A stretch of 64,000 nucleotides of DNA from Pelosinus sp. UFO1. Lineage in GTDB: Bacteria; Bacillota; Negativicutes; DSM-13327. Location: assembly GCF_000725345.1 (NCBI RefSeq), contig NZ_CP008852.1:4394001-4458000 (forward strand), written 5' to 3'. Made by a program: the position numbers and the translations under genes. Positions 1-64,000 of the stretch are shown here, in pieces. Position 1 is the first letter of the stretch. Each line of letters starts with the position of its first letter. The notes below the pieces were generated by a model, which saw only the letters and a list, made by a program, of their open reading frames with translations, was not told where the DNA came from and searched no databases.

Positions 1-376
1 TAATCCGAACAACTAGCCGACTGAGGCCAATAAAGCCAATATTAAAAAACCAACTCAAAATATGTACACTTCTTGGTAGCTTTGAACCCGTCGTATACAT
101 ATAGGCAAACAGAATTAGGGAACTAACAGTCACTGCGCTACAGATGGTTAATAACTCGTTAATACTAGCATAACGCCACAAACGGTTGTATAGACCTAAA
201 GCATAAAATGTGCTTAATCTGACTATGATAATTGCTGGCATATAGTTCAATAGCATACTATAGTAATGAAAGTCTACGTTTCCCTCAAAACGAATGATCA
301 AAGCTATAAAGGGTACTGTTGCAACTATGATCATATCGATTATTAATAATGCAATTGAAATTAATTTACGCCGCAT
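1..376 (-). CDS. FlaA1/CapD-like polysaccharide biosynthesis protein, N-terminal part
   Basis: Partial gene: it starts at ATG 376 (GGAGTG about 8 nt upstream) and runs off the left edge with no stop, giving 125 visible codons. The visible part is hydrophobic, with about four membrane segments, and contains RLWRYASINELL followed by LPRSVHIL and SRLVVR. These are typical of the membrane domain preceding the Rossmann domain in FlaA1/WbpM/CapD-type nucleotide-sugar dehydratases or epimerases. The catalytic domain lies outside the window, so substrate and exact reaction are unresolved. It follows the BY-kinase gene, which fits a role in making a surface-polysaccharide precursor. Confidence 0.75.
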   Translation of the reverse strand, partial: MRRKLISIALLIIDMIIVATVPFIALIIRFEGNVDFHYYSMLLNYMPAIIIVRLSTFYALGLYNRLWRYASINELLTICSAVTVSSLILFAYMYTTGSKLPRSVHILSWFFNIGFIGLSRLVVRI

Positions 377-476
377 TTTCTACACTCCATTTTTTACTTT
401 GTAGTTTTTATATCATTGCCACAATAGCAGTAGTAATAAACATGTTTTCCCAATTTATAGTGAATTAGAACCAATA

Positions 477-504
477 ATTATAGGACTCGTCAAAGGGAAA
501 ACAA
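477..504 (-). promoter_or_regulatory. Candidate promoter for the FlaA1/CapD-like gene
   Basis: On the minus strand TTGTTT (504-499) and TATAAT (482-477) are separated by 16 bp, about 100 bp upstream of the ATG at 376. The TATAAT is perfect and the -35 is weak. An inverted pair (TTGCCACAAT near 416 and ATTGTGGCAA near 535) brackets the region; its role is unknown. Confidence 0.35.
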
Positions 505-570
505 AATAAACATGTATATTATATAAACTAAGGCGATTGTGGCAAGATAAAGGTACCGTTATATCTCGCT

Positions 571-1263
571 TTATTTCGCGATCTTCTTACTGTCGCTACC
601 ATAATAATAATAGTAATAAGCATGTTCTTCTTCAATCTCTACCCGATTCAAGATAACTCCCAGTAAATGTCCGTTAGCTTTTACCAGTAAATCTTTCGCT
701 TTTTGTGCCATTTCAGGACGAACGAAGCCTGAATTAATGACCAAGGTAACCCCATCGACTCTCGATGCCAATACAGATGCATCCGTAACAGCAATCACTG
801 GTGGAGCATCAATAATAACATAATCTGCCTGGTTTTTAAGATAATCAATTAACTCCAACATTTTAATAGAACCTAGCAACTCAGATGGATTCGGCGGAAT
901 AGGTCCGCTTGACAGAAGTCTCAGATTTTCCACCTGCGTATCTTGGATATAAGTATCTGCCATAACTTCCTCTACCAATATATTGGTTAGTCCACGATTT
1001 TTCTTGCCAAAAATCTTATGTTGTACAGGTTTTCTTAAGTCACAATCAACAAGAATGACTTGTTTTCCCGACTGCGCCAAGGCTACGGCTGTATTGGCGG
1101 TGGTAGTTGACTTTCCTTCTCCGGGACCTGTGCTGGTAAACATAATGGACTTTAATTCACCATCCGTTTTCGAAAACTGGATATTGGTTCTCAGTGTCCG
1201 ATATGCCTCGGCAACGGGAGATTTTGCATCTTCGTGTACAATCAGTTTACGTGTCGTAGTCAT
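571..1263 (-). CDS. Bacterial tyrosine kinase (BY-kinase, CpsD/CapB type)
   Basis: Cytoplasmic autophosphorylating tyrosine kinase that controls polysaccharide polymerisation and export with a membrane co-polymerase. Visible motifs are Walker A GPGEGKST (residues 46-53), Walker A' LVDCDLRKP (71-79), Walker B VIIDAPP (149-155) and a C-terminal tyrosine cluster of six consecutive Tyr (216-221), the usual phosphorylation site. Its 230 aa match the split CpsC/CpsD arrangement, where kinase and membrane activator are separate proteins. The start overlaps the stop of the upstream Wzz-like gene by 4 nt (ATGA), indicating translational coupling. The likely partner phosphatase is the PHP protein at 4181-4975. 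Confidence 0.93.
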   Translation of the reverse strand: MTTTRKLIVHEDAKSPVAEAYRTLRTNIQFSKTDGELKSIMFTSTGPGEGKSTTTANTAVALAQSGKQVILVDCDLRKPVQHKIFGKKNRGLTNILVEEVMADTYIQDTQVENLRLLSSGPIPPNPSELLGSIKMLELIDYLKNQADYVIIDAPPVIAVTDASVLASRVDGVTLVINSGFVRPEMAQKAKDLLVKANGHLLGVILNRVEIEEEHAYYYYYYGSDSKKIAK

Positions 1264-2738
1264 CTTTCTCCTCCCACTTTGCTATTAGCCCCCGCTATTT
1301 GTTTTATTTTTGACCATATTCCTATTTTTTCCTCAATCGTTACTTTACTATTGAAATCTGGAATGCTTCCTAAAACAGGAAGGTCAAGGTACTGTTCAAC
1401 ATCATCCGCAGTTCTTACCGTTTTATTCATGTACTCTAAGAGGAAAGCAAGCCCTGTTCCAATAAATAGGCCCAAAATAGCAGCAATAATTACATTTAGT
1501 GTTTTCTTAGGACTTATTGGCTTTTCTGGAGAATCTGCTTTATCAATAACCTGCACATCCGTCGGTTCCATGACTTCACTAATTCGAGCTTCTTCATGAC
1601 GTTTGGCGAGCATTATGTAAATTTCTTGATTGACAGCCGCATCTCGCATCACTTTCGCCAAGCCTAGTTCCTTTCCTGGAAGCTTACTTAACTCTTGTTC
1701 ACTACTGTTAATGATACCTTTTATCGCTTGGCTTTGTGCTGAACGAGCTGCAATTTCAGCTTCTGATTCAATTTGAATCTGTAGCAAACCTTGATGAATC
1801 GGATTCATAGATGCTGCATCTTTACTTATGACACGGGAGATTTCACTACTTAACCGCCCGTTGGTCTCCGTAATTGCTGCACGCGTTGCAATCACTTCTG
1901 GATGCTTTTCTGTATACCTAGAAGATAAACTTACTAACTTCACTTCTAGTTCTGCTAAATTCAATTTGTATTGCTGAATTAGAGGACTATCAGCAACAAA
2001 ACCTGGTTTTTCTTTGTTTAGTTGTTGCTGGGAAGCACCTAATTTTGCCTGGGCCGCTGCCATCGCTACTGTATTTTCTGCTGCTAGTTTATCAATATCT
2101 GCATACTTATCTACCATAGCTTTTGTTTCCGCTTCTGGGGCAACGATCTTTTGCTCCCGCTTATATTTTTCTAATACCGCTTCGGACTGCTCAAGTTCTT
2201 TTTTTGACTCTTTTAGCCGTTCACCGATAAATTCTCGGATTGTGGTTTGTTCAGAGCGAACTAAATACGTCATTCGTTCATTAAATGTGTCTACTAACGT
2301 GTTGGCCAATAACTCTGCCTCGTCGGGAGATCTTCCTGTTACTTTAATCTTTAGTATCTCTGTGTCCTTAACTGGTTGAGTTGTAATACGCTTCAACATT
2401 TGATCATAATTAGGAATCTTTTCTTCATCTTTTTCATCCGCAAAGACTTTGTCAATCACTGCTTGAACAACCGTACGGCTTTTGAGTATTTCCGCATAGG
2501 TTGACATCAACTGCTTGGTAGCCCCCATATTTCCCATGGGCAAATCCCCGAGTAAGGAATTAGCAAGACCTTTGGGTTGTTTAATCCGCAAATTGGTTTC
2601 GGCTTCATAAGTTGGTGGGATCAGAAAACTTATAATTACAGCAAGGGTTACCATACCCAAGAATACTTTGATAATCATTCCACGACGTTTTTTGATCGTT
2701 TTGATAATATCTTTTAAATCGATTGTTGTTTCTTCCAC
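1260..2738 (-). CDS. Wzz-like polysaccharide co-polymerase / kinase modulator
   Basis: Inner-membrane chain-length determinant and activator of the adjacent BY-kinase. The 492 aa protein has one N-terminal membrane segment (about 21-41), a long periplasmic region rich in heptad-like Glu/Lys/Gln helices (about 150-390), a proline-rich motif SPEKPISPKK (403-412), a second membrane segment (about 413-435) and a short cytoplasmic tail that should contact the kinase. This is the architecture of PCP-2 proteins working with Wza-like exporters. It lies between the SLBB export protein and the kinase, consistent with one export operon. Confidence 0.92.
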   Translation of the reverse strand: MEETTIDLKDIIKTIKKRRGMIIKVFLGMVTLAVIISFLIPPTYEAETNLRIKQPKGLANSLLGDLPMGNMGATKQLMSTYAEILKSRTVVQAVIDKVFADEKDEEKIPNYDQMLKRITTQPVKDTEILKIKVTGRSPDEAELLANTLVDTFNERMTYLVRSEQTTIREFIGERLKESKKELEQSEAVLEKYKREQKIVAPEAETKAMVDKYADIDKLAAENTVAMAAAQAKLGASQQQLNKEKPGFVADSPLIQQYKLNLAELEVKLVSLSSRYTEKHPEVIATRAAITETNGRLSSEISRVISKDAASMNPIHQGLLQIQIESEAEIAARSAQSQAIKGIINSSEQELSKLPGKELGLAKVMRDAAVNQEIYIMLAKRHEEARISEVMEPTDVQVIDKADSPEKPISPKKTLNVIIAAILGLFIGTGLAFLLEYMNKTVRTADDVEQYLDLPVLGSIPDFNSKVTIEEKIGIWSKIKQIAGANSKVGGER

Positions 2739-2776
2739 GCTATATTTCCTCCAAGACGATTATTAACCACTGTTAT

Positions 2777-3409
2777 TTAATCGTTGACTCTCATAATTTG
2801 ATAGGTCGCTGATACCCATGGGAGAATATCACTAGCAAAATTAATTTTGCCGCTATCAGATAGATACACTACATCGCCCTCATTAAGGGCATAGTTCTGG
2901 GTCAAATCACCTTTTGTTAAAAAGTTCACCAAATTTGCTTTAATCGGATTGCCCATTTGGTCTTTGCGCAGAATTAGCACCTTTTTTTTCGCAGCATTTT
3001 TGGTATAACCTCCTGCTACGCCGATGGCATCTAGCAGATTATGTTGTTTTTCCAATTCATACATACCAGGTCTAACTACCTCACCCAAAACATAAACCCG
3101 AGTCGTACGAAGTTTCGCAATATTGATACTTACCTTAGGATCTTTAACATAATTGCTAAGACCTTTTGTAAGCACATCTGTCAATTCTCCTGTGGAAAGC
3201 CCTAAGGCTTGTACTTCTCCAACAAGAGGAAATGCAAGTTTGCCATCTGGTCTGATGGCAACTTCTTTTACTTGTAACTCTTCATAACCCCATACCCCAA
3301 TCGTAAGAACATCGTTTGGTCCTAGACGATATTCTTCTGCCCAAGCTGTAGGTACCGCAATAAGTATTACGAATGCAGCTAAGACTAGTAACCGAATGAC
3401 ACGCTTCAC
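2777..3409 (-). CDS. Polysaccharide export protein, Wza-like (Poly_export + SLBB)
   Basis: Periplasmic or outer-membrane polysaccharide export protein. After a signal peptide ending near AWAEE comes a poly-export domain (YRLGPNDVLTIGVWG), then an SLBB segment (VYVLGEVVRPGMYEL). At 210 aa it is shorter than E. coli Wza, and no lipobox Cys is visible after the signal peptide. The reading frame opens at a TTG at 3424, but that TTG is fused to the GGGAGG ribosome binding site. The GTG at 3409, seven nt after that site, is the better start. It heads the Wzz-like/BY-kinase operon. A promoter and a small leader ORF lie upstream. Confidence 0.9.
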   Translation of the reverse strand: MKRVIRLLVLAAFVILIAVPTAWAEEYRLGPNDVLTIGVWGYEELQVKEVAIRPDGKLAFPLVGEVQALGLSTGELTDVLTKGLSNYVKDPKVSINIAKLRTTRVYVLGEVVRPGMYELEKQHNLLDAIGVAGGYTKNAAKKKVLILRKDQMGNPIKANLVNFLTKGDLTQNYALNEGDVVYLSDSGKINFASDILPWVSATYQIMRVND

Positions 3410-3490
3410 TAAAAAACCTCCCAAGTATATTGTTTATTTCCTATGTTATATCGTAATAAAATCTGCCAATAATAAGCTACAAATTCCATT

Positions 3491-3610
3491 TTACAAAAAA
3501 TCCCAAATCTTTCTGTATTTATTTCCATAAAATACAGAAAGACCTTCTGTAAAGGTCTTTTTTATTAAATGTGATACTAATGTTTCGTCAATTTTAAGTT
3601 GTCTCTTCAT
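3491..3610 (-). CDS. 39-aa leader ORF upstream of the export operon
   Basis: Short reading frame starting MKRQLKIDET and ending KIWDFL. Support: ATG at 3610 with a strong Shine-Dalgarno (AGAAGGTGA, 5 nt spacing), a promoter-like TTTACT-N17-TATAAT 47 nt further upstream, and a clean TAA stop. The second half of the ORF coincides with two overlapping hairpins (3509-3560), and the stop is 82 nt before the GTG of the export gene. I recognise no family. It could be a small regulatory protein or a leader peptide whose translation alters the hairpins. Confidence 0.55.
   Translation of the reverse strand: MKRQLKIDETLVSHLIKKTFTEGLSVFYGNKYRKIWDFL
3509..3560 (-). promoter_or_regulatory. Two overlapping hairpins in the export-operon leader
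   Basis: On the minus-strand transcript, stem A (3560-3538, AAAGACCTT pairing with AAGGTCTTT, 5-nt loop) is followed by stem B (3541-3509, CTTTCTGTATTT pairing with AAATACAGAAAG, 12 bp, 9-nt loop). The stems share 4 nt, so they cannot both form fully. Stem B is followed after 8 nt by a run of six T (3500-3495). This resembles an attenuator or terminator, but function is inferred. On the plus strand stem A is followed by a T run and could terminate transcription in that direction. Confidence 0.45.
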
Positions 3611-3656
3611 TTATATCACCTTCTAGATATTTTATTACTATGCAAAATCCTTTTAT

Positions 3657-3685
3657 ATTATACTGCATAACTTTGTTATAGTAAA
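3657..3685 (-). promoter_or_regulatory. Promoter for the leader ORF and export operon
   Basis: On the minus strand, -35 TTTACT (3685-3680), 17-bp spacer and -10 TATAAT (3662-3657). It lies 47 bp upstream of the ATG of the 39-codon ORF and is the best promoter-like sequence before the polysaccharide export genes. Confidence 0.6.
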
Positions 3686-3744
3686 TATATTTTTACTATT
3701 TATTCCAATTTTTAAAGTGAATTACATTTTATTTTTACAAATTT

Positions 3745-3780
3745 AGGGTAATTGTGGGCATCATTTCCTACAATTACCCT
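3745..3780. terminator. Hairpin at the 3' end of the 71-aa gene
   Basis: An 11-bp stem (AGGGTAATTGT / ACAATTACCCT) with a 14-nt loop overlaps the last codons of the gene ending at 3761. The T tract is good on the plus strand (CCCTTTTTGC) but weak on the minus strand, so termination of the minus transcript is uncertain. Confidence 0.4.
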
Positions 3781-3973
3781 TTTTGCATTTTTCAGCAAAG
3801 TCACAATAAAATTGCAAGCTTTCGATTAACTCACAGCTTTGTTCATAAGTAATTTTCTTTAAATCCAGATTCTCAGCAACTTCTCGTATTATATCATTCA
3901 CCTGATTCTGATGATATCCGGCAGCTATTACCTTGCCTTTTAGCTCGCTAATCTTTGCTAACTGATTTTCCAA
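3761..3973 (-). CDS. Small hypothetical protein, helical
   Basis: About 70 residues, charged and probably all-helical, with three Cys near the C-terminus (FYCDFAEKCKKGNC). No signal peptide and no family recognised. There is no ATG. The frame opens at TTG 3982, which abuts AAGGA; the TTG at 3973 has that AAGGA at a more normal 9-nt distance, so I use it. Its own promoter-like sequence lies at 4024-4053. It sits between the PHP phosphatase and the export operon. Confidence 0.6.
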   Translation of the reverse strand: MENQLAKISELKGKVIAAGYHQNQVNDIIREVAENLDLKKITYEQSCELIESLQFYCDFAEKCKKGNCRK

Positions 3974-4023
3974 AGAAATCAATCCTTTTTTACTATTTTA
4001 TAGTCCGAATTAACTATAAAACT

Positions 4024-4053
4024 AGTATAAAGGTCCTATCTCTTCTATGTAAA
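4024..4053 (-). promoter_or_regulatory. Candidate promoter of the small hypothetical gene
   Basis: Minus strand TTTACA (4053-4048), 18-bp spacer, TATACT (4029-4024), about 50 bp upstream of the TTG start at 3973. Confidence 0.45.
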
Positions 4054-4180
4054 GAAAATAGTTTCTTTGTATTTCTACAAAATATGCCTTTATATTTCAA
4101 GGTTACATAAATTTAGACTTTTTATATAAAAATATACTAGCAATTTAAAACGAATTTAAATGGAATATTTTTACATTTTT

Positions 4181-4975
4181 TTATTTCCATAATTTAGATA
4201 GCCATTTTATAACGCTCTTATTTTTTGTAGGATACTTAATTTCGCCAACTTCTTTTATGTTTACTTCTCGACTGTGAAGTATATGGTCTGCATTCAGTTT
4301 AATAATCTTCTCCGTTGCCTCTTTGCCAATTAGTTCGACCATCCTGGTCACGGCAGTCGTCAATTTCGTATTGCGGTTATGTATACGATGGGCATCCGAT
4401 CCCAAAACATGGACCATACCATTTGTAATGAACAATTCAGCCATTTTCATCACACGTTCTCCCATACGGCCCGTAATACTTGTCCCATTCACTTGAGCCA
4501 ATACGCCACGATTGATCCACTCTCCAAGAATCTCTGGCTTTTTTGCCAATTCTGGATGGCGCTCTGGATGGGCCAGAATTGGGGTTATGCCTCGGGCCTG
4601 AAGTGTGAAAAAGAATTCATCTGTAAAGTTTGGAATGTGGGTTGCAGGCAATTCCACTAGCATATACCGTCCACTATTAATACAATATGCACCTGGTCCT
4701 TTTAACTTTTCTAGGATATCAATGTGTATGGCGACCTCCCCTCCAGGATATATGGGGATTTCTATTCCTAATTTTTGCACTTCTTTTTGCAATGTATCAC
4801 AATCAGTAAGAATTCTATCCCAACTAGGCAACCATTCGCCTTCTATGACATGAGGAGTCGCAACAATTCCTTTTGTTCCATTATCCACAGCAATTTGTAA
4901 CATTGCCAGCGACATTTCCATATCTTTGGCGCCATCATCAATGCCTGGAATAATGTGACTATGTAAATCAAACAT
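4181..4975 (-). CDS. PHP-type protein-tyrosine phosphatase (CpsB/CapC/YwqE family)
   Basis: Manganese-dependent phosphatase that dephosphorylates BY-kinases. The 264 aa protein begins FDLHSHIIPGIDDGA, giving the HxH metal motif, and later shows ATPH, HPERHPEL and GSDAH, the other metal ligands of the PHP fold. No signal peptide, so cytoplasmic. ATG at 4975 follows GGAG. The cognate kinase gene is about 2.9 kb downstream, separated by the small hypothetical gene, the leader ORF and the export genes rather than adjacent as in many capsule operons. Confidence 0.92.
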   Translation of the reverse strand: MFDLHSHIIPGIDDGAKDMEMSLAMLQIAVDNGTKGIVATPHVIEGEWLPSWDRILTDCDTLQKEVQKLGIEIPIYPGGEVAIHIDILEKLKGPGAYCINSGRYMLVELPATHIPNFTDEFFFTLQARGITPILAHPERHPELAKKPEILGEWINRGVLAQVNGTSITGRMGERVMKMAELFITNGMVHVLGSDAHRIHNRNTKLTTAVTRMVELIGKEATEKIIKLNADHILHSREVNIKEVGEIKYPTKNKSVIKWLSKLWK

Positions 4976-5067
4976 TTTGAATACTCCTTAGGCTATTTTG
5001 TAACATTATATCAAAATACTGCCACAATTGACATAGCTTATACTTCAGTTCAAAATTGCATGAAAAG

Positions 5068-5101
5068 TAATTGTCGTGGCAGATGATTGCCACGACAATT
5101 A
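5068..5101 (-). terminator. Terminator after the rhamnose/VanZ operon
   Basis: Perfect 14-bp stem (TAATTGTCGTGGCA / TGCCACGACAATTA) with a 6-nt loop between the VanZ-like gene and the PHP phosphatase gene. The T tract on the minus strand is short (ACTTTTCA), so it may work partly as a stable 3' end. Confidence 0.65.
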
Positions 5102-5180
5102 TTTAGAGCTGCTTTTTATAAAATTGATATGTCACGTTTTGACTAAGCTGTGCTAACGATAAGGGTCACTAAGAACCTTT

Positions 5181-5211
5181 CGAACTACAGGGACACAGAG
5201 GGCGCAGATTA
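5181..5211. repeat. Degenerate single arm of the dispersed intergenic repeat
   Basis: GAACTACAGGGACACAGAGG plus GCGCAG is one arm of the CACAAAG/CACAGAG repeat family found in many gaps from 32.9 to 63.4 kb. It is the only trace of that family seen below 32.9 kb. Confidence 0.55.
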
Positions 5212-5219
5212 TTTTATTA

Positions 5220-5657
5220 TTATTTTCTAAGAGCCCTTACTATCACTATAAATACGATCGCGGCTAACGTATCAAGGACTACATCGCCAAAACGGCTGCT
5301 GCGGCCTAGTACGAAAGATTGGTGCCACTCATCAAAAGTAGCGACTATAGTGGTTAAGACGACTGCCCATGTTACCGAAAATTTGGTAGCCCAATAGATG
5401 CTAGTCCCTAATGTACCGAAGACTATAATATGGCCTATTTTGTGTAGGATAAAATCGGGATGGAGTGATAACATATAGGAGTAATAACCCTCTTTGCCAA
5501 GCCTGACAGTATATTTAGTACTCAACAATTTCAACCATAAAGGAAAGTGTTCTTCTCGGATTAAATGAAGATTAGGAATATCGGATAGAAAATAAATAAT
5601 GAAAATAACAGCTAGGACGACTAACCAACGCCATATTTTTCCCATTGTAAAGATCAC
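5220..5657 (-). CDS. VanZ-like family membrane protein
   Basis: 145 aa with about four membrane segments and the VanZ-family signatures HKIGHIIVFGTLG, DEWHQSFVLGR and DVVLDTLAA. The family is named for a teicoplanin-resistance protein; most members have no defined function and often occur in surface-polysaccharide loci. The frame opens at GTG 5657, overlapping the last base of rfbC; ATG 5645 is an equally plausible start and neither has a strong ribosome binding site. It is the last gene of the rhamnose operon. Confidence 0.8.
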   Translation of the reverse strand: MIFTMGKIWRWLVVLAVIFIIYFLSDIPNLHLIREEHFPLWLKLLSTKYTVRLGKEGYYSYMLSLHPDFILHKIGHIIVFGTLGTSIYWATKFSVTWAVVLTTIVATFDEWHQSFVLGRSSRFGDVVLDTLAAIVFIVIVRALRK

Positions 5658-6190
5658 TACCCTACTATATCCCGTAACCGCAAATTGACATTATCTTTTT
5701 CAGATAAGATAGGTTCGGCAATCGGCCATTTTATCCCAATATCAGGATCATTCCATATAATCCCTTTCTCAGCTTGTGGATTATATTTATCAGTACATTT
5801 ATACGCAAATAGTGCCGTTTCACTCACTACGCAAAAACCGTGAGCAAATCCTTCAGGAACATAGAACTGTTTTCTATTCTCACTAGAAAGAATGACACCT
5901 TCCCATTGACCAAAGGTAGGTGATCCTAGACGAATATCCACTGCGACGTCGAATACCTCTCCTTGTAAAACATAGACGAGCTTCCCCTGAGGATTCGGAT
6001 TTTGAAAATGCAAACCGCGCAGTACCCCTTTCGTTGAAAAAGATAAGTTATCTTGCACGAAATTATATGGTAGGCCTGCTTGTTCATACTTTTCCTTATT
6101 CCACGTTTCCATGAAAAAACCACGATTATCACCAAATACTTTTGGTTCAATAATGACTACGCCTTGTAGCTTTGTATCTATTACATTCAT
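5657..6190 (-). CDS. rfbC: dTDP-4-dehydrorhamnose 3,5-epimerase
   Basis: Third step of dTDP-L-rhamnose synthesis, epimerising C3 and C5 of dTDP-4-keto-6-deoxyglucose. The 177 aa cupin-fold protein shows the family motifs GVLRGLHFQNP (catalytic His region), GEVFDVAVDIR and YVPEGFAHGF. Its ATG overlaps the rfbA stop (TAATG), so translation is coupled. All four rhamnose genes are together in the order rfbD-rfbB-rfbA-rfbC in transcription direction. Confidence 0.96.
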   Translation of the reverse strand: MNVIDTKLQGVVIIEPKVFGDNRGFFMETWNKEKYEQAGLPYNFVQDNLSFSTKGVLRGLHFQNPNPQGKLVYVLQGEVFDVAVDIRLGSPTFGQWEGVILSSENRKQFYVPEGFAHGFCVVSETALFAYKCTDKYNPQAEKGIIWNDPDIGIKWPIAEPILSEKDNVNLRLRDIVG

Positions 6191-7074
6191 TATTTTACGC
6201 CGCCTTGTAGAATATTTAATAAATATTGACCATATTCGTTCTTTCTAAGAGGATCTGCTAACTGAAACAATTGCTCATTATCTATCAATCCCATGCGATA
6301 AGCAATCTCCTCCGGGCAAGCAATCATTAGGCCTTGCCTTTGTTGTATGGTTTCAATATAATTGGCCGCCTGCAATAATGAATCGTGTGTCCCTGTGTCG
6401 AGCCAGGCGAAACCACGGCCTAAGGTCTCTACTCGCAAACTATTTTTTTCTAAATATGCTCTATTTACATCCGTAATTTCTAACTCACCACGTAGGGATG
6501 GTTTTAAATTAGCAGCAATATCTACTACTTGATTATCATAAAAATATAGTCCTGTAACTGCATAATTGGATTTTGGATTACTAGGTTTCTCCTCAATGCT
6601 AATTGCCCGATTTTGATCATCAAAATCTACTACACCATAACGTTCAGGATCTTTTACCCAATAAGCAAAAGTAGTAGCACCTTGTTCATAACTGGCAGCA
6701 CGCCTTAAGCTCTCTGTCAAACCATGTCCATAAAAGATATTGTCACCTAGTACCAATGCACAACCATCATTACCAATAAAATGCCGTCCAATAATAAAGG
6801 CCTGTGCTAATCCATCAGGACTAGGTTGAACTGCATAACTTAAGTTAATTCCCCATTGACTACCATCTCTGAGCATTGCTTGAAAAAACGGTTGATCCTG
6901 GGGGGTCGTTATAATTAGAATTTCTTTGATTCCAGCTAATAGTAAGGTACACAATGGATAATAAATCATAGGCTTATCATAAATGGGCATTAACTGCTTG
7001 CTTACTACTTTCGTCAGCGGATATAGTCTGGTACCAGAACCACCAGCTAAGATAATTCCCTTTGTAATCCCCAT
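6190..7074 (-). CDS. rfbA: Glucose-1-phosphate thymidylyltransferase
   Basis: Makes dTDP-glucose from dTTP and glucose-1-phosphate, the entry point for both dTDP-L-rhamnose and the dTDP-3-amino sugar encoded by neighbouring genes. The 294 aa protein shows [40 protein letters not shown] and the [19 protein letters not shown] region. TAATG overlap with rfbB; GAGGAG ribosome binding site. Confidence 0.97.
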
Positions 7075-8141
7075 TATTGTTTCTCCTCGGAAATAAGACC
7101 TAATCTTTCCCCACGATAACTACCATCACATACATGAAGACACCACGCGGAATTACTCAAATACCATTTTATTGTCTTCTCTATGCCACTTTCAAAGGTT
7201 TCTGCTGGCACCCAACCAAGTTCATTTTTAATCTTAGTTGCATCAATTGCATAACGACGGTCATGCCCTGGGCGGTCTGTGACAAAAGTAATTTGGTCAC
7301 GATAAGACTTACCATTATCTTTTGGTTTCTCCTTATCTAATAAATCGCAAATCTTATGTACAATCTCTAAATTAGACTTTTCATTATGCCCACCGATATT
7401 ATAGGTCTCACCAATCCTACCTTTTTCCAATACAGTTAAAATAGCACTGCAATGATCTTCTACATATAGCCAATCCCGTACATTCATCCCATCTCCATAG
7501 ATAGGCAATAGTTTACCAGCTAATGCATTTAAAATCATTAAAGGAATTAATTTTTCTGGGAACTGATACGGACCGTAATTATTGGAACAATTGGTTGTTA
7601 ACGTAGGAAGGCCATAGGTATGATGATAGGCTCTCACCAGATGATCAGAAGATGCTTTTGAAGCAGAATATGGTGAATTGGGGGCATAGGATGTTTCTTC
7701 CGTAAAATATCCTTCAGCACCTAACGAACCGAATACTTCATCTGTTGATATATGAAGAAAACGAAACTTTGCTTTGTCTACGTCGGTCATGCTCAGCCAA
7801 TACTTCTTTACTGCTTCTAACAAAGTGAAGGTTCCGACAATATTCGTTTGAATAAACGCAGCAGGGCCTTCAATCGAACGATCGACATGTGATTCTGCTG
7901 CAAAGTTAATAATCGCATCCGGGTGATGTTCTAATAATACCTTATCTAACAATAAACTATCACCAATATCTCCTTGAATGAAGGTATAGTTAGGATTATC
8001 TACAATGGTTTGCAAAGATTCTAAATTCCCAGCGTAAGTAAGACTATCCAAATTAATAACCTTTTTTCCTTGGGCTATTGCCATATGTACAAAGTTACTG
8101 CCGATAAAGCCGGCGCCACCTGTAACGAGTATCGTATTCAT
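7074..8141 (-). CDS. rfbB: dTDP-glucose 4,6-dehydratase
   Basis: Extended SDR that converts dTDP-glucose to dTDP-4-keto-6-deoxyglucose. Visible: NAD-binding [19 protein letters not shown] (catalytic Thr-Asp-Glu region), [22 protein letters not shown] (YxxxK) and [17 protein letters not shown]. 355 aa, the usual length. Its product should feed the rhamnose branch (RfbC/RfbD) and the FdtA/FdtB-type branch at 10101-11609. Confidence 0.97.
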
Positions 8142-8182
8142 CCCATCTTCTCTCCCTTGGGCATTTTATTTTTTTATTAAAG

Positions 8183-9028
8183 TTACTCACAACTACTTTC
8201 CAAGTAATCCTCCAAAGCGTCCTGCCAAGGCCTCATTCGATTTATGCCTCGAAGTTTTAGAAGCCGATTTTCCATTACAGAATACATCGGACGTTTAGCC
8301 TTCACTGGATATTCTGCTGTAGTTAAGGATTTAATTGTAGTCTTACGGCTTGCAACTCTCATAATTTCTTTGGCAAACTCACACCAACTACAACTCCCCT
8401 CATTAGAAGCATGGTAGATACCATAGAACTCAGTATACATTAGTTTCTCAATAACCGAGCATAAATCTTTGGTATAAGTGGGTGTACCGTATTGATCTCC
8501 CACCACCGCTATTTCACTTTTCTCCTTAGATAATCGCAGCATAGTACGCACAAAATTATTTCCATCGCCATATAACCATGATGTACGCAATATAAAATAT
8601 TTGCCGCCAACTTGTTCAATTAATTTTTCACCACATGATTTGCTTCTGCCATAAACTGACAGTGGATTGTGGGTATCAAATTCTTCATAAGGTCTATCTT
8701 TCGTTCCGTCAAAGACATAATCTGTGCTAATATGTATAAATTTACTATCATACTTTTTGCAGATTAGCGCTAGATTTTCAGCACCCGTTGCATTTACTTT
8801 GAATGCATTATCAATATCTTCTTCTGCTTTTTCTACATTGGTATAAGCTGCCGCATTGATTACAACGTCTGGTTTTACTTTGGCAATTGCACAACTAACA
8901 GCATCAATGTTAGTAATATTTAATGAATCTGAATCATATAAAAACAGTTCATATTTTTCTTGAAATTGACGCTTGCATTCTCTGCCAAGTTGACCATTTG
9001 CGCCTACTATAAGGATCTTCATCATCAC
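8183..9028 (-). CDS. rfbD: dTDP-4-dehydrorhamnose reductase
   Basis: Final step to dTDP-L-rhamnose: NADPH-dependent reduction at C4. SDR with ILIVGANGQLGRE, STDYVFDG, YGRSKSCGE (YxxxK) and RTSWLYG; 281 aa. The frame opens with GTG-ATG-ATG-AAG. The second or third codon (ATG 9025 or 9022) is the likelier start, given AGGATG upstream. First of the four rhamnose genes in transcription order. Confidence 0.95.
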   Translation of the reverse strand: MMMKILIVGANGQLGRECKRQFQEKYELFLYDSDSLNITNIDAVSCAIAKVKPDVVINAAAYTNVEKAEEDIDNAFKVNATGAENLALICKKYDSKFIHISTDYVFDGTKDRPYEEFDTHNPLSVYGRSKSCGEKLIEQVGGKYFILRTSWLYGDGNNFVRTMLRLSKEKSEIAVVGDQYGTPTYTKDLCSVIEKLMYTEFYGIYHASNEGSCSWCEFAKEIMRVASRKTTIKSLTTAEYPVKAKRPMYSVMENRLLKLRGINRMRPWQDALEDYLESSCE

Positions 9029-9149
9029 TCATCCTATCCAAGTATATTTTATAGAAAACCGTGAATTCCACGGGGATCAAAATTCAACTTGTTTCACTGC
9101 CTCGCAGGTACCCCATGACTATCTGCTCTTTCTATGAAAAATCTCTCAC

Positions 9150-10073
9150 TCAAGTACCTCTTATCCAACAATTTATAAAGCGAACTTTACATATGAGTTT
9201 ATATGAGTTCTTTGCTATCCAATCAGCTAATTTGGCAATACGATAAGTTAAATGATATCTTGTTGCTGAATGTAGCGTCATTGTCATTTCTGCCCATAGT
9301 CTCATATATTGTACTGCATTAAGACCTTCCATGTTTTTCTTCATCGTTATTAGCATGGAATTTTTGTATTTTTCTGATTTGTTACTCGTGCCTATACTCG
9401 TGTTTGTACTATGTATTCGATAACATGCCACCGTAGCGTCCAGAAAACCGAGCAAATTACTTTTTGACAATCGCAAATAAAAGTCCCAATCCTCAACGAT
9501 TAATCTTTCGTCATAATATCCAACTTCTTCATATACTTTTCTACGGGCCAAAAATACAGGACCAGGAACACACCACCGAAAAATCAATTCATATTTTAGG
9601 AGATATTGATCTTTTAGGTACTTCTTTCTCCCTTTATGGTATTCACTTACTCCACTTTGTGAAAGTACGTTTCCTTGTTGATCAACAACCAGGCAATCTG
9701 CGAAAACAGCTAATAGATCTGTATGCTTTAGTAAGTAATCAACTCTCTTACTAATTCCGTCTGGAAGTAAATAATCATCACTAGCAACGAGAGTAATAAA
9801 CTCTCCACATGCCTCTTTAATCATCTCATTTAGCGTTTTCGTTACCCCTTTATTCTGACAAGTTTTAAAAAATATCCGTCCTGGAAAATTAGCTTCATTC
9901 TTATTTATCCAAGCATTAACAATGCTAATTGAATTATCGGAAGACCCATCATCGAAAATGATTATTTCTTTATTAGGGTAGTCATCATGTATAATGCTGT
10001 TTAAGCATTCCTCAATATATCTTTCGTGGTTATATGCAGGAACAAGTACACTAACAAGTGGTAATTTACACAA
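9150..10073 (-). CDS. Glycosyltransferase family 2
   Basis: Cytoplasmic GT-A glycosyltransferase, 307 aa. N-terminal VSVLVPAYNHERYIEECLNSI, then a nucleotide-binding IIFDDGSSDNS and a putative DxD region near ASDDYLLPDG. No membrane segments, so it probably adds one sugar to a lipid-linked repeat unit. TTG start at 10073 with GAGAGAGG about 8 nt upstream; no ATG is better placed. Acceptor and donor cannot be read from sequence. Confidence 0.88.
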   Translation of the reverse strand: MCKLPLVSVLVPAYNHERYIEECLNSIIHDDYPNKEIIIFDDGSSDNSISIVNAWINKNEANFPGRIFFKTCQNKGVTKTLNEMIKEACGEFITLVASDDYLLPDGISKRVDYLLKHTDLLAVFADCLVVDQQGNVLSQSGVSEYHKGRKKYLKDQYLLKYELIFRWCVPGPVFLARRKVYEEVGYYDERLIVEDWDFYLRLSKSNLLGFLDATVACYRIHSTNTSIGTSNKSEKYKNSMLITMKKNMEGLNAVQYMRLWAEMTMTLHSATRYHLTYRIAKLADWIAKNSYKLICKVRFINCWIRGT

Positions 10074-10100
10074 ATAAAACGCCTCTCTCCCCTAGCTTCC

Positions 10101-11195
10101 TTAAAAACATTTGAGCTTTTCAATTGCATACATGACCTGCTCATTTGTCAGGTGTGGTCCCATAGGGAGGCTCAAAACTTCATGAGCTAAGACTTCACTA
10201 ATAGGGAAATCCCCTACCTGCCAATTGTATTCTTTATAGGCTCCAGAAAGATGCGGAGGAATCGGATAATGAATTAAAGTATTGATACCTTTATCAGCGA
10301 GTTCTCTCTGTAAATAATCACGTTGCTTACTTCGGATAACAAACAGATGCCATACTGGTTCTGCCCAATCAGGAACCGTAGGTAAAATTAATTCCGTATT
10401 AGCTAACTCAGCCAAATATTTTTTTGCTATCTGTACCCTACGACCATTCCATTCATTAATATGTCTCAATTTCACTCTCAGCAGCGCCGCCTGCAACTCG
10501 TCAAGGCGTGAATTAAATCCAATTTCTTCATTTTGATATTTTACTTTTGACCCATAATTACGTAGGATTCTCACTTTATCTGCCAGATCGTCGTCATTTG
10601 TGGTAACTGCTCCACCATCTCCTAATGCCCCAAGATTTTTCCCTGGATAAAAACTAAATCCTGCAGCATCACCTAAGCCACCAACTTGTTTTCCATGGCA
10701 TCTAGCACCATGGGCCTGAGCTGCATCTTCTAAAACTTTTAGACCATACTTTTTCGCAATCATATTAATTGTCTGCATATCCGCAGCTTGTCCATATAAA
10801 TGAACCGCAATAATTGCTTTTGTATTCTTGTTTATCGCTGCTTCTATTTTGTGAGGATCAATATTGTAGGTATGCTCATTAGGCTCTACTGGCACAGGTC
10901 TTGCCCCTGTATACGTAACTGCAAGCCATGTGGCAATATAAGTATTAGCAGGTACAATGACTTCGTCTCCAGCACCAATTCCCCATGCCTTTAAAGCTAA
11001 GTGTAACGCATCCAAGCCATTACCAACACCAATGCAGTTTTTAACCCCACAATAGTCGGCAAATTCTTGCTCGAAAGCTTCAAGCTCATTCCCCATAATA
11101 TACCAGCCTGATGTCATTACTCTTTGGTATGCTTTATCTAACTCTGTTTTCAGTTCCAAATAAGGTGCTTTTAGATCAAGAAATGGTACATTCAT
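10101..11195 (-). CDS. dTDP-3-keto-6-deoxyhexose 3-aminotransferase (FdtB/QdtB type)
   Basis: PLP-dependent DegT/DnrJ/EryC1 sugar aminotransferase, 364 aa. Features: [27 protein letters not shown], and [17 protein letters not shown] with the PLP-binding Lys. The immediately preceding gene is an FdtA-type 3,4-ketoisomerase with its stop abutting this ATG, so the substrate is most likely dTDP-3-keto-6-deoxyhexose and the product a dTDP-3-amino-3,6-dideoxyhexose (Fuc3N or Qui3N; stereochemistry unresolved). Strong AGGAGG ribosome binding site. Confidence 0.88.
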
Positions 11196-11609
11196 TTATT
11201 TGTTCCTCCTAACTGCCAATAAGAAGTCATCATAGATTCGATAATAATCATCTTCAGTATAATACTCAGACGCCAGTACCATACATACCGCCCCTGAAGA
11301 AAAGTTGACTAATTCTCTCCATATCATTTTTGGTAAGTATAATCCCTGATAACTACGATTCAGGGTAATTGTCTTTTTCTCTCGTCCATCATCTAACAAC
11401 ACATCAAAACTACCTGACATAGCAATAATTAATTGTTGCAAATCTTTATGTGCATGTCCACCTCTAGTTTCCCCGCCAGGAACATCATAAAGATAATATA
11501 CCCGTTTTATATCAAAGGGAATATGCCTATTGCCCTCAATAAAGCTGAGATTACCACGCGGATCGGAAATTTTCGGTAATTCAATAATACGACAATCTTT
11601 TATTCCCAT
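11196..11609 (-). CDS. dTDP-4-keto-6-deoxyglucose 3,4-ketoisomerase (FdtA/QdtA family)
   Basis: Cupin enzyme that moves the keto group from C4 to C3 of dTDP-4-keto-6-deoxyglucose. 137 aa with SDPRGNLSFIEG, VYYLYDVPGGETRGGHAHKDLQQ (catalytic His pair) and SEYYTEDDYYRIYDDF, all characteristic of the FdtA/QdtA family. Upstream supply is RfbA/RfbB; the next gene is the matching aminotransferase. FdtA and QdtA differ in C4 configuration of the product and I cannot decide between them. A truncated second copy lies at 23483-23549. Confidence 0.9.
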   Translation of the reverse strand: MGIKDCRIIELPKISDPRGNLSFIEGNRHIPFDIKRVYYLYDVPGGETRGGHAHKDLQQLIIAMSGSFDVLLDDGREKKTITLNRSYQGLYLPKMIWRELVNFSSGAVCMVLASEYYTEDDYYRIYDDFLLAVRRNK

Positions 11610-11625
11610 AGTAGCACCTCAACAA

Positions 11626-12630
11626 TCACATAGTTTTAGATAAATCAACTAAACATCCTGCCCACGATAGCCCTACACCAAAACCTACCGTCATAACACA
11701 ATCTAGTTTTTGAAATTCGCCTCGTTCTAACAATTGTACAATCGCCAATGGAATGGAGCAAGATACAGTATTACCACAATTTTCAGGACAATTCCAAAAA
11801 GGCAATCCTTGTAGTTCACATTTTTGTTGCAAAAAATCTAGCATAAATTTATTTGCTTGGTGAAATACATAATAATCAACCTCATCTTTTTCTAATCCAC
11901 CTTGCTTGAGTATTGCATCCACAGTACTTGGCACTACTTCTAAAGCAAATTTACTTACTTCGCTGCCATTCATATATAAATTATAGTTTGTACGTTTATT
12001 TCCGCTATCATCGACTTGCTCAACTTGTTCAGTAACAATTGACGGATTTCGCATACCACCTGCTGGTACGATTAAATTTTCAGCCCCGCTGCCATCTGTG
12101 CCAAATACAAAAGAGTGAATTCCATCTTTTTCTGTCTGTTCAGCATTAATTAATGTAGCAGATGCACCGTCGCCAAACAATGGTTTGACAGTCTCATCTT
12201 CTGAATGAATGTGTTTACTGTAAGTTTCAGCTGTTAGCAATAATACTTGCCTAGCCTGTCCTGTTTCTATTAATCCCTTAACTATTGACAAGCCATAAAT
12301 GTATCCAGAACAGCCTAAATTAAAATCAAAGGCTCCACATTTTTTCGACAACCCTAACCGTTCTTGCAAAATGCATGCAGTAGTAGGTAACAAATAATCC
12401 GGTGACTGAGTACATAAAATAATAAAATCGATGCTATCACGTGAAATATTATATTGTGCAAATAACTTCTCGGCAGCGTTAAACGCTAAGTCTGATGCAC
12501 ACTCATTCTCGCCTACAATATGTCGCTCGTAAATACCCGTCTTTTTCGTAAGTCGTTTTGATTTATCATTTTGTTCTATTTTCTCAGGTAAATAACTGGC
12601 AATTGCTTTTATATACGCTTTTAAACTCAT
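11626..12630 (-). CDS. 3-oxoacyl-ACP synthase III-like enzyme (KAS III)
   Basis: Thiolase-fold condensing enzyme, 334 aa, with the intact KAS III triad: Cys107 in NLGCSGYIYG, His257 in VFHQANKFM and Asn287 in NCGNTVS. It forms a 3-ketoacyl-ACP from an acyl-CoA starter and malonyl-ACP. It is unlikely to be the housekeeping FabH because it lies in a sugar cluster with a dedicated ACP and SDR reductase (12658-13618). I infer that the trio builds a short 3-hydroxyacyl group for the amino sugar. Comparable KAS III/ACP/reductase genes occur in pseudomonad viosamine (flagellin glycan) islands. Confidence 0.85.
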   Translation of the reverse strand: MSLKAYIKAIASYLPEKIEQNDKSKRLTKKTGIYERHIVGENECASDLAFNAAEKLFAQYNISRDSIDFIILCTQSPDYLLPTTACILQERLGLSKKCGAFDFNLGCSGYIYGLSIVKGLIETGQARQVLLLTAETYSKHIHSEDETVKPLFGDGASATLINAEQTEKDGIHSFVFGTDGSGAENLIVPAGGMRNPSIVTEQVEQVDDSGNKRTNYNLYMNGSEVSKFALEVVPSTVDAILKQGGLEKDEVDYYVFHQANKFMLDFLQQKCELQGLPFWNCPENCGNTVSCSIPLAIVQLLERGEFQKLDCVMTVGFGVGLSWAGCLVDLSKTM

Positions 12631-12657
12631 TACTTCACACCATACCTCTTAAAGATT

Positions 12658-13395
12658 TCAGGCTAAATATCCGCCATCCACTACAAAATCAGCGCCAGTA
12701 ATCCATCGTGCACGATTACTCAATAAAAATAATACCATACCAGATACGTCTTCAGGGGTGCCAATTCCCAATAAATGTTCATTCACTATTGTATCATTTG
12801 TTAACGTATCCTTAGTCATATCCGTATTTACCCATCCTGGACTAACCACATTAAGCCTATGTCCACGATCAGCGAGTTCCTTCGCAACTGAACGTACGCC
12901 AGCATGAATAGCAGCTTTAGTTGCACTATATGCACTTAAGCCCTTTTGACCTCTAGATGCGCTCACAGAAGAAAACTGTACATGCGAGGTTGAGTCCATA
13001 GAGTATTTCTTTTTCGTTATTAATTTCAATAAGTTTATTCCTGCCCAAAAGCTGATATCCATCACCTTTTTAGCCTGTACCTCATCAAATGCCCGTAAGG
13101 GCGTAAATGTTAAAATACCAGCAGCATGGACACTACCATTTAGTTTACCTTTTTCTTGTACAAAAGTACTAACAACTTGCTCGATAGCACTATAGTCAGT
13201 AACATCCGCACTAGCTATAGTAATATGCTTTGGGAATTCAGCTTGTAGCTGTTCAAGTTCAGGTAAGCGCCTAGCAATAGCAAGGACATCTGCTCCTGCT
13301 AACGCTAGCTCTTTCGCAATCTGCCTTCCCATGCCAGAAGACGCCCCAGTAACTACGAATCGTTTACCAGTAAAATTAAACGTAACTTCCACCAT
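12658..13395 (-). CDS. SDR reductase, FabG-like
   Basis: Classical short-chain dehydrogenase: TGASSGMGRQIAKEL (cofactor binding), SSVSASRG and YSATKAAIHAG (Ser-Tyr-Lys catalysis), ADFVVDGGYLA C-terminus. Probably reduces a 3-ketoacyl-ACP to the 3-hydroxyacyl-ACP. The frame opens at TTG 13410, but AGGAG sits 4 nt before ATG 13395, which also removes an overlap with the ACP gene. About 245 aa. Lies between the ACP and KAS III genes in the same direction. Confidence 0.85.
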   Translation of the reverse strand: MVEVTFNFTGKRFVVTGASSGMGRQIAKELALAGADVLAIARRLPELEQLQAEFPKHITIASADVTDYSAIEQVVSTFVQEKGKLNGSVHAAGILTFTPLRAFDEVQAKKVMDISFWAGINLLKLITKKKYSMDSTSHVQFSSVSASRGQKGLSAYSATKAAIHAGVRSVAKELADRGHRLNVVSPGWVNTDMTKDTLTNDTIVNEHLLGIGTPEDVSGMVLFLLSNRARWITGADFVVDGGYLA

Positions 13396-13402
13396 TATTC
13401 TC

Positions 13403-13618
13403 CTATTCAACAGCTACTAGATTATATAGATCTTTTACTGTTTGTGCTTTTTTGATATCTGACGCAACTAATTTTTTCCCATATTCAATATCTGCCATAG
13501 CAGCAAAACTCACAACGCTTAATGAATCCCATTCTTCAATAGTTTTTAATACAGTATCCATAGTAAATTGAGCCTCTGTATCCAATACCTCAGCCAAGAC
13601 TTCTAAAAATTTATCCAT
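13403..13618 (-). CDS. Dedicated acyl carrier protein
   Basis: 71 aa ACP with the 4'-phosphopantetheine attachment site in EWDSLSVV (Ser32). It is shorter and more divergent than a housekeeping AcpP and has a GGAGG ribosome binding site. It is followed directly by the SDR and KAS III genes, so it probably carries the growing 3-oxo/3-hydroxyacyl chain and delivers it to the hexapeptide acyltransferase at 13661-14353. Confidence 0.88.
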   Translation of the reverse strand: MDKFLEVLAEVLDTEAQFTMDTVLKTIEEWDSLSVVSFAAMADIEYGKKLVASDIKKAQTVKDLYNLVAVE

Positions 13619-13660
13619 ATTTACAAACCTCCATTTTAAAATCTATAGCGATGTTTCTAG

Positions 13661-14353
13661 TTATCCACGGGCTAAATACTTAGGAACTTTACGCATAATT
13701 TTCGCAGGGTTTCCTGCACACATAACACCTGGTGGTATATCCATATTTACAACACTGCCCGCAGCCACAATACTGCCTTTCCCTATTGTTACATCAGGCA
13801 AAATAATCGCCCCTACACCAATTGACACGTAATCTTCAATGGTTGGCCCACGATATTCTTCACTAAAACCAAATTTACCAAAAAAGCTATCATTTGCCGT
13901 AAGTACGCCAGCACTTATAAATACATGGGAACCAATTTTAGTTCTACCAGTGATATGTGAATTATCCATGATACGAGTATGATTGCCAATAGTAGTTTCT
14001 GAATTAACAGTAACATTGCGACTAATCAAAACTTTATCTCCTATTTGAACATCGGTAAAAATGGATGAATTATCACCAATCAAACAATCCTTGCCAATAC
14101 TGACATTCGTATACACAATGACGTTTGCACATAGTGTAGTCTCTTTCTCAATTACTGTTGGAGCAATATTCGGAAGTTGTTTGACCATAGTAGCTGTTGC
14201 AGTGGGAATACGGCCCACTACCGAGTGTTCACCAACAAGCACGTTATTACCTAATTCAACATTTTGATAAACAATAGCATAGTCTCGAATTTCAAGATTT
14301 TCTCCTAATTTATCCGAATATATACGGGCTGTTTCAGCAATCATTATTTTCAC
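13661..14353 (-). CDS. Left-handed beta-helix N-acyltransferase
   Basis: 230 aa of hexapeptide repeats (IGKDCLIGDNSSIF, IGDKVLISRN, IGVGAIILPDVTIGKGSIVAAGSVV) ending CAGNPAKIMRKVP, typical of sugar N/O-acyltransferases. By position it is the acyltransferase of the 3-amino sugar pathway (FdtC/QdtC role). The next gene is an ACP, so it may use an acyl-ACP rather than acetyl-CoA. GTG 14353 has AGGAG 4 nt upstream; ATG 14344 is an alternative. Confidence 0.8.
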   Translation of the reverse strand: MKIMIAETARIYSDKLGENLEIRDYAIVYQNVELGNNVLVGEHSVVGRIPTATATMVKQLPNIAPTVIEKETTLCANVIVYTNVSIGKDCLIGDNSSIFTDVQIGDKVLISRNVTVNSETTIGNHTRIMDNSHITGRTKIGSHVFISAGVLTANDSFFGKFGFSEEYRGPTIEDYVSIGVGAIILPDVTIGKGSIVAAGSVVNMDIPPGVMCAGNPAKIMRKVPKYLARG

Positions 14354-14552
14354 AATACTCCTAACCTATTTTATTATTCAATAATATACTCATAACAGTG
14401 TTTCTATGTAGAACGTATTGGTTGCCCTACCAACCAGATTTTTCAATTATTTGCTTTGTGTAACAAATACTCCCTATAGCCATTATTTTAAAACAATTCG
14501 CTAATTTCAACAGTTTTTCAGTATCAATTAATCGCTCTAAAAATCAAACTAT

Positions 14553-16127
14553 TTATAACTTTTGAACACGTAATACAAGAATATCTTTAATAGTATTATA
14601 ATATTTCGGTGAATCTAACATCTCATAGTACATAAGTTGAAACATATTTCTAGTTGATAGTTTAAAGTTACCTTCCTCTATATTAATTAAGTATTGAGGG
14701 GGTTCAGTCTGATAGTCACCTAATAGATATAGAGGGCGATGCCGATGTTCCCCTCTAGCTACCACATCACCTGCATAATACGCCTCGAAGTTACTTCCAA
14801 AACGCTTTTCATCACCAAATGCTTCTTTGAAAAAACCTGTATATTCGTATAACCAATATTCTCTGCTAAATGCATTTAATTGAACTAAATTATCTTTAAA
14901 TAGAAATGTAGTATTATTTATAATAATATTATTATTTTTTATATTATCAATTAATGAAACCTGTTTATACCAATCTTTTTGAAAAGAAATATAAGTGGCG
15001 ATATTTATCGAAATGCACAGAATAATGAGAACAGAATATATTATACTTTTGATCTTAGATTTGTAATTAATCAAAGGATTATGATTAGTTAGCCACTGTA
15101 CCCCATATACAATTATTATACTAATTCCTAAAGGCAGCAATAATTGATTTCTACTATCTAAGAAATTCCAATCAATGGGATTTCCTACTGCTAAGTATGG
15201 GAACGCAGCTAGATAAAAACAAAAAAAGCCAAATACTAATGGTTTTTTACATAAAATGTATTTTGAGTTACTTCTCTTACTAAGAATACCATATACTAAA
15301 AGGATTGATAACGTTAGCAGAATAATTGTTGTAGGCGATGAAATATATATATTAATTGCTTTATCAATAATTCTAATAACAGAATGATAAAATACATTTA
15401 TAGCTTTTATAGGTGATGTTAAAACACGACTAATTATTATACTATTATATCCTGCATAAAGACCATGAGCAGGGAAAACATAAATCTTTATAATATAAAA
15501 TACTAAAGGATTAAGTAAGAAATCTAGATATTTATAACTTAGTTTTAAGCATATTTTATAATTAATAATATCAGGCTTTTCAATATATATAATATATAGA
15601 ATTGCTAATGCGTAAAATACTAAAAAAGAATTCGTCGTAAAGCTAATAAAAAATAGAAGTAAAGACAATATTCTCAAAGACAATTTTCTGGTTTTTAAAT
15701 ATCTTGATAAAATCCACAAGCCACAAAAAAACAAGCAATAGGCAACAGCATATTGCGATACGCACATTGCGATTCTTAAACTATTGCACGGAAAAATGGC
15801 AAAAAATATAACTATGAGTAGTCTTTGCTGTGGATCGATTTCTTTAATTGTCTTTAAGATTATATATAAAAATAATGCCGCCAATAAAAACGAGAAAAAT
15901 ACAATATATCGAACGATTAACATATTATCAAAAGAAAAAAGGTAACTTTGGAAGTACGCTAACCATGGGGCCCCTAATTGAGAAATTGCATCAAATCTCA
16001 ATTGCGTATCCATCTTATACCAAGGCCAATCATCCCAATATAACCCATGGTTAAAAAGCATTAGTCCATGAGTAATTGTATAAATGATAATAATAATACA
16101 GATATTTTTCATATCTTTTTGTAACAT
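14553..16127 (-). CDS. Large polytopic membrane protein, possible GtrC-type glycosyltransferase
   Basis: 524 aa with roughly ten to twelve membrane segments and a periplasmic-type C-terminal domain. Near the N-terminus an acidic WDDWPWYKMD follows the first membrane segment, a layout seen in GT-C enzymes that use polyprenyl-phosphate sugars. The next gene upstream is a GtrB-like transferase and a GtrA-like flippase is 3.7 kb upstream, so I infer the serotype-specific transferase of a Gtr system. A Wzy-type polymerase is the main alternative. Very AT-rich with many ATA and TTA codons, suggesting foreign origin. Confidence 0.6.
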   Translation of the reverse strand: MLQKDMKNICIIIIIYTITHGLMLFNHGLYWDDWPWYKMDTQLRFDAISQLGAPWLAYFQSYLFSFDNMLIVRYIVFFSFLLAALFLYIILKTIKEIDPQQRLLIVIFFAIFPCNSLRIAMCVSQYAVAYCLFFCGLWILSRYLKTRKLSLRILSLLLFFISFTTNSFLVFYALAILYIIYIEKPDIINYKICLKLSYKYLDFLLNPLVFYIIKIYVFPAHGLYAGYNSIIISRVLTSPIKAINVFYHSVIRIIDKAINIYISSPTTIILLTLSILLVYGILSKRSNSKYILCKKPLVFGFFCFYLAAFPYLAVGNPIDWNFLDSRNQLLLPLGISIIIVYGVQWLTNHNPLINYKSKIKSIIYSVLIILCISINIATYISFQKDWYKQVSLIDNIKNNNIIINNTTFLFKDNLVQLNAFSREYWLYEYTGFFKEAFGDEKRFGSNFEAYYAGDVVARGEHRHRPLYLLGDYQTEPPQYLINIEEGNFKLSTRNMFQLMYYEMLDSPKYYNTIKDILVLRVQKL

Positions 16128-16196
16128 CTTAATTATCTTCTCCCCTCCCTAGCAACTCTCATTTCCTTCGTTTTTCTTGGTATAGCAGAATATCAT

Positions 16197-17159
16197 TTAG
16201 TTCAACTTACTATCATGTTTATCATCCGTAAAATTTATCCTATCTTCTTCAACTACTAATGGGCGTTTCATGATCCGTACATTCATTGTTAATATATACT
16301 CACTAAGTAAACCAATAAAAAATAATTGAACTGAACCAATGAAAAATATGCCTATAAGGATTGGTGCTGTTCCCAAAGAAAATGTATCCCAATAGATAAG
16401 CTTCATAATTAAATACATAATGGCTATTAGCATGTTGATTAATGCAAATATAAAACCAATAATAGTTGCAATTCGTAAACCTATTTTAGTATAGGAAGTA
16501 AAACTGAGCATAGCAGCATCATAGAGTTTATACCAATTATTGCTTGTCTTCCCAGCTCGCCTTTTGGCCTGCTCATAGGGAATATCCTTACGTTTAGCAC
16601 CAAATTCTGCTATAATTCCCCGAAGAAAAGGGGTTGGATCATTTAGCTCCCTGAGAACTTGAATAAAACTATTATCATACAGTCCAAACCCAGTAAAGTG
16701 TTCTATCTGTTCTATATCAGACATCTTTTTAATCGTCTTATAGTAACAAGAGCGCAGAAAATACATAAGTCCATTTTCTTTACTTGCTGTCTTGATACCA
16801 CAAACGATTTTGTACCCCTTCTCCCATTCATGAACAAATTTCGGAATCATTTCCACTGGATCTTGAAAATCTGCACAAATTAAAATAGTACAATCACCAT
16901 TCGTTTGACAAAGTCCATAGAACGGAGAATTAAATTGTCCAAAGTTTTTAGCATTAAAAATGGCTTTAATATTGCTATTTTGGTTGCATAAATTTCTAAT
17001 AAGTGCCCTAGTATTGTCATGGGAACAATTATCAATAAAAATAATTTCATATTTATAGGCCGGCAACATTTTATTGAATTGTTCTATAATCGCTTCACTT
17101 AAAGGTACAACATTATCCTGTTCATTGTATGTAGGAATTAATATACTAATAGTTTTCAT
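16197..17159 (-). CDS. GtrB/DPM-like polyprenyl-phosphate glycosyltransferase
   Basis: 320 aa GT2 enzyme: ISILIPTYNEQDNVVPLSEAI, FIDNCSHDNT, ICADFQDP (DxD-like), then two C-terminal membrane segments (about 235-262 and 272-295). This matches GtrB/ArnC-type enzymes that load a sugar onto undecaprenyl phosphate at the cytoplasmic face. The neighbouring CDP-dideoxyhexose and TPP-enzyme genes suggest an unusual sugar as donor, which is inference. AAGGG precedes the ATG. Confidence 0.88.
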   Translation of the reverse strand: MKTISILIPTYNEQDNVVPLSEAIIEQFNKMLPAYKYEIIFIDNCSHDNTRALIRNLCNQNSNIKAIFNAKNFGQFNSPFYGLCQTNGDCTILICADFQDPVEMIPKFVHEWEKGYKIVCGIKTASKENGLMYFLRSCYYKTIKKMSDIEQIEHFTGFGLYDNSFIQVLRELNDPTPFLRGIIAEFGAKRKDIPYEQAKRRAGKTSNNWYKLYDAAMLSFTSYTKIGLRIATIIGFIFALINMLIAIMYLIMKLIYWDTFSLGTAPILIGIFFIGSVQLFFIGLLSEYILTMNVRIMKRPLVVEEDRINFTDDKHDSKLN

Positions 17160-18081
17160 TTTTTTCCCTTTGTTTCATGTTTTTTAAAATTTCTTGAATA
17201 CCATCATCTAATTGGATTATAGGCTGCCATGGAATAGTTCTTTTTAATTTATCTACCACAGGTTCAAAACTAATAATTCCTTCCCTTCCATAAGAAACCG
17301 CTCCAAAATTTAACTCACTTGTACTATTAGTTATTTTCTTCATTTGCAAGACAAATTCTTTCAGCGGTCTAGATGAGCCACTAGCAAGATTATATATACC
17401 TAAATCACATTTCTTTTCCCCAAGCATTATCAATGCACTGACTGCATCTTTTACGTGAAGGAAATCCCAATTTTGTATACACTCTGTTAGTAGTATTGGC
17501 TCATTGTTTAACATTTTTTTTAAACTAGACATTATTAATGTTCCAGAATAGTCATTGTCACCATAAAGGCTAAAAATACGGGTCCAAATAAAATTTAGAT
17601 CATTTTGTATCGCTAGCTTCATAGAATCCTGGCATGCCCTTAACTTAGCCTTACCATATTCAGTAACGGGATGCATAGGATAATTCTCAGAAATTTTCCC
17701 CATACATATTCCATATTCAGCTTGTGATCCTGTGCCTATAAAGGTGCTGCAACCTAGTTCAATTGCTAATTTTAAGGCATTTATAGTAGCCTCATAATTA
17801 CTATCCTGTAATAACCTATCATCACGCTGTGGGGCACGAGTTCCCCCCCACGCTAAATGATAAAATATATCAAATTTTTTATTGTTAACTATCTTTTTTA
17901 TATAATCTCTATCGAATAGATTAGATAATACAATAGATAAATTACCATGTTTAGGTAATTTATCTAAATTATTAGAATCCTTTCTAACTACAGCAGTAAC
18001 TTTACAACCACGACAAAGCAACTCATTAGTTAAATAAATCCCTAAAAAACTAGTGGCTCCAGTGATAATGACATTTTTCAT
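17146..18081 (-). CDS. NAD(P)-dependent sugar epimerase/reductase (YerF-like candidate)
   Basis: Extended SDR, about 311 aa: IITGATSFLGIYLTNELL (cofactor site), GTGSQAEYG and EYGKAKLRACQ (YxxxK). ATG 18081 is chosen because GAGGTGAG sits just before it; a frame opening at 18099 would overlap the TPP-enzyme gene. Directly follows the acetolactate-synthase-like gene. By analogy with Yersinia yersiniose genes, where the TPP enzyme YerE is followed by a reductase, it may reduce the branched keto sugar; that role is inferred from position only. Confidence 0.78.
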   Translation of the reverse strand: MKNVIITGATSFLGIYLTNELLCRGCKVTAVVRKDSNNLDKLPKHGNLSIVLSNLFDRDYIKKIVNNKKFDIFYHLAWGGTRAPQRDDRLLQDSNYEATINALKLAIELGCSTFIGTGSQAEYGICMGKISENYPMHPVTEYGKAKLRACQDSMKLAIQNDLNFIWTRIFSLYGDNDYSGTLIMSSLKKMLNNEPILLTECIQNWDFLHVKDAVSALIMLGEKKCDLGIYNLASGSSRPLKEFVLQMKKITNSTSELNFGAVSYGREGIISFEPVVDKLKRTIPWQPIIQLDDGIQEILKNMKQREKNENY

Positions 18082-18088
18082 ACTCACC

Positions 18089-19810
18089 TCATTCAGCACT
18101 TATCAGCTTATTAAATAAGACTCTGTCCATCAATGGTTCTTGATCGTGAATTGGTTTATTCATAGCAAGCTTAGGATATACATAGGTTTTATCACTACAA
18201 ATAATATGAATGAATGCTGGTGAAGCACTTTTGAAGTTTTCTTCTAACTGCCGTATTTCATTCATATTATGAATCGTATAGGTATCGATACCATATGCTT
18301 CAGCAACCTTATTAAAATCAGGAACTGTATATCCTTTATCAGCGATAGTCTGCACTGAATTAGAATCAAAGTACATTTCTTGAAAGTGCCTTATCATACC
18401 AAGTGAATGATTATTCATTAATACAATTTTTATAGGAATACTTTCTCTTGCTATAAATTGTAATTCTTGAATATTCATTTGTAGACCACCATCACCATTA
18501 AAGCAAATAACAGGTCTACCACTTGCATAATATGCACCAATCGCTGCGGGAAGCGAATATCCCATAGCACCGTGCCCGCCTGAAAACAAAACACGTTGAT
18601 TCTCTTTCACTTCGAAATCTTGAGCTACCCATACCTGATTTTGCCCTACATCAGTAGTTATAACAACATCATCAGGAACATACTTACTTATTTCACGTAC
18701 AATTGCGTTTGCTGGCTCATTATCAATACATATTAGTTTGTCTTTTAATTCTCTACACTGATTTAGCCAATGTTCGTATCTACTAGCAAATTGAAAACGG
18801 GAATCTTCTAAAATCGCTGGAATAAGTTCTTTTATATCACATAGTAATACTATATCGTCTTCCTTTATTCCATTAGTAGTTTCACCTGCATCAATATCAA
18901 TACGAATTATTTTAGCACCTTCGGCAAAAATATTTCTATTAGAACCTGTTTGCCTACAATCAAGTCTAGAACCAATTGATATAATTAAATCGCTTTTAGC
19001 AATAGTAAAATTAGCATAACGATGCCCATATGCACCTATAAAGCCAAAATTATAGGATGATTCATAAGGCAAACAATCAATACCAATCATGCTAGTAACC
19101 ACAGGTATATGTAACTGATTAATTAACTCTTGAAACTCCTTTTTAGAACCTGAGCTACTAATACCCGCACCCGCAATAATAATCGGTCTTTTTGCTTGTA
19201 CCAAGGCATTAAAAATTACATCTTTAATCGAACCCAAAGCGCAAATACAATTATCACTATGACTATATCCAACTAATGCTTCAGGATGAATTTCTGCTCT
19301 TTGGATATTCATAGGAATGTCTATTAGTACTGGTCCGGGTCTATTACTCATGCTAATAAAAAAAGCTTTTTCTAATTCATACCGTATATCATCTGCCCGT
19401 GTAACTTTTACCGCATATTTGGTTATGCTCTTTACTACACTAACAACATCCATTTCCTGAAACCCTTTTTGCCGAACTTCCAAACATCCTTTTGATTCAT
19501 AAGTATTAACTTGTCCCGTAATAAAAATGCAAGGAATAGAATCAAAATATGCATTGGCAATTCCAGTAATTAAATTTGTTGCTCCTGGACCGCTGGTAGC
19601 ATATGCAACTCCAGGTAAATTTGATATTTGAGCATAACCACAAGCGCAAAAAGCAGCGCCTTGTTCATGATAAGCAACATGAGCGGAAATTTCATCATTA
19701 TATTTATCGAAAGAATCCATTAAATGCGTTACCATTCCACCAGGATAACCAAATACATCTGTTATCTTCTTTTCTACTAGAAATGACACAATATAATCGC
19801 TTAATTTCAT
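18089..19810 (-). CDS. TPP-dependent enzyme, acetolactate synthase-like (YerE-like candidate)
   Basis: 573 aa with the three-domain TPP fold: N-terminal DVFGYPGGMV and YHEQGAAFCACGYAQ (catalytic Glu), central Rossmann-like domain, and C-terminal CFNGDGGLQMNIQEL...NN (Mg-TPP motif). It looks like IlvB, but no regulatory subunit gene is nearby and it lies inside a CDP-dideoxyhexose cluster. In yersiniose synthesis the flavin/TPP enzyme YerE adds a two-carbon unit from pyruvate to C4 of a CDP-3,6-dideoxy-4-keto sugar; the rfbFGH neighbours support that role. AAGGAG before the ATG. Confidence 0.85.
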   Translation of the reverse strand: MKLSDYIVSFLVEKKITDVFGYPGGMVTHLMDSFDKYNDEISAHVAYHEQGAAFCACGYAQISNLPGVAYATSGPGATNLITGIANAYFDSIPCIFITGQVNTYESKGCLEVRQKGFQEMDVVSVVKSITKYAVKVTRADDIRYELEKAFFISMSNRPGPVLIDIPMNIQRAEIHPEALVGYSHSDNCICALGSIKDVIFNALVQAKRPIIIAGAGISSSGSKKEFQELINQLHIPVVTSMIGIDCLPYESSYNFGFIGAYGHRYANFTIAKSDLIISIGSRLDCRQTGSNRNIFAEGAKIIRIDIDAGETTNGIKEDDIVLLCDIKELIPAILEDSRFQFASRYEHWLNQCRELKDKLICIDNEPANAIVREISKYVPDDVVITTDVGQNQVWVAQDFEVKENQRVLFSGGHGAMGYSLPAAIGAYYASGRPVICFNGDGGLQMNIQELQFIARESIPIKIVLMNNHSLGMIRHFQEMYFDSNSVQTIADKGYTVPDFNKVAEAYGIDTYTIHNMNEIRQLEENFKSASPAFIHIICSDKTYVYPKLAMNKPIHDQEPLMDRVLFNKLISAE

Positions 19811-19829
19811 GCATGTACTCCTTAAATTT

Positions 19830-20234
19830 TTACTTAAACGCCCACAATTTATTAAGCAGAAAATTTAATGGTATAGTTATTACTAAATTAATTATTGGTA
19901 CAATTTTTTTTGAAATATTCATATAATCTACCATTAAAATCAACAATCCTATACTTAAAATAAATGTGCTACCATAAGCGCAAAATGTTTTAATTAATGG
20001 CTTTATATGCCCTTTTGCATTCTTTTTAAAAACATATTTATTATTCCAATAATATGCATTTAGAACGCTAACTACAAAACTCACACTATACGCTATAATA
20101 TAATTTACATTATAAAATAGCAATACATAATATACCGCAAGATAAATAGCAGTATTCGATACGCCAACAATCCCAAAATTAACAAATTGCTTAATTAAAG
20201 TAGTAATGCTCTCATTAAACATTTTTAATAGCAT
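19830..20234 (-). CDS. GtrA-like membrane protein
   Basis: 134 aa with four predicted membrane helices and GtrA-family features (FVNFGIVGVSNTAIYLAVYY near the N-terminus, AYYWNNKYVFK in the middle, LNKLWAFK at the end). GtrA proteins are proposed to flip undecaprenyl-phosphate-linked sugars in Gtr decoration systems. The start overlaps the end of rfbH; ATG 20234 and ATG 20222 are both possible and neither has a clear ribosome binding site, so translation is probably coupled. Confidence 0.88.
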   Translation of the reverse strand: MLLKMFNESITTLIKQFVNFGIVGVSNTAIYLAVYYVLLFYNVNYIIAYSVSFVVSVLNAYYWNNKYVFKKNAKGHIKPLIKTFCAYGSTFILSIGLLILMVDYMNISKKIVPIINLVITIPLNFLLNKLWAFK

Positions 20235-21567
20235 TTTTAATAGTATTTATCATGTATTCAACCATATCATCATTCATCCCTGGATAAACCCCAATCCAAA
20301 AAGTCTGATTCATGATAATATCGGTATTTGTAAGTTCACCAGCCACCCGATAACCTTCACCAATTTTCCTCATCTCATCAAAGCAAGGATGTTTAAGTAA
20401 ATTTCCAGCAAATAGCATTCTAGTTTGCACACCATTTTTCTCTAAATAACCTACTATTTCATCACGAGTAAAGGCAGCATCTTCTTTTACTGTTATCAAA
20501 AATCCAAACCAGCTTGGTTGTGAGTTTTTTGTAGGTTCTGGCAATAATAATATATCTTGTAAATCAGCTAAACCATCACGAATCATCTGCCAATTCTTAC
20601 GGCGTGCTTCGATGAACGCAGGCATTTTTTCCATTTGTGCGCAACCTATGGCAGCTTGCATATCTGTCACTTTTAGATTATATCCTAAATGAGAATACAC
20701 ATATTTATGGTCATAACCTTGTGGTAATTCACCAAATTGTTGGGTAAAACGATTTTTACAGGTATCATCTTTGCCAGATGGACACCAGCAATCACGTCCC
20801 CAATCACGGAATGATTCTACGAGCCGCTTAAGTTGCGTATCATTTGTATATACAGCTCCACCTTCCCCCATGGTCATATGATGCGGGGGATAAAAACTAG
20901 ATGTACCTATATGCCCAATTGTACCAGAGTTTTTCCATTCGCCATTATACATATATTTAGTACCTAACGCATCACAATTATCTTCAATGAGCCATAAATC
21001 ATATTTATCACAAAAATCTCTTACAAACTGTAAATCAAAGGGATTACCCAAGGTGTGAGCAATCATGACAGCCTTGGTTTTTTCGGATAATGCGGTTTCC
21101 AGTTTAGTAACATCAATGTTGTATGTTGGTAATGTCACATCAACAAATACTGGAATGGCTCCATATTGAATAATCGGTGCAACCGTAGTCGGGAATGCAG
21201 CAGCTACGGTGATGACTTCATCACCTTTTCTGATTCTGCGATCACCAAGTTTATGAGAGGTCAGTGCCATAAACGCTAGAAGGTTGGCTGACGAACCTGA
21301 ATTGGTCAAGGAACAATGTTTCACACCTAAGAATTCCGCAAAGTCTTTTTCAAATTTTTCTGCATACTTCCCGGTAGTAAGCCAAAAATCTAAAGAAGAA
21401 TCTATTAAATTAATAATTTCTTTTTCGTCAAAAACTCGACCACCATAAGAAATTCTATCACCTGGCGTAAATTTTTGTTCTTTTTTATGTCTCACTTCAT
21501 AATATTTTACCGCAGCTTCGATCGCCTGTTGTTTTAACTTTTTTTCTATTTCTAAGTTATTATCCAT
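20215..21567 (-). CDS. rfbH: CDP-4-keto-6-deoxy-D-glucose 3-dehydrase (E1)
   Basis: PLP/[2Fe-2S] enzyme that starts C3 deoxygenation in CDP-3,6-dideoxyhexose synthesis. 450 aa. The Lys normally binding PLP is replaced by His in SFYPPHHMTMGEGG (His229-230), and the iron-sulfur Cys set is visible at residues 260, 262 and 270 (CWCPSGKDDTC), both hallmarks of the E1 dehydrase rather than an aminotransferase. It needs an E3 reductase (ddhD/rfbI), which is not in this window. GAGGTAG before the ATG; overlaps rfbG by 16 nt. Confidence 0.95.
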   Translation of the reverse strand: MDNNLEIEKKLKQQAIEAAVKYYEVRHKKEQKFTPGDRISYGGRVFDEKEIINLIDSSLDFWLTTGKYAEKFEKDFAEFLGVKHCSLTNSGSSANLLAFMALTSHKLGDRRIRKGDEVITVAAAFPTTVAPIIQYGAIPVFVDVTLPTYNIDVTKLETALSEKTKAVMIAHTLGNPFDLQFVRDFCDKYDLWLIEDNCDALGTKYMYNGEWKNSGTIGHIGTSSFYPPHHMTMGEGGAVYTNDTQLKRLVESFRDWGRDCWCPSGKDDTCKNRFTQQFGELPQGYDHKYVYSHLGYNLKVTDMQAAIGCAQMEKMPAFIEARRKNWQMIRDGLADLQDILLLPEPTKNSQPSWFGFLITVKEDAAFTRDEIVGYLEKNGVQTRMLFAGNLLKHPCFDEMRKIGEGYRVAGELTNTDIIMNQTFWIGVYPGMNDDMVEYMINTIKNAIKNV

Positions 21568-22655
21568 TTCACTACCTCATTATTATGATTCATATAATCA
21601 TCTATTTGTTGTAAACAGATACTACGCATATCAGCTTTTTTATTATAAGCTTGTACCCAGTAGATAATGCTCTCTAATGTATACTCTAAGTTCCACTTGG
21701 GTTGCCAATTCAGCCTCATTTTCGCCTTTGAACAATCTAGTTTTAAATAATGTGCTTCATGAGGATGTACACCACCATCTACTTCATAAGTAGCATTCTG
21801 CCCCCACTGCTCGCATATTTTTTTTACAATCCAATCTACTGGTTTGGCATCATTGTCATCTGGGCCAAAATTCCAACCTTCAGCAAAGCATACCCCCTTT
21901 TCATAGAGTCCTTGCGCTAGCAGTAAATACCCGCTAAGTGGCTCTAAAACATGTTGCCAAGGTCTAATAGAATTTGGATTACGAATCATGACTTTTTTAT
22001 TATTTAACAGAGCATTGATGCAATCAGGTATCAGACGATCTGCCGCCCAGTCCCCACCACCAATTACATTACCAGCTCTAGCCGTAGCTACCGCTACACC
22101 ATGTTTCGCATAATCACTGGGATTGAAGAAAGAATTTCGGTAGGATGACGTAACAAGCTCTGAACAGGCTTTACTATTTGAATAAGGGTCATAACCGCCC
22201 ATTGGTTCATTTTCTCGGTAACCCCAAATCCATTCTTTATTTTCATAGCATTTGTCCGTCGTCACATTTACAACGCCCTTGACACTAGGGCAATGACGTA
22301 CCGCTTCTAATACATTAACTGTCCCCATTACATTAATAGCATAGGTATCGACTGGATTTTTATAGGAATCACGCACTAATGGCTGGGCTGCCATATGAAT
22401 AACTACCTCAGGTTGTGTTTCCTGCATAACTTGCAGTAGTTTTTCACTATCACGTACATCCCCAATCACCGAAGTGATTAATTGATCAATATTACATAGT
22501 TCAAACAAACTAGGCCGTGTTGGTGGCATAAGAGCATAACCTGTAACGATTGCTCCCAGGGAACTAAGCCACAGCGATAGCCAAGAGCCTTTAAAACCCG
22601 TATGCCCAGTAATAAATACTTTTTTCCCATTCCAAAATTCTTTATTTATCATCAT
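21552..22655 (-). CDS. rfbG: CDP-glucose 4,6-dehydratase
   Basis: Extended SDR making CDP-4-keto-6-deoxyglucose. Motifs: VFITGHTGFKGSWLSLWL, VTTDKCYENKEW, PYSNSKACSELV (YxxxK) and RAGNVIGGGDWAADRLIPD, all typical of RfbG. The frame opens at GTG 22661, but ATAGGTG is placed for ATG 22655. Middle gene of the rfbF-rfbG-rfbH set. Confidence 0.95.
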   Translation of the reverse strand: MMINKEFWNGKKVFITGHTGFKGSWLSLWLSSLGAIVTGYALMPPTRPSLFELCNIDQLITSVIGDVRDSEKLLQVMQETQPEVVIHMAAQPLVRDSYKNPVDTYAINVMGTVNVLEAVRHCPSVKGVVNVTTDKCYENKEWIWGYRENEPMGGYDPYSNSKACSELVTSSYRNSFFNPSDYAKHGVAVATARAGNVIGGGDWAADRLIPDCINALLNNKKVMIRNPNSIRPWQHVLEPLSGYLLLAQGLYEKGVCFAEGWNFGPDDNDAKPVDWIVKKICEQWGQNATYEVDGGVHPHEAHYLKLDCSKAKMRLNWQPKWNLEYTLESIIYWVQAYNKKADMRSICLQQIDDYMNHNNEVVKWIIT

Positions 22656-22664
22656 AAACACCTA

Positions 22665-23438
22665 TCACCATATTTTCCATGGCGCTTTGTTTTTCTGCCA
22701 TAAATCTTCTAAGTGATCTTTATCCCGCAAGGTATCCATAGGTTGCCAAAATCCACTATGCTTATAAGCAACAAGTTGATTCTTCTTTGCCAAATTTTCC
22801 ATAGGCGCACGTTCGAAAATAGTACTATCATCTTCAATATAATCAAAAACTTCAGGCTGTAGCACAAAAAAACCACCATTGATCCAACCGCCATCGCCTT
22901 GTGGTTTCTCTTGAAAGCCTTGTACAATGTTATCTTCAGATAAGTCAAGGGCACCAAAGCGACCCGACGGCTGAACAGAAGTAACAGTTGCAAGCTTCCC
23001 ATGTGACTTATGGAATTCCGATAGTTGACCAATATCTACATTGCTCACACCATCGCCGTACGTAAGCATAAAAGGTTCACTACCAATATATTTCTGAACT
23101 CTTTTTACCCGCCCACCTGTTAGCGTATTGAGTCCCGTATTCACTAGCGTTACTTTCCAAGGCTCGGCATAATGATTATGAACGTATTGCTGATTTGACA
23201 TCCTAAAATCAAACGTAACATCTGCTTCATGTAGAAAATAATGCGCAAAATATTCTTTAATGCAATATCCCTTATACCCTAAGCAAACTATAAAATCATT
23301 AAATCCATAATGAGAATATGTTTTCATTATGTGCCAAAGGATAGGACGTCCTCCGATCTCAATCATAGGCTTTGGTTTCAAATGAGATTCTTCACTAATA
23401 CGTGTACCAAAGCCACCAGCTAAAATTACTACTTTCAT
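22665..23438 (-). CDS. rfbF: Glucose-1-phosphate cytidylyltransferase
   Basis: Makes CDP-glucose, committing glucose-1-phosphate to CDP-dideoxyhexoses. 257 aa: [44 protein letters not shown] and [14 protein letters not shown] ribosome binding site. First gene of the CDP-sugar/Gtr cassette in transcription order; a 28-bp perfect palindrome lies just upstream. Confidence 0.96.
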
Positions 23439-23455
23439 AACTATCCTCCCTGTAA

Positions 23456-23483
23456 TTTATAAATCAATTAATTGATTTATAAA
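23456..23483. promoter_or_regulatory. 28-bp perfect palindrome upstream of rfbF
   Basis: Each half is TTTATAAATCAATT or its complement, with no loop. It begins 18 bp upstream of the rfbF ATG and its right end coincides with the left end of the fdtA remnant. It could be an operator for the cassette or a scar of the rearrangement; neither can be decided from sequence. Confidence 0.6.
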
Positions 23484-23549
23484 AAAGTTGACTAATTCTC
23501 TCCATATCATTTTCGGTAATTCAATAATACAACAATCTTTTATTGCCAC
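23483..23549 (-). pseudogene. Remnant of an FdtA/QdtA-type isomerase gene
   Basis: Nearly identical to two separate parts of the isomerase gene at 11196-11609: its first 13 codons (IKDC.IIELPK) joined directly to MIWRELVNF. The missing part is 243 bp (81 codons, in frame). In the intact gene the two junction sites are imperfect 11-nt repeats, TTACCGAAAAT and TTACCAAAAAT, so slippage or recombination between them explains the loss. The ATG is replaced by GTG, there is no ribosome binding site, and homology stops at the palindrome 23456-23483. Confidence 0.85.
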
Positions 23550-23582
23550 AGACTTTCACTTTACAATAATAATATAGTCTCT

Positions 23583-24560
23583 TTATTTCTCCACTAAATC
23601 TTTAAACGCGACCCTGTTAGAGCCTGAATACTTACGATAACGTCCTAGCTTAATTTCTTTGTTAATTATTCTCCATCTTTCCCACGGTTTATCAGGAAGA
23701 GTATACCTTACTTTCCAATGCTCAAATCGTTCCACTAATTCATCGCATATTTGGGTATCCCTAAAATATTGTCGAAAAGCAGTAATTCGTTCTAACACCA
23801 ATTCCATTCGTTCAATATACCGTTTGCAACGTCGACGATTTCCTTCTGGAAAAACAGAAAGACGCCAGTTTGTAAAAGAACTTCTGCTCTTAATTTTTAC
23901 CCCTATTTGCTGATTATCGTGTTTCCTATACTTGATGAGTTTCTGTGGAACAAACTCCACGCGACTAACCAAATCAGTCACAAATGTAATCCATTCATCA
24001 TGTATCCATATTTCAGGGAAAGGCTCCAATAAAAATCTCCATTTTTTTTGGAATGCCATTGTACATCCAGTCACATAACCCCTTTTTATCAGTTTGCTTG
24101 AAAGTCTCCCTTGATGAACGATCTTTTGCATATTTTCATCAAATTTCATACATTGCCACAGTGATAGAGGATACGGTCGAAGATGTTCATCTGTAACAAT
24201 TGCGTCACTAAAAACCATGCCAACACCCTGATCTTTTTCGAAAACCTCTTTAATTACTTGTAATTTAGACGGTAACCAAACATCATCTTGATCTGCTAAA
24301 AATATGATATCGCCAGAACAGAGACTAATAGCTTTTGCAAAATTTTGTGTTGAACCCAAATTTGTATCATTTCTTATCAAATTAACTTTAAATTTGGCTT
24401 GCTTTTTAAATTTTTCTAAAATATTCCATGTATTGTCAGAGGACTGGTCATCACAAATAATTACCTCCTCAGGCAACAATGTCTGATTCAATATACTATC
24501 TAACTGCTCTTGTAAATATCGCTCTCCATTATAGGTACAAAGTGCAATAGACAAACGCAT
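23583..24560 (-). CDS. Glycosyltransferase family 2
   Basis: 325 aa GT-A enzyme: LSIALCTYNGERYLQEQLDSIL, IICDDQSSDNT and FLADQDDVWLPSK, the DQDDVW form typical of rhamnosyltransferase-like GT2 proteins. The rhamnose genes in the same island would supply dTDP-L-rhamnose, so rhamnosyl transfer is plausible but unproven. AGGTGG ribosome binding site. The end of the gene is followed by the fdtA remnant. Confidence 0.88.
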   Translation of the reverse strand: MRLSIALCTYNGERYLQEQLDSILNQTLLPEEVIICDDQSSDNTWNILEKFKKQAKFKVNLIRNDTNLGSTQNFAKAISLCSGDIIFLADQDDVWLPSKLQVIKEVFEKDQGVGMVFSDAIVTDEHLRPYPLSLWQCMKFDENMQKIVHQGRLSSKLIKRGYVTGCTMAFQKKWRFLLEPFPEIWIHDEWITFVTDLVSRVEFVPQKLIKYRKHDNQQIGVKIKSRSSFTNWRLSVFPEGNRRRCKRYIERMELVLERITAFRQYFRDTQICDELVERFEHWKVRYTLPDKPWERWRIINKEIKLGRYRKYSGSNRVAFKDLVEK

Positions 24561-24572
24561 TAAGACACCACC

Positions 24573-25631
24573 TTAAATTTTTAATAAATTCAAAACATAT
24601 TTTACTTTTCTATCCAATAATAAAAGCTTGGTCAATATTTTTAAATGATTATCTTCAAATAACCATCCATACATTTTATTTTTCATTCTTTTTTTATATT
24701 TCACATTTCCTAGTGGACCCACAAATGCTTTGGCATAATATTTTTCCCTTAAACTCCGAATTACAGATAAAACCCCGTCAAAGGATAATTGCGCTTCAGG
24801 GCTTCTAACAATACTGCAAGTTAAAATAACATAGGTCATTACTCTTTCCTGCCAATAATCAGGATATAAATCCTCCAAATGCAACGCATCAAACAATTGT
24901 CGCTCATAATTAAGCAGTCTTTCCGTATCACCAATCCTATCTGCCGAAAAAACTCTTGATGTAGATGCTTTATATACGATATGCAAATAATAAACTTTGG
25001 GATTTATGATTATACAATCAATATATTGATACAATTGCATACAAAATACGCGATCTTCGTGGCCATGTTTAAATGCAGTATCAAATTTAATTCGATGTTC
25101 TTTGATTAAGGATGTCTTAAAAAGACCATCCCAAACGTATACAAGTAAGTCATCATCATTAAGCTGTCTGTAGTTCTCTCTAATGTCCTCGTTTTGTATA
25201 ATCATTATTTTTTTTTCATCGAGTTTTTCTGAAGAACAAATACAGGCTGGTGAAAATTCCCTATGTTTTATATATTTATTACCATATTTTAAAATATCGG
25301 CATTATACTTTTTTGCAAGATTATAATTTTCCTCCAATAAATCCGGTAAATATACATCATCATTATCGATAAATGCGACATATTCACCTTTCACCATTTC
25401 TAGTCCGCAATTGCGAGCTGCACATATACCACCGTTTGTTTGATGAATGACCTGAATTCTAGAATCTTTCTCAGCATAAGCGTCGCAAATTTCCGGACTT
25501 TTATCTGTTGAACCATCATCCACTAAAATCAGTTCAAAATCTTTTAATGTTTGATTTAATACACTTTCAATCGCCTGGGAAACATAATTTTCCGAATTGT
25601 ATATCGGCATAACTACACTTACTAAAGCCAC
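24573..25631 (-). CDS. Glycosyltransferase family 2
   Basis: 352 aa: VSVVMPIYNSENYVSQAIESVLNQTL, LVDDGSTDKSPEICDAYAEKD, GGICAARNCGLEMVKGEYVAFIDNDD. Typical GT-A domain over the first 220 residues with a variable helical C-terminus. GTG start with GAGGTGA 4 nt upstream. Adjacent to the other GT2 gene in the same direction. Sugar specificity unknown. Confidence 0.88.
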   Translation of the reverse strand: MALVSVVMPIYNSENYVSQAIESVLNQTLKDFELILVDDGSTDKSPEICDAYAEKDSRIQVIHQTNGGICAARNCGLEMVKGEYVAFIDNDDVYLPDLLEENYNLAKKYNADILKYGNKYIKHREFSPACICSSEKLDEKKIMIIQNEDIRENYRQLNDDDLLVYVWDGLFKTSLIKEHRIKFDTAFKHGHEDRVFCMQLYQYIDCIIINPKVYYLHIVYKASTSRVFSADRIGDTERLLNYERQLFDALHLEDLYPDYWQERVMTYVILTCSIVRSPEAQLSFDGVLSVIRSLREKYYAKAFVGPLGNVKYKKRMKNKMYGWLFEDNHLKILTKLLLLDRKVKYVLNLLKI

Positions 25632-25730
25632 AAATTCACCTCTTCTCTAACAGCACTCTACCTAGAACTTAATAAATTAAGCATAGGATCCATATCTTTG
25701 CAATAAGATCGAACTTCGCTATTAATCTCT

Positions 25731-26702
25731 TTATTTCGCTTTTATTTTCGACATTGCATACTTACCGTACCAGTACAAAGCCTTCATATACATATTTCTC
25801 TTAGCATAGGACCTTGCCATTCTTTTTTTATCTTTATAATGACTTGGCTCAACCAATGGAACATTAGCCCATGGTGATTTTTGCGCGTATTTATCATACA
25901 ATTTTACCATAAAATGATGTTCAGACCATCGTTGCCAAGGTTTATCACCAATAAAGTGAATGAATATAATACCCTCTGGCAATTCACTGCTCATTTTGCG
26001 CATATCATAAAGATAATTCCATTTTTTATCAATAAAACGTGTTTTTCCGTCTAAAAGAATATTTAACACATCTTGATCCAGATAGGTATATTTTTCGGGA
26101 TTCTGCTGCAATAAACCAACTGCCTGTTCGGCAATTTGGGCATCATTCCACTTATTAATATCAATATATAAAGCGCCGGCATTAAAATATTTCCCTTGCT
26201 GTAAGCCAAGCCGATTTACATTAAACTGTCCTTCTTCACTAATTGCAAGGACAATATTATCACCCATATCTATATTCTTTAGTCCAGCCAGTGGCCCAAT
26301 ACATAAAATATCCGCATCGATATATAATACTTTATCTACGATACCATGTAAAACTTTCCCCATAATAAACCGATAATAGGTAGCATAGGACCATGCCAAG
26401 GTTGTTGGCAAGCTTTTAAAGACATTAATGTCAATATGATAAATTTGGATAATAATGTTCTGATATACGGTGAGTTCCTTCAGTTTTTTTAAATCACTTT
26501 GATCAATTCCATCGGTAAAAACATGAAATACGATTTTTTCTTCTGCATTATGTGATTGAATTGCATGCATTAATATTCCCATACCTCTGGCAAAGTTTTT
26601 ATCAATGCCAAAAGCAATGTGAAAATCGGCTTGCATCTCTTGAAAACCAGTCTGTTCATTTAATTGTTCTATTTTTAAAATAATGCCTTCAAAAATTTCC
26701 AT
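25731..26702 (-). CDS. Glycosyltransferase family 8 (LPS galactosyl/glucosyltransferase-like)
   Basis: 323 aa retaining GT8 enzyme: FHIAFGIDKNFARGMGILMHAI, metal-binding DADILCIG, YFNAGALYIDINKWN and DQDVLNILLDG, the set found in LgtC/RfaJ-type core transferases. A paralogue with the same motif order follows immediately downstream. No membrane segments. The gene probably acts on the LPS outer core. Confidence 0.9.
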   Translation of the reverse strand: MEIFEGIILKIEQLNEQTGFQEMQADFHIAFGIDKNFARGMGILMHAIQSHNAEEKIVFHVFTDGIDQSDLKKLKELTVYQNIIIQIYHIDINVFKSLPTTLAWSYATYYRFIMGKVLHGIVDKVLYIDADILCIGPLAGLKNIDMGDNIVLAISEEGQFNVNRLGLQQGKYFNAGALYIDINKWNDAQIAEQAVGLLQQNPEKYTYLDQDVLNILLDGKTRFIDKKWNYLYDMRKMSSELPEGIIFIHFIGDKPWQRWSEHHFMVKLYDKYAQKSPWANVPLVEPSHYKDKKRMARSYAKRNMYMKALYWYGKYAMSKIKAK

Positions 26703-26714
26703 TATCCTTCATCC

Positions 26715-27692
26715 TTATATACTATTTTTTTCTTTCTTTCGCACTTTCCAATATCTCCAGTACCAGGATAACGCTTCTTTATAGTTCCCTTGATGGAGCA
26801 TAGCCGCCCCCATCATTTTCATTTCCTTATAGCTGCGCGGCTGACTGAAGAAAGGAACATCTTTCCATAAAGAAGCCTCTGAGTAGCGAATAAATAATTC
26901 TTTTTCCGGATGAATGCACCAAGTGTGCCAAGGTTTGTTACGTGAGGCAAAATGTACAAGTACAGCCTCTTCTGAAACTTTACTATTCTTTTTCTCCATA
27001 TTACAAATTTCATTCCACCTACGGTCAATGAATTTTGCTCTACCATCTAGAAGAATATTCAATGCATCCTGATCTAACAAAAAAAACTTTCTCTGTCGCA
27101 GTAGCTCTATTGCTTGTTCTGAAATTTGATTTTCATTCCATGCTTTTAAGTCAATATAAAGCATACCAGCATTAAAGTAGCGATCATGTTTCAAATCTAA
27201 GGTTTTCATATGACTGGCAACAAATTTCCCCTGATCATGTACAACCATTGCAATATTATCTTCAAAATTCATCTTAACAAGTTCACCTAAATTACCCGTA
27301 CATACCATATCTGCATCCATATAAATGACTCGTTCAACAGACGGATATAAGAGTTTCGCAACGATGAATCGATTATAAGTAGCTACTGTGTAGTTCCAAG
27401 TCGTTTGAAGGGACTTAAAAACATCTTGATTAATCAAGTATAAATGAATGAAAACTTCTTCTCTATCCGCCAGTATCTTTAGACGTTCTACATCGACGGT
27501 TTCGATAGAATTTGCAAATACATGAAAAATAAGACTTTGATTGGGATTATTATCAATTATGGATGTCATTGCAACACCCATTGGGCGTATAAAGTTAGCA
27601 TCCACGCCAAATGCAATATGAATTGGTTTTTTTTCTACATATTTGATTCTACCAAAGGATTGCTGCTCTAATACTGCATGTTTTATATTCAT
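26715..27692 (-). CDS. Glycosyltransferase family 8, tandem paralogue
   Basis: 325 aa: IHIAFGVDANFIRPMGVAMTSI, MDADMVCTG (DxD), YFNAGMLYIDLKAWN, DQDALNILLDG. Clearly paralogous to the gene at 25731-26702, so the pair arose by tandem duplication and may add successive or alternative hexoses to the core. GGAGAG ribosome binding site. Confidence 0.9.
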   Translation of the reverse strand: MNIKHAVLEQQSFGRIKYVEKKPIHIAFGVDANFIRPMGVAMTSIIDNNPNQSLIFHVFANSIETVDVERLKILADREEVFIHLYLINQDVFKSLQTTWNYTVATYNRFIVAKLLYPSVERVIYMDADMVCTGNLGELVKMNFEDNIAMVVHDQGKFVASHMKTLDLKHDRYFNAGMLYIDLKAWNENQISEQAIELLRQRKFFLLDQDALNILLDGRAKFIDRRWNEICNMEKKNSKVSEEAVLVHFASRNKPWHTWCIHPEKELFIRYSEASLWKDVPFFSQPRSYKEMKMMGAAMLHQGNYKEALSWYWRYWKVRKKEKNSI

Positions 27693-27714
27693 AAGTTTCT
27701 CTCCTACATTCCAT

Positions 27715-28686
27715 CTATATCCAGCCTTGTTCTATAATGATTTTCTCCACTTGTTCCGGCGTAATTAATTCCATACATGTTTGTCCCTTTTTCTGTGTAC
27801 AATCAAGCCGTTCACAAGGAACACATGGCAGTTTATTTTGCAGAACAATTGCATTAGGCGGGGCCCAACGTACGGGATCGCTTGGGCCGTAAAGAACAAT
27901 TGTTGGCACCTTAGCTGTACTGATGATATGCATCGGTCCCGTACAAACAGAAATCGCAAATGACGCATGTTTTGCAATCGTTGGTAATTCCCTCAGGCTA
28001 AATAGACCTGCGGCATTTGTCTTTTTCCCCTGGATTTGTTCTATATATTCTATATCACCTTTAGAACCGATATATATAGGAATGATTCCTTTATTATTTA
28101 AGAAACTGTTAATTTTACTGAAATAAGCAACAGGCCAATTTTTATTGAGTGCTGCACTTTTCGGAACAATCAATACCAGCCTGCTACTAATTTCTTTCTG
28201 CTGTTCAATCCATTCTTTAAGATATTCGATTCTATTTTTATCCGGATTTCCCAAAACTGCATTTATTTCATATTTTGTTACTTCAGGATTTACCAGCTGA
28301 ATGTAGGTTGAAAAATCTTCGATTGCCTTTACTTTACGCATTTTCCGTTGAAACAAACGGCTTGCTCCTAAAGATATTTCAAAGCCCTTATTTAATAACT
28401 TGCAGTTTGCCTTCCATGCCAGCAAGGTCGAGCTAAACCGTTCGTCGATAATTATAGCTTCATTGTATTCTTTTTGTCGGATTTCAGAAATAATTTTTTG
28501 TTTATCTTTTTTACTATAGGCAAACACATCATCAATATAACTGTGATTTACTAATAAATCGGCAGATTTTGCCGCCACAACAAACCCTATCTTTGCCTGA
28601 TTATTGTCCTTGATGAGCTTTGCCAATGGTGTAGTGACAACAACATCACCAATTCCAAGTCGATTGATGATCAAAATTTTTCTCAT
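27715..28686 (-). CDS. Glycosyltransferase family 9 (heptosyltransferase-like)
   Basis: 323 aa GT-B enzyme of the ADP-heptose:LPS heptosyltransferase superfamily: INRLGIGDVVVTTPLAKL at the N-terminus and CTGPMHIISTAKVPTIVLYGPSDPVRWAP in the donor-binding half, followed by a Cys-rich tail (CVPCERLDC). Probably adds a heptose or related sugar to the inner core. GGAGGT ribosome binding site. A second GT9 gene is at 31855-32874. Confidence 0.86.
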   Translation of the reverse strand: MRKILIINRLGIGDVVVTTPLAKLIKDNNQAKIGFVVAAKSADLLVNHSYIDDVFAYSKKDKQKIISEIRQKEYNEAIIIDERFSSTLLAWKANCKLLNKGFEISLGASRLFQRKMRKVKAIEDFSTYIQLVNPEVTKYEINAVLGNPDKNRIEYLKEWIEQQKEISSRLVLIVPKSAALNKNWPVAYFSKINSFLNNKGIIPIYIGSKGDIEYIEQIQGKKTNAAGLFSLRELPTIAKHASFAISVCTGPMHIISTAKVPTIVLYGPSDPVRWAPPNAIVLQNKLPCVPCERLDCTQKKGQTCMELITPEQVEKIIIEQGWI

Positions 28687-28697
28687 CTTGGGACCTC

Positions 28698-29801
28698 CTA
28701 TTTCATCTCCTTAAATACATCAAGATACGCTTTTGCCATGTTTTCCAAACTCAAACGTTCTTTAATATATTCGGCAATTTTTGCACTTTCATTTGCGTCT
28801 AGCTGCAATGCCTTCTCTATTTCTTTTGCCATGTTTTCTGGGGTAACCATCTGATCGTTCCCATCAAAATTCACATCACAAGCATAGGCAATATTTTTGG
28901 CATCAATCGAGCCGATAAATGCACGCACATTCCGAATCGCAACAATCGGTTTCATACATGCTAGCGTTTCCATAGCTACTCTTCCTTCACCAACTAGAAT
29001 GTCCGTTGCATTATACCAATCAGTAATATTGGTTACAAAATCATAAATTTTGATTTTATCACCATACATCTGATTGAACTCAGCAATTTTATCATTAATC
29101 TCATCTCGCATCGGGCCTTCACCGATAATAACCAATCTTACATCTGTCCGTTTTTTCAGGACATATTTCATACTCTCAATTACCGTCAACGACACTGCAC
29201 CTTTTACATTGCTTAGCCGACTGACATGCAAAATCATTTTGTCTTCTGGCGCAAGCCCCAGTTTTTCACGACATACTTCTTTGGAGGTCGGTTTAAACGC
29301 CTGAAAATCGATTCCATTATTGATTAGAAAAATTTGTTTTTCTGAAAAGCCAAAGTTTTGGATCAGTTTATTCGCAAGATTACGGCTTACGACAAATATT
29401 GCAGTAAACATTTTAGCGTAAATAGATTTAAACATTGCCCGATGCCAAGGATCATGCATCGTTACTGTATAAGGGATATGCATATAGTAACGAATTATAT
29501 GCGCCCATATTCCGGCAGTTCTCTGTTGAGCAGAAATCACATCAATATGCTCTCGTTTTACCAAATCACATAACATTGCAAGATCCTTTTTCCATCTGAG
29601 CAGATTTGCACCACGTGCCTGAATTATAACAATTGTTATGCGCGGAAAATTCTGCTTCAATTGTGCTAGTTTTTCTTCATTGCTACCTTCATTCACAGCA
29701 AGAAACAGATTATGTCCTTCTAAGCCTTTTAATAATGCCTCTACATGTGTTTCTGCTCCGCCCACTCGCCAAGGTTGCGAGAATAAAATTAAAATATTCA
29801 C
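28698..29801 (-). CDS. Glycosyltransferase family 4
   Basis: About 367 aa GT-B enzyme: WRVGGAETHVEALLKGL at the N-terminus, INNGIDFQAFKP and ILHVSRLSNVKG centrally, and a donor-site region VGEGRVAMETLACMKPIVAI (a variant of the EX7E motif). The frame opens at GTG 29810, which overlaps AAGGAG; GTG 29801, 8 nt after that site, is the likely start. Probably extends the LPS core. Confidence 0.87.
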   Translation of the reverse strand: MNILILFSQPWRVGGAETHVEALLKGLEGHNLFLAVNEGSNEEKLAQLKQNFPRITIVIIQARGANLLRWKKDLAMLCDLVKREHIDVISAQQRTAGIWAHIIRYYMHIPYTVTMHDPWHRAMFKSIYAKMFTAIFVVSRNLANKLIQNFGFSEKQIFLINNGIDFQAFKPTSKEVCREKLGLAPEDKMILHVSRLSNVKGAVSLTVIESMKYVLKKRTDVRLVIIGEGPMRDEINDKIAEFNQMYGDKIKIYDFVTNITDWYNATDILVGEGRVAMETLACMKPIVAIRNVRAFIGSIDAKNIAYACDVNFDGNDQMVTPENMAKEIEKALQLDANESAKIAEYIKERLSLENMAKAYLDVFKEMK

Positions 29802-29813
29802 TCGCTGCACTCC

Positions 29814-31787
29814 TTAAAGCTGATTTCCTTTTAATAAAATCCACGAAGATATTGTTCTCATCATTGATACTTTTTCTTCAGCACTTTCTTTTTCATGTCG
29901 TATTTCCTTGTCATCGGTAGCGGATAATATCTCATATTCATCCGGATGCTCTATACTTCCCATCGCATGGGGTGTAATCCAAAAAGCAGGATTAAAGCCA
30001 ACTTTATTTTCTTTCGTTAGACTATTCCCGATGGAATAATAAGTAAAGTTCTCTGGTGCAAGGAGTTCAATCAGCGTCGGCATAATATTGACATGCCCAC
30101 CCGCCCTATCTTTTGGTAACATATCTTTGGTAATTCCTTGTCCATAAATTACAAGTGGAATCGTATATCGTTCAAATGGTACTGGAGTTTTCGTAACATT
30201 AAGACGATCTGCATGATCCCCCGTGATAATAAACAAACTATCTGGATATTTTTGCTCCGTCTCTCTTACAAAATCATGAACTACTTTATCCATATACCAA
30301 TAATGTCCCAATTGCCGAATCAGTTCTTGATTGTTTTTCTGCTCCTCCGGCAATCCATCAATAATTTGAGCAGGATCGAATCCTGATTTTTCCAAATCCA
30401 AATTATATGGCGGATGATTCGATACCGTTAAAATCAAATGAACCGTTGGCTCTTCTTCAGAAAGGTGGCTTAAGAGTGCCTGAAAAATATATTCATCTTT
30501 GGTTCCCCAGATATTATCCTGCTCAGCAGCAAAATCTGTAGAACTATAAAAATGATCAAAGCCCTGTGCCAATGTAAAATCTTTAATTCGCTCCCATGAT
30601 GGAAACCCACCATACCAAAAATCAACTTTATATCCCAGTTTCTGCATCTGCGGAGCCAAAGCCGTAGCATAAGGTTTTTCATAACTTCGCGGTTGATAAT
30701 TTACAGGTACAGATACATCTGACAATCCAGACACCATGGCCGAAATTGCCATTTGCGTAAATGAACCATTCGGCAAGAAAGAACTCGTATATATAGCATT
30801 ATCTTGCTGTATAATTTCCTTTAATCCATTTGCAAGATTCAACTTGCTATATTTTTCCATCAGTGGCCACTGGGCATAGGTTTCACCTAAAATAATAAAA
30901 ATATGTCGTGGTTTTGCAATTTTTGCTCCAGCTGCATGCCGAATTAAATAATCATCCATACGATCTGATTCGATATCATTTCCGGCAGCCATTTTAGCGT
31001 ACTCGCGAATTTTTTCTTTATGTACACCACTGGCCACAGCCCCCTGGGACATACGTTCATTGACGCTATAAGCACGATATAATGCCTGTATATCATCCAA
31101 AACGGCCTCATTTAGAAATGTATCTTTAGTAATCGCAGCATTCTCCCAATTAATTGAATGGTTGTAAGTAAAACTACCCCCAAATCTCATAAAAAGCATA
31201 AAGACAGGAATACTGGCAATTATGCTGCAACGCAGCAGCAAATTTTTCGTTGCTGTAAATTGGGGCAATTTATAATTTCTGCTAAATAGAACCAGTTTAA
31301 ACAAATAACAAATAATAGCGCTAATTAGTATTGCGCCTAAGATTCTAGACGGCAGATTATATTCTTGAATCATTGTAATAAATAAGGCATATACATCATC
31401 ATTGAATGTGTTATAAATGTTCTGATTAAATGTCACATTAAATACACGATAATAGGGAATCCTTGCCTGAAATAAAATAGACAAGACTACAATATAAACA
31501 TATCCTAAAACAACTCTAAGACGATTGGTATTGAGCCTAGGTAACATTACCGTTGTTAGCGTACAAGCCAAAAAAGAAATCAGCGCTATAATCCCAGCTG
31601 ATTTTAGACTAAGCCGTAATCCTGCCCACATAGCCCGAGCAATTTCAGTCATTGCTGTATGCGGCCCAATATATTCCTGCATAATAAAAATAAATGCACC
31701 CCGGTATACGCATAATAAAACTATCAAAAATAAATATGTTTTTAAATCCTTTTGAATGCTCTCAAAAAAAACACTAAAGCGCCCCAT
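29814..31787 (-). CDS. LtaS-like sulfatase-fold membrane enzyme (phosphoglycerol or phosphoethanolamine transferase)
   Basis: 657 aa: five membrane segments in the first 215 residues, then an extracytoplasmic alkaline-phosphatase/sulfatase domain. Active-site elements: ILGETYAQW (metal-binding Glu), NGSFTQMAIS (candidate Thr nucleophile), NHPPYNL and ITGDHADR (metal-binding Asp-His). This is the LtaS/OpgB/EptA superfamily. In an LPS core locus it more likely decorates a glycan with phosphoglycerol or phosphoethanolamine than makes lipoteichoic acid; the substrate is unknown. Confidence 0.85.
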   Translation of the reverse strand: MGRFSVFFESIQKDLKTYLFLIVLLCVYRGAFIFIMQEYIGPHTAMTEIARAMWAGLRLSLKSAGIIALISFLACTLTTVMLPRLNTNRLRVVLGYVYIVVLSILFQARIPYYRVFNVTFNQNIYNTFNDDVYALFITMIQEYNLPSRILGAILISAIICYLFKLVLFSRNYKLPQFTATKNLLLRCSIIASIPVFMLFMRFGGSFTYNHSINWENAAITKDTFLNEAVLDDIQALYRAYSVNERMSQGAVASGVHKEKIREYAKMAAGNDIESDRMDDYLIRHAAGAKIAKPRHIFIILGETYAQWPLMEKYSKLNLANGLKEIIQQDNAIYTSSFLPNGSFTQMAISAMVSGLSDVSVPVNYQPRSYEKPYATALAPQMQKLGYKVDFWYGGFPSWERIKDFTLAQGFDHFYSSTDFAAEQDNIWGTKDEYIFQALLSHLSEEEPTVHLILTVSNHPPYNLDLEKSGFDPAQIIDGLPEEQKNNQELIRQLGHYWYMDKVVHDFVRETEQKYPDSLFIITGDHADRLNVTKTPVPFERYTIPLVIYGQGITKDMLPKDRAGGHVNIMPTLIELLAPENFTYYSIGNSLTKENKVGFNPAFWITPHAMGSIEHPDEYEILSATDDKEIRHEKESAEEKVSMMRTISSWILLKGNQL

Positions 31788-31854
31788 GTAAAATCACTCC
31801 ATAACACAATATTTGCCTGCTACAAATTTCTCACTGTAACACTGATAGTCTTAA

Positions 31855-32874
31855 TTATATAATTTCCTGTAATTTATCAATAACTTGGCATACTGTGATT
31901 TCTGACAAGCAATCACTATTTTGGGGACACTTACGCTGCCAGCAGCCTTGACATGAGTGTGATGCCAGTAGCACTTTATGATTCTCTCCATAAGGTCCAT
32001 TCCGCTTAGGGTCAGTAGGACCAAACATGGTCACTACGGACGTTCTTACTGCCACTGCCAAATGCATAGGACCAGTATCGCCACCAATAAAGGCTTTTGA
32101 TTTTTTTATAATATAGGCTAATTGTTTCAGAGACGTTTTTCCCGTTAGGTCAATGGGTGGTATCTTAGTTCTTGAAATTATTTCTGCTGCTAGTCGTTGA
32201 TCATTAGGTCCGCCAATGATGACTGGAATTATATTGGCATCATAAAGCTCGTCCGCTAGCTTGGCAAAATGAGTGGTTGGCCAGCATTTTGATGGCCAAT
32301 TCGTACCAGGAGCCAGGACAACGTAGGCATTCTCTAATTTTAAACCAGCATGGTTAGCAATGGCTTCAGCCTTTTTGGCTTCCAGTTCTATAATGTTCAT
32401 AGGGAAAACGACGTCATCTATTTTACATCCTAAGTACCTTGCAACATCTAGATATTGATCAACAATATGACCATTTTGATGGTCGCCACAAATTCGTTGC
32501 CCGATTTTGTCACTTAGTTCTCGTGCATTGCAGTAAACCAATCGTTGGGGTGCACCGCTGAGATAAGAAATGGCGGCACTTTTAAATAAACCTTGCAAAT
32601 CAATAGCTAGGTCAAAATTGTGGGCTTTGAGTTGTTGTGAGAATTTATATCCATTAGTTAATAAACCTGTTAGGGATTTGAATTTTGGCTTATCAAATAT
32701 GATAATTTCATCAATATACGGATTATTGGTTAAAAGATCGTAGGCTGGTTTTTCTACCACCCATGTAATACGTGCATCAGGATAGGTCTGCTTCAAAGCA
32801 TATGAAACAGGCAAAGCATGAATTACATCACCAATGGCGCTGAGTTTTACTATAAGGATATTTTTATAAGTCAT
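31855..32874 (-). CDS. LPS heptosyltransferase (GT9)
   Basis: 339 aa: ILIVKLSAIGDVIHALPVSYALKQ, WVVEKPAYDLL, LAPGTNWPSKCWP and GGDTGPMHLAVAVRTSVVTMFGPTDP, close to heptosyltransferase I/II. It transfers heptose from ADP-heptose to the Kdo or inner core; the rfaE1 and rfaE2 genes for ADP-heptose lie just upstream. ATG 32874 has GAGGT before it. The reading frame extends further to 32931, but that extension is translation of the intergenic repeat arm and has no ribosome binding site. Confidence 0.9.
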   Translation of the reverse strand: MTYKNILIVKLSAIGDVIHALPVSYALKQTYPDARITWVVEKPAYDLLTNNPYIDEIIIFDKPKFKSLTGLLTNGYKFSQQLKAHNFDLAIDLQGLFKSAAISYLSGAPQRLVYCNARELSDKIGQRICGDHQNGHIVDQYLDVARYLGCKIDDVVFPMNIIELEAKKAEAIANHAGLKLENAYVVLAPGTNWPSKCWPTTHFAKLADELYDANIIPVIIGGPNDQRLAAEIISRTKIPPIDLTGKTSLKQLAYIIKKSKAFIGGDTGPMHLAVAVRTSVVTMFGPTDPKRNGPYGENHKVLLASHSCQGCWQRKCPQNSDCLSEITVCQVIDKLQEII

Positions 32875-32905
32875 GTGTAGATACCTCAGAGTTTCTAAAA
32901 ATTTT

Positions 32906-33376
32906 GAACCACAAAGACACAAAGGACACAAAGGGGTTATGTCAGTATTATACGTTTAATTCCATTGCGTAAGGAAGTTACATTAAAATTGATTAATAAT
33001 CCTAATTGTAATCCGGTAATTTTCAAATAAGACAGTAGTTGAGCATTGTGTATTGGCATTAAACTTTCTACTGCTTTTAATTCAATAATCAATACTTTAT
33101 CCACTAATAAATCCAATCTACCTTCTCCAATTAGATGACCTTTATAATTTATTGCAAGTGATTTTTGACTTTCAAATGGTATCTTACGTAAAATTAATTC
33201 TAGGGATAAAGCTTGTTCATATACACTTTCTAGATAGCCTGGTCCCAGAACTTTATGAACTTCTATAGCTGCGCCAATAACCTTATTAGCTAATACACCT
33301 GTCTTATCATCTAAAACTCCGTGCATCTTTCAGCCCCCTTGTGTTGTGCGTTAGCACAATTGTGCCTTTGTGGTTC
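32906..33376. repeat. Gene-bearing copy of the three-way-junction repeat
   Basis: Left part GAACCACAAAGACACAA, right part TTGTGCCTTTGTGGTTC (16 of 17 pairs). Inside are arm A halves CACAAAGGGG (32927-32936) and CCCCCTTGTG (33334-33343, 9 of 10 pairs), and stem B TTGTGC-gtta-GCACAA. The loop of arm A is the GxxExxY gene: its stop codon begins at 32937, immediately after arm A, and its start is 7 nt from the other half. The other copies have a 4-12 nt loop there, or in one case a longer unpaired segment. Confidence 0.85.
32937..33326 (-). CDS. GxxExxY protein, predicted PD-(D/E)XK nuclease
   Basis: 129 aa with the name-giving motif GYLESVY (residues 30-36, counted GYLESVY) and PD-(D/E)XK-like residues Asp72 (GRLDLLV), Glu82 and Lys84 (IIELKAV). 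The family (PDDEXK_3) is widespread and of unknown function. The gene interrupts the heptose operon and lies exactly within the arm-A loop of an intergenic repeat. Its ribosome binding site AGGGGG (33339-33334) is formed by arm A itself, 7 nt before the ATG. I infer that gene and repeat move or persist as a unit. Confidence 0.88.
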   Translation of the reverse strand: MHGVLDDKTGVLANKVIGAAIEVHKVLGPGYLESVYEQALSLELILRKIPFESQKSLAINYKGHLIGEGRLDLLVDKVLIIELKAVESLMPIHNAQLLSYLKITGLQLGLLINFNVTSLRNGIKRIILT

Positions 33377-33848
33377 AATTAATTTTTTCTGTGATTTTTT
33401 TTATAATATTACTTGATGATTTGCCGATTACTTCGGGGATGAGGATGGTTTGGCCGCCGTGCTGAGAGACTATAGCGGATTCGGGGAGGTCCTTGATGTT
33501 GTAGTCGCCACCTTTTACATAGATGGCTGGTTTGATCTGAGAGATTAAGTTTTCAGCTGTGGCTTCTTCAAATATTACTACATAATCAACAGCAGAAAGA
33601 GCCGATAGAACTTCGGCTCGGTCATCTTGGGTATTTATAGGACGCGTAGGTCCTTTTAGGGTACGAACCGATTGGTCACTGTTGAGGCCTAGGATTAGGC
33701 AGTCGCCATGTTCTCTGGCGGCCTGCAAGTAGCGAACATGACCTACATGAAGAATGTCAAAACAGCCGTTGGTAAACACAATTGTTTTACCATCGGCTTT
33801 CAGTTGGTCTGCTATATTCTTAATTTGGTTAGAATCTACAATTTTCAT
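33375..33848 (-). CDS. rfaE2: D-glycero-beta-D-manno-heptose 1-phosphate adenylyltransferase
   Basis: Nucleotidyltransferase that makes ADP-heptose. 157 aa: FTNGCFDILHVGHVRYLQAA (HxGH site), LGLNSDQSVRTLKGPTRPIN and KGGDYNI. In E. coli this is the C-terminal half of HldE; here kinase and adenylyltransferase are separate genes. ATG 33848 (AGGTG upstream) gives the family length; a longer frame to 33908 is read-through of the adjacent repeat. Its 3' end just overlaps the right edge of the gene-bearing repeat copy. Confidence 0.93.
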   Translation of the reverse strand: MKIVDSNQIKNIADQLKADGKTIVFTNGCFDILHVGHVRYLQAAREHGDCLILGLNSDQSVRTLKGPTRPINTQDDRAEVLSALSAVDYVVIFEEATAENLISQIKPAIYVKGGDYNIKDLPESAIVSQHGGQTILIPEVIGKSSSNIIKKITEKIN

Positions 33849-33884
33849 ATTGCACCTACTTTTTAAAAAGTATCTAAGAAGTCT

Positions 33885-33982
33885 TAACCACAAAGACACA
33901 AAGGACACAAAGATTTTTATACTTTATTACTATAAGTTCTCCATTGTGTTGCACCTCAGTGCAATTGTGTCTTTGTGGTTAA
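33885..33982. repeat. Three-way-junction repeat between rfaE2 and rfaE1
   Basis: Outer stem TTAACCACAAAGACACAA / TTGTGTCTTTGTGGTTAA, 18 perfect pairs; stem B TTGCAC-ctca-GTGCAA. Arm A is degenerate here with an AT-rich segment of about 40 nt. Lies wholly between two genes of the heptose operon, so it must be transcribed. Confidence 0.85.
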
Positions 33983-33990
33983 ATATATTT

Positions 33991-34992
33991 CTACTCAAAG
34001 TGTTCATCTATCGCTTGGCGAAGTTCGGCAGGAGTGGTTGTGGCTGTACCTGGTTTTTTAACTACAATGCCAGCAGCAAAATTGGATAGGCGCGCTGCAT
34101 CTTCATAGGAGGCTCCTGCAGCTAGGGCCAAAATCATAGTGGCAACTACAGTATCCCCTGCACCAGTTACATCATAAACTTCACTTTTATTAGTAACTGG
34201 AATATGAGTGACCTTACCAGACTTTTCGAATAAAGACATACCATCAGGACCACGGCTTATGAGAACGGCCTCTGCATCTAGTTTTTCTAGAATGGTCTTA
34301 CCTGCATGCAATAGCGTAGCTCGATCCTTAATATCATCACCAACAGCAGCGGCGGCCTCGGATTCGTTTTGCTTGACTACGGTAATCCCATGATATGACA
34401 TTACATTATATCTGGAGTCTACCATACAAGGTATATTGTTTTGGTGGCACTTAGTGATGACACCTTCAATTATACTTGGTGTAACAGTATGACTCCCATA
34501 ATCGCTTATGACCACGCCATCCATGTCCTTTATATACTCTGTAATATAAGACTTCACTGCTTGCTCCACTTCAAATGATAACTTCTCTTTTTTTTCTTTA
34601 TCAATACGGACAATTTGTTGGCGAACAGTGGCTTGTCCACCTGCCATAATCCTTGTTTTCGTAATGGTGGGACGACTGCTATCTAACAGTAACCCCTCTG
34701 TATCTACCGCTTTGCTTTGCAGTACGCGGGACAACTCCTGCCCGGCAAAATCATTTCCGACTACACCAACTGCATAGATAGTTCCCTTTAGGGTAGCACC
34801 ATTGTGCACAGCATTGGCAGCACCACCTGGAACTACATTCTCAATTGAATGTTCCAAGATTAATACTGGAGCCTCCCGAGAAATCCTAGATATCTCACCT
34901 TCTAGATAAACATCGGCTACCATGTCGCCAATCACCATTATCTTTTTCCCTTGCATCTTTTCTATAAGTTCAACTAACGACTTTTGCAACAT
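33991..34992 (-). CDS. rfaE1: D-glycero-beta-D-manno-heptose-7-phosphate kinase
   Basis: PfkB/ribokinase-family sugar kinase, 333 aa: IMVIGDMVADVYLEGEISRISREAPV at the start and DVTGAGDTVVATMILALA (anion hole and catalytic Asp) near the end. It phosphorylates heptose-7-phosphate at C1 for ADP-heptose. GAGAGG ribosome binding site. Next to rfaE2 and a heptosyltransferase, forming an inner-core heptose module. Confidence 0.94.
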   Translation of the reverse strand: MLQKSLVELIEKMQGKKIMVIGDMVADVYLEGEISRISREAPVLILEHSIENVVPGGAANAVHNGATLKGTIYAVGVVGNDFAGQELSRVLQSKAVDTEGLLLDSSRPTITKTRIMAGGQATVRQQIVRIDKEKKEKLSFEVEQAVKSYITEYIKDMDGVVISDYGSHTVTPSIIEGVITKCHQNNIPCMVDSRYNVMSYHGITVVKQNESEAAAAVGDDIKDRATLLHAGKTILEKLDAEAVLISRGPDGMSLFEKSGKVTHIPVTNKSEVYDVTGAGDTVVATMILALAAGASYEDAARLSNFAAGIVVKKPGTATTTPAELRQAIDEHFE

Positions 34993-35010
34993 AAATAACC
35001 TCTCTATTTA

Positions 35011-36429
35011 TCACCACTTAACAGCGGCTACTTTTACATTCCATTGTCCACGTTTTGCACGATAGGTAAGATCTGCATCAAAACAATGTAAATTATGAGA
35101 CCATGTATAGTCTACATCTTTCACAGTATCACGATCTAAATCATAGTCCACTTTTACACCTACAGAATTCAGTTTATCTACTTTGTAAGTAACACCGCTG
35201 GTTAATTCTCTTGGTATATCAATTTTGTCATATTCATAGACCGATTTTCCTGATTCATTACGGTAAGAATACCCTACCCACGTTTCTAACCTGTCATTTG
35301 GTTTTGCTGTAATGCGAGTATCAATACTCCATATATTATCAACAGAATTGTTATAGCCATAAATTGCTTTCTCATATCCTGTCCCAACATCTAAAGTTAC
35401 TTTCTTACTAAGTTGAATGGGATCACGTTGAAAATATAACTTGTAATCTTGGCGCCAGCCTGAAATATCACCTTGGATCCATTTCCCATTGCTGGCAGTA
35501 AAACTACCTACCACTTTACCTAAACGTTGAGGTTTTAGCGTAAACATAAACTCTGATTCTATTTTAATCCATTCATCATCACTATTTTCCAAGTTACCAT
35601 TATATAATTTTAAAGTATAGTTTTTCTGGCGATCAATTACACCATAGGTCGGTTTAAAACCATCCTTTGAATAATATCTTAAATCACCAAATGCTGCTAA
35701 CTTGTCAGCGATAGGATATTCTAAGTATTGAAAAATTCTAAAACCATCATGTGAGTTATAACCTATGCGAGGAAATGGAGTTTCCCCCTCACCCTTCACT
35801 AATGAAGTTTCATACTTTGGTACAGAGTAGATTACAACATTTTTAATCCAAAATTTGGCATTATAGGCAATCATTTTTTCTCCAGGCCAAACTTCTATCC
35901 GTTCTGCACTCATATGATAATCGGGGACTATCGCTGGACACTTGGTAGCTGTTCCATTATGAGCGATTAGCTTATCAGGAAAAAGCTCCATGTTTTCTCC
36001 TGACATATGCTCTTTACCTACTACCCCTTTTACTTGCTTCATGTTTCCCACGTGCGTAGTGTAGTTGTAATGAGTCGATGTACCAACAAGATTAGTACCT
36101 GGCTGCTGCAGAGTGGCTTTCCCGTCTATCCACACTTCTGTCTGCTTGCTATTACCTCGCATGGCGTCGGTAAGTATGGTATCTGTATTTTTAGTTACCA
36201 CTACATTGCCTTCGGCAAATAGGTCTCCTGTTTCTTCGTTATATTTTAGATTATCAGCTTGGATTACCATAGGTGCTTTAGGTTCTGCTTTCTCAGCAGC
36301 ATTTTTTTTAGAATTATCCTTAGGGTCAGGAGTTACGTTATCTTTTGTATTCGCGGCTTGTCCTACAATAGAAACACTAGATACTAACATCAATACGGAT
36401 GCACAAACCATAAATTTCTTTATTTGCAT
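35011..36429 (-). CDS. LptD-like outer-membrane LPS assembly protein (short form)
   Basis: 472 aa with a signal peptide ending near GQAANT, a low-complexity Lys/Asp/Ala linker, an OstA/LptA-like domain (VIQADNLKYNEETGDLFAEGNVVVTK, about 55-170) and then strands rich in alternating aromatics consistent with a beta-barrel. E. coli LptD is about 780 aa, so the barrel here is shortened. The LptABC-F/G genes are about 10 kb upstream, and LptD would be the matching outer-membrane end of the bridge. AGGAG before the ATG. Confidence 0.72.
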   Translation of the reverse strand: MQIKKFMVCASVLMLVSSVSIVGQAANTKDNVTPDPKDNSKKNAAEKAEPKAPMVIQADNLKYNEETGDLFAEGNVVVTKNTDTILTDAMRGNSKQTEVWIDGKATLQQPGTNLVGTSTHYNYTTHVGNMKQVKGVVGKEHMSGENMELFPDKLIAHNGTATKCPAIVPDYHMSAERIEVWPGEKMIAYNAKFWIKNVVIYSVPKYETSLVKGEGETPFPRIGYNSHDGFRIFQYLEYPIADKLAAFGDLRYYSKDGFKPTYGVIDRQKNYTLKLYNGNLENSDDEWIKIESEFMFTLKPQRLGKVVGSFTASNGKWIQGDISGWRQDYKLYFQRDPIQLSKKVTLDVGTGYEKAIYGYNNSVDNIWSIDTRITAKPNDRLETWVGYSYRNESGKSVYEYDKIDIPRELTSGVTYKVDKLNSVGVKVDYDLDRDTVKDVDYTWSHNLHCFDADLTYRAKRGQWNVKVAAVKW

Positions 36430-36546
36430 TACTTTCTCCTATCCGAAAAATATTTATTGATTAGCGAAGCAGTCTTCACATCGTCATACTTCTAGCCTAG
36501 TGAGGAAAACGGACATAATAAGAGATTTTCCTCATTTTACTCTATT

Positions 36547-36555
36547 ATTATACCA
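36547..36555 (-). promoter_or_regulatory. Extended -10 promoter of the LptD-like gene
   Basis: Minus strand TGGTATAAT (36555-36547), an extended -10 with no good -35, about 120 bp upstream of the LptD-like ATG and downstream of the terminator at 36592-36613. Confidence 0.45.
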
Positions 36556-36591
36556 CTTTTCGCGCATAACTCCATACGGCAATATGTAGAA

Positions 36592-36613
36592 AAAGCCGTC
36601 TAATGACGGCTTT
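36592..36613 (-). terminator. Rho-independent terminator of the 307-aa protein gene
   Basis: Stem AAAGCCGTC / GACGGCTTT with loop TAAT/ATTA, followed on the minus strand by TTCTAC after CTTTT. It lies 18 bp after the stop at 36631. Confidence 0.8.
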
Positions 36614-36630
36614 CGTAAAAATTCACCTAA

Positions 36631-37554
36631 TTATTTCCCTTGAATGCCATATGCACTCGTTTCTACTTTTGTCTGAATGTACATTTCCGTACCTACAGGA
36701 ATCTCTACTTCTTTACCATGAACAAAGGCCCCCCCAACGATACCAATGGGTCCTAAAATGGCCATACCCGCAATAGAAGCACCAGCAGCTGTCGCTAATG
36801 ACTTATTCTCTTCCTTTGCTTTTTCTCCTAAGATTGTATTTATCATTGTGCCATCAATGGCTTCAACTGTATCAAAGGTAACTTGCAATTGAGCATTGCG
36901 ACCAAAATTTCTGGCCCCTTCCACCTTAGTTACGACTCCTTGACCTTGTGACCCTTTAGGAATTACTAAATTTCCATCAACATAAATATCATCTGCTGTC
37001 TGATATGTTACTACATCTCCAGGGCGACTGGTGCGTGTATTAAGTGGTGTAACCAACTTTATCTTCAATAAGCTATCTTTACTTACTGCCGCATTTGTAA
37101 TTGAAATTTTGCCATTTGCATAAGCTAACTTCAATAATTTATTTAACCGTTCGTCATAAGAACCTGTAGAAGGAACCCCTGTCAGAACGTGTTCTAGATT
37201 CTCAATCCGTGCTTTAGCTGGTCCCGCTGTGACCGTATGAGTAAGAGACCATTCCACAGCATTCAATTTAATAAAAAAAGACGGTGCATCTACAAAGTTA
37301 TCGTGACAATAAGAGTATAGAGTATCCGCACGGTTTAATAGAGCATCCTTACTTTCTTTTCCCATTACATCTTTTTCTAACTTACTCATGCGTTCCACTA
37401 ACGCCCCTGTCATTTCGGCACCATAGAAAAATTTTTCCACAGCAGCAACCTTATCTAACACTGTCATTTCAGAAACAGATTTAGCAAAAACTAGCCCCAT
37501 ATTCGAACATATAAATAATGTAAGTATTGTTAAACTGATAAATTTACGCCACAT
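36631..37554 (-). CDS. Exported protein with C-terminal glycine-rich segment
   Basis: 307 aa. Signal peptide (about 1-24, ending VFAKS), a helical N-terminal half (about 30-140), then a beta-rich domain RPGDVVTYQTADDIYVDGNLVIPKGS of a type seen in several envelope proteins, a glycine-zipper-like stretch AGASIAGMAILGPIGIVGGA (about 253-275) and VEIPVGTEMYIQT. Probably an envelope-associated protein; function not recognised. GGGGGAT precedes the ATG. Lies between the porins and the LptD-like gene, with its own terminator. Confidence 0.7.
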   Translation of the reverse strand: MWRKFISLTILTLFICSNMGLVFAKSVSEMTVLDKVAAVEKFFYGAEMTGALVERMSKLEKDVMGKESKDALLNRADTLYSYCHDNFVDAPSFFIKLNAVEWSLTHTVTAGPAKARIENLEHVLTGVPSTGSYDERLNKLLKLAYANGKISITNAAVSKDSLLKIKLVTPLNTRTSRPGDVVTYQTADDIYVDGNLVIPKGSQGQGVVTKVEGARNFGRNAQLQVTFDTVEAIDGTMINTILGEKAKEENKSLATAAGASIAGMAILGPIGIVGGAFVHGKEVEIPVGTEMYIQTKVETSAYGIQGK

Positions 37555-37619
37555 TGTAGTATATATCCCCCTTTTGATTTGTCTATTTATATCATAATTC
37601 GTGATTACTACAAAATTTT

Positions 37620-37625
37620 CCTGCT
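37620..37625 (-). promoter_or_regulatory. AGCAGGAAAA leader motif of the 307-aa gene
   Basis: Minus-strand CAGCAGGAAAA about 65 nt upstream of the ATG. The same AGCAGG core occurs in the leaders of the 143-aa exported protein and the three porins; see the finding on this motif. Confidence 0.35.
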
Positions 37626-37665
37626 GGGACTAACTATTAGATAATAAAAAAATATAAGGCTTGCG

Positions 37666-37696
37666 TTAACCGCAGAGGCTCAGAGGACATAGAGAA
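37666..37696. repeat. Degenerate repeat arm
   Basis: TTAACCGCAGAGGCTCAGAG followed by GACATAGAG, one arm of the dispersed repeat, directly next to the full copy at 37714-37795. Confidence 0.6.
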
Positions 37697-37713
37697 GAAA
37701 AAGAAAAAGAAAT

Positions 37714-37795
37714 GAACCACAAAGACACAAAGGGCACAAAGGGGTTCTTACTATCCTTTGTGTACTGCGATAGCAGTTTTGTGCTTTTGTGGTTC
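37714..37795. repeat. Three-way-junction repeat copy
   Basis: Outer stem GAACCACAAAGACACAA with TTGTGCTTTTGTGGTTC (two non-Watson-Crick positions), arm A CACAAAGG / CCTTTGTG with a 12-nt loop, stem B ACTGC-gata-GCAGT. The start of the loop (GGTT) matches the edge of the gene-bearing copy at 32933-32938, so it may be a gene-less relative. The copy also touches nothing coding: the adjacent gene ends at 37814. Confidence 0.85.
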
Positions 37796-37813
37796 AAAAA
37801 TGTCTTGTTTTTA

Positions 37814-38245
37814 CTAAATCTTCACATCAATAATGGCCGATACGCCAACACCGTTGACACGAGAGAAGTTTACAGGATTTTTGCTGTCGATAGGTATTAA
37901 GGCTTTTACGCGAAATGTTCTTCCACTGAAGTCACCTTCAATTTGAACAACAGCCTGCGTTTGATCTACTAATTCCTGCGTCCCAATAACTTGAGCAGCC
38001 CCTATGTAACCACCGTTGCCAAAACTGAGAATCGGCACAACTTTTGTTGCGTAGTCGGAACCAGCACCATGTTTAAATGTGAGGGTGTTGATGAAACCAT
38101 TTAATTGACCAGAAAACTTATCAATTAGAATGGAAATACCTCCAACCTTTAGAATGTCACCAAGTCCAAAGGCTTGGGTAACGGGTACTGCAGCTACAGA
38201 TAGCATGCAAACGACTAGCAGACCTGTAATAAATCGTTTTTTCAT
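37814..38245 (-). CDS. Small exported protein of unknown function
   Basis: 143 aa. N-terminal signal peptide (MKKRFITGLLVVCMLSVAAV, cleavage near TQAFG) and a mature part predicted to be beta-rich with Gly and hydrophobic residues (GGISILIDKF, FGNGGYIGAAQVIG, VNGVGVSAIIDV). ATG 38245 is preceded by GGTGGGG; the frame extends to 38266 without better support. No family recognised. AGCAGG motif at 38309-38314 in its leader, as for the porins. Confidence 0.75.
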   Translation of the reverse strand: MKKRFITGLLVVCMLSVAAVPVTQAFGLGDILKVGGISILIDKFSGQLNGFINTLTFKHGAGSDYATKVVPILSFGNGGYIGAAQVIGTQELVDQTQAVVQIEGDFSGRTFRVKALIPIDSKNPVNFSRVNGVGVSAIIDVKI

Positions 38246-38308
38246 GATTTCCCCACCTTTTTGCATTATGATTGGATAGTTATACCTTCGATGTAACTGT
38301 TATTATTT

Positions 38309-38314
38309 CCTGCT
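38309..38314 (-). promoter_or_regulatory. AGCAGGAAAT leader motif of the 143-aa gene
   Basis: Minus-strand AGCAGGAAAT about 64 nt upstream of the ATG at 38245. Same core as in the porin leaders. Confidence 0.35.
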
Positions 38315-38342
38315 GGAAATTATGGGTAAAACGCTATATTAG

Positions 38343-38372
38343 AAAAGCCGCTGGCATATGCCAGCGGCTTTT
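38343..38372 (-). terminator. Terminator of the first SLH porin gene
   Basis: Perfect 15-bp inverted repeat AAAAGCCGCTGGCAT / ATGCCAGCGGCTTTT, 14 bp past the stop codon at 38387, with a T run formed by the stem on the minus strand. Confidence 0.85.
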
Positions 38373-38386
38373 TCAGTGAGCTTTTC

Positions 38387-39631
38387 TTAGAAGAAGAACT
38401 CAACTTGTGCTTGATAGAATTTAGTTTTTTCAGTGGAATTAACAATAGGTTTCAAATCAGCATATTTAACGCGAAGAACAGTGTTCAACATTGGAGTGTA
38501 GTTAAATCCTACTTCGTAACCTTTAGTACCATAAGTCGGTTGACCCAATGCACTGTATGCGCCATCAAAAGTAGCCTTAGGAGATGCATTAGCTTCTAAA
38601 TGACGGTAGTTAACCCATGTGCCATAAGAACCAACTTTCTTTTTGTCAGCGCCTTTATAACCAAGCTCAGCATAATATGCTTTATTTTCGTTATCAGCAT
38701 CTGAAGCACCGTATGAACTGCTTAAGCTCCAGTTAGGAGTGAACTTTGTAGTAAAGCCAGCTTCCCAAACTTTTACTTTATCAGTACCGCTAAATCCATT
38801 CAATTCTCCATTATTATCTTTATCCTTGAACTGGTAGTAACCACCGTTTAAAGTAGTTGCTTTTGAAGTGTTATATTTCAAACCAAGACCAGTTACTTCT
38901 AAATAGTTGGTAGTTCCAAGGCCCCATACATCATTATTATTTTCTTTACCATAGAATACATCAGCTTTTACTACATTACCGAATTGGAAGTCTACACCAT
39001 TTAATGTACTATCAATCATTAAACCATTGTTTAAGAAGTAATCAAAACGACCAATAGTAGCAGTCGTTCCAGCGATTTGTCCTTTTACATAGGCATTATC
39101 CATAGTTACAGTGTTATCGTCGCCACCTTTTAAGTTGTTGACGGCTTGTAAACGACCATAATAAGCCCATTGGTCATTGATAGTACCATCAAGATGTACA
39201 CGAGTACGTAAGTTAATTTTATTAGTTGTTTGATCAGTATCTTCAAATCTCAAACGAGCTTCACCAGTTACTTTGATAGTAGAAGAATTTTTTTCTAATT
39301 TAGTTACGCGAACATTCAAACCTTCTAATTCGCTAGCGAATTCTACGGAAAGTTTGTCGATGGTAGCTTTTTGGCTAGCATCTGCTTTGTCGGAATGAGC
39401 CATAGCTTTTGCTACGATTTGAGCCATTTCATAACGGCTGATCATTTTGTCGCCTTTGTATGTGCCATCGCCATAACCGTCAACGATACCTGCTTTTGCC
39501 AATGAGCTTACAGCATCATAGGACCAGTGTTTTGCAGGAACGTCAGAGAAAGGATTTGTTGCAGCGAAAGAAGTACCAGCTACGCCAAGTATCATTGCCG
39601 CTGCCAAGGAAGCTACTAATTGTTTTTTCAT
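38387..39631 (-). CDS. SLH-domain outer-membrane porin (OmpM-like) 1
   Basis: 414 aa. Signal peptide (1-23, ending SFAAT), SLH domain (NPFSDVPAKHWSYDAVSSLA through GDKMISRYEMAQIVAKAM, about 25-90) that binds peptidoglycan-linked polymer, a short coiled coil (about 100-115), then beta-barrel strands ending in a terminal Phe (VEFFF), the outer-membrane assembly signal. Such proteins tether the outer membrane to the wall in Negativicutes. AAGGAG ribosome binding site. Its ATG overlaps the stop of a 27-codon upstream ORF. Confidence 0.93.
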   Translation of the reverse strand: MKKQLVASLAAAMILGVAGTSFAATNPFSDVPAKHWSYDAVSSLAKAGIVDGYGDGTYKGDKMISRYEMAQIVAKAMAHSDKADASQKATIDKLSVEFASELEGLNVRVTKLEKNSSTIKVTGEARLRFEDTDQTTNKINLRTRVHLDGTINDQWAYYGRLQAVNNLKGGDDNTVTMDNAYVKGQIAGTTATIGRFDYFLNNGLMIDSTLNGVDFQFGNVVKADVFYGKENNNDVWGLGTTNYLEVTGLGLKYNTSKATTLNGGYYQFKDKDNNGELNGFSGTDKVKVWEAGFTTKFTPNWSLSSSYGASDADNENKAYYAELGYKGADKKKVGSYGTWVNYRHLEANASPKATFDGAYSALGQPTYGTKGYEVGFNYTPMLNTVLRVKYADLKPIVNSTEKTKFYQAQVEFFF

Positions 39632-39711
39632 GATAATCTCTCCTTAGGTTTTATATTTTTTGGGGTTACGATGAACTTCCACCTAAGGAAGGATATCTTT
39701 TGAGTATCCAT
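39628..39711 (-). CDS. 27-aa upstream ORF overlapping porin 1 (ATGA)
   Basis: ATG 39711 with GAGG 4 nt before it, reading MDTQKISFLR... and ending at a TGA that shares bases with the porin ATG (ATGA). Porin leaders 2 and 3 have the same GAGGAAAC[A/G]TGGA[C/T]ACTCA start region, there in frame with the porin. Expression is not shown; it may be a coupling peptide or simply a conserved regulatory leader. Confidence 0.4.
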   Translation of the reverse strand: MDTQKISFLRWKFIVTPKNIKPKERLS

Positions 39712-39721
39712 GTTTCCTCAA
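39700..39721 (-). promoter_or_regulatory. Shared porin leader element, copy 1
   Basis: 22-nt element with GAGGAAACATGGATACTCA, bounded by TTGAG/CTCAA inverted ends, 69 nt upstream of the porin ATG. Nearly identical elements lie at 41546-41567 and 43708-43727. Confidence 0.6.
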
Positions 39722-39896
39722 TGTTATCCCTACTTAAAGTTTACAGTTCATATCTATTCACTACTGCGAGAATTTTTTGTCATACAAAAATTTCTTTTGA
39801 TGACAATTGCTTTCTAGCAGTGAAAGATCTTCAAAACAAATCTCCATATAAGTAATATATTCTATATATTGAAAAATATTCAGCATTTGTATTAAT

Positions 39897-39945
39897 TTTT
39901 CCTGCTATTTTTTAAGATTATATTAACTTTATATGAAAATTTTAA
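39897..39945 (-). promoter_or_regulatory. Promoter region of SLH porin 1
   Basis: Minus strand TTAAAA (39945-39940), 17-bp spacer, TATAAT (39922-39917), then after 10 nt AGCAGGAAAA (39906-39897). The intergenic stretch 39712-40053 is AT-rich, otherwise without ORFs, and ends in the terminator of porin 2, so it is a leader of about 290 nt plus promoter. Confidence 0.5.
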
Positions 39946-40053
39946 CATATTGTTTACATTTCCAATTTTACACAATAATGACTGGTAAGTCAAGTTGATT
40001 TTTAAAAGATATTAATCGAAAATAAATATAGCTGAACTCTTCAGTTAATTTAA

Positions 40054-40085
40054 AAATGAGCCTCCTAATGAAAGGAGGCTCATTT
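40054..40085 (-). terminator. Terminator of SLH porin 2
   Basis: 13-bp stem AAATGAGCCTCCT / AGGAGGCTCATTT with a 6-nt loop, followed on the minus strand by TTTAAATT, 12 bp past the stop at 40097. Confidence 0.88.
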
Positions 40086-40096
40086 CCTATGTTATA

Positions 40097-41470
40097 TTAG
40101 AAACCGTAAGTAATTGTACCCATGAAGTATTTTCTATCAGCTGTTCCAGCATAGTTTTTATCAGGATTGTAATTTAAGCTCAATAAACCATTTTTGAAGA
40201 GGGTATATTCCACGCCATATTCGTAACCCTTGATATCATTGGCACCAACGCCACCACTATTATCAGTGAAATTACGAGTTGTATAAGCTTTAGGGTCAAA
40301 ACCAGCTTCTGCTTTAGTATATCCAACCCATAGGCCAAATGAACCAACTTTAGCAGCATCTGCTCCTTTGTATTTCACTTGAGCCCATTTAGCCTTAGCA
40401 GTGTCAGCAAGAACATCTGCGCTATTCTCAGCATATTCTGCACTTATCGCAATGTTTTTGAATGCTTTATAAGTAGTACCAACTGCCCATGTATCATAAT
40501 TGGATTGGCCATTGGATTTTTTACCTTGATCTGCAAAATAACTTGCAGTCAAATCAAGTTTATCATTTACTGGATACGCAGCGTTTGCGAATACGAAAGT
40601 ACGATTGTCAACAGCAACAGCATCTTTTACTAAATAATTACCAACATCACCGGCTGCCACAACATAATTGTTAGTAACAACACCAGCATTATTAACTACG
40701 TTCCACTTCTTACCAACATCGCTTGCAGTTACTTTAGTATAAGCAGGTGCTGAAGCAGCTGTATAATTTCTCTTAACAATACCAGCATATACTTTAAGCT
40801 TATTACCTGTTCCGACTCTTAATCCATCCCAGTTACTGCTGGTATCCATGATAAGACCTTTACCAAGCCATAGAGGCATACGTCCTAAGGAAACTTCATC
40901 AAGTCCAAAAGCCTTACCAGTTACATAAGCTTGGTCAACTGCTGCATTACCATTTACTTCACCAGCTTTAGATTCTTGACTATAGCGGCCTTTGAAAGTC
41001 CAGTTATTGTCAAGAGGAGCTGTCATCATTAAACGCAAACGAGTTTTGTACTCTGTGTTAGGATTAGCTGTGTCAGTGGATTCCATACGTTGACGAAGTT
41101 GACCATTGAATTTAATATTGCTCATTTTCTTCTCAATAGCACTTACGCGTACACCAAGCTTGTCCAATTCATCAGAATACTCAGCTTGCAATTTTTTGAT
41201 TTCGGCTTTTTGCTCAGCGTTTGCTTTTTCTTCGTTACCCATAGCTTTTGCTACGATTTGTGCCATTTCATAACGAGTGATGGTTTTGTCACCTTTGAAA
41301 GTGCCATCGCCATAACCGTCAACAACACCAGCTTTTGCTAATTTTGTTACGGAATCATAAGACCAGTGTTTTGCAGGAACGTCAACGAAAGGATTGGATG
41401 CAGCGAAGGAAGTACCAGCTACACCAAGGATCATTGCGGCTGCCAAGGAAGCTACTAATTGTTTTTTCAT
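40097..41470 (-). CDS. SLH-domain outer-membrane porin (OmpM-like) 2
   Basis: 457 aa from ATG 41470 (AAGGAGAG upstream). The signal peptide MKKQLVASLAAAMILGVAGT is identical to that of porin 1. SLH domain NPFVDVPAKHWSYDSVTKLA through MAQIVAKAM, coiled-coil EKKMSNI region, then barrel with terminal Phe (GTITYGF). The frame continues upstream in phase to the GAGG-preceded ATG at 41557 (29 more residues), which could be a translated upstream ORF fused to the porin. The signal peptide argues that 41470 starts the functional protein. Confidence 0.92.
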   Translation of the reverse strand: MKKQLVASLAAAMILGVAGTSFAASNPFVDVPAKHWSYDSVTKLAKAGVVDGYGDGTFKGDKTITRYEMAQIVAKAMGNEEKANAEQKAEIKKLQAEYSDELDKLGVRVSAIEKKMSNIKFNGQLRQRMESTDTANPNTEYKTRLRLMMTAPLDNNWTFKGRYSQESKAGEVNGNAAVDQAYVTGKAFGLDEVSLGRMPLWLGKGLIMDTSSNWDGLRVGTGNKLKVYAGIVKRNYTAASAPAYTKVTASDVGKKWNVVNNAGVVTNNYVVAAGDVGNYLVKDAVAVDNRTFVFANAAYPVNDKLDLTASYFADQGKKSNGQSNYDTWAVGTTYKAFKNIAISAEYAENSADVLADTAKAKWAQVKYKGADAAKVGSFGLWVGYTKAEAGFDPKAYTTRNFTDNSGGVGANDIKGYEYGVEYTLFKNGLLSLNYNPDKNYAGTADRKYFMGTITYGF

Positions 41471-41545
41471 GTTTAGAAATCTCTCCTTAGTTTTTTTTAT
41501 TTTTGCTCGGCAAGTTCGCAACATAAGTCTAAGAAGAGTCCATGA

Positions 41546-41567
41546 TTGAGTGTCCATGTTTCCTCAA
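41546..41567 (-). promoter_or_regulatory. Shared porin leader element, copy 2
   Basis: GAGGAAACATGGACACTCA with TTGAG/CTCAA ends, 76 nt upstream of the porin 2 start. Its ATG (41557) is in frame with the porin. Confidence 0.6.
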
Positions 41568-41640
41568 CTGTCCTTATTCGCAACTTACTATGTCAAATCT
41601 TACCTTGCTAATTGCTATATTCTCCCTAAGTTTTTTTATT

Positions 41641-41646
41641 CCTGCT
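41641..41646 (-). promoter_or_regulatory. AGCAGGAATA leader motif of porin 2
   Basis: Minus-strand GAGCAGGAATAAA, 170 nt upstream of the porin 2 ATG and just after the 3' end of the YqgF-like gene. No clear -10/-35 pair could be picked in the A-rich sequence before it. Confidence 0.35.
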
Positions 41647-41687
41647 CAATTTTTGTTTTTTTTGTACAAATTGTTACCTTTTTGTTA

Positions 41688-42113
41688 CTATATTGTTAAC
41701 ATTTTAGAAAAGTAGCGCTCTGCTAGTATCACGGCCACATAATCATCCACTGGACAGGGTGGTACTTGCATCGTTACCGGGATTAGGCGTTTTAAGCCTT
41801 TGGGAGGATTTTCTCGCCAATAACGGAGGCGGCCTTCGTCGGTGGTGCGATACTCGTCTACGAGTATCAGAGTCATAGATTTTTCATTTTTTTCTAATTC
41901 TTTCAGTTTTTTTTCAGCTTCTTTACTGGAAGTCCCATCTCCCATAATGATTGTGTTTGTATTATAATTGTTAGTTAGTTGTTCTACTGTGGTAACTAGA
42001 TTGATTGTGTCTATTACCGCTTGCTTTAATACGCCTTTTTCTTTATGTACAACAGCTATTCCACATTTTTCTCGGCCTGGATCAATGCTGATAATTGTTT
42101 GGTTTATGGTCAC
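41688..42113 (-). CDS. YqgF/RuvX-like RNase H-fold nuclease
   Basis: 141 aa: ISIDPGREKCGIAVV (first catalytic Asp in the DxG motif), IIMGDGTSSKEAEKK, LVDEYRTTDEGRLRYW (resembles the DER-TT-EA motif of YqgF/RuvX) and VDDYVAVILAERYF (last acidic residue). RuvX-type enzymes process pre-16S rRNA ends or act on nucleic-acid junctions. GTG start with GGGGTG upstream. It is a single gene between two porins with no obvious functional link. Confidence 0.78.
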   Translation of the reverse strand: MTINQTIISIDPGREKCGIAVVHKEKGVLKQAVIDTINLVTTVEQLTNNYNTNTIIMGDGTSSKEAEKKLKELEKNEKSMTLILVDEYRTTDEGRLRYWRENPPKGLKRLIPVTMQVPPCPVDDYVAVILAERYFSKMLTI

Positions 42114-42229
42114 GACACACCCCGCCTTTCAGGCACCCCTCTGGTAGAGGGGAATTTTTATATTGTATTGTTAGTGTTCTCGCTATGTGGGGGAATTCCT
42201 TTGAGGGATTGGGGGAATGGCGAATTTTT

Positions 42230-42432
42230 GAACCACAGAGGACATGGAGGGAAAAGATAATATTGAAACGCGAAGGGGACTTGAACCACAAAGACACAGA
42301 GGGCACAAAGAAAATAATTGAAATAGAATGGACACGAGGGGCATTGAACCACAGAGGTGCAGAGGACACAGAGAAAAATTTTGAAACGCGAAGGGCGCAA
42401 GCCGCTTACGCGGACACGAAGAACACAAAGGA
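42230..42432. repeat. Cluster of tandem degenerate repeat arms
   Basis: In about 200 bp there are at least four same-orientation arms (GAACCACAGAGGACATGGAG at 42230, GAACCACAAAGACACAGAGG at 42283, GAACCACAGAGGTGCAGAGG at 42346, and CGGACACGAAGAACACAAAG near 42411) plus GAAACGCGAAGG half-arms. No matching right arms are present. This fills most of the 42114-42491 gap; no gene was seen in it. Confidence 0.75.
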
Positions 42433-42451
42433 AATTTCATAGGTAACAGAA

Positions 42452-42477
42452 AAAGAGCACCCCGAGGGGTGCTCTTT
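42452..42477 (-). terminator. Terminator of SLH porin 3
   Basis: 12-bp stem AAAGAGCACCCC / GGGGTGCTCTTT with a 2-nt loop, then TTTCTG on the minus strand; 15 bp past the stop at 42492. Confidence 0.9.
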
Positions 42478-42491
42478 GGATTAAGGATTAA

Positions 42492-43622
42492 TTAGAATTT
42501 TACGTTAACAGCTGCGGAAGTACGTGCATTCATGTTATCGAAATCTTGGTATTTAACATTTAAGTTAGCGTTTTTAGTAAGAGCTTTATCATATTGATAT
42601 TCCATACCTTTAATTGCTACGTCTGTAGGAAGAGCAATTACATCAGAGCTAGAGTAAGCATTGTAAACGCCTGCATCTGCATCTCTATGAAGAACAGTCA
42701 AGCCAGCTTTGTTGAATTTAACACCAAAAGCAGTAGCACTTGCTTTGTTAGTATCGTTTTTAACATAATCAGCAAGAGCAGTTACGCCGTTAGCGATAGG
42801 AGCAGAACCATTGATTGCGTATGCCTTGTTGTCACCGTTTTTCAAGTAGTCAGCAGTTATTTTTCCACCCATTACATTAACACCATATTCAGCAGCATAC
42901 ATGTGTTCAGGAGCATTAGCAGTTCCATTAGTAGTAGTTCCAGTATTATTACCTGCAAACAATTTTAATGCACCAGTTTGAAGTCCAAGACCAGTCATTC
43001 TATCATCAAACAGAATACCTGAACCCAAAGTTACGTCTTGACGACCTACAGTAGCTTTTGCACCCAATGCATTGAATGCTACGTTAGCAGTATCTAATTT
43101 AACGCCAACAGTTTGGTTGTTATCGCTAGGATTGAAGCTTGCACTTAAACGTGCATTGTAGCCAATTTCATTGTTGATTTTACCATCAAAAGAAACGCGA
43201 GTACGAAGGTCAGTTTTGTCATTAGTATCTTCAACATTAGTGTAACGTACACGAGCATCACCAGAGATTTTTACCATGTTGTCGATTTGGTTTTGCATAC
43301 CTTCTACTTTAACACCCATAGTGTTTAATTCAGTAGCGAATTCTTTTTCTAATTTTTCAACAGTTGCTTTTTGATCATTGTTCAATGATTTTGTCATAGC
43401 TTTTGCTACGATTTGAGCCATTTCGTAACGAGTAACAGTTTTGTCACCTTTGAAAGTTCCATCGCCATAACCATCAACGATACCAGCTTGTGCTAATTTG
43501 GATACTGCATCATATGACCAGTGTTTTACAGGAACATCGGAAAAAGGATTAGCGAATGCTGGTACAGCAATGCTAGCAGCTAATGCAGTTGTTACTGCTA
43601 CTTTTAAAAGTCTCTTGTTCAT
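42492..43622 (-). CDS. SLH-domain outer-membrane porin (OmpM-like) 3
   Basis: 376 aa from ATG 43622 (AGGGGG upstream). Signal peptide MNKRLLKVAVTTALAASIAV ending AFANP, SLH domain NPFSDVPVKHWSYDAVSKLA through YEMAQIVAKAM, coiled coil (EKLEKEFATELNTMG), barrel with terminal Phe (AAVNVKF). More divergent from porins 1 and 2 than they are from each other. The frame continues upstream to GTG 43718, part of the shared leader element. Its promoter region is duplicated (43640-44144). Confidence 0.92.
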   Translation of the reverse strand: MNKRLLKVAVTTALAASIAVPAFANPFSDVPVKHWSYDAVSKLAQAGIVDGYGDGTFKGDKTVTRYEMAQIVAKAMTKSLNNDQKATVEKLEKEFATELNTMGVKVEGMQNQIDNMVKISGDARVRYTNVEDTNDKTDLRTRVSFDGKINNEIGYNARLSASFNPSDNNQTVGVKLDTANVAFNALGAKATVGRQDVTLGSGILFDDRMTGLGLQTGALKLFAGNNTGTTTNGTANAPEHMYAAEYGVNVMGGKITADYLKNGDNKAYAINGSAPIANGVTALADYVKNDTNKASATAFGVKFNKAGLTVLHRDADAGVYNAYSSSDVIALPTDVAIKGMEYQYDKALTKNANLNVKYQDFDNMNARTSAAVNVKF

Positions 43623-43707
43623 TTGAAGAATCCCCCTAAAATGTTTTTTAATTTTGCGGGTGCTATCACCAACATGATAAGGTCTATCGATTAAAGGGGG
43701 TGTTCCA

Positions 43708-43727
43708 TGAGTGTCCACGTTTCCTCA
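43708..43727 (-). promoter_or_regulatory. Shared porin leader element, copy 3
   Basis: GAGGAAACGTGGACACTCA, 86 nt upstream of the porin 3 ATG, with GTG in place of ATG. Absent from the second copy of the duplicated upstream region. Confidence 0.6.
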
Positions 43728-43833
43728 GCAACAACCTTCCAATATTCTATATCACTATCATGCCCCTGTCGCTTTTCACAGGTTCTAGTTTACATAATTC
43801 TATAAATCTTTTTAAAGTCCTGCTTATGTTCTT

Positions 43834-43862
43834 AGTGTAAATATTGGTATAATTCTTTGCAA
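43834..43862 (-). promoter_or_regulatory. Promoter of SLH porin 3, proximal copy
   Basis: Minus strand TTGCAA (43862-43857), 17-bp spacer, TACACT (43839-43834), followed after 9 nt by AGCAGG (43824-43819). The TACACTAAG...CATAAGCAGGA block is repeated in the distal copy (44043-44065). Confidence 0.55.
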
Positions 43863-43867
43863 TTCCA

Positions 43868-43889
43868 AGATTGACCATTTGGTCAATCT
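43868..43889. promoter_or_regulatory. 22-bp operator-like palindrome upstream of porin 3
   Basis: AGATTGACCA-tt-TGGTCAATCT, ten perfect pairs, centred about 50 bp upstream of the predicted transcription start and just upstream of the -35. A weaker form, TGACTA-ac-TGGTCA, is at 44096-44109 in the duplicated copy. Likely binding site of a dimeric regulator; identity unknown. Confidence 0.6.
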
Positions 43890-43923
43890 ACTTTAAAAAA
43901 AATATTATAGTTTACATAACGCT

Positions 43924-44144
43924 AGATGTTTTTTCGCGGGTTTCATCACCAACATAATTTTGGCTGTTACTACATGCCACTTTTATGTTCCTGTCGCTTT
44001 TACAGGTTCTAGTTTACATAATTCTATAAATCTTTTTATATTCCTGCTTATGACCTTAGTGTAAATATTGGTATTAATCTAATTGATACAATGTTTGACT
44101 AACTGGTCATACTTATCTAAAAAAATATTATAGTTTTACATAAC
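43924..44144 (-). repeat. Second copy of the porin 3 upstream region
   Basis: The segment 43924-44144 repeats 43640-43920: CGGG...TCATCACCAACAT, CCTGTCGCTTTT.ACAGGTTC, TAGTTTACATAATTCTATAA, the AGCAGG and TACACT blocks, and AATATTATAGTTTACATAAC. It lacks about 60 bp, including the shared leader element, and has no start codon or ribosome binding site. The whole 43623-44171 stretch holds no gene. Confidence 0.8.
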
Positions 44145-44171
44145 TATTATACTTTAGTAATTCTGCAAAAA

Positions 44172-44208
44172 AATAAGGAATCCTGCTTTTTAAGCATGAT
44201 TCCTTATT
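44172..44208 (-). terminator. Terminator of the DUF3084 gene
   Basis: 11-bp stem AATAAGGAATC / GATTCCTTATT with an inner GCTT/AAGC helix, followed by seven T on the minus strand; 36 bp past the stop at 44244. Confidence 0.88.
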
Positions 44209-44243
44209 GGTAACTTTTACAATGGCTTCTTAAGGCAGCATCC

Positions 44244-45500
44244 CTATTCTGCTCCCCCTTGAATATGCATCTCGATTTTTAAAGGACCTACGGCATAGGT
44301 ATCCTCTTTAGCGGTGGCCGTAATCATAACCTTACCTTTGTTATACCTTTTTACTTTGTTGACGGTATCATAAAACTCCGCACCGTTCATGGCACCTACT
44401 GTTCCTTGTATTGGATCAGGCAGTATACCTTTATTGACGGCAGTGACGTTGACCTTCCTCAAGAAAGACATCACAGCTTCTTCTGGTTGCTCTGTCTTAG
44501 ACCCAAGGTCAATCACCGCCATTTGGACGGTCTCTCCCTTTGCATAGATACGGTTATTTGGGAAAAGATTAATTTGCCCAATGACTGGCTCGCCATAAAC
44601 AGTATTACCGTTTGCTGTAATGCGCACAATGGCATCCTGAGGGATTTTCGCTAATGTTGTTGCCACTTTATCAAAGTCAGCCTGGGCAATCCACAGTACG
44701 TTCAAGCTTCTATCTTCAATACCCAGTCTATCAATTACATGTTGATTCGTATCATAAATTGCTTCGGCTAAGGCTCTTTCTGTATCACTCTTACTTTCTC
44801 CACCTGGAAGGATAACTGTAGAAAGTACTTCACCTGCTCTATATATAATAGAACCTTCACGTACTACTTGAATGCCTTGACCTAGTCTAGTTGTCAGTTG
44901 ATTTAAACGGTCTACATCTTCTTGTAATGTCACTTTGGCCTCATTTAAAGATTGGACACGTTTATCCAGCTGGTTTTTTGTATCCTGCAACGTATTAATT
45001 GCTTGTTGAGCTTTCCCTAGATCGCCTCGGGCTACTGCATAGTCTGCCTGCGTTTGCTGCAGTTCTCTAGCAGTACGATCCCGCTGGGCCATTACGGCAG
45101 ATAGTTCTTCAGTAATAGCACTCAAACGCTCGGCTGTATCTTTTACTTTTAGAGTGAGGGCTGTATATTCAGCATTCTTGGCTTCAAGAGCAGCACGGCT
45201 AGTGGCAAGTTCTGCATTTTTGCCCGTTACTTCTTGATTGAGGGTAGATAATTGCTTAGCTAACGCTTCCATTCCAAAGAGGGCGGTACGCACATCTTGT
45301 GAGACTAATGCCAATACGCCAATTGTAGACGCGGTAATGAGAATACCTGTGATGATCGTAACGATTATGGAGGTATGCTTGGGGCGCAAACCAAAGATGC
45401 TAAGTTTCTTTTTTCCTACTTTCGTGCCTAGTTTGTCGCCAATATAAGCAATGGCGCCACCTGTAATGGTGAGGATGGCAATGAGGGTTAGACCATACAT
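44244..45500 (-). CDS. DUF3084 membrane protein with coiled coil
   Basis: 418 aa: two N-terminal membrane segments (about 3-22 and 43-68) separated by GTKVGKKKLSIFGLRPKHTS, a long coiled coil (about 80-215), then a globular domain (VREGSIIYRAGEVLSTVILP onward). This is the DUF3084 family, uncharacterised and found next to LPS-transport genes in diderm Firmicutes and in cyanobacteria. ATG 45500 is chosen because AAAGGAGG lies 9 nt before it; the frame's TTG at 45509 touches that site. Ends with a strong terminator. Confidence 0.88.
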   Translation of the reverse strand: MYGLTLIAILTITGGAIAYIGDKLGTKVGKKKLSIFGLRPKHTSIIVTIITGILITASTIGVLALVSQDVRTALFGMEALAKQLSTLNQEVTGKNAELATSRAALEAKNAEYTALTLKVKDTAERLSAITEELSAVMAQRDRTARELQQTQADYAVARGDLGKAQQAINTLQDTKNQLDKRVQSLNEAKVTLQEDVDRLNQLTTRLGQGIQVVREGSIIYRAGEVLSTVILPGGESKSDTERALAEAIYDTNQHVIDRLGIEDRSLNVLWIAQADFDKVATTLAKIPQDAIVRITANGNTVYGEPVIGQINLFPNNRIYAKGETVQMAVIDLGSKTEQPEEAVMSFLRKVNVTAVNKGILPDPIQGTVGAMNGAEFYDTVNKVKRYNKGKVMITATAKEDTYAVGPLKIEMHIQGGAE

Positions 45501-45575
45501 GATGTGCAACCTCCTTTCTTTCTAATGAGGGGAATTTAAATGGACCATTGAAACGGGAGGATCTAAAGAATTTTT

Positions 45576-45758
45576 GAACCACAAAGACACAAAGGACACT
45601 AAGGGATTCTGAAACGCGAATATGCAAAGCGCTGTGCGGGGAAAAAACAAGAAGGAATTTTGAACCACAGAGAACACAGAGGGCGCAGAGGGAGTATCGT
45701 ATTATTTTTAGAGATAATTTCCCGCATCCTCTCTGTGTTCTCTGCGCCTCTGCGGTTC
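45576..45758. repeat. Repeat arm plus CAGAGG-type palindromic repeat
   Basis: A single arm GAACCACAAAGACACAAAGG at 45576, then a full palindromic copy at 45662-45758 whose arms are GAACCACAGAGAACACAGAG... and ...GTTCTCTGCGCCTCTGCGGTTC. The arms use CACAGAG units in place of CACAAAG but keep the 9-bp period. Confidence 0.75.
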
Positions 45759-45783
45759 GTTCGTTATTAATCTTCTATAATAT

Positions 45784-46872
45784 TTAGCGTGAGGCTTTGC
45801 GAACTAGGAGAGCTCCTGCGATAATACCGATGATATTGGGTATCCAGGCGGCTAATACAACAGGAAGCGCACCACCTTGCCCTAATGCAGTAAAGATGGT
45901 CATAATGGTGTAGTAAACGAAGATAATAATAATACTAATTCCTAGTCCAATAGAAGAACTAGATCGATTCGGCTGTAGTCCAAGCGGTGTGCCAATAAGA
46001 GCAAAAACAAAACTTGCCACTGGAATAGCAAGACGCTGCTGTAATTCCATCTCATATTTTTTGGAATCGACAAATTCTTGTTCTAATATTTTAATATGCT
46101 GCTTTAGTTCCTTAATGGTCATTTCCTCCGGTTTTTTTTGTTCGCGGGAAATTGCGCTTGGTGCTTTATCCATTGGCATGACTTGCTGAGCAAAATGCAT
46201 GGTGCGTTCCAAATTTCCTTCTGTTGTCAAATCGTGAATGATTCCATTATACATAGTCCAATGATTGTCTTGCCACATTGCTTTTTCTGCATTTTCTACT
46301 CGAGCTAACTGGCCATTGTCAAATTCTTGTATAGCAATAGCATACATGGTATTTGTCTCTTCTTCATATTTACGAGCATAGGTTAGCCTTTCTAATATAT
46401 CTCCTTTAACATCTTTAATAATGATATGTTCTTGGGATTTCGGAGCTGTGTTTTTTTGAATTTCATATCGTACTACGTAATTGTAAGCAGCATTAGATTG
46501 AGGAACAACCATCTCAGCGAAAAACACGGCAAAGATACTTACAAAAAAAGCAACAATAAATACGGGAGTCGCCAGGCGATAGAAGCTAATCCCCCCTGAA
46601 CGCATGGCTGTTATTTCACTAGAACCAGATAAGCGGCCGAAGGCTAATAACGCCGCCAGCAGCATTGACATGGGAAAGGTTAACACAATAATACTAGGTA
46701 AACTGTAAACGAATAACTTGACTACAGAATTTAAAGATGCACCATATTGGGTTACGTATTGAGCAATCCGGAGCATCGTACTCGTACCAATAAAAACGCT
46801 GGAAAAAGAGGCAATACCAAAAATAAAGGGACCTAAGAGTTCTTTTATTATATATTTATCAAGTATACGCAT
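45784..46872 (-). CDS. LptF/LptG-family LPS export permease
   Basis: 362 aa: six predicted membrane helices, three before and three after a large periplasmic domain, and the YjgP/YjgQ family start RILDKYIIKELLGPFIFGI. One LptF/LptG-type gene is present here, so it may act as a homodimer or have a partner elsewhere. With LptB it extracts LPS from the inner membrane. ATG 46872 has GGGAG 6 nt upstream; a longer frame to 46923 runs into the repeat arm at 46908. Confidence 0.92.
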   Translation of the reverse strand: MRILDKYIIKELLGPFIFGIASFSSVFIGTSTMLRIAQYVTQYGASLNSVVKLFVYSLPSIIVLTFPMSMLLAALLAFGRLSGSSEITAMRSGGISFYRLATPVFIVAFFVSIFAVFFAEMVVPQSNAAYNYVVRYEIQKNTAPKSQEHIIIKDVKGDILERLTYARKYEEETNTMYAIAIQEFDNGQLARVENAEKAMWQDNHWTMYNGIIHDLTTEGNLERTMHFAQQVMPMDKAPSAISREQKKPEEMTIKELKQHIKILEQEFVDSKKYEMELQQRLAIPVASFVFALIGTPLGLQPNRSSSSIGLGISIIIIFVYYTIMTIFTALGQGGALPVVLAAWIPNIIGIIAGALLVRKASR

Positions 46873-46907
46873 AAATTTCTCCCTTTGCATAAAACATAAG
46901 AACTTTT

Positions 46908-46951
46908 GAACCACGGAGGACACAGAGAGTTATATTTTTTCTCTGTAGTTC
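46908..46951. repeat. Short hairpin form of the dispersed repeat
   Basis: GAACCACGGAGGACACAGAG then CTCTGTAGTTC; outer ends pair and an AT-rich loop lies between. Located between lptB and the permease gene. Confidence 0.6.
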
Positions 46952-46979
46952 ATCAACGTTTAACATACCTATTTCAAAC

Positions 46980-47699
46980 TTATAAACTAAAATTCTCACC
47001 TAGGTAGAATTTTTTGGCAATTTCGCTATTAGCAATGGTATCTGCGTCACCGTGAATTAAAATTTGGCCCTCATTTAAAATATAGGCACGATCTACAATG
47101 CTTAATGTTTCTCTTACATTGTGATCGGTAATCAGCACACCAATTCCTCGTTGTTTTAGATAACCAATAATCTCCTGAATATCAGCAACGGCTATCGGAT
47201 CAACACCTGCGAAGGGTTCATCCAGTAAGATAAAGGCTGGATCCGTCGCCAAACAACGGGCAATCTCTACTCTGCGGCGCTCTCCGCCTGATAGCTGGGA
47301 CCCCTTCCTTTTACGGACATGGGTAATATTAAATTCATCTAGCAGTTTCTCTGCTTTTACAGCCCGTTGGTCAGCTGTCAACTGTGTCGTTTCTAAAATA
47401 GCCATAATATTATCTTCTACAGTCAGTTTACGAAATACGGATGCTTCTTGGGGTAAATATCCTACGCCAAAGCTGGCACGACGGTACATAGGTGTCTCTG
47501 TTACTTCTTCATCGTTAATGACAATCATTCCACTATTGGGACGTTCTAAACCAACAATCATATAGAAAGTCGTTGTTTTACCAGCACCGTTAGGGCCTAA
47601 GAGGCCAACGACTTCCCCTTGATTGACCCGTAAACTAACACCATCCACCACATTGCGGCTTTTATAGGTTTTTATTAGATTAAATGTTTCAATATACAT
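46980..47699 (-). CDS. lptB: LPS export ABC transporter ATPase
   Basis: 239 aa ATPase powering LPS extraction by LptF/G. Walker A GPNGAGKT (35-42), Q-loop YLPQEAS, signature LSGGE (136-140), Walker [14 protein letters not shown] and H-loop ITDHNV (His193). The sequence around [12 protein letters not shown] and [12 protein letters not shown] is typical of LptB. It precedes the permease gene in transcription order. Confidence 0.96.
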
Positions 47700-47764
47700 A
47701 TGAAAACTCCTTGCTCTAAGGATTAGATATTATCTTTTTATCAGATAAGCATTAAAAAATAGTT

Positions 47765-47842
47765 GAACCACAAAGACACAAAGGACACTATAGAAGTTAT
47801 TCTTTTGTGTACCGCAACAGCGGTATTGTGTCTTTGTGGTTC
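47765..47842. repeat. Three-way-junction repeat copy
   Basis: Outer stem of 17 perfect pairs (GAACCACAAAGACACAA / TTGTGTCTTTGTGGTTC), arm A CACTATAGAA / TTCTTTTGTG (8 of 10 pairs), stem B TACCGC-aaca-GCGGTA (6 pairs). Located between lptA and lptB. Confidence 0.88.
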
Positions 47843-47858
47843 ACCATTCATTACATTC

Positions 47859-48572
47859 CTATTGCGGTGTTATGACAAGTTTACTGCGGCCTTGGACGTC
47901 TATGGTTTTATTATCTAGATATAAGGTTAGGCTATTGCCTGTCAGCACATTACCATCTTGAACGGCTCTCGCATTGCCTGTTAGGATTGTTTTCCCTTGT
48001 TGGTCTTTACTGCCGTAATATACAGCTTGATCGGATGTAGCATCCATATTACGAGTTTCACTGACGATGTGCACATTACCTTGGGCTACAGCGCGATTTT
48101 CGCCAAAATAGGACTCGATTTGATCCGCTGTCATAATTCCGTCTGGTGTTGTTAAATTCGCCCAGCCGTTAACTATAGCATATTGCTTGTCGGAGTAATA
48201 GTCAATTTTAGGTCCGGTGAGTTTACTCGTTCCCTTAGTCAATATAGGATCTCCCGTTGCAACCATATGCACATTATCATAGGAGCGTACTTCTTGCGCT
48301 GTTAAGGTAGCGTCATTTTGTACTACTTGTACACCGCCAATTACATGTGCTTCTCTTGTTTTACTATTATATTCTGCACTACTACCCGTCAAAGTAGCAT
48401 TTTCTTGCACCATGCGTACATTTCCTTGGGCTGTCATAATTCCTTTGACGGAATCATATTCAATACTGTCCGCCGCTAATTCTACCGGTTTGTTTTGCGC
48501 AGCATAACCATATGAGGCTATCATAGAGGCAATTACCAAGGTAAAAACGGTTCTCTTTATATTCACTTTCAT
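47859..48572 (-). CDS. lptA: LPS transport periplasmic protein
   Basis: 237 aa. Signal peptide (1-24, ending YAAQN), then repeated OstA-type beta-jellyroll units: ELAADSIEYDSVKGIMTAQGNVRM, ATLTAQEVRSYDNVH, GIMTADQIESYFGENRAVAQGNVHI. Forms the periplasmic bridge from LptC to LptD. It overlaps lptC by 4 nt. It is longer than E. coli LptA (185 aa), adding jellyroll repeats. Confidence 0.92.
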   Translation of the reverse strand: MKVNIKRTVFTLVIASMIASYGYAAQNKPVELAADSIEYDSVKGIMTAQGNVRMVQENATLTGSSAEYNSKTREAHVIGGVQVVQNDATLTAQEVRSYDNVHMVATGDPILTKGTSKLTGPKIDYYSDKQYAIVNGWANLTTPDGIMTADQIESYFGENRAVAQGNVHIVSETRNMDATSDQAVYYGSKDQQGKTILTGNARAVQDGNVLTGNSLTLYLDNKTIDVQGRSKLVITPQ

Positions 48573-49129
48573 TGGGAAGCTCCTCCTTTTATTACCTTAG
48601 CATTGCCATACACTTTTACTTTCTCCATATTGGAATCGCTTTCTATTTTATCTCCTGTAATCACTGTATCCTCTTTAGTCAGGACCACATCACCATTTCC
48701 AGAAAAACGTTTTTCATTGCCAGACCAGCGTACATCCTTAGCAGTAAAGTTTCCTCCATCACTGGCTACTGCCCGGACCTGGGTCGACATTGTAATGTCT
48801 TTCGTCTTACTATCTAAAAATGCTTCCGGAGCTGTAATTTCAATTTTACCACCGTTTTCTTGATAAAATGTTCCTACTAAATTCTTCATTTGTATATTTT
48901 TCGTAGTCACATCGACTTCGATAGAATCAGCTTTTAATTCCCATAGTCGTTTACCATCTTTTTCTTCAATAATTGAATTCCCTGCATACGAAAGTTTGGA
49001 TGTCTGCTGAACTTCTGGTTCTATTGGCGGGGTTTTAGGAACCAACGGCTCATCCTTTAAAAAATAGTACAAACCGCCTACCAATATTATGATAACACAG
49101 GCTATAATGCTTCCTGTTGTTTTTTTCAT
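48569..49129 (-). CDS. lptC: LPS export protein LptC
   Basis: 186 aa, one N-terminal membrane anchor (5-24) and a periplasmic LptC-type beta-jellyroll (KLSYAGNSIIEEKDGKRLWELKADSIEV through ITGDKIESDSNMEKVKVYGNAKVIKGG). Receives LPS from the LptB-permease complex and passes it to LptA. ATGA overlaps with both the upstream acyltransferase and the downstream lptA indicate tight translational coupling. Confidence 0.92.
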   Translation of the reverse strand: MKKTTGSIIACVIIILVGGLYYFLKDEPLVPKTPPIEPEVQQTSKLSYAGNSIIEEKDGKRLWELKADSIEVDVTTKNIQMKNLVGTFYQENGGKIEITAPEAFLDSKTKDITMSTQVRAVASDGGNFTAKDVRWSGNEKRFSGNGDVVLTKEDTVITGDKIESDSNMEKVKVYGNAKVIKGGASQ

Positions 49130-50061
49130 GCCTGTTTACCCATCCTTTCTTTGCCACCATTACTTTCTTCTTGTTTCACGGCAGCTTGGGTATAGGCCGT
49201 ATTCCAACGTTTTTGAAACCATAACCACTCATCCGGATATTGACGAATGGTTTGTTCAATAATCTGGGTCATTTTAACGGTAAGGTTACGAGTATCTTCT
49301 TCTACGTTACCTGTATCTTCATAGTAAAAAGGTTCACCAATCAGAACTCGATGTCCACCCTCTGGGCTTCGAACGATAAAACTAGGCACTACAGGTGCTT
49401 TAAATTTTTTGGCAAAGATAGTGGGACCTGTCGGTGTCGAGGACATTTTACCAAGAAACTCAATAAATAGACCATTTACGCCTGCATCCTGATCCGCTAA
49501 GAAACCCAATATTTTTCCTTGTTTCAATGCTTTAGCTGCACTTACCAATTCTGCCGTGCCTCTTGAGAAAATTTCAATACCTACTAATTCACGGTACTCA
49601 TTTAAAATCCGTGTATGTTGGTCATTGGGCTGCCGTTTGATAACAGCGGCCATGGGGAAACCATTCATAGCCAAGGCTGCTCCCAACCACTCCCAGTTGC
49701 CAATATGAGCCGTGAGTAAAACTACGCCTCGTCCTTGTTCTACCGCTTCGGTAAGATAATGACGATTTTCTATGGTAATATATTGATGCACATTTTCTAT
49801 TTTGAGGACTGGGGTATATAGTACTTCCAAAAAAGTTTGCCCTAGTTTAGTAAACAAACTGACAATGTTTTTTTGGGCCTCTTCATCAGATATTCCTAAT
49901 GATTCTTGCATCTGTTCTAAGGCACGCCGCCGTTGTCGAGCAGCAATATGGTAGTAGAGTTTACCGAGCCTTCTACCTAAGAATAAAACCCAACTGTATG
50001 GTAATAAACAAACCATACGACTGATACTCTTTAATAAATAATATTGCCAAACGTTAGACAT
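49126..50061 (-). CDS. Lipid A lauroyl-type acyltransferase (LpxL/HtrB family)
   Basis: 311 aa late acyltransferase adding a secondary acyl chain to Kdo2-lipid A. Catalytic HX4E: His119 and Glu124 in LLTAHIGNWEWLG; further AVIKRQPNDQHT and FLADQDAG. One N-terminal hydrophobic segment. Clustered with kdsC upstream and lptC downstream. Which acyl chain and position is used cannot be read from sequence. Confidence 0.93.
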   Translation of the reverse strand: MSNVWQYYLLKSISRMVCLLPYSWVLFLGRRLGKLYYHIAARQRRRALEQMQESLGISDEEAQKNIVSLFTKLGQTFLEVLYTPVLKIENVHQYITIENRHYLTEAVEQGRGVVLLTAHIGNWEWLGAALAMNGFPMAAVIKRQPNDQHTRILNEYRELVGIEIFSRGTAELVSAAKALKQGKILGFLADQDAGVNGLFIEFLGKMSSTPTGPTIFAKKFKAPVVPSFIVRSPEGGHRVLIGEPFYYEDTGNVEEDTRNLTVKMTQIIEQTIRQYPDEWLWFQKRWNTAYTQAAVKQEESNGGKERMGKQA

Positions 50062-50077
50062 TGACGGGCCTCCTCTC

Positions 50078-50623
50078 TTACTGCTGTGTTTTTATCTGTC
50101 CGCCTTGAATGTAGGAGGTTATTATCTCTTCCCACTTACCTTGCGATTTTAGGATAAATTCAACGACTTCACGAACTGCACCTTTGCCGCCATGGTGATT
50201 AGTCACTAAATGAGCGTAACTTTTAACTTCAGGTACAGCATTGGCTACAGCGCAGGACAATCCTACCTTTGTCATGACTGATAAATCAATCAAATCATCA
50301 CCTACATAGGCTACTTCCTCTAAAGCAAGGTTATATTTTTCTACTAATTCATAAAGGGCTTCTAACTTATTCTTCGAACCTTGATAGACATCCAGTATCT
50401 TAAGCTCAGAACTACGCAGTTGGACAATCTGGCTTTCCCGGCCAGTTATGATAGCAGTTTTTAAACCTGCTCTATGAGCAATGGTAATGCCTAGTCCATC
50501 TTGGGCGTGAAAATTTTTCATTAATTCCCCGTCACGGCCAAAGATAATATGTCCATCTGTCAATACACCATCTACGTCTAGGATCAAGAGTTTAATTTTT
50601 TGTCCACGACTTGTCTTATCCAT
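50078..50623 (-). CDS. kdsC: 3-deoxy-D-manno-octulosonate 8-phosphate phosphatase
   Basis: 181 aa HAD phosphatase without a cap domain: LLILDVDGVLTDGHI (Asp16 and Asp18), ITGRES and YVGDDLIDL. Dephosphorylates Kdo-8-phosphate to Kdo. Its ATG overlaps the kdsD stop by one base (TAATG). Confidence 0.95.
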   Translation of the reverse strand: MDKTSRGQKIKLLILDVDGVLTDGHIIFGRDGELMKNFHAQDGLGITIAHRAGLKTAIITGRESQIVQLRSSELKILDVYQGSKNKLEALYELVEKYNLALEEVAYVGDDLIDLSVMTKVGLSCAVANAVPEVKSYAHLVTNHHGGKGAVREVVEFILKSQGKWEEIITSYIQGGQIKTQQ

Positions 50624-51591
50624 TATACCACTCCTTGGCGCAATAAGTCAGTAAGGTGAATAATACCAATCGCCCTATTTTGCTCATCGACTACAGGCAA
50701 TACTGTAATAGGCCTAGGATGATTTTTTTCCATAATGCGAAGCGCCTGGGCAGCTAGCTTGTTCGACGTAATAGTACGTGGTGTTTTTGTCATAAGACTA
50801 TCCACTTTTTTATCTAAAAACTCATGCCCATGCTCTAACCCTCGGCGAATATCCCCGTCCGTAATGATCCCCACTAAATAACCCTGTCCGTCCACTACAT
50901 TGGTAACACCAAGACCTTTTGCGGTAATAACAAATAAAGCTTCTTTCACAGTCTTATCTAGGGTAACTAATGGATTTTCTTCACCTGCATGCATTATGTT
51001 TTCTACTGTTAATAAGAGTCTGCGGCCTAATGCCCCCCCTGGATGAAACACGGCAAAATCTTCAGGTGTAAATTTGCGTTCTGATAGTAAGGCAACTGCT
51101 AGAGCATCCCCCATAGCCAGTGCAGCGGTAGTGCTAGCTGTTGGTGCCAGTCCTAAGGGACAAGCCTCTTGCTCTACGGCCACATCGAGAAAAATATCTG
51201 CGTTTTTTGCCATGGTAGATTCGCCGCAACCAGACATAACTACAATACTGGCACCAATGCGTTTAATGGCTGGAAATATACTTACAACTTCTGCTGTTTC
51301 TCCACTGTTAGATAAGGCCAAAACAACATCATCAGCAGTGACCATTCCCAAGTCCCCATGAATCCCTTCTGCAGGGTGCAGAAAGAAGGCAGGAGTTCCT
51401 GTACTAGCAAGGGTTGCAGCAATTTTTTTGCCAATATGCCCAGATTTGCCCATACCGGTAACTACGACCCTCCCTGTGCAGGATAATATCATATCAATAG
51501 CGGCTGCAAATTGACCATTTATCCGCGGAATTAGATTTTCAATGGCTTTTGCCTCAATGGCTAAAACTTTCTTTGCTTGTTCGATAATCAT
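50623..51591 (-). CDS. kdsD: D-arabinose-5-phosphate isomerase (KdsD/KpsF)
   Basis: 322 aa: SIS domain (VTGMGKSGHIGKKIAATLASTGTPAFFLHPAEGIHGDLG) and two CBS domains (from about residue 200). Converts ribulose-5-phosphate to arabinose-5-phosphate for Kdo. ATG 51591 has GGAGG before it; the frame runs upstream to 51690 through a degenerate repeat. Sits between kdsA and kdsC. Confidence 0.94.
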   Translation of the reverse strand: MIIEQAKKVLAIEAKAIENLIPRINGQFAAAIDMILSCTGRVVVTGMGKSGHIGKKIAATLASTGTPAFFLHPAEGIHGDLGMVTADDVVLALSNSGETAEVVSIFPAIKRIGASIVVMSGCGESTMAKNADIFLDVAVEQEACPLGLAPTASTTAALAMGDALAVALLSERKFTPEDFAVFHPGGALGRRLLLTVENIMHAGEENPLVTLDKTVKEALFVITAKGLGVTNVVDGQGYLVGIITDGDIRRGLEHGHEFLDKKVDSLMTKTPRTITSNKLAAQALRIMEKNHPRPITVLPVVDEQNRAIGIIHLTDLLRQGVV

Positions 51592-51618
51592 TTGGTTACC
51601 TCCAGTAAAAAAATAATT

Positions 51619-51722
51619 GAGCCGCGAAGACACGAAGTTGTGAAGCGCTCCAAGGAAGTTAATAATGAAAAAAGCATTTGATTCATTCACTATTCTTCAT
51701 ACCCTTCGCATCTTCGCGTTTC
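51619..51722. repeat. Divergent GCGAAG-type repeat
   Basis: GAGCCGCGAAGACACGAAG on the left and CCTTCGCATCTTCGCGTTTC on the right, a divergent palindromic form of the dispersed repeat, directly beside the canonical copy at 51770. Confidence 0.6.
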
Positions 51723-51769
51723 AAAATGCTTTTCCCTATGTTCAGAAGGACATTAAAATAATAATAATT

Positions 51770-51851
51770 GAACCACAAAGACACAAAGGCACTATAGGAA
51801 TGGATGTTTCCTATTGTGTGCCACGCCAGTGGCATTGTGTCTTTGTGGTTC
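51770..51851. repeat. Three-way-junction repeat copy
   Basis: Outer stem of 17 perfect pairs, arm A CACTATAGGAA / TTCCTATTGTG (10 of 11 pairs, 7-nt loop), stem B TGCCAC-gcca-GTGGCA (6 pairs). Lies between kdsA and kdsD. Confidence 0.88.
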
Positions 51852-51875
51852 ATTTTGGGGTACATCTAACACATG

Positions 51876-52700
51876 CTATTTATGTTTGCGTACAACATTG
51901 TCAAGAGCTTGTACGTCTTTTAGTAAATCTTCTAATTGGTCGATGTAGAGCATGTTTGGGCCATCCGATAATGCCTCTGCTGGGTTATCATGGACTTCCA
52001 TGAATAAGACATCAATTCCTGTTGCTACGGCGGCGCGAGTAAGATAAGGTACAAATTCCCGTTGTCCACTAGAAGTCGTCCCAGCACCCCCTGGCAATTG
52101 TACACTGTGAGTTCCATCAAAAACGATAGGATAGCCAAAGGAACGCATGATAGGCAAGGATCTCATATCGGTTACCAAGTTATTATAACCGAAGCTTGCC
52201 CCCCGCTCTGTTAGGAGAATGTTCTCGTTGCCAGCTTCGCGAATTTTCGCAATTACGTTTTTCATATCATTAGGAGCTAAGAATTGTCCCTTTTTTACAT
52301 TTACCACTTTTCCTGTGCTAGCCGCTTGATAGACTAGGTCAGTTTGGCGACATAGAAATGCAGGTATTTGTAAAACATCTAAGACATTTGCTGCTGGCTC
52401 AATTTGTGTACTGCAATGGATGTCACTTACCACTGGTACGCCTAGTTCTTCTTTAATTTGGCTTAAGATTTTTAAGCCTTCAGTAAGACCTGGTCCACGA
52501 AAAGAAGAATAAGATGAACGATTGGCTTTATCGAAAGATGCTTTAAAAATATAGGGAATGCCTAAGCGATCTGTAATTTCTTTTATGGCTTTCCCGATTT
52601 TAAGAGTACGTTCTGCCCCTTCAATCACGCAAGGCCCAGCCATCAAAGCGATAGGATTCTTTCCGCCTACGGTAATCGAACCAATATTAACGGTATTCAT
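51876..52700 (-). CDS. kdsA: 3-deoxy-8-phosphooctulonate synthase (Kdo-8-P synthase)
   Basis: 274 aa TIM barrel condensing phosphoenolpyruvate with arabinose-5-phosphate. MAGPCVIEG at 20-28 has Cys24 where the metal-independent E. coli enzyme has Asn. In the Aquifex-type enzyme this Cys binds a divalent metal, so a metal-dependent class II KdsA is indicated. Other motifs: [36 protein letters not shown]. Strong AAGGAGG ribosome binding site. Confidence 0.95.
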
Positions 52701-52746
52701 AAGAATAACCTCCTTAATTTTCGATGATTTGGTGACATGTTTTTTT

Positions 52747-52858
52747 GAGCCACAGATGAGATTTATATTTCCCTAATTGTAATTTCCCCTCTGTGGTTCT
52801 CTGTGCCCTCTGTGTTCAACCGTTCTTTAACCGCAGAGGCGCAGAGGACGCTGAGAAC
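52747..52858. repeat. Divergent CAGAGG-type repeat cluster
   Basis: GAGCCACAGATGAG, then CCTCTGTGGTTCTCTGTGCC and CTCTGTGTTCAACC, then AACCGCAGAGGCGCAGAGGA: right and left arms of the CACAGAG form arranged back to back. Confidence 0.6.
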
Positions 52859-52869
52859 TAAATTTGCTA

Positions 52870-53592
52870 TTAATCCTTCAATAGTAAATTTACTTTTTCT
52901 AAATCTTCCATAGTGTCTACACCAATGGATTGGAAATCTGTTTTGATTACCTTTATTCGGTAACCATGTTCTAAGGCTCGTAGTTGTTCTAATGATTCTG
53001 CTTTTTCTAGAGGTGTAGGAGCTAACTTAGCATATTTCAATAAGAAATCTCTGCGGTAAGCATAGATACCAATGTGTTTATACACAGGTAAGCCTGTCTC
53101 CACACGAGGGAAAGGAATGAGGGAACGAGAAAAATACAATGCATAACCTTGTAAATCCGTTACCACTTTCACAACACTCGGAATTTGGTACTCACTCTTA
53201 TCGATCTGCGTCATGAGGGTTGCCATGTGTAAGTCAGGATTGTTATCGAAAGCACCAGCTAACTGATCAATAACTTCTGGCTGAATCATGGGCTCATCCC
53301 CCTGAACATTGATAATCAAATCTACATCTGGGAATTTTTCTGCTACCTCAGCTAGTCGATCGGTGCCTGTAGGATGATCTGGCGATGTCAAAACAGCCTT
53401 TCCACCGAAACTTTCAACCGTTTCATATACTAAAGAGTGGTCTGTTGCTACAATGACTTGTTGCGGGCGTTTAGAGAGAATCGCCCGTTCATATACACGT
53501 TGAATCATAGGCTTACCAGCAATATCTGCCAAAGGCTTTCCAGGAAGCCGAGTAGAAGAGTACCGGGCTGGAATAACACAAACTATGTTCAT
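52870..53592 (-). CDS. kdsB: CMP-Kdo synthetase
   Basis: 240 aa cytidylyltransferase: VIPARYSSTRLPGKPLADIAGKPMIQRV, INVQGDEPMI and KHIGIYAYRR. Activates Kdo as CMP-Kdo for WaaA. ATG 53592 has AAAGGAGG 6 nt before it; the longer frame to 53613 lacks support. Confidence 0.95.
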   Translation of the reverse strand: MNIVCVIPARYSSTRLPGKPLADIAGKPMIQRVYERAILSKRPQQVIVATDHSLVYETVESFGGKAVLTSPDHPTGTDRLAEVAEKFPDVDLIINVQGDEPMIQPEVIDQLAGAFDNNPDLHMATLMTQIDKSEYQIPSVVKVVTDLQGYALYFSRSLIPFPRVETGLPVYKHIGIYAYRRDFLLKYAKLAPTPLEKAESLEQLRALEHGYRIKVIKTDFQSIGVDTMEDLEKVNLLLKD

Positions 53593-53644
53593 CGAAAAAC
53601 CTCCTTTAGGCACGTAATCATATTCGATTACAAAAAATCAAAAA

Positions 53645-53718
53645 ATTTAAGACGCGAAGAATATAAGAAATAATATTCCTTCGTTTCTTTGTACATCTTT
53701 GTGCCCTTCGTGTTTAAA
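53645..53718. repeat. Divergent GCGAAG-type hairpin repeat
   Basis: TTTAAGACGCGAAGAATATA on the left with TTTGTGCCCTTCGTGTTTAA on the right, a decayed member of the dispersed repeat family between lpxK and kdsB. Confidence 0.5.
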
Positions 53719-53750
53719 CCTTTTATCAAACCTCATATATAAGGTATTAT

Positions 53751-54914
53751 TTATGATACTACATTCTTCTTTTTTATAGCGGTTGTTTCAATTAACCCCA
53801 TAAAATCTTCATAACCTTCGGTAAAATGTACAGCGATGCTTAAAACGTATAATGGAAGAGGGCGATTGGAGTGGATAAATTCAGCAGGAATTTTCACAGC
53901 ATCTTTTTCTGTTGTCACTAAGGCATAGGCCTTTTCGTCCACAGCTCGTTGCATAAGATACTGCATTTCTGCCATTGTATAATCATGATGATCCGCATAA
54001 CGTACTCCAGAAACTTGGGCCACGCCAATATCCAAAATGGTTTGTTCGAAAGAGGAAGGATTGCCAATAGCAGAAAATGCTAATACTTTTTGCCCACGAA
54101 TGGTCTCTAATGCCACATCAGTCACCTGCATACCTTTATACCATTCCTCGATTTCCACGAAGCACCTTGGTTTGTGAATGCTTTCCACAACCAAAGCGGT
54201 ATTGTTGTAGCGATCTAGAGTCGTATGAATTACATCTCGCGCATCATTCGTGGATTGGTCTACTTTGGTTAATAAAAAGACTTGCGCTCGATCCAAATTG
54301 GGTAAGGGCTCCCGCAAGGTTCCCCTTGGCAACATAAAATTGTTGCCAAACATATTTAATGAATCAATTAAAACAATATCCAAATCCCGAGCCAACTGCC
54401 AATGCTGATATCCATCATCGAGAATAATCACATCCGCTTTTAGTTCCTTAACGGCATACTCTCCTGTAATAATTCGGTCTCGCCCAATAACTACCGAAAT
54501 TCCTGGTAAACTTTTTGCTAACAGATAGGCTTCATCCCCTGCTTCCGTTGCTGTCATATAGATTTTGTTTCCGTCTGAAACTAAGCCAACTTTGCCTTTC
54601 CAACCAGCACGGTAACCTCGATTTAAAATAACGACTCGATATCCCCTATCCCGAATAATCATCGCTAACCGCTGGGCAGTGGGAGTCTTACCCGTACCAC
54701 CTACCGTAATATTACCAAGACTAATTACATAGGAAGGTAACTTATGCTGTTTTAAAAGACCATTCTTATATAAGCGTAATTTAAGGCGTACGGCCCAACC
54801 ATAAAGCATAGAAAATCCTTGCAGCAATCCTAGTAAAAAGGCTGCAAAGCGGCCGGGCTGTTCACCATGTACTAATTTGTATAAATAAAGTTGTAATTCC
54901 TCACGTTGGCGCAT
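53751..54914 (-). CDS. lpxK: Tetraacyldisaccharide 4'-kinase
   Basis: 387 aa membrane-associated P-loop kinase: one N-terminal hydrophobic stretch, SLGNITVGGTGKTPTAQRLA (Walker A), DVIILDDGYQHWQLARDLDI and TTEKDAVKIP. Phosphorylates the 4' position of the lipid A disaccharide. Slightly longer than typical LpxK, mainly at the N-terminus. Confidence 0.94.
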   Translation of the reverse strand: MRQREELQLYLYKLVHGEQPGRFAAFLLGLLQGFSMLYGWAVRLKLRLYKNGLLKQHKLPSYVISLGNITVGGTGKTPTAQRLAMIIRDRGYRVVILNRGYRAGWKGKVGLVSDGNKIYMTATEAGDEAYLLAKSLPGISVVIGRDRIITGEYAVKELKADVIILDDGYQHWQLARDLDIVLIDSLNMFGNNFMLPRGTLREPLPNLDRAQVFLLTKVDQSTNDARDVIHTTLDRYNNTALVVESIHKPRCFVEIEEWYKGMQVTDVALETIRGQKVLAFSAIGNPSSFEQTILDIGVAQVSGVRYADHHDYTMAEMQYLMQRAVDEKAYALVTTEKDAVKIPAEFIHSNRPLPLYVLSIAVHFTEGYEDFMGLIETTAIKKKNVVS

Positions 54915-54932
54915 ACTTGTTCCGCCTTTTGC

Positions 54933-56228
54933 TTAATTTATTCTTGCTATCAAGTCCTTTAGGTACGTCACACTTTTCCGTGAAGCCCCACGGTTTTCTT
55001 CAATAATTGTTAATGTTTCTTGGGACATTTTTAATCGTAAGGTTTCATTCTTTAGGATTTCTAGTATTTTTTCCCCTAGAGTAGCGGCATCATATACTGT
55101 TACACAGGCTTCCCTCTCGGAAAACAATGCATAAGTATCTTTAAAGTTAAACATATGAGGGCCGACTATAATTGGTTTACCATGTGCCGCTGGTTCAAGA
55201 ATATTATGTCCGCCTCTCGCTACTAGACTGCCACCAACATAAACAATCGTCCCCAAACTGTACATTTTCCCTAATTCACCAATAGTGTCCAGTAACACAA
55301 CATCATGGTTAGTATTTGGATTAACAAGTAAATCTTTTCGCAGTTTCCCAGAAAAGCCAAATTTGCTCGCTAAAAGAGCAATTTCTTCACTACGAAGAAT
55401 ATCACGAGGAGCTATTACTAATTTGGCTGTGGCAAATTCCTCTTTTACCTTTTGAAATGCAGTAAACAGGAATTCTTCTTCCCCTGGATGAGTACTACCC
55501 GCCATCAAAACAGGGAAGGAGTTCTCGATCCCTAATTCCCGAAGTAGAGTCTGTTGTTCCTCGCTTGTCACATTCGTATAGGTTTGGTCAAATTTGGTAT
55601 TTCCTGTTACAACAACTCGCTCTTTGTCTGCTCCTAAGCGGATAATATATTGAGCATCAATCGAAGATTGCATACAAAATGTTTCCACCGTATTGAGCAT
55701 AGCCTTTAGTACGCTGCGCATATAATGATAACGTTCCACACTTTTATCGCTTATCCTGCCATTAACCATCATTACAGGTATACTAAAGTGTCTCGCCGCC
55801 TTTAAAAAATTAGGCCACAATTCTGTCTCTACCAATAAAAATACACAAGGGCGAATCCGTTTAATGACATAATGGCTCAAATAGGGTAAGTCGAGAGGGA
55901 AAAAGATAATACTATCAGCATCTTTGATAATTCTTTTCGCCATGTCATACCCACTAGAAGTTACTACCGATATTAATATAGGCTTATCGGGGAAGGCATA
56001 GCGTATCTCTTTTATGATGGGACTCGCAGCAACAATTTCGCCTACAGAAGCTGCATGTAGCCAAATGCAATCTTGCTTAACTACAGGTGCCAAGTCTTCT
56101 TCAGGCAAAAAACCGAAGCTTTGCTGCAATCGCCTACCAAAACCTTCTTCCCTAATCAATCGTATAAAAAACACCGGGGTAGCTAGCACAACAAGCGCGA
56201 TTGCTAACAGGTTATAAAGAAAATGCAT
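54933..56228 (-). CDS. waaA: Kdo transferase
   Basis: 431 aa GT30 enzyme: N-terminal membrane anchor, WLHAASVGEIVAASPIIKEI, VETELWPNFLKAA, MVNGRISDKS and GGHNILEPAAHGKPIIVGPHMFNF. Adds Kdo from CMP-Kdo to lipid IVA. GAGGT precedes the ATG. Whether it adds one or two Kdo cannot be told. Confidence 0.95.
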   Translation of the reverse strand: MHFLYNLLAIALVVLATPVFFIRLIREEGFGRRLQQSFGFLPEEDLAPVVKQDCIWLHAASVGEIVAASPIIKEIRYAFPDKPILISVVTSSGYDMAKRIIKDADSIIFFPLDLPYLSHYVIKRIRPCVFLLVETELWPNFLKAARHFSIPVMMVNGRISDKSVERYHYMRSVLKAMLNTVETFCMQSSIDAQYIIRLGADKERVVVTGNTKFDQTYTNVTSEEQQTLLRELGIENSFPVLMAGSTHPGEEEFLFTAFQKVKEEFATAKLVIAPRDILRSEEIALLASKFGFSGKLRKDLLVNPNTNHDVVLLDTIGELGKMYSLGTIVYVGGSLVARGGHNILEPAAHGKPIIVGPHMFNFKDTYALFSEREACVTVYDAATLGEKILEILKNETLRLKMSQETLTIIEENRGASRKSVTYLKDLIARIN

Positions 56229-56261
56229 GTTAGATACCTCTTTTTCTGTCTTTGGCGTTAC

Positions 56262-57983
56262 CTATTTATCAAATTGGACCTGATACAATTTGCTATATAA
56301 ACCACCTGCGGCTAAAAGTTCTTTGTGAGTACCCTTTTCTTTGATTCTGCCTTTTTCCATAACTACAATCAAATCTGCCCGTTGTATCGTAGACAACCGG
56401 TGGGCAATAACAAAAGAAGTACGTCCTATCATCAACTTGTCAATTGCTTCTTGTACCAATTTTTCACTTTCTGTATCTAAGGCAGAGGTTGCTTCATCCA
56501 AAATTAATACACGAGGATTTTTCAAAATGGCTCTGGCTATAGAAATTCTTTGCCTTTGTCCACCCGATAGTTTTGATCCTCGTTCACCAATTTGAGTATC
56601 ATAGCCACCGGGCATATCTAAGATAAAGTTATGAGCATTAGCTGCCTTGGCTGCCTGTACTACTTCATCTTGTGTTGCATCTAATTTCCCATATAAAATA
56701 TTTTCATAGACGCTACCATTGAAAAGTATGGTTTCTTGAGGCACAATGCCGATTTGCTCCCTTAACGAATGTAAAGTTACAGTTTTTATATCAATACCAT
56801 CAATGGTAATGTTTCCGTCTGTTGGATCATAAAATCTGGGAATCATATTTGCAATGGTGGTTTTTCCCGCGCCACTTGGTCCGACAATGGCCACCACTTG
56901 CCCTGGATTGATTTTAAGTTCTACTTGACGCAAAGCTGGTTCGCCTTGTTTGTATTCAAAGGTCACTTGATTCAATGCTACATAGCCGTTAATGTTCGGT
57001 AATGGTATCGCATTAGGCATATCTTCTATTTCCGGTTTGGTATCTAGTACTTCAAATACTCGCTCAGCAGCAGCTAAGGCTTTTTGAATGTTGCCATATA
57101 CACGACTTAAACGTTTAATCGGATTGGATAAGTTCACTGCATAAACTAAAAAAGCCACCAGAGAACCCGCTGTTAAGTTATCATTGATAACTTCTCGCCC
57201 TCCATACCAAATAATCATGGTAACACCAATAGCCGCCAAAAATTCAATAACAGGAGTTAGAGTCGCCATGATTTGAGAATTCTTCATTTGAGCGCGAAAA
57301 TTATGATCATTTTCTCTACTAAATCGAGCAATTTCATAGTCTTCTCTGGCAAAGGATTTAATAACCCTGACAGAAGAAATGCTTTCTTGGAGTACTGAGG
57401 TAATATCAGCAGCCCGTTCTTGCACTGCTGTACTGGATTTTCGCAGTTTTTTACCAAAAACATTAATGGCCTGCCCTACTAAAGGTAAAGTTACCAAAGT
57501 CAAGAGAGATAACTTCCAATGTAGATAAAACATAGCCCCTAGTGAGCCAATTAGGGTCATACCTTCTGTAACCAGTTCAATCATTGTCTCTACTAGTGCA
57601 CCTTGTACGGCTGCTACATCATTGGTAATATAACTCATAATTTTGCCAGTCTGACGCTTTTCATAATAGGACAAGGACAATCGTTGTAAATGGCGGTATA
57701 CGCCTTCCCGGATATCTATAATGACTTTTTGCCCAATGTAGGACATTAAGTAGGTTTGTCCAAAGAAGAAAATACCCCTGAGAAAAAAAACAATTACAAT
57801 GCCTATGGCAATGGTGTTCAGCATTGTCATATTTTTGGTCGTTAAGACATCATCAATGACATCCTTTAATATCCATGGTACATATAAGTTAGCACTAGCC
57901 GCGAAAATGATGCAGAAGATTGCTGCTATCATTCTTGGTAAATAGGGTTTGACATATTGTAATAGGCGCAAATATATTGTCAT
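56262..57983 (-). CDS. msbA: Lipid A export ABC transporter (MsbA)
   Basis: 573 aa fused permease-ATPase: six membrane helices in the first 320 residues, then GPSGAGKTT (Walker A), LSGGQRQRISIARA (signature) and VLILDEATSALD (Walker B). Flips core-lipid A across the inner membrane. Position between lpxB and waaA supports MsbA rather than a drug exporter. GGAGG ribosome binding site. Confidence 0.93.
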   Translation of the reverse strand: MTIYLRLLQYVKPYLPRMIAAIFCIIFAASANLYVPWILKDVIDDVLTTKNMTMLNTIAIGIVIVFFLRGIFFFGQTYLMSYIGQKVIIDIREGVYRHLQRLSLSYYEKRQTGKIMSYITNDVAAVQGALVETMIELVTEGMTLIGSLGAMFYLHWKLSLLTLVTLPLVGQAINVFGKKLRKSSTAVQERAADITSVLQESISSVRVIKSFAREDYEIARFSRENDHNFRAQMKNSQIMATLTPVIEFLAAIGVTMIIWYGGREVINDNLTAGSLVAFLVYAVNLSNPIKRLSRVYGNIQKALAAAERVFEVLDTKPEIEDMPNAIPLPNINGYVALNQVTFEYKQGEPALRQVELKINPGQVVAIVGPSGAGKTTIANMIPRFYDPTDGNITIDGIDIKTVTLHSLREQIGIVPQETILFNGSVYENILYGKLDATQDEVVQAAKAANAHNFILDMPGGYDTQIGERGSKLSGGQRQRISIARAILKNPRVLILDEATSALDTESEKLVQEAIDKLMIGRTSFVIAHRLSTIQRADLIVVMEKGRIKEKGTHKELLAAGGLYSKLYQVQFDK

Positions 57984-57985
57984 GT

Positions 57986-59131
57986 TTATCCTCCACTTGG
58001 TCTATTGGCAACGGCTAAAATTTCCCTTGCTACCCGCTCAACTGCACCTAGCTCACCTAATTTTTGCCGCACTTCTAACAAATCCTGCAGCATAGCATTT
58101 TTGACCTTTGGATCACATAAAACAGGTATCACTTCATGCGCAATATTCTCAGCAGTTACCGCATGTTGCAACAATTCGGGCACTACTTTACGCCCTGCAA
58201 TGATATTGGGCAAACTGATATAGGGTATTTTTATCAAAAGTTTACCCAACAAGTAGGTCAAGGTTGCTACTCGATAAATAATAACGGTTGGTAAGTTGAG
58301 CAGAGATGCTTCTAAGGTAACTGTACCAGATGCTGCGATAGCAACATTGGCAATATTCATTAGGTCATAGGTGTTCTTTTCTGTCAAAACAACTGGTATC
58401 TTATATTCCGCTATTATGTTATGTAGCATTTCCCGGGAAATTGTCGATGCTACTGGGAGAAAAAATTGGGTACCCTGTACTTGTTCTGCTATTTTTTCCC
58501 CAGCTGCCAGCATATCTGGTAATAGCTTAAGAATTTCTTGCTGGCGACTTCCTGGCAACAGTAAGACAATTGGCCGCTTAGGATCGGCTCCAAAGTACTG
58601 ATAGGCTTCTTCTTTTGGCATAGTTGTTTTTACTATATCTAGCAAAGGGTGGCCAACAAACGTAACATTCGCCCCAGCTTCCTGGTACACATCTGCTTCA
58701 AAAGGAAAAATAGCCGCCACTTTTTCTACAATTTCGGCGACTTCTTTTGCCCGGCCTCGTCTCCATGCCCAGACGGTAGGACTAATATAAGATATTACAG
58801 GAATACCTTTTTGCTTTGCGATTTTAGCCAACCGCATATTAAAATCAGGATAGTCAATAATGACTAAGGCATCAGGGCGTTCTTTCTCCATGAGCTCGAC
58901 TAGATCATCGCGTAGTTTAAACAATCTAGGCAGGTTTTTAATGACTTCAACAAACCCGATAACGCCTAAATCCGCAATATCATACACTATATTTACACCC
59001 GCGGCTTGCATCGCCTGACCACCCATACCAAATATTTCGACGTCAGGTTGTATGGTTTTCAATGCACTAGCTACACTAGCGCCATGCAAATCACCTGATG
59101 CTTCTCCAACCGATATCATGATTTTACACAT
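57986..59131 (-). CDS. lpxB: Lipid-A-disaccharide synthase
   Basis: 381 aa GT19 enzyme: ISVGEASGDLHGASVASAL, MGGQAMQAAG, YISPTVWAWRRGRAKEV, LLPGSRQQEI. Condenses UDP-diacylglucosamine with lipid X. Two bp separate it from msbA. GGAGG before the ATG. Confidence 0.96.
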   Translation of the reverse strand: MCKIMISVGEASGDLHGASVASALKTIQPDVEIFGMGGQAMQAAGVNIVYDIADLGVIGFVEVIKNLPRLFKLRDDLVELMEKERPDALVIIDYPDFNMRLAKIAKQKGIPVISYISPTVWAWRRGRAKEVAEIVEKVAAIFPFEADVYQEAGANVTFVGHPLLDIVKTTMPKEEAYQYFGADPKRPIVLLLPGSRQQEILKLLPDMLAAGEKIAEQVQGTQFFLPVASTISREMLHNIIAEYKIPVVLTEKNTYDLMNIANVAIAASGTVTLEASLLNLPTVIIYRVATLTYLLGKLLIKIPYISLPNIIAGRKVVPELLQHAVTAENIAHEVIPVLCDPKVKNAMLQDLLEVRQKLGELGAVERVAREILAVANRPSGG

Positions 59132-59216
59132 ACAAAGCCTCCATCAATATTGAATGGGAAAAAACATTTAGAAACGTTAAAACACGAAAGGGGATTGAGC
59201 TTATGACGACGTGGGG

Positions 59217-59319
59217 TTTAACCGCCGAGGCGCAGAGAGCGCTGAGGGAATTTAAGTGAAATGCTTAATTGCATTTTTTCCTCTGTGCTCTCTGTGATTC
59301 TTTGTGTCCTCTGCGCTTC
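59217..59319. repeat. Divergent CAGAGG-type palindromic repeat
   Basis: TTTAACCGCCGAGGCGCAGA on the left and TCTTTGTGTCCTCTGCGCTT on the right around an AT-rich centre; member of the same 9-bp-period family, between lpxI and lpxB. Confidence 0.65.
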
Positions 59320-59347
59320 ATTCTTCTATCTATTTCTTCCTATTTTA

Positions 59348-60151
59348 TCACATTACTAGAATTGTTATGCCATGGTCGTTAGCCATTTTTATCACCGTTT
59401 CTCGATCAACGAGTAACGTTTTGCCTGCTTCCATGACGAGGGCTGTAGCTCCTGCTATAATCATAGATTCCATGGTGTTCGGGCCTACGGCTGGTACATC
59501 AAAACGCATATCTTGATTCGGCTTAGCTACTTTTGCTACCCTCACTCCACCGCGTCCTAGTTCGCCGCCACGACGAATGCATACATCGGTGCCTTCAATT
59601 GCTTCCACTGCCATAACAGCGCAGTTTTTGACTACAACCGTTTGTCCAATATCCAGTCTGCCAATCTCTTTGGCCATAGCAAAGCCAAATTCAAGGTCAG
59701 CTTGTTCTTCTTCTGTTGGTTTTCGATTTGTAAGTACTCCTGGTCCCGGCATCAACGTACGAAGCAAAGCTGTTTGGTCTAGAACCCCTAGACCTTCTCC
59801 AGCCAATTCACGGACAAAAGCTAACATAATGGAGTCATCGCTATTGTCCGTAAGACTGGCTAATAACTTTTGGATTCGACTGTCAAGCTGAACTGCACCT
59901 GTGAACATTAATTCCTTTGTGACTTTCCCCAGCATGGTCACTTCCGTAACCCCTGCATTTTTGAGAGTAGTAATAATTTCTTGCAGCTGCCCTACACTAA
60001 TGTGATATGCCTTGTCTGCAACTTGCTCTAGCTCAGTATCTACACCAGGCACTACTCCTACAGCAATCACGGTAAAGCCCATGCCGCGAGCGGCACGGGC
60101 AAATTCTACTGGCAATCGTCCAACACCAGCTAATAAACCTATTGTCTTCAT
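59348..60151 (-). CDS. lpxI: UDP-2,3-diacylglucosamine pyrophosphatase LpxI
   Basis: 267 aa DUF1009/LpxI protein: GLLAGVGRLPVEFARAARGMG, MLGKVTKELMF, GVLTNRKPTEEEQADL and VGPNTMESMIIAG. Hydrolyses UDP-diacylglucosamine to lipid X, replacing the unrelated LpxH of E. coli. Known first from Caulobacter and common in lineages without LpxH. Position between lpxA and lpxB fits. GGAG before the ATG. Confidence 0.95.
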   Translation of the reverse strand: MKTIGLLAGVGRLPVEFARAARGMGFTVIAVGVVPGVDTELEQVADKAYHISVGQLQEIITTLKNAGVTEVTMLGKVTKELMFTGAVQLDSRIQKLLASLTDNSDDSIMLAFVRELAGEGLGVLDQTALLRTLMPGPGVLTNRKPTEEEQADLEFGFAMAKEIGRLDIGQTVVVKNCAVMAVEAIEGTDVCIRRGGELGRGGVRVAKVAKPNQDMRFDVPAVGPNTMESMIIAGATALVMEAGKTLLVDRETVIKMANDHGITILVM

Positions 60152-60163
60152 TCTATCAAGCTC

Positions 60164-60982
60164 CTATTCCCCGTCCCGACGACCGCGGCAGACACCCCGC
60201 TCTACATTACGTAAAAAACGCAGGAAGTGTTCCACTTCAGGATAGGATTCCAATTCTTGTTCCATTGTTTCAATGGCTTGTGCCAAACTTAAACCAGAAC
60301 GGTATAATATTTTGTATGCTTTTTTGATATTGCTACGGGCTTCAATGCCAATGCCAGAACGAGCCATACCAACATTATTTAAACCCGACACTCTCGCTGG
60401 ATGACCATCAACAATCACGAAAGGCGGAATATCCTGCACTACTTTCGATGCACCACCTACCATAGCGTTCATACCAATCTTAACAAACTGATGAATGCCG
60501 GCCAAACCGCCAATAACAGCTCGGTCTTCGACAACTACATGACCTGCTAAGGTAGCTGCATTGGACATAATAACATGGTTGCCCACTACACAGTTATGAG
60601 CTACATGAGTATAAGCCATCAATAAGCAATTCGAGCCAATGCGAGTTTCTTCCCCTTCACCAGTTGCTCGATTTACAGTGGCAAACTCTCTAATTTTCGT
60701 ATTATCTCCAATAAATACATAGCTTTTCTCACCATTAAATTTTAAATCCTGTGGCTCTGAGCCAATCGATGCACTAGGAAAAATAACACAATTTTTCCCA
60801 ATACTAGTCCATCCATCTATGGCAACATGGGCACTGATCTTAGTGCCTTCACCAATTACTACATTCTCACCAATGACTGCATAGGGCCCAATCTCAACAT
60901 CTTTGCCAATACGAGCATTCGGATGAACTACTGCTGTTTCATGTATTTTACGCAGAGCTACAACAACCTTTTCCGGCTTCAT
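60164..60982 (-). CDS. lpxA: UDP-N-acetylglucosamine acyltransferase
   Basis: 272 aa left-handed beta-helix: IHETAVVHPNARIGKDVEIG, catalytic His in MAYTHVAHNCVVGN, GGLAGIHQFVKIG and C-terminal helices. Adds the first 3-hydroxyacyl chain to UDP-GlcNAc. ATG 60982 has AAGGAG about 10 nt upstream and gives the normal length; the longer frame to 61033 has no ribosome binding site. Confidence 0.95.
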   Translation of the reverse strand: MKPEKVVVALRKIHETAVVHPNARIGKDVEIGPYAVIGENVVIGEGTKISAHVAIDGWTSIGKNCVIFPSASIGSEPQDLKFNGEKSYVFIGDNTKIREFATVNRATGEGEETRIGSNCLLMAYTHVAHNCVVGNHVIMSNAATLAGHVVVEDRAVIGGLAGIHQFVKIGMNAMVGGASKVVQDIPPFVIVDGHPARVSGLNNVGMARSGIGIEARSNIKKAYKILYRSGLSLAQAIETMEQELESYPEVEHFLRFLRNVERGVCRGRRDGE

Positions 60983-61049
60983 CTGCACTTCACTCCTTAC
61001 TAGACTAAATACTTTCCGGTACTGCCTATCCATTCTATTCTTATAGTCC

Positions 61050-61061
61050 GACTGACCAGTC
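61050..61061. promoter_or_regulatory. Possible operator in the lpxA-fabZ gap
   Basis: GACTG-ac-CAGTC, 5-bp arms, about 70 bp upstream of the lpxA ATG in a 182-bp intergenic gap. The form resembles TetR-family operators; short enough to be chance. Confidence 0.25.
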
Positions 61062-61164
61062 TAAATATGACAAGTAATATTCAGTTAAATACAACCGTTA
61101 TGGCGTTTTTTCGCTGACTATCGCATATTTAAACCCCAATACCACTAGTTTTCTTTTATTTACT

Positions 61165-61593
61165 TTATTTTGATGCTAAAGCGAATAAAAATTCTCCCTC
61201 TGCTACTAACTGTTCATCAACGAAAGCCTGTGCCCATATTTTGCCCATGTTGCCACGTACTTTAATCAATTCAGCTACCATACGCACTTGGTCACCAGGA
61301 ACTACTGGTCTTCTAAATTTGACCCGATCCGCACCAGCAAAAAAAGCTAATTTCCCGCGATTTTCTTCTGGATACAGCATAGCTACTCCACCAACTTGGG
61401 CCATAGCCTCCATCAGCAATACCCCTGGCATAACAGGGTGCCCTGGAAAGTGACCTTGAAAAAATGGTTCATTCATTGTTACATTTTTTATCCCCACCGC
61501 GCGCTTCATCGGTTCAATCTCAAGAATACGATCCACCAATAAAAATGGATATCGATGAGGAAGAATTTCTTGTATTTCAGTTGTAGACAACAT
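61165..61593 (-). CDS. fabZ: 3-hydroxyacyl-ACP dehydratase FabZ
   Basis: 142 aa hot-dog-fold dehydratase: [33 protein letters not shown] with catalytic His48 and Glu62. Competes with LpxA for 3-hydroxyacyl-ACP, and linkage with lpxC and lpxA is common. GGAG ribosome binding site. Confidence 0.96.
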
Positions 61594-61611
61594 GTAGGTT
61601 CAGCTCCTTAA

Positions 61612-62430
61612 CTAAATATGTTCCACTATTTCTTTCGCCAATGCAGTATTTAATGCATGACTTGATTTCACCGCAATCACATGACCTTTGATGCGACCTG
61701 CTAGTACTAAATCTCCTATTATATCTAAAATTTTATGACGGACTAATTCATCCTCAAATCTAAGGGGTGTAAGAGCTTTTTCATTATCGTATACTACTGC
61801 ATTTTCTAAGCTACCGCCTAGAGCCAGTCCTTGCGCCTTGAGGGCTTCTACTTCATGCATAAAACCGATGGTTCGAGCTGGCGCAATCTCACGAATAAAA
61901 ACATCTTGGTTAATTTCATAATCACCGAATTGAACCCCTAACATGGGATGGGGGTTGATGGAGGTAAAAGTAATTCTAAACCCATCATAAGGTAAAATAG
62001 TTATAAATTTGTCATCCGCTCTTACAATCTGTGCCTTTTTTATAGTTACCAATTTACGCAGAACATTTTGTTCTACTGCACCCGCCTCTTGAATCATCTT
62101 TACAAAGGGCAGAGAACTGCCATCTGCAACTGGGGGTTCAGCAGCATCGATTTCGACTAAACAATTGTCTATTTCTAATGCATAGAATGCTGCTAAGAGA
62201 TGCTCCACGGTAAACACTTTGGCCAAGCCATTTTCTAAAGTGGTCGCACGCATTGCATTGGTTACATTACCAGCTATTGCTGCCACTTGTGGTTTTCCTG
62301 GTAAATCAATGCGAGAAAAGACAATCCCCGTACCTGGAGGTGCTGGATTTATTGTTATAGTTACATCTTGACCTGAGTGTAATCCGATACCTGTGTATGT
62401 TACAGCTTTGGCTACTGTTCTTTGATGCAT
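61612..62430 (-). CDS. lpxC: UDP-3-O-acyl-GlcNAc deacetylase
   Basis: 272 aa zinc deacetylase, first committed step of lipid A synthesis. Visible: TYTGIGLHSG, FTVEHLLAAFYAL (zinc His77), HKILDIIGD (His232 and Asp236) and SSHALN (His258). It heads the lpx operon with a good promoter upstream (62461-62489). AGGAGG ribosome binding site. Confidence 0.97.
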   Translation of the reverse strand: MHQRTVAKAVTYTGIGLHSGQDVTITINPAPPGTGIVFSRIDLPGKPQVAAIAGNVTNAMRATTLENGLAKVFTVEHLLAAFYALEIDNCLVEIDAAEPPVADGSSLPFVKMIQEAGAVEQNVLRKLVTIKKAQIVRADDKFITILPYDGFRITFTSINPHPMLGVQFGDYEINQDVFIREIAPARTIGFMHEVEALKAQGLALGGSLENAVVYDNEKALTPLRFEDELVRHKILDIIGDLVLAGRIKGHVIAVKSSHALNTALAKEIVEHI

Positions 62431-62460
62431 GATATCCTCCTGATATAATAACCTTTATAC

Positions 62461-62489
62461 ATTCTATAAAATATTTCATCTCCCTGCAA
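62461..62489 (-). promoter_or_regulatory. Promoter of the lpxC operon
   Basis: Minus strand TTGCAG (62489-62484), 17-bp spacer, TAGAAT (62466-62461), 31 bp before the lpxC ATG. It could drive the lipid A-Kdo-Lpt block. Confidence 0.6.
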
Positions 62490-62527
62490 GAAGATTTTAC
62501 AAAATTATTGCATATTTACCAAAATGA

Positions 62528-63301
62528 CTATACAATATTTTTTCCCGTAAGGGTGCGGGCATTGGTAATTTGTTGATATTCGATAAGCTCTTTATATTGC
62601 TCACCAACGTGAGAGACAGGGCTGCCGAATACGGTTTCTGGTATGCCTTCTTCTACAATACGCCCTTTATCCATTAGTACAATACGGTCCGCCACATGAA
62701 TGGCAAAGGAAATTTCATGGGTAACTACCAGCATAGTACTGGCACGATACTTAGCTAATTCTTCCATAATAACTAGAACTTCTCGTACTAAGATAGGATC
62801 AAGGGAAGCCGTCGGTTCATCCCAAAGCATAAGCTCTGGCTCGAAAGCCAAAGCTCTTGCAATACCAACTCGCTGTTGTTGCCCACCCGACATTTCAGCA
62901 GATTTGTGTTCTGCACGATTTTCTAATCCTACTTTAGTTAGCGCTTCTATCGCTTTATCATATGCAACTTCTCGTGGTATGCCATCCATTACTAACCCTA
63001 GCATAACATTTTCTACTGCAGTTAAGCGTCCAATTAGATTAAATTGTTGAAATACAAAACCAATACGCTTACGAACTCTGCGTAACTCTTCTGTTGTAAG
63101 CCCTGTAATTTCAGTACCGGAAACCGTGATGATTCCACTATCAGGTTCCACCAGTCGATTAATGGTGCGAATGGTTGTCGACTTACCACAACCAGATGGC
63201 CCCATAAGAACCACCGTTTCTCCTTGTTCAACATGCAGATTAAAATCATCTACTGCTACCAAGTTTCCAAAACGTTTATATAAGTTTTGAATCGTAAGCA
63301 T
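62528..63301 (-). CDS. Polar amino-acid ABC transporter ATPase (GlnQ type)
   Basis: 257 aa: MGPSGCGKSTTIRTINRL (Walker A), MSGGQQQRVGIARALAFEPELMLWDEPTASLDP (signature and Walker B) and VTHEISFA (H-loop); the TIRTINRLVEPDSG form is typical of GlnQ/HisP. ATG 63301 has GAGGTGA upstream; the frame opens at GTG 63310 inside that site. Permease and binding-protein genes are not in the window, so the transported amino acid is unknown. Confidence 0.9.
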   Translation of the reverse strand: MLTIQNLYKRFGNLVAVDDFNLHVEQGETVVLMGPSGCGKSTTIRTINRLVEPDSGIITVSGTEITGLTTEELRRVRKRIGFVFQQFNLIGRLTAVENVMLGLVMDGIPREVAYDKAIEALTKVGLENRAEHKSAEMSGGQQQRVGIARALAFEPELMLWDEPTASLDPILVREVLVIMEELAKYRASTMLVVTHEISFAIHVADRIVLMDKGRIVEEGIPETVFGSPVSHVGEQYKELIEYQQITNARTLTGKNIV

Positions 63302-63342
63302 AATAATCACCTCATTTCATTTTAGAATGTTTTGCTTAATTT

Positions 63343-63419
63343 GAACCACAAAGACACAAAGGGCACAAAGAATGCTTTTCTTTGTGTACCACGCTAGTGG
63401 TATTGTGTCTTTGTGGTTC
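63343..63419. repeat. Three-way-junction repeat, type copy
   Basis: 77 nt with 64 of them paired on paper: outer stem of 17 (GAACCACAAAGACACAA / TTGTGTCTTTGTGGTTC), arm A of 9 (CACAAAGAA-tgctt-TTCTTTGTG) and stem B of 6 (TACCAC-gcta-GTGGTA), joined by a single AGGG linker. The best-preserved copy in the window. Confidence 0.92.
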
Positions 63420-63426
63420 GCTCTTT

Positions 63427-64000
63427 TTATTTAAACTTCATTTTCCTTTGATTTAGTTTTTGCAATAGACCTGGACGTCCGTTGGGGATGACGATTTCTC
63501 GCATGATTTCATCAATCGATAATCCTAAGGATTGTCCTGCCATCATTTCATCAGTTGAAATTGGGCTAATCCGCTCGGTATAACAAGCAACTAGAAGTCC
63601 TAATACTGCACCAATAAAAGGTACAGCAATCCACGGTAAATAAGGAATTCCACCTCTACCTAAAATAAACATGCTAGTTAATAGTACAGCACCTATGACC
63701 ATACCATATACTCTTTCTGTCGCAGTAAATACTCTAATCATTCGAGTTAACATCCCACGCCAACCTTTGGTCTTTTGTTTTTTCAAAGTGCTGCTGCGAC
63801 GAATTACTGTCATAATTGCCGTATGATCTAGAGCTAACAGCAGTATTGTCACAATGATAGCTGTCATACCTGATAAAACTGCTCTCACTTCATTTAGCAC
63901 ATTATACACCTCACCACGAGTATTAGGTTCAATAACGCCTAATTCTGTAGAGTATAAAGATACATTCTTATGTCCTACTTGACTATATACCACGGGCGCA
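63427..64000 (-). CDS. Membrane protein, partial (C-terminal part)
   Basis: The frame is open to the right edge, so the N-terminus is missing; the GTG at 63993 is probably internal. The visible 190 residues have three membrane segments (about 37-58, 94-112 and 117-140), basic linkers (RRSSTLKKQKTK) and a soluble C-terminus with EIMREIVIPNGRPGLLQKL. No family recognised. It precedes the GlnQ-type ATPase in transcription order, with a repeat copy between, so a transporter link is possible but unproven. Confidence 0.65.
   Translation of the reverse strand, partial: APVVYSQVGHKNVSLYSTELGVIEPNTRGEVYNVLNEVRAVLSGMTAIIVTILLLALDHTAIMTVIRRSSTLKKQKTKGWRGMLTRMIRVFTATERVYGMVIGAVLLTSMFILGRGGIPYLPWIAVPFIGAVLGLLVACYTERISPISTDEMMAGQSLGLSIDEIMREIVIPNGRPGLLQKLNQRKMKFK

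Follow-up and report, generated by a model that had tools for sequence, protein, structure and literature searches.

The short palindromes scattered between genes in this stretch of DNA are most likely non-autonomous, gene-less derivatives of an element that carries a single gene, GxxExxY, and this assignment is well supported. The window analysed here is the whole stretch of 64,000 nucleotides, positions 4394001-4458000 of a contig of 5,115,410 bp. Short and gene-bearing copies have their outer arms, a small inner hairpin (stem B) and the position of a second hairpin (arm A) in common, and in the one gene-bearing copy a gene for a predicted nuclease lies in the arm A loop. We consider it likely that all of these copies form a single element family whose cognate gene is GxxExxY. 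On balance we also lean towards the fuller reading, in which the short copies are the gene-less form, the nuclease acts on the element ends and the element is thereby copied or replaced.

Anatomy of the short and gene-bearing copies

The six copies named in the initial annotation were each found at the coordinates it gave (Table 1). Read on the gene-sense strand, which is the minus strand of the window, a short copy consists of a 17-nt arm, the stem B hairpin (6 + 4 + 6 nt), the arm A hairpin, which starts with CACAAAG, and a second 17-nt arm. The window contains 14 occurrences of the outer arm GAACCACAAAGACACAA (17 nt, no more than 3 mismatches), whereas dinucleotide shuffles yielded 0.13 on average and never more than 2. 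When folded with DNA parameters, all five short copies form three-way junctions (z between -7.6 and -10.2). The pairings that had been listed for stem B were recovered apart from minor details; the stem of the copy at 37714 has five clean pairs and an A-A, and the loop, described as ending in A, starts with T on the gene-sense strand.

Copies that lie free of any larger repeat (free copies), all those in the window among them, differ from one another and are intergenic. The initial annotation argued against a terminator, and the repeat is indeed not one; the sequences flanking the copies lack a T tract at the hairpin end. It also placed the repeat inside operons. The free copies do lie between genes, but this placement fails for many copies elsewhere, which lie directly after terminators within a larger repeat. 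No Rfam family was matched in the window, and near one copy elsewhere the only match was to an unrelated T-box.

Table 1. Repeat copies, the GxxExxY gene and related repeat ends, in window coordinates.
Position	Strand	Feature	Length	Details
63343-63419	-	Short three-way-junction copy	77 bp	R1 match 91.7 bits
63343-63359 / 63403-63419		Arms of copy 63343
63364-63386		Arm A hairpin of copy 63343
63387-63402		Stem B hairpin of copy 63343
51770-51851	-	Short three-way-junction copy	82 bp	Flanked by co-directional genes; orthologous copy in G006
47765-47842	-	Three-way-junction short copy	78 bp
37714-37795	-	Three-way-junction short copy	82 bp
33885-33981	-	Three-way-junction short copy	97 bp
32906-33376	-	Gene-bearing copy	471 bp	Outer arms and stem B as in short copies; nuclease gene in arm A loop
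33344-33359	-	Stem B hairpin of gene-bearing copy		TTGTGC GTTA GCACAA; 5' of the gene on the gene-sense strand
32937-33326	-	GxxExxY gene	129 aa	PD-(D/E)XK nuclease family; TIGR04256 E 7e-43, PF13366 E 3.6e-42
37666-37701		Lone end of related repeat		CGCAGAG type
42226-42445		Clustered related repeat ends		CACAGAG, CGCGAAG and CACAAAG types
45576-45757		Repeat end followed by hairpin element		CACAAAG-type end, then CRCAGAG-type element
46904-46960		CRCAGAG-type element		Absent from four relatives (residual gap ACTA)
52743-52862		Two CRCAGAG-type ends
59218-59320		CRCAGAG-type hairpin element		G006 has a three-way-junction copy at the same site
5182-5206	+	Degenerate repeat end		Isolated

The GxxExxY gene of the copy at 32906 is the only one in the genome, and its start region, AAGGGGGCTGAAAG-ATG, adjoins the arm A stem. 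The protein scored 145.7 bits with TIGR04256 (GxxExxY; cut-off 35) and 143.9 bits with PF13366 (PDDEXK_3; cut-off 22). Among 90 homologues, the predicted catalytic residues of the RecB/Cas4-type arrangement (D, ExK, QxxxY) are conserved at 100% for D, 100% for E, 99% for K, 99% for Q and 100% for Y. A structure predicted for the protein (pLDDT 94) was compared with PDB structures using Foldseek, and the best matches were Cas4 SSO0001 and lambda-type exonucleases, all of them weak (E 1.2e-3 or worse, probability 0.96-1.00). By motif and fold, then, the protein is predicted to be a RecB/Cas4-like PD-(D/E)XK nuclease. A search of PDB sequences with it matched no chain, and a PADLOC search gave no match. 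Carriage by phages was considered and rejected with 0 matches in 50,697 records; among 72,556 plasmid records there were 8 matches.

Covariation of the repeat and what may maintain it

The covariance model R1, for which 29 distinct copies were used, found 53 places with E < 1e-9 in the genome (5.1 Mb), and the arm was matched 143 times genome-wide. A search of this kind had been proposed in the initial annotation, and the preference for pairing in stem B that it predicted is present genome-wide. In an unfitted MAFFT alignment, 89.6% of stem B cells are paired and changes on both sides of the stem occur in five of the six pairs (23 cells). The covariation score of the whole structure was 0.148 compared to 0.100 for shuffled and at most 0.069 for slid controls. 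Similarly, when 51 copies found in seven other genomes were aligned with structure ignored, stem B was 96% paired with both-side changes in four of the six pairs. Stem B and an outer-arm pair also differ in a paired manner between the orthologous copies at site 27221 of three genomes (G000, which is the genome under study, G001 and G003). Because stem B covaries in the genome set, in the independent set of 51 copies and among the orthologues at site 27221, we conclude that the shape is kept beyond the sequence, as had been claimed, even between orthologous copies at one site. The further claim that arm A varies in the same way holds for one pair; otherwise arm A shows little covariation as aligned, mostly because its loop length and composition vary between lineages.

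Mismatches of the G-U and A-C kinds are about equally frequent (32 and 23 cells in A1, 46 and 45 in A3). This balance speaks against selection on RNA of the sense strand, and it leaves selection at the DNA level and mutation undistinguished. Both selection and correction by template switching fit the pairing, since perfect inverted repeats could gain paired changes when the replicating strand switches template. According to the latter explanation, which we consider unlikely, the palindromes are inert relics in which replication copies one hairpin arm from its partner (quasi-palindrome correction) and the shape is under no selection. It would account for paired changes in orthologous copies that seem to be immobile, for balanced wobble and A-C mismatches, which are expected without strand-specific selection, and for the near-perfect outer arms retained by old copies. 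It sits less well with the two inner hairpins, the T that opens the B loop and the CACAAAG beside B, all of which are conserved in many diverged copies and in six related genomes. It also leaves unexplained why such ends specifically flank GxxExxY genes.

GxxExxY loci in other genomes

We sampled 80 GxxExxY loci from Cyanobacteria, Chloroflexi, Planctomycetes, Acidobacteria, Bacteroidetes, several Proteobacteria and others. Inverted ends with the strict motif were found on both sides at 33 of the 80 loci but at none of 818 random pairs. The looser unit CNCNNAG was present on both sides at 53 of 78 loci and on at least one side at 69 of 78, and an inverted repeat of at least 19/24 was found in the flanks of 56 of 78 loci compared to 3 of 194 random pairs. 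The repeat is specific to the family: as a control, TIGR02436 genes in the same genomes had CNCNNAG ends on both sides in 0 of 20 cases (p 9e-9). The two ends of a locus also match each other, with 1.06 mismatches within a locus at six variable end positions compared to 3.43 between loci, and 0 of 2000 permutations gave a value as low. Loci with more distant proteins also tend to have more different ends (Mantel r 0.28, a value that includes any effect of host relatedness). The occurrence of GxxExxY between inverted repeats in many phyla points to a class of small mobile element that has so far gone unrecognised. The initial annotation had likened the repeat to substrates of structure-recognising nucleases or transposases. 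The nuclease part of that comparison is borne out, since the copy at 32906 carries a gene for a PD-(D/E)XK nuclease whose family is systematically flanked by such repeats.

Gene and repeat also co-occur in 120 relatives from the same class (odds ratio 21, p 4e-6; p 0.001 when the family of the window's host is left out). Distant genomes that bear the gene contain the exact motif up to 106 times, compared to 0-1 times for the reversed motif. The strict motif is absent from 9 of 29 distant GxxExxY genomes, and four relatives (G001, G003, G005 and G007), three of them incomplete assemblies, have 29-254 motif copies with no GxxExxY gene detected. Genomes of the genus that have GxxExxY contain several repeat types each and one gene only, so that there is no one-to-one correspondence between ends and gene. 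In the distant elements inspected, the B hairpin was not seen.

Closely related species differ at the locus between the hldE-like and heptosyltransferase genes, where GxxExxY is present in G000, G002, G004 and G006 and nothing is present in G001 and G003. The ends at this locus are CACAAAG in G000, CGCAGAG in G004 and G006, and CGCGAAG with its own B hairpin in G002. Between G000 and G006 the flanks are 86 and 90% identical and the genes 67.5%, whereas between G004 and G006 the flanks are 79 and 77% identical and the genes 86.7%. Because identities of gene and flanks disagree in this way, we conclude that gene and ends are exchanged as a unit at this locus. We think it quite improbable that the locus is only a recombination hot spot, at which sister species swap the hldE-GxxExxY interval by homologous recombination with no activity encoded by the element. 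The exchange does involve a small tract at one intergenic site common to four species, and orthologous intergenic sites generally differ in repeat type between species, both of which would fit such swapping; matching ends around GxxExxY at unrelated loci in unrelated phyla would be left without an explanation.

The initial annotation had also suggested a comparison of empty and filled sites. For the short copies both kinds of site exist between species, with no clear direction, and target-site duplications were not seen, in that direct repeats were not in excess at 29 free copies. The state of three species at site 27221 resembles a loss that left 7 nt (AACCACC) behind. The site of the G000 copy at 521681 is occupied in G002 and G004 by another palindromic repeat (GGTCACTGGTATATGACATTAACGCTTCGCC...), similar pieces of which occur at other sites.

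Transcription, mobility and comparison to known systems

About 18 near-identical copies of 95 bp are embedded in a carrier repeat of approximately 160 bp, GGTATCAGAATTTATAAGTTTCTAGTTAAAAAGATT-element-AAAAAGGACGCGTAGCGTTTTTCTTA, which in G000 lies immediately downstream of intrinsic terminators. Diverged versions of the carrier occur in G002, G004 and G009, and in G002 and G004 related carrier flanks surround most of the top-scoring copies. Since these near-identical copies are passengers of the carrier, they provide no evidence of independent mobility, and an independent recent amplification of the 95-bp copies was ruled out. An orientation linked to replication, as in IS200-like elements, was rejected as well; the raw counts were strong, but most high-scoring copies in G002 and G004 are borne by the carrier, and for free copies the effects of replication and transcription are inseparable.

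Orientation bears on the idea that the repeat works as RNA, namely as a folded part of operon transcripts that affects mRNA processing, stability or translation in the manner of BIME/REP or RNase III substrates. Among free copies between co-directional genes, 21 of 24 face the transcribed direction (3 the opposite one), and the RNA fold is strong. Against this, G-U is not in excess over A-C on the sense strand, the orientation of free copies fits replication as well as transcription, many copies sit after terminators in the carrier, and the Rfam searches described above matched no family to the repeat. We therefore consider a role as RNA very unlikely.

Returning to the GxxExxY element, we propose the following mechanism. 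The full element would be the 471-bp copy, made of terminal inverted arms of CNCNNAG units and the single gene, with the B hairpin as an addition in this lineage just inside the 5' arm. In short copies the gene would have disappeared from the arm A loop while ends and hairpins were retained. The nuclease would recognise the element ends, probably as hairpins or junctions that form by extrusion from duplex DNA or when single strands are exposed, and would cut there. Repair or replication could then copy the element to new sites or swap one variant for another. That the nuclease acts on folded DNA is a tentative proposal, and it is by inference from the arrangement of gene and ends that we assign the copying to this action. 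We regard it as possible, though somewhat unlikely, that GxxExxY genes define, across phyla, a class of mobile or homing elements that have a single gene and do without a transposase, in which a small RecB/Cas4-like nuclease recognises its own folded ends (here a three-way junction) and gene-less intergenic copies are both substrates and products.

Parts of this arrangement resemble known systems. The intervening sequences of 23S rRNA (S23, or four-helix-bundle ORF, TIGR02436) are hairpin inserts with or without a small ORF in the loop, as is the case here; they differ in their protein family, the copies described here are intergenic, and the flanks of TIGR02436 genes are of a heptamer type. 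Homing endonuclease elements include PD-(D/E)XK homing nucleases such as I-SspI. The likeness to these is that a nuclease gene lies within a copy of its presumed target and that variants are replaced at the same locus, whereas here there is neither an intron nor an intein and the presumed target is a multicopy repeat.

REP/REPIN sequences with TnpA-REP (RAYT) are short extragenic hairpin-forming inverted repeats, present in tens to hundreds of copies per genome and probably non-autonomous (PMC3116915, PMC2817692, PMC8266576). The repeat studied here is also a high-copy, extragenic, hairpin-forming inverted repeat, as judged from the model and arm matches given above, and in both systems the repeat flanks one gene-bearing locus. 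That locus encodes a PD-(D/E)XK nuclease here and a Y1 HUH transposase there, the ends are CNCNNAG units rather than hairpins tagged with GTAG/CGTC, and the three-way-junction fold is a further difference. Least likely of the explanations considered is that a TnpA-REP- or IS200-like Y1 (HUH) transposase moves the repeat in trans, as a REP/REPIN-like element, and that GxxExxY is only cargo or a later passenger. In favour of this, the element is short, intergenic and hairpin-ended without target duplication, and a single Y1_Tnp gene (254 aa) lies at 398045 of the genome, with 2-10 in relatives. Against it, repeat, motif and carrier are all absent beside that gene and its relatives, while GxxExxY genes are flanked. 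MITEs are gene-less, intergenic sequences with terminal inverted repeats that derive from a gene-bearing parent (PMC10969869). The short copies and the gene-bearing parent likewise have terminal inverted repeats in common, whereas target-site duplication was not found here and the parent encodes a nuclease and no known transposase. Thus, the repeat is functionally like REP/RAYT and MITE systems, yet it lacks the linked Y1 transposase of the one and the target duplication of the other and its gene is of a different kind. Multicopy intergenic sequences of Geobacter are palindromic and lie in many intergenic regions, several per region (PMC2996986); compared by description only, they differ in that the available part of that source reports no gene association for them.

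GxxExxY is a curated, functionally blank family found in many phyla, and the matching inverted repeats give it a testable role. Likewise, a repeat that is found alone in tens to hundreds of copies gains a candidate partner gene. If the nuclease acts on folded DNA, this would provide a transposase-free route for spreading or maintaining repeats and, if true, could help explain the short palindromes that fill so many bacterial intergenic regions. In the open literature, to which our search was confined (subscription literature and supplements were outside its scope), the name GxxExxY occurs in two of 5.39 million papers, the one mention examined being an incidental annotation, and the repeat sequences were not found in the full text of open papers.

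Several other observations were made. The four-helix-bundle gene (TIGR02436) was considered as a partner of the repeat and rejected, being absent from G000 and having different flanking repeats in other genomes. In several phyla TIGR02436 genes are mostly flanked by inverted heptamer arrays, for example GTCAGGAGTCAGGAGTCA and GTCATTAGTCATTAGTC, and this family may form a parallel class with heptamer-array ends. The Y1_Tnp protein of G000 (398045-398380) has a C-terminal extension and none of the repeats in its flanks; G004 has ten matches to the Y1_Tnp family. Of the 53 strong copies, 0 lie within 1280000-2970000, a third of the chromosome in which 17.5 were expected, with boundaries that were set after the data had been seen, and a similar gap occurs in G002 and G004 among the strong matches listed. 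At syntenic sites of window positions 37666-59320 in G001-G006, the repeat type (CACAAAG, CRCAGAG or CRCGAAG) varies by species at orthologous intergenic regions. Finally, an SLH-domain outer-membrane porin is present as three tandem paralogues with common leader repeats at window positions 38387-43718.
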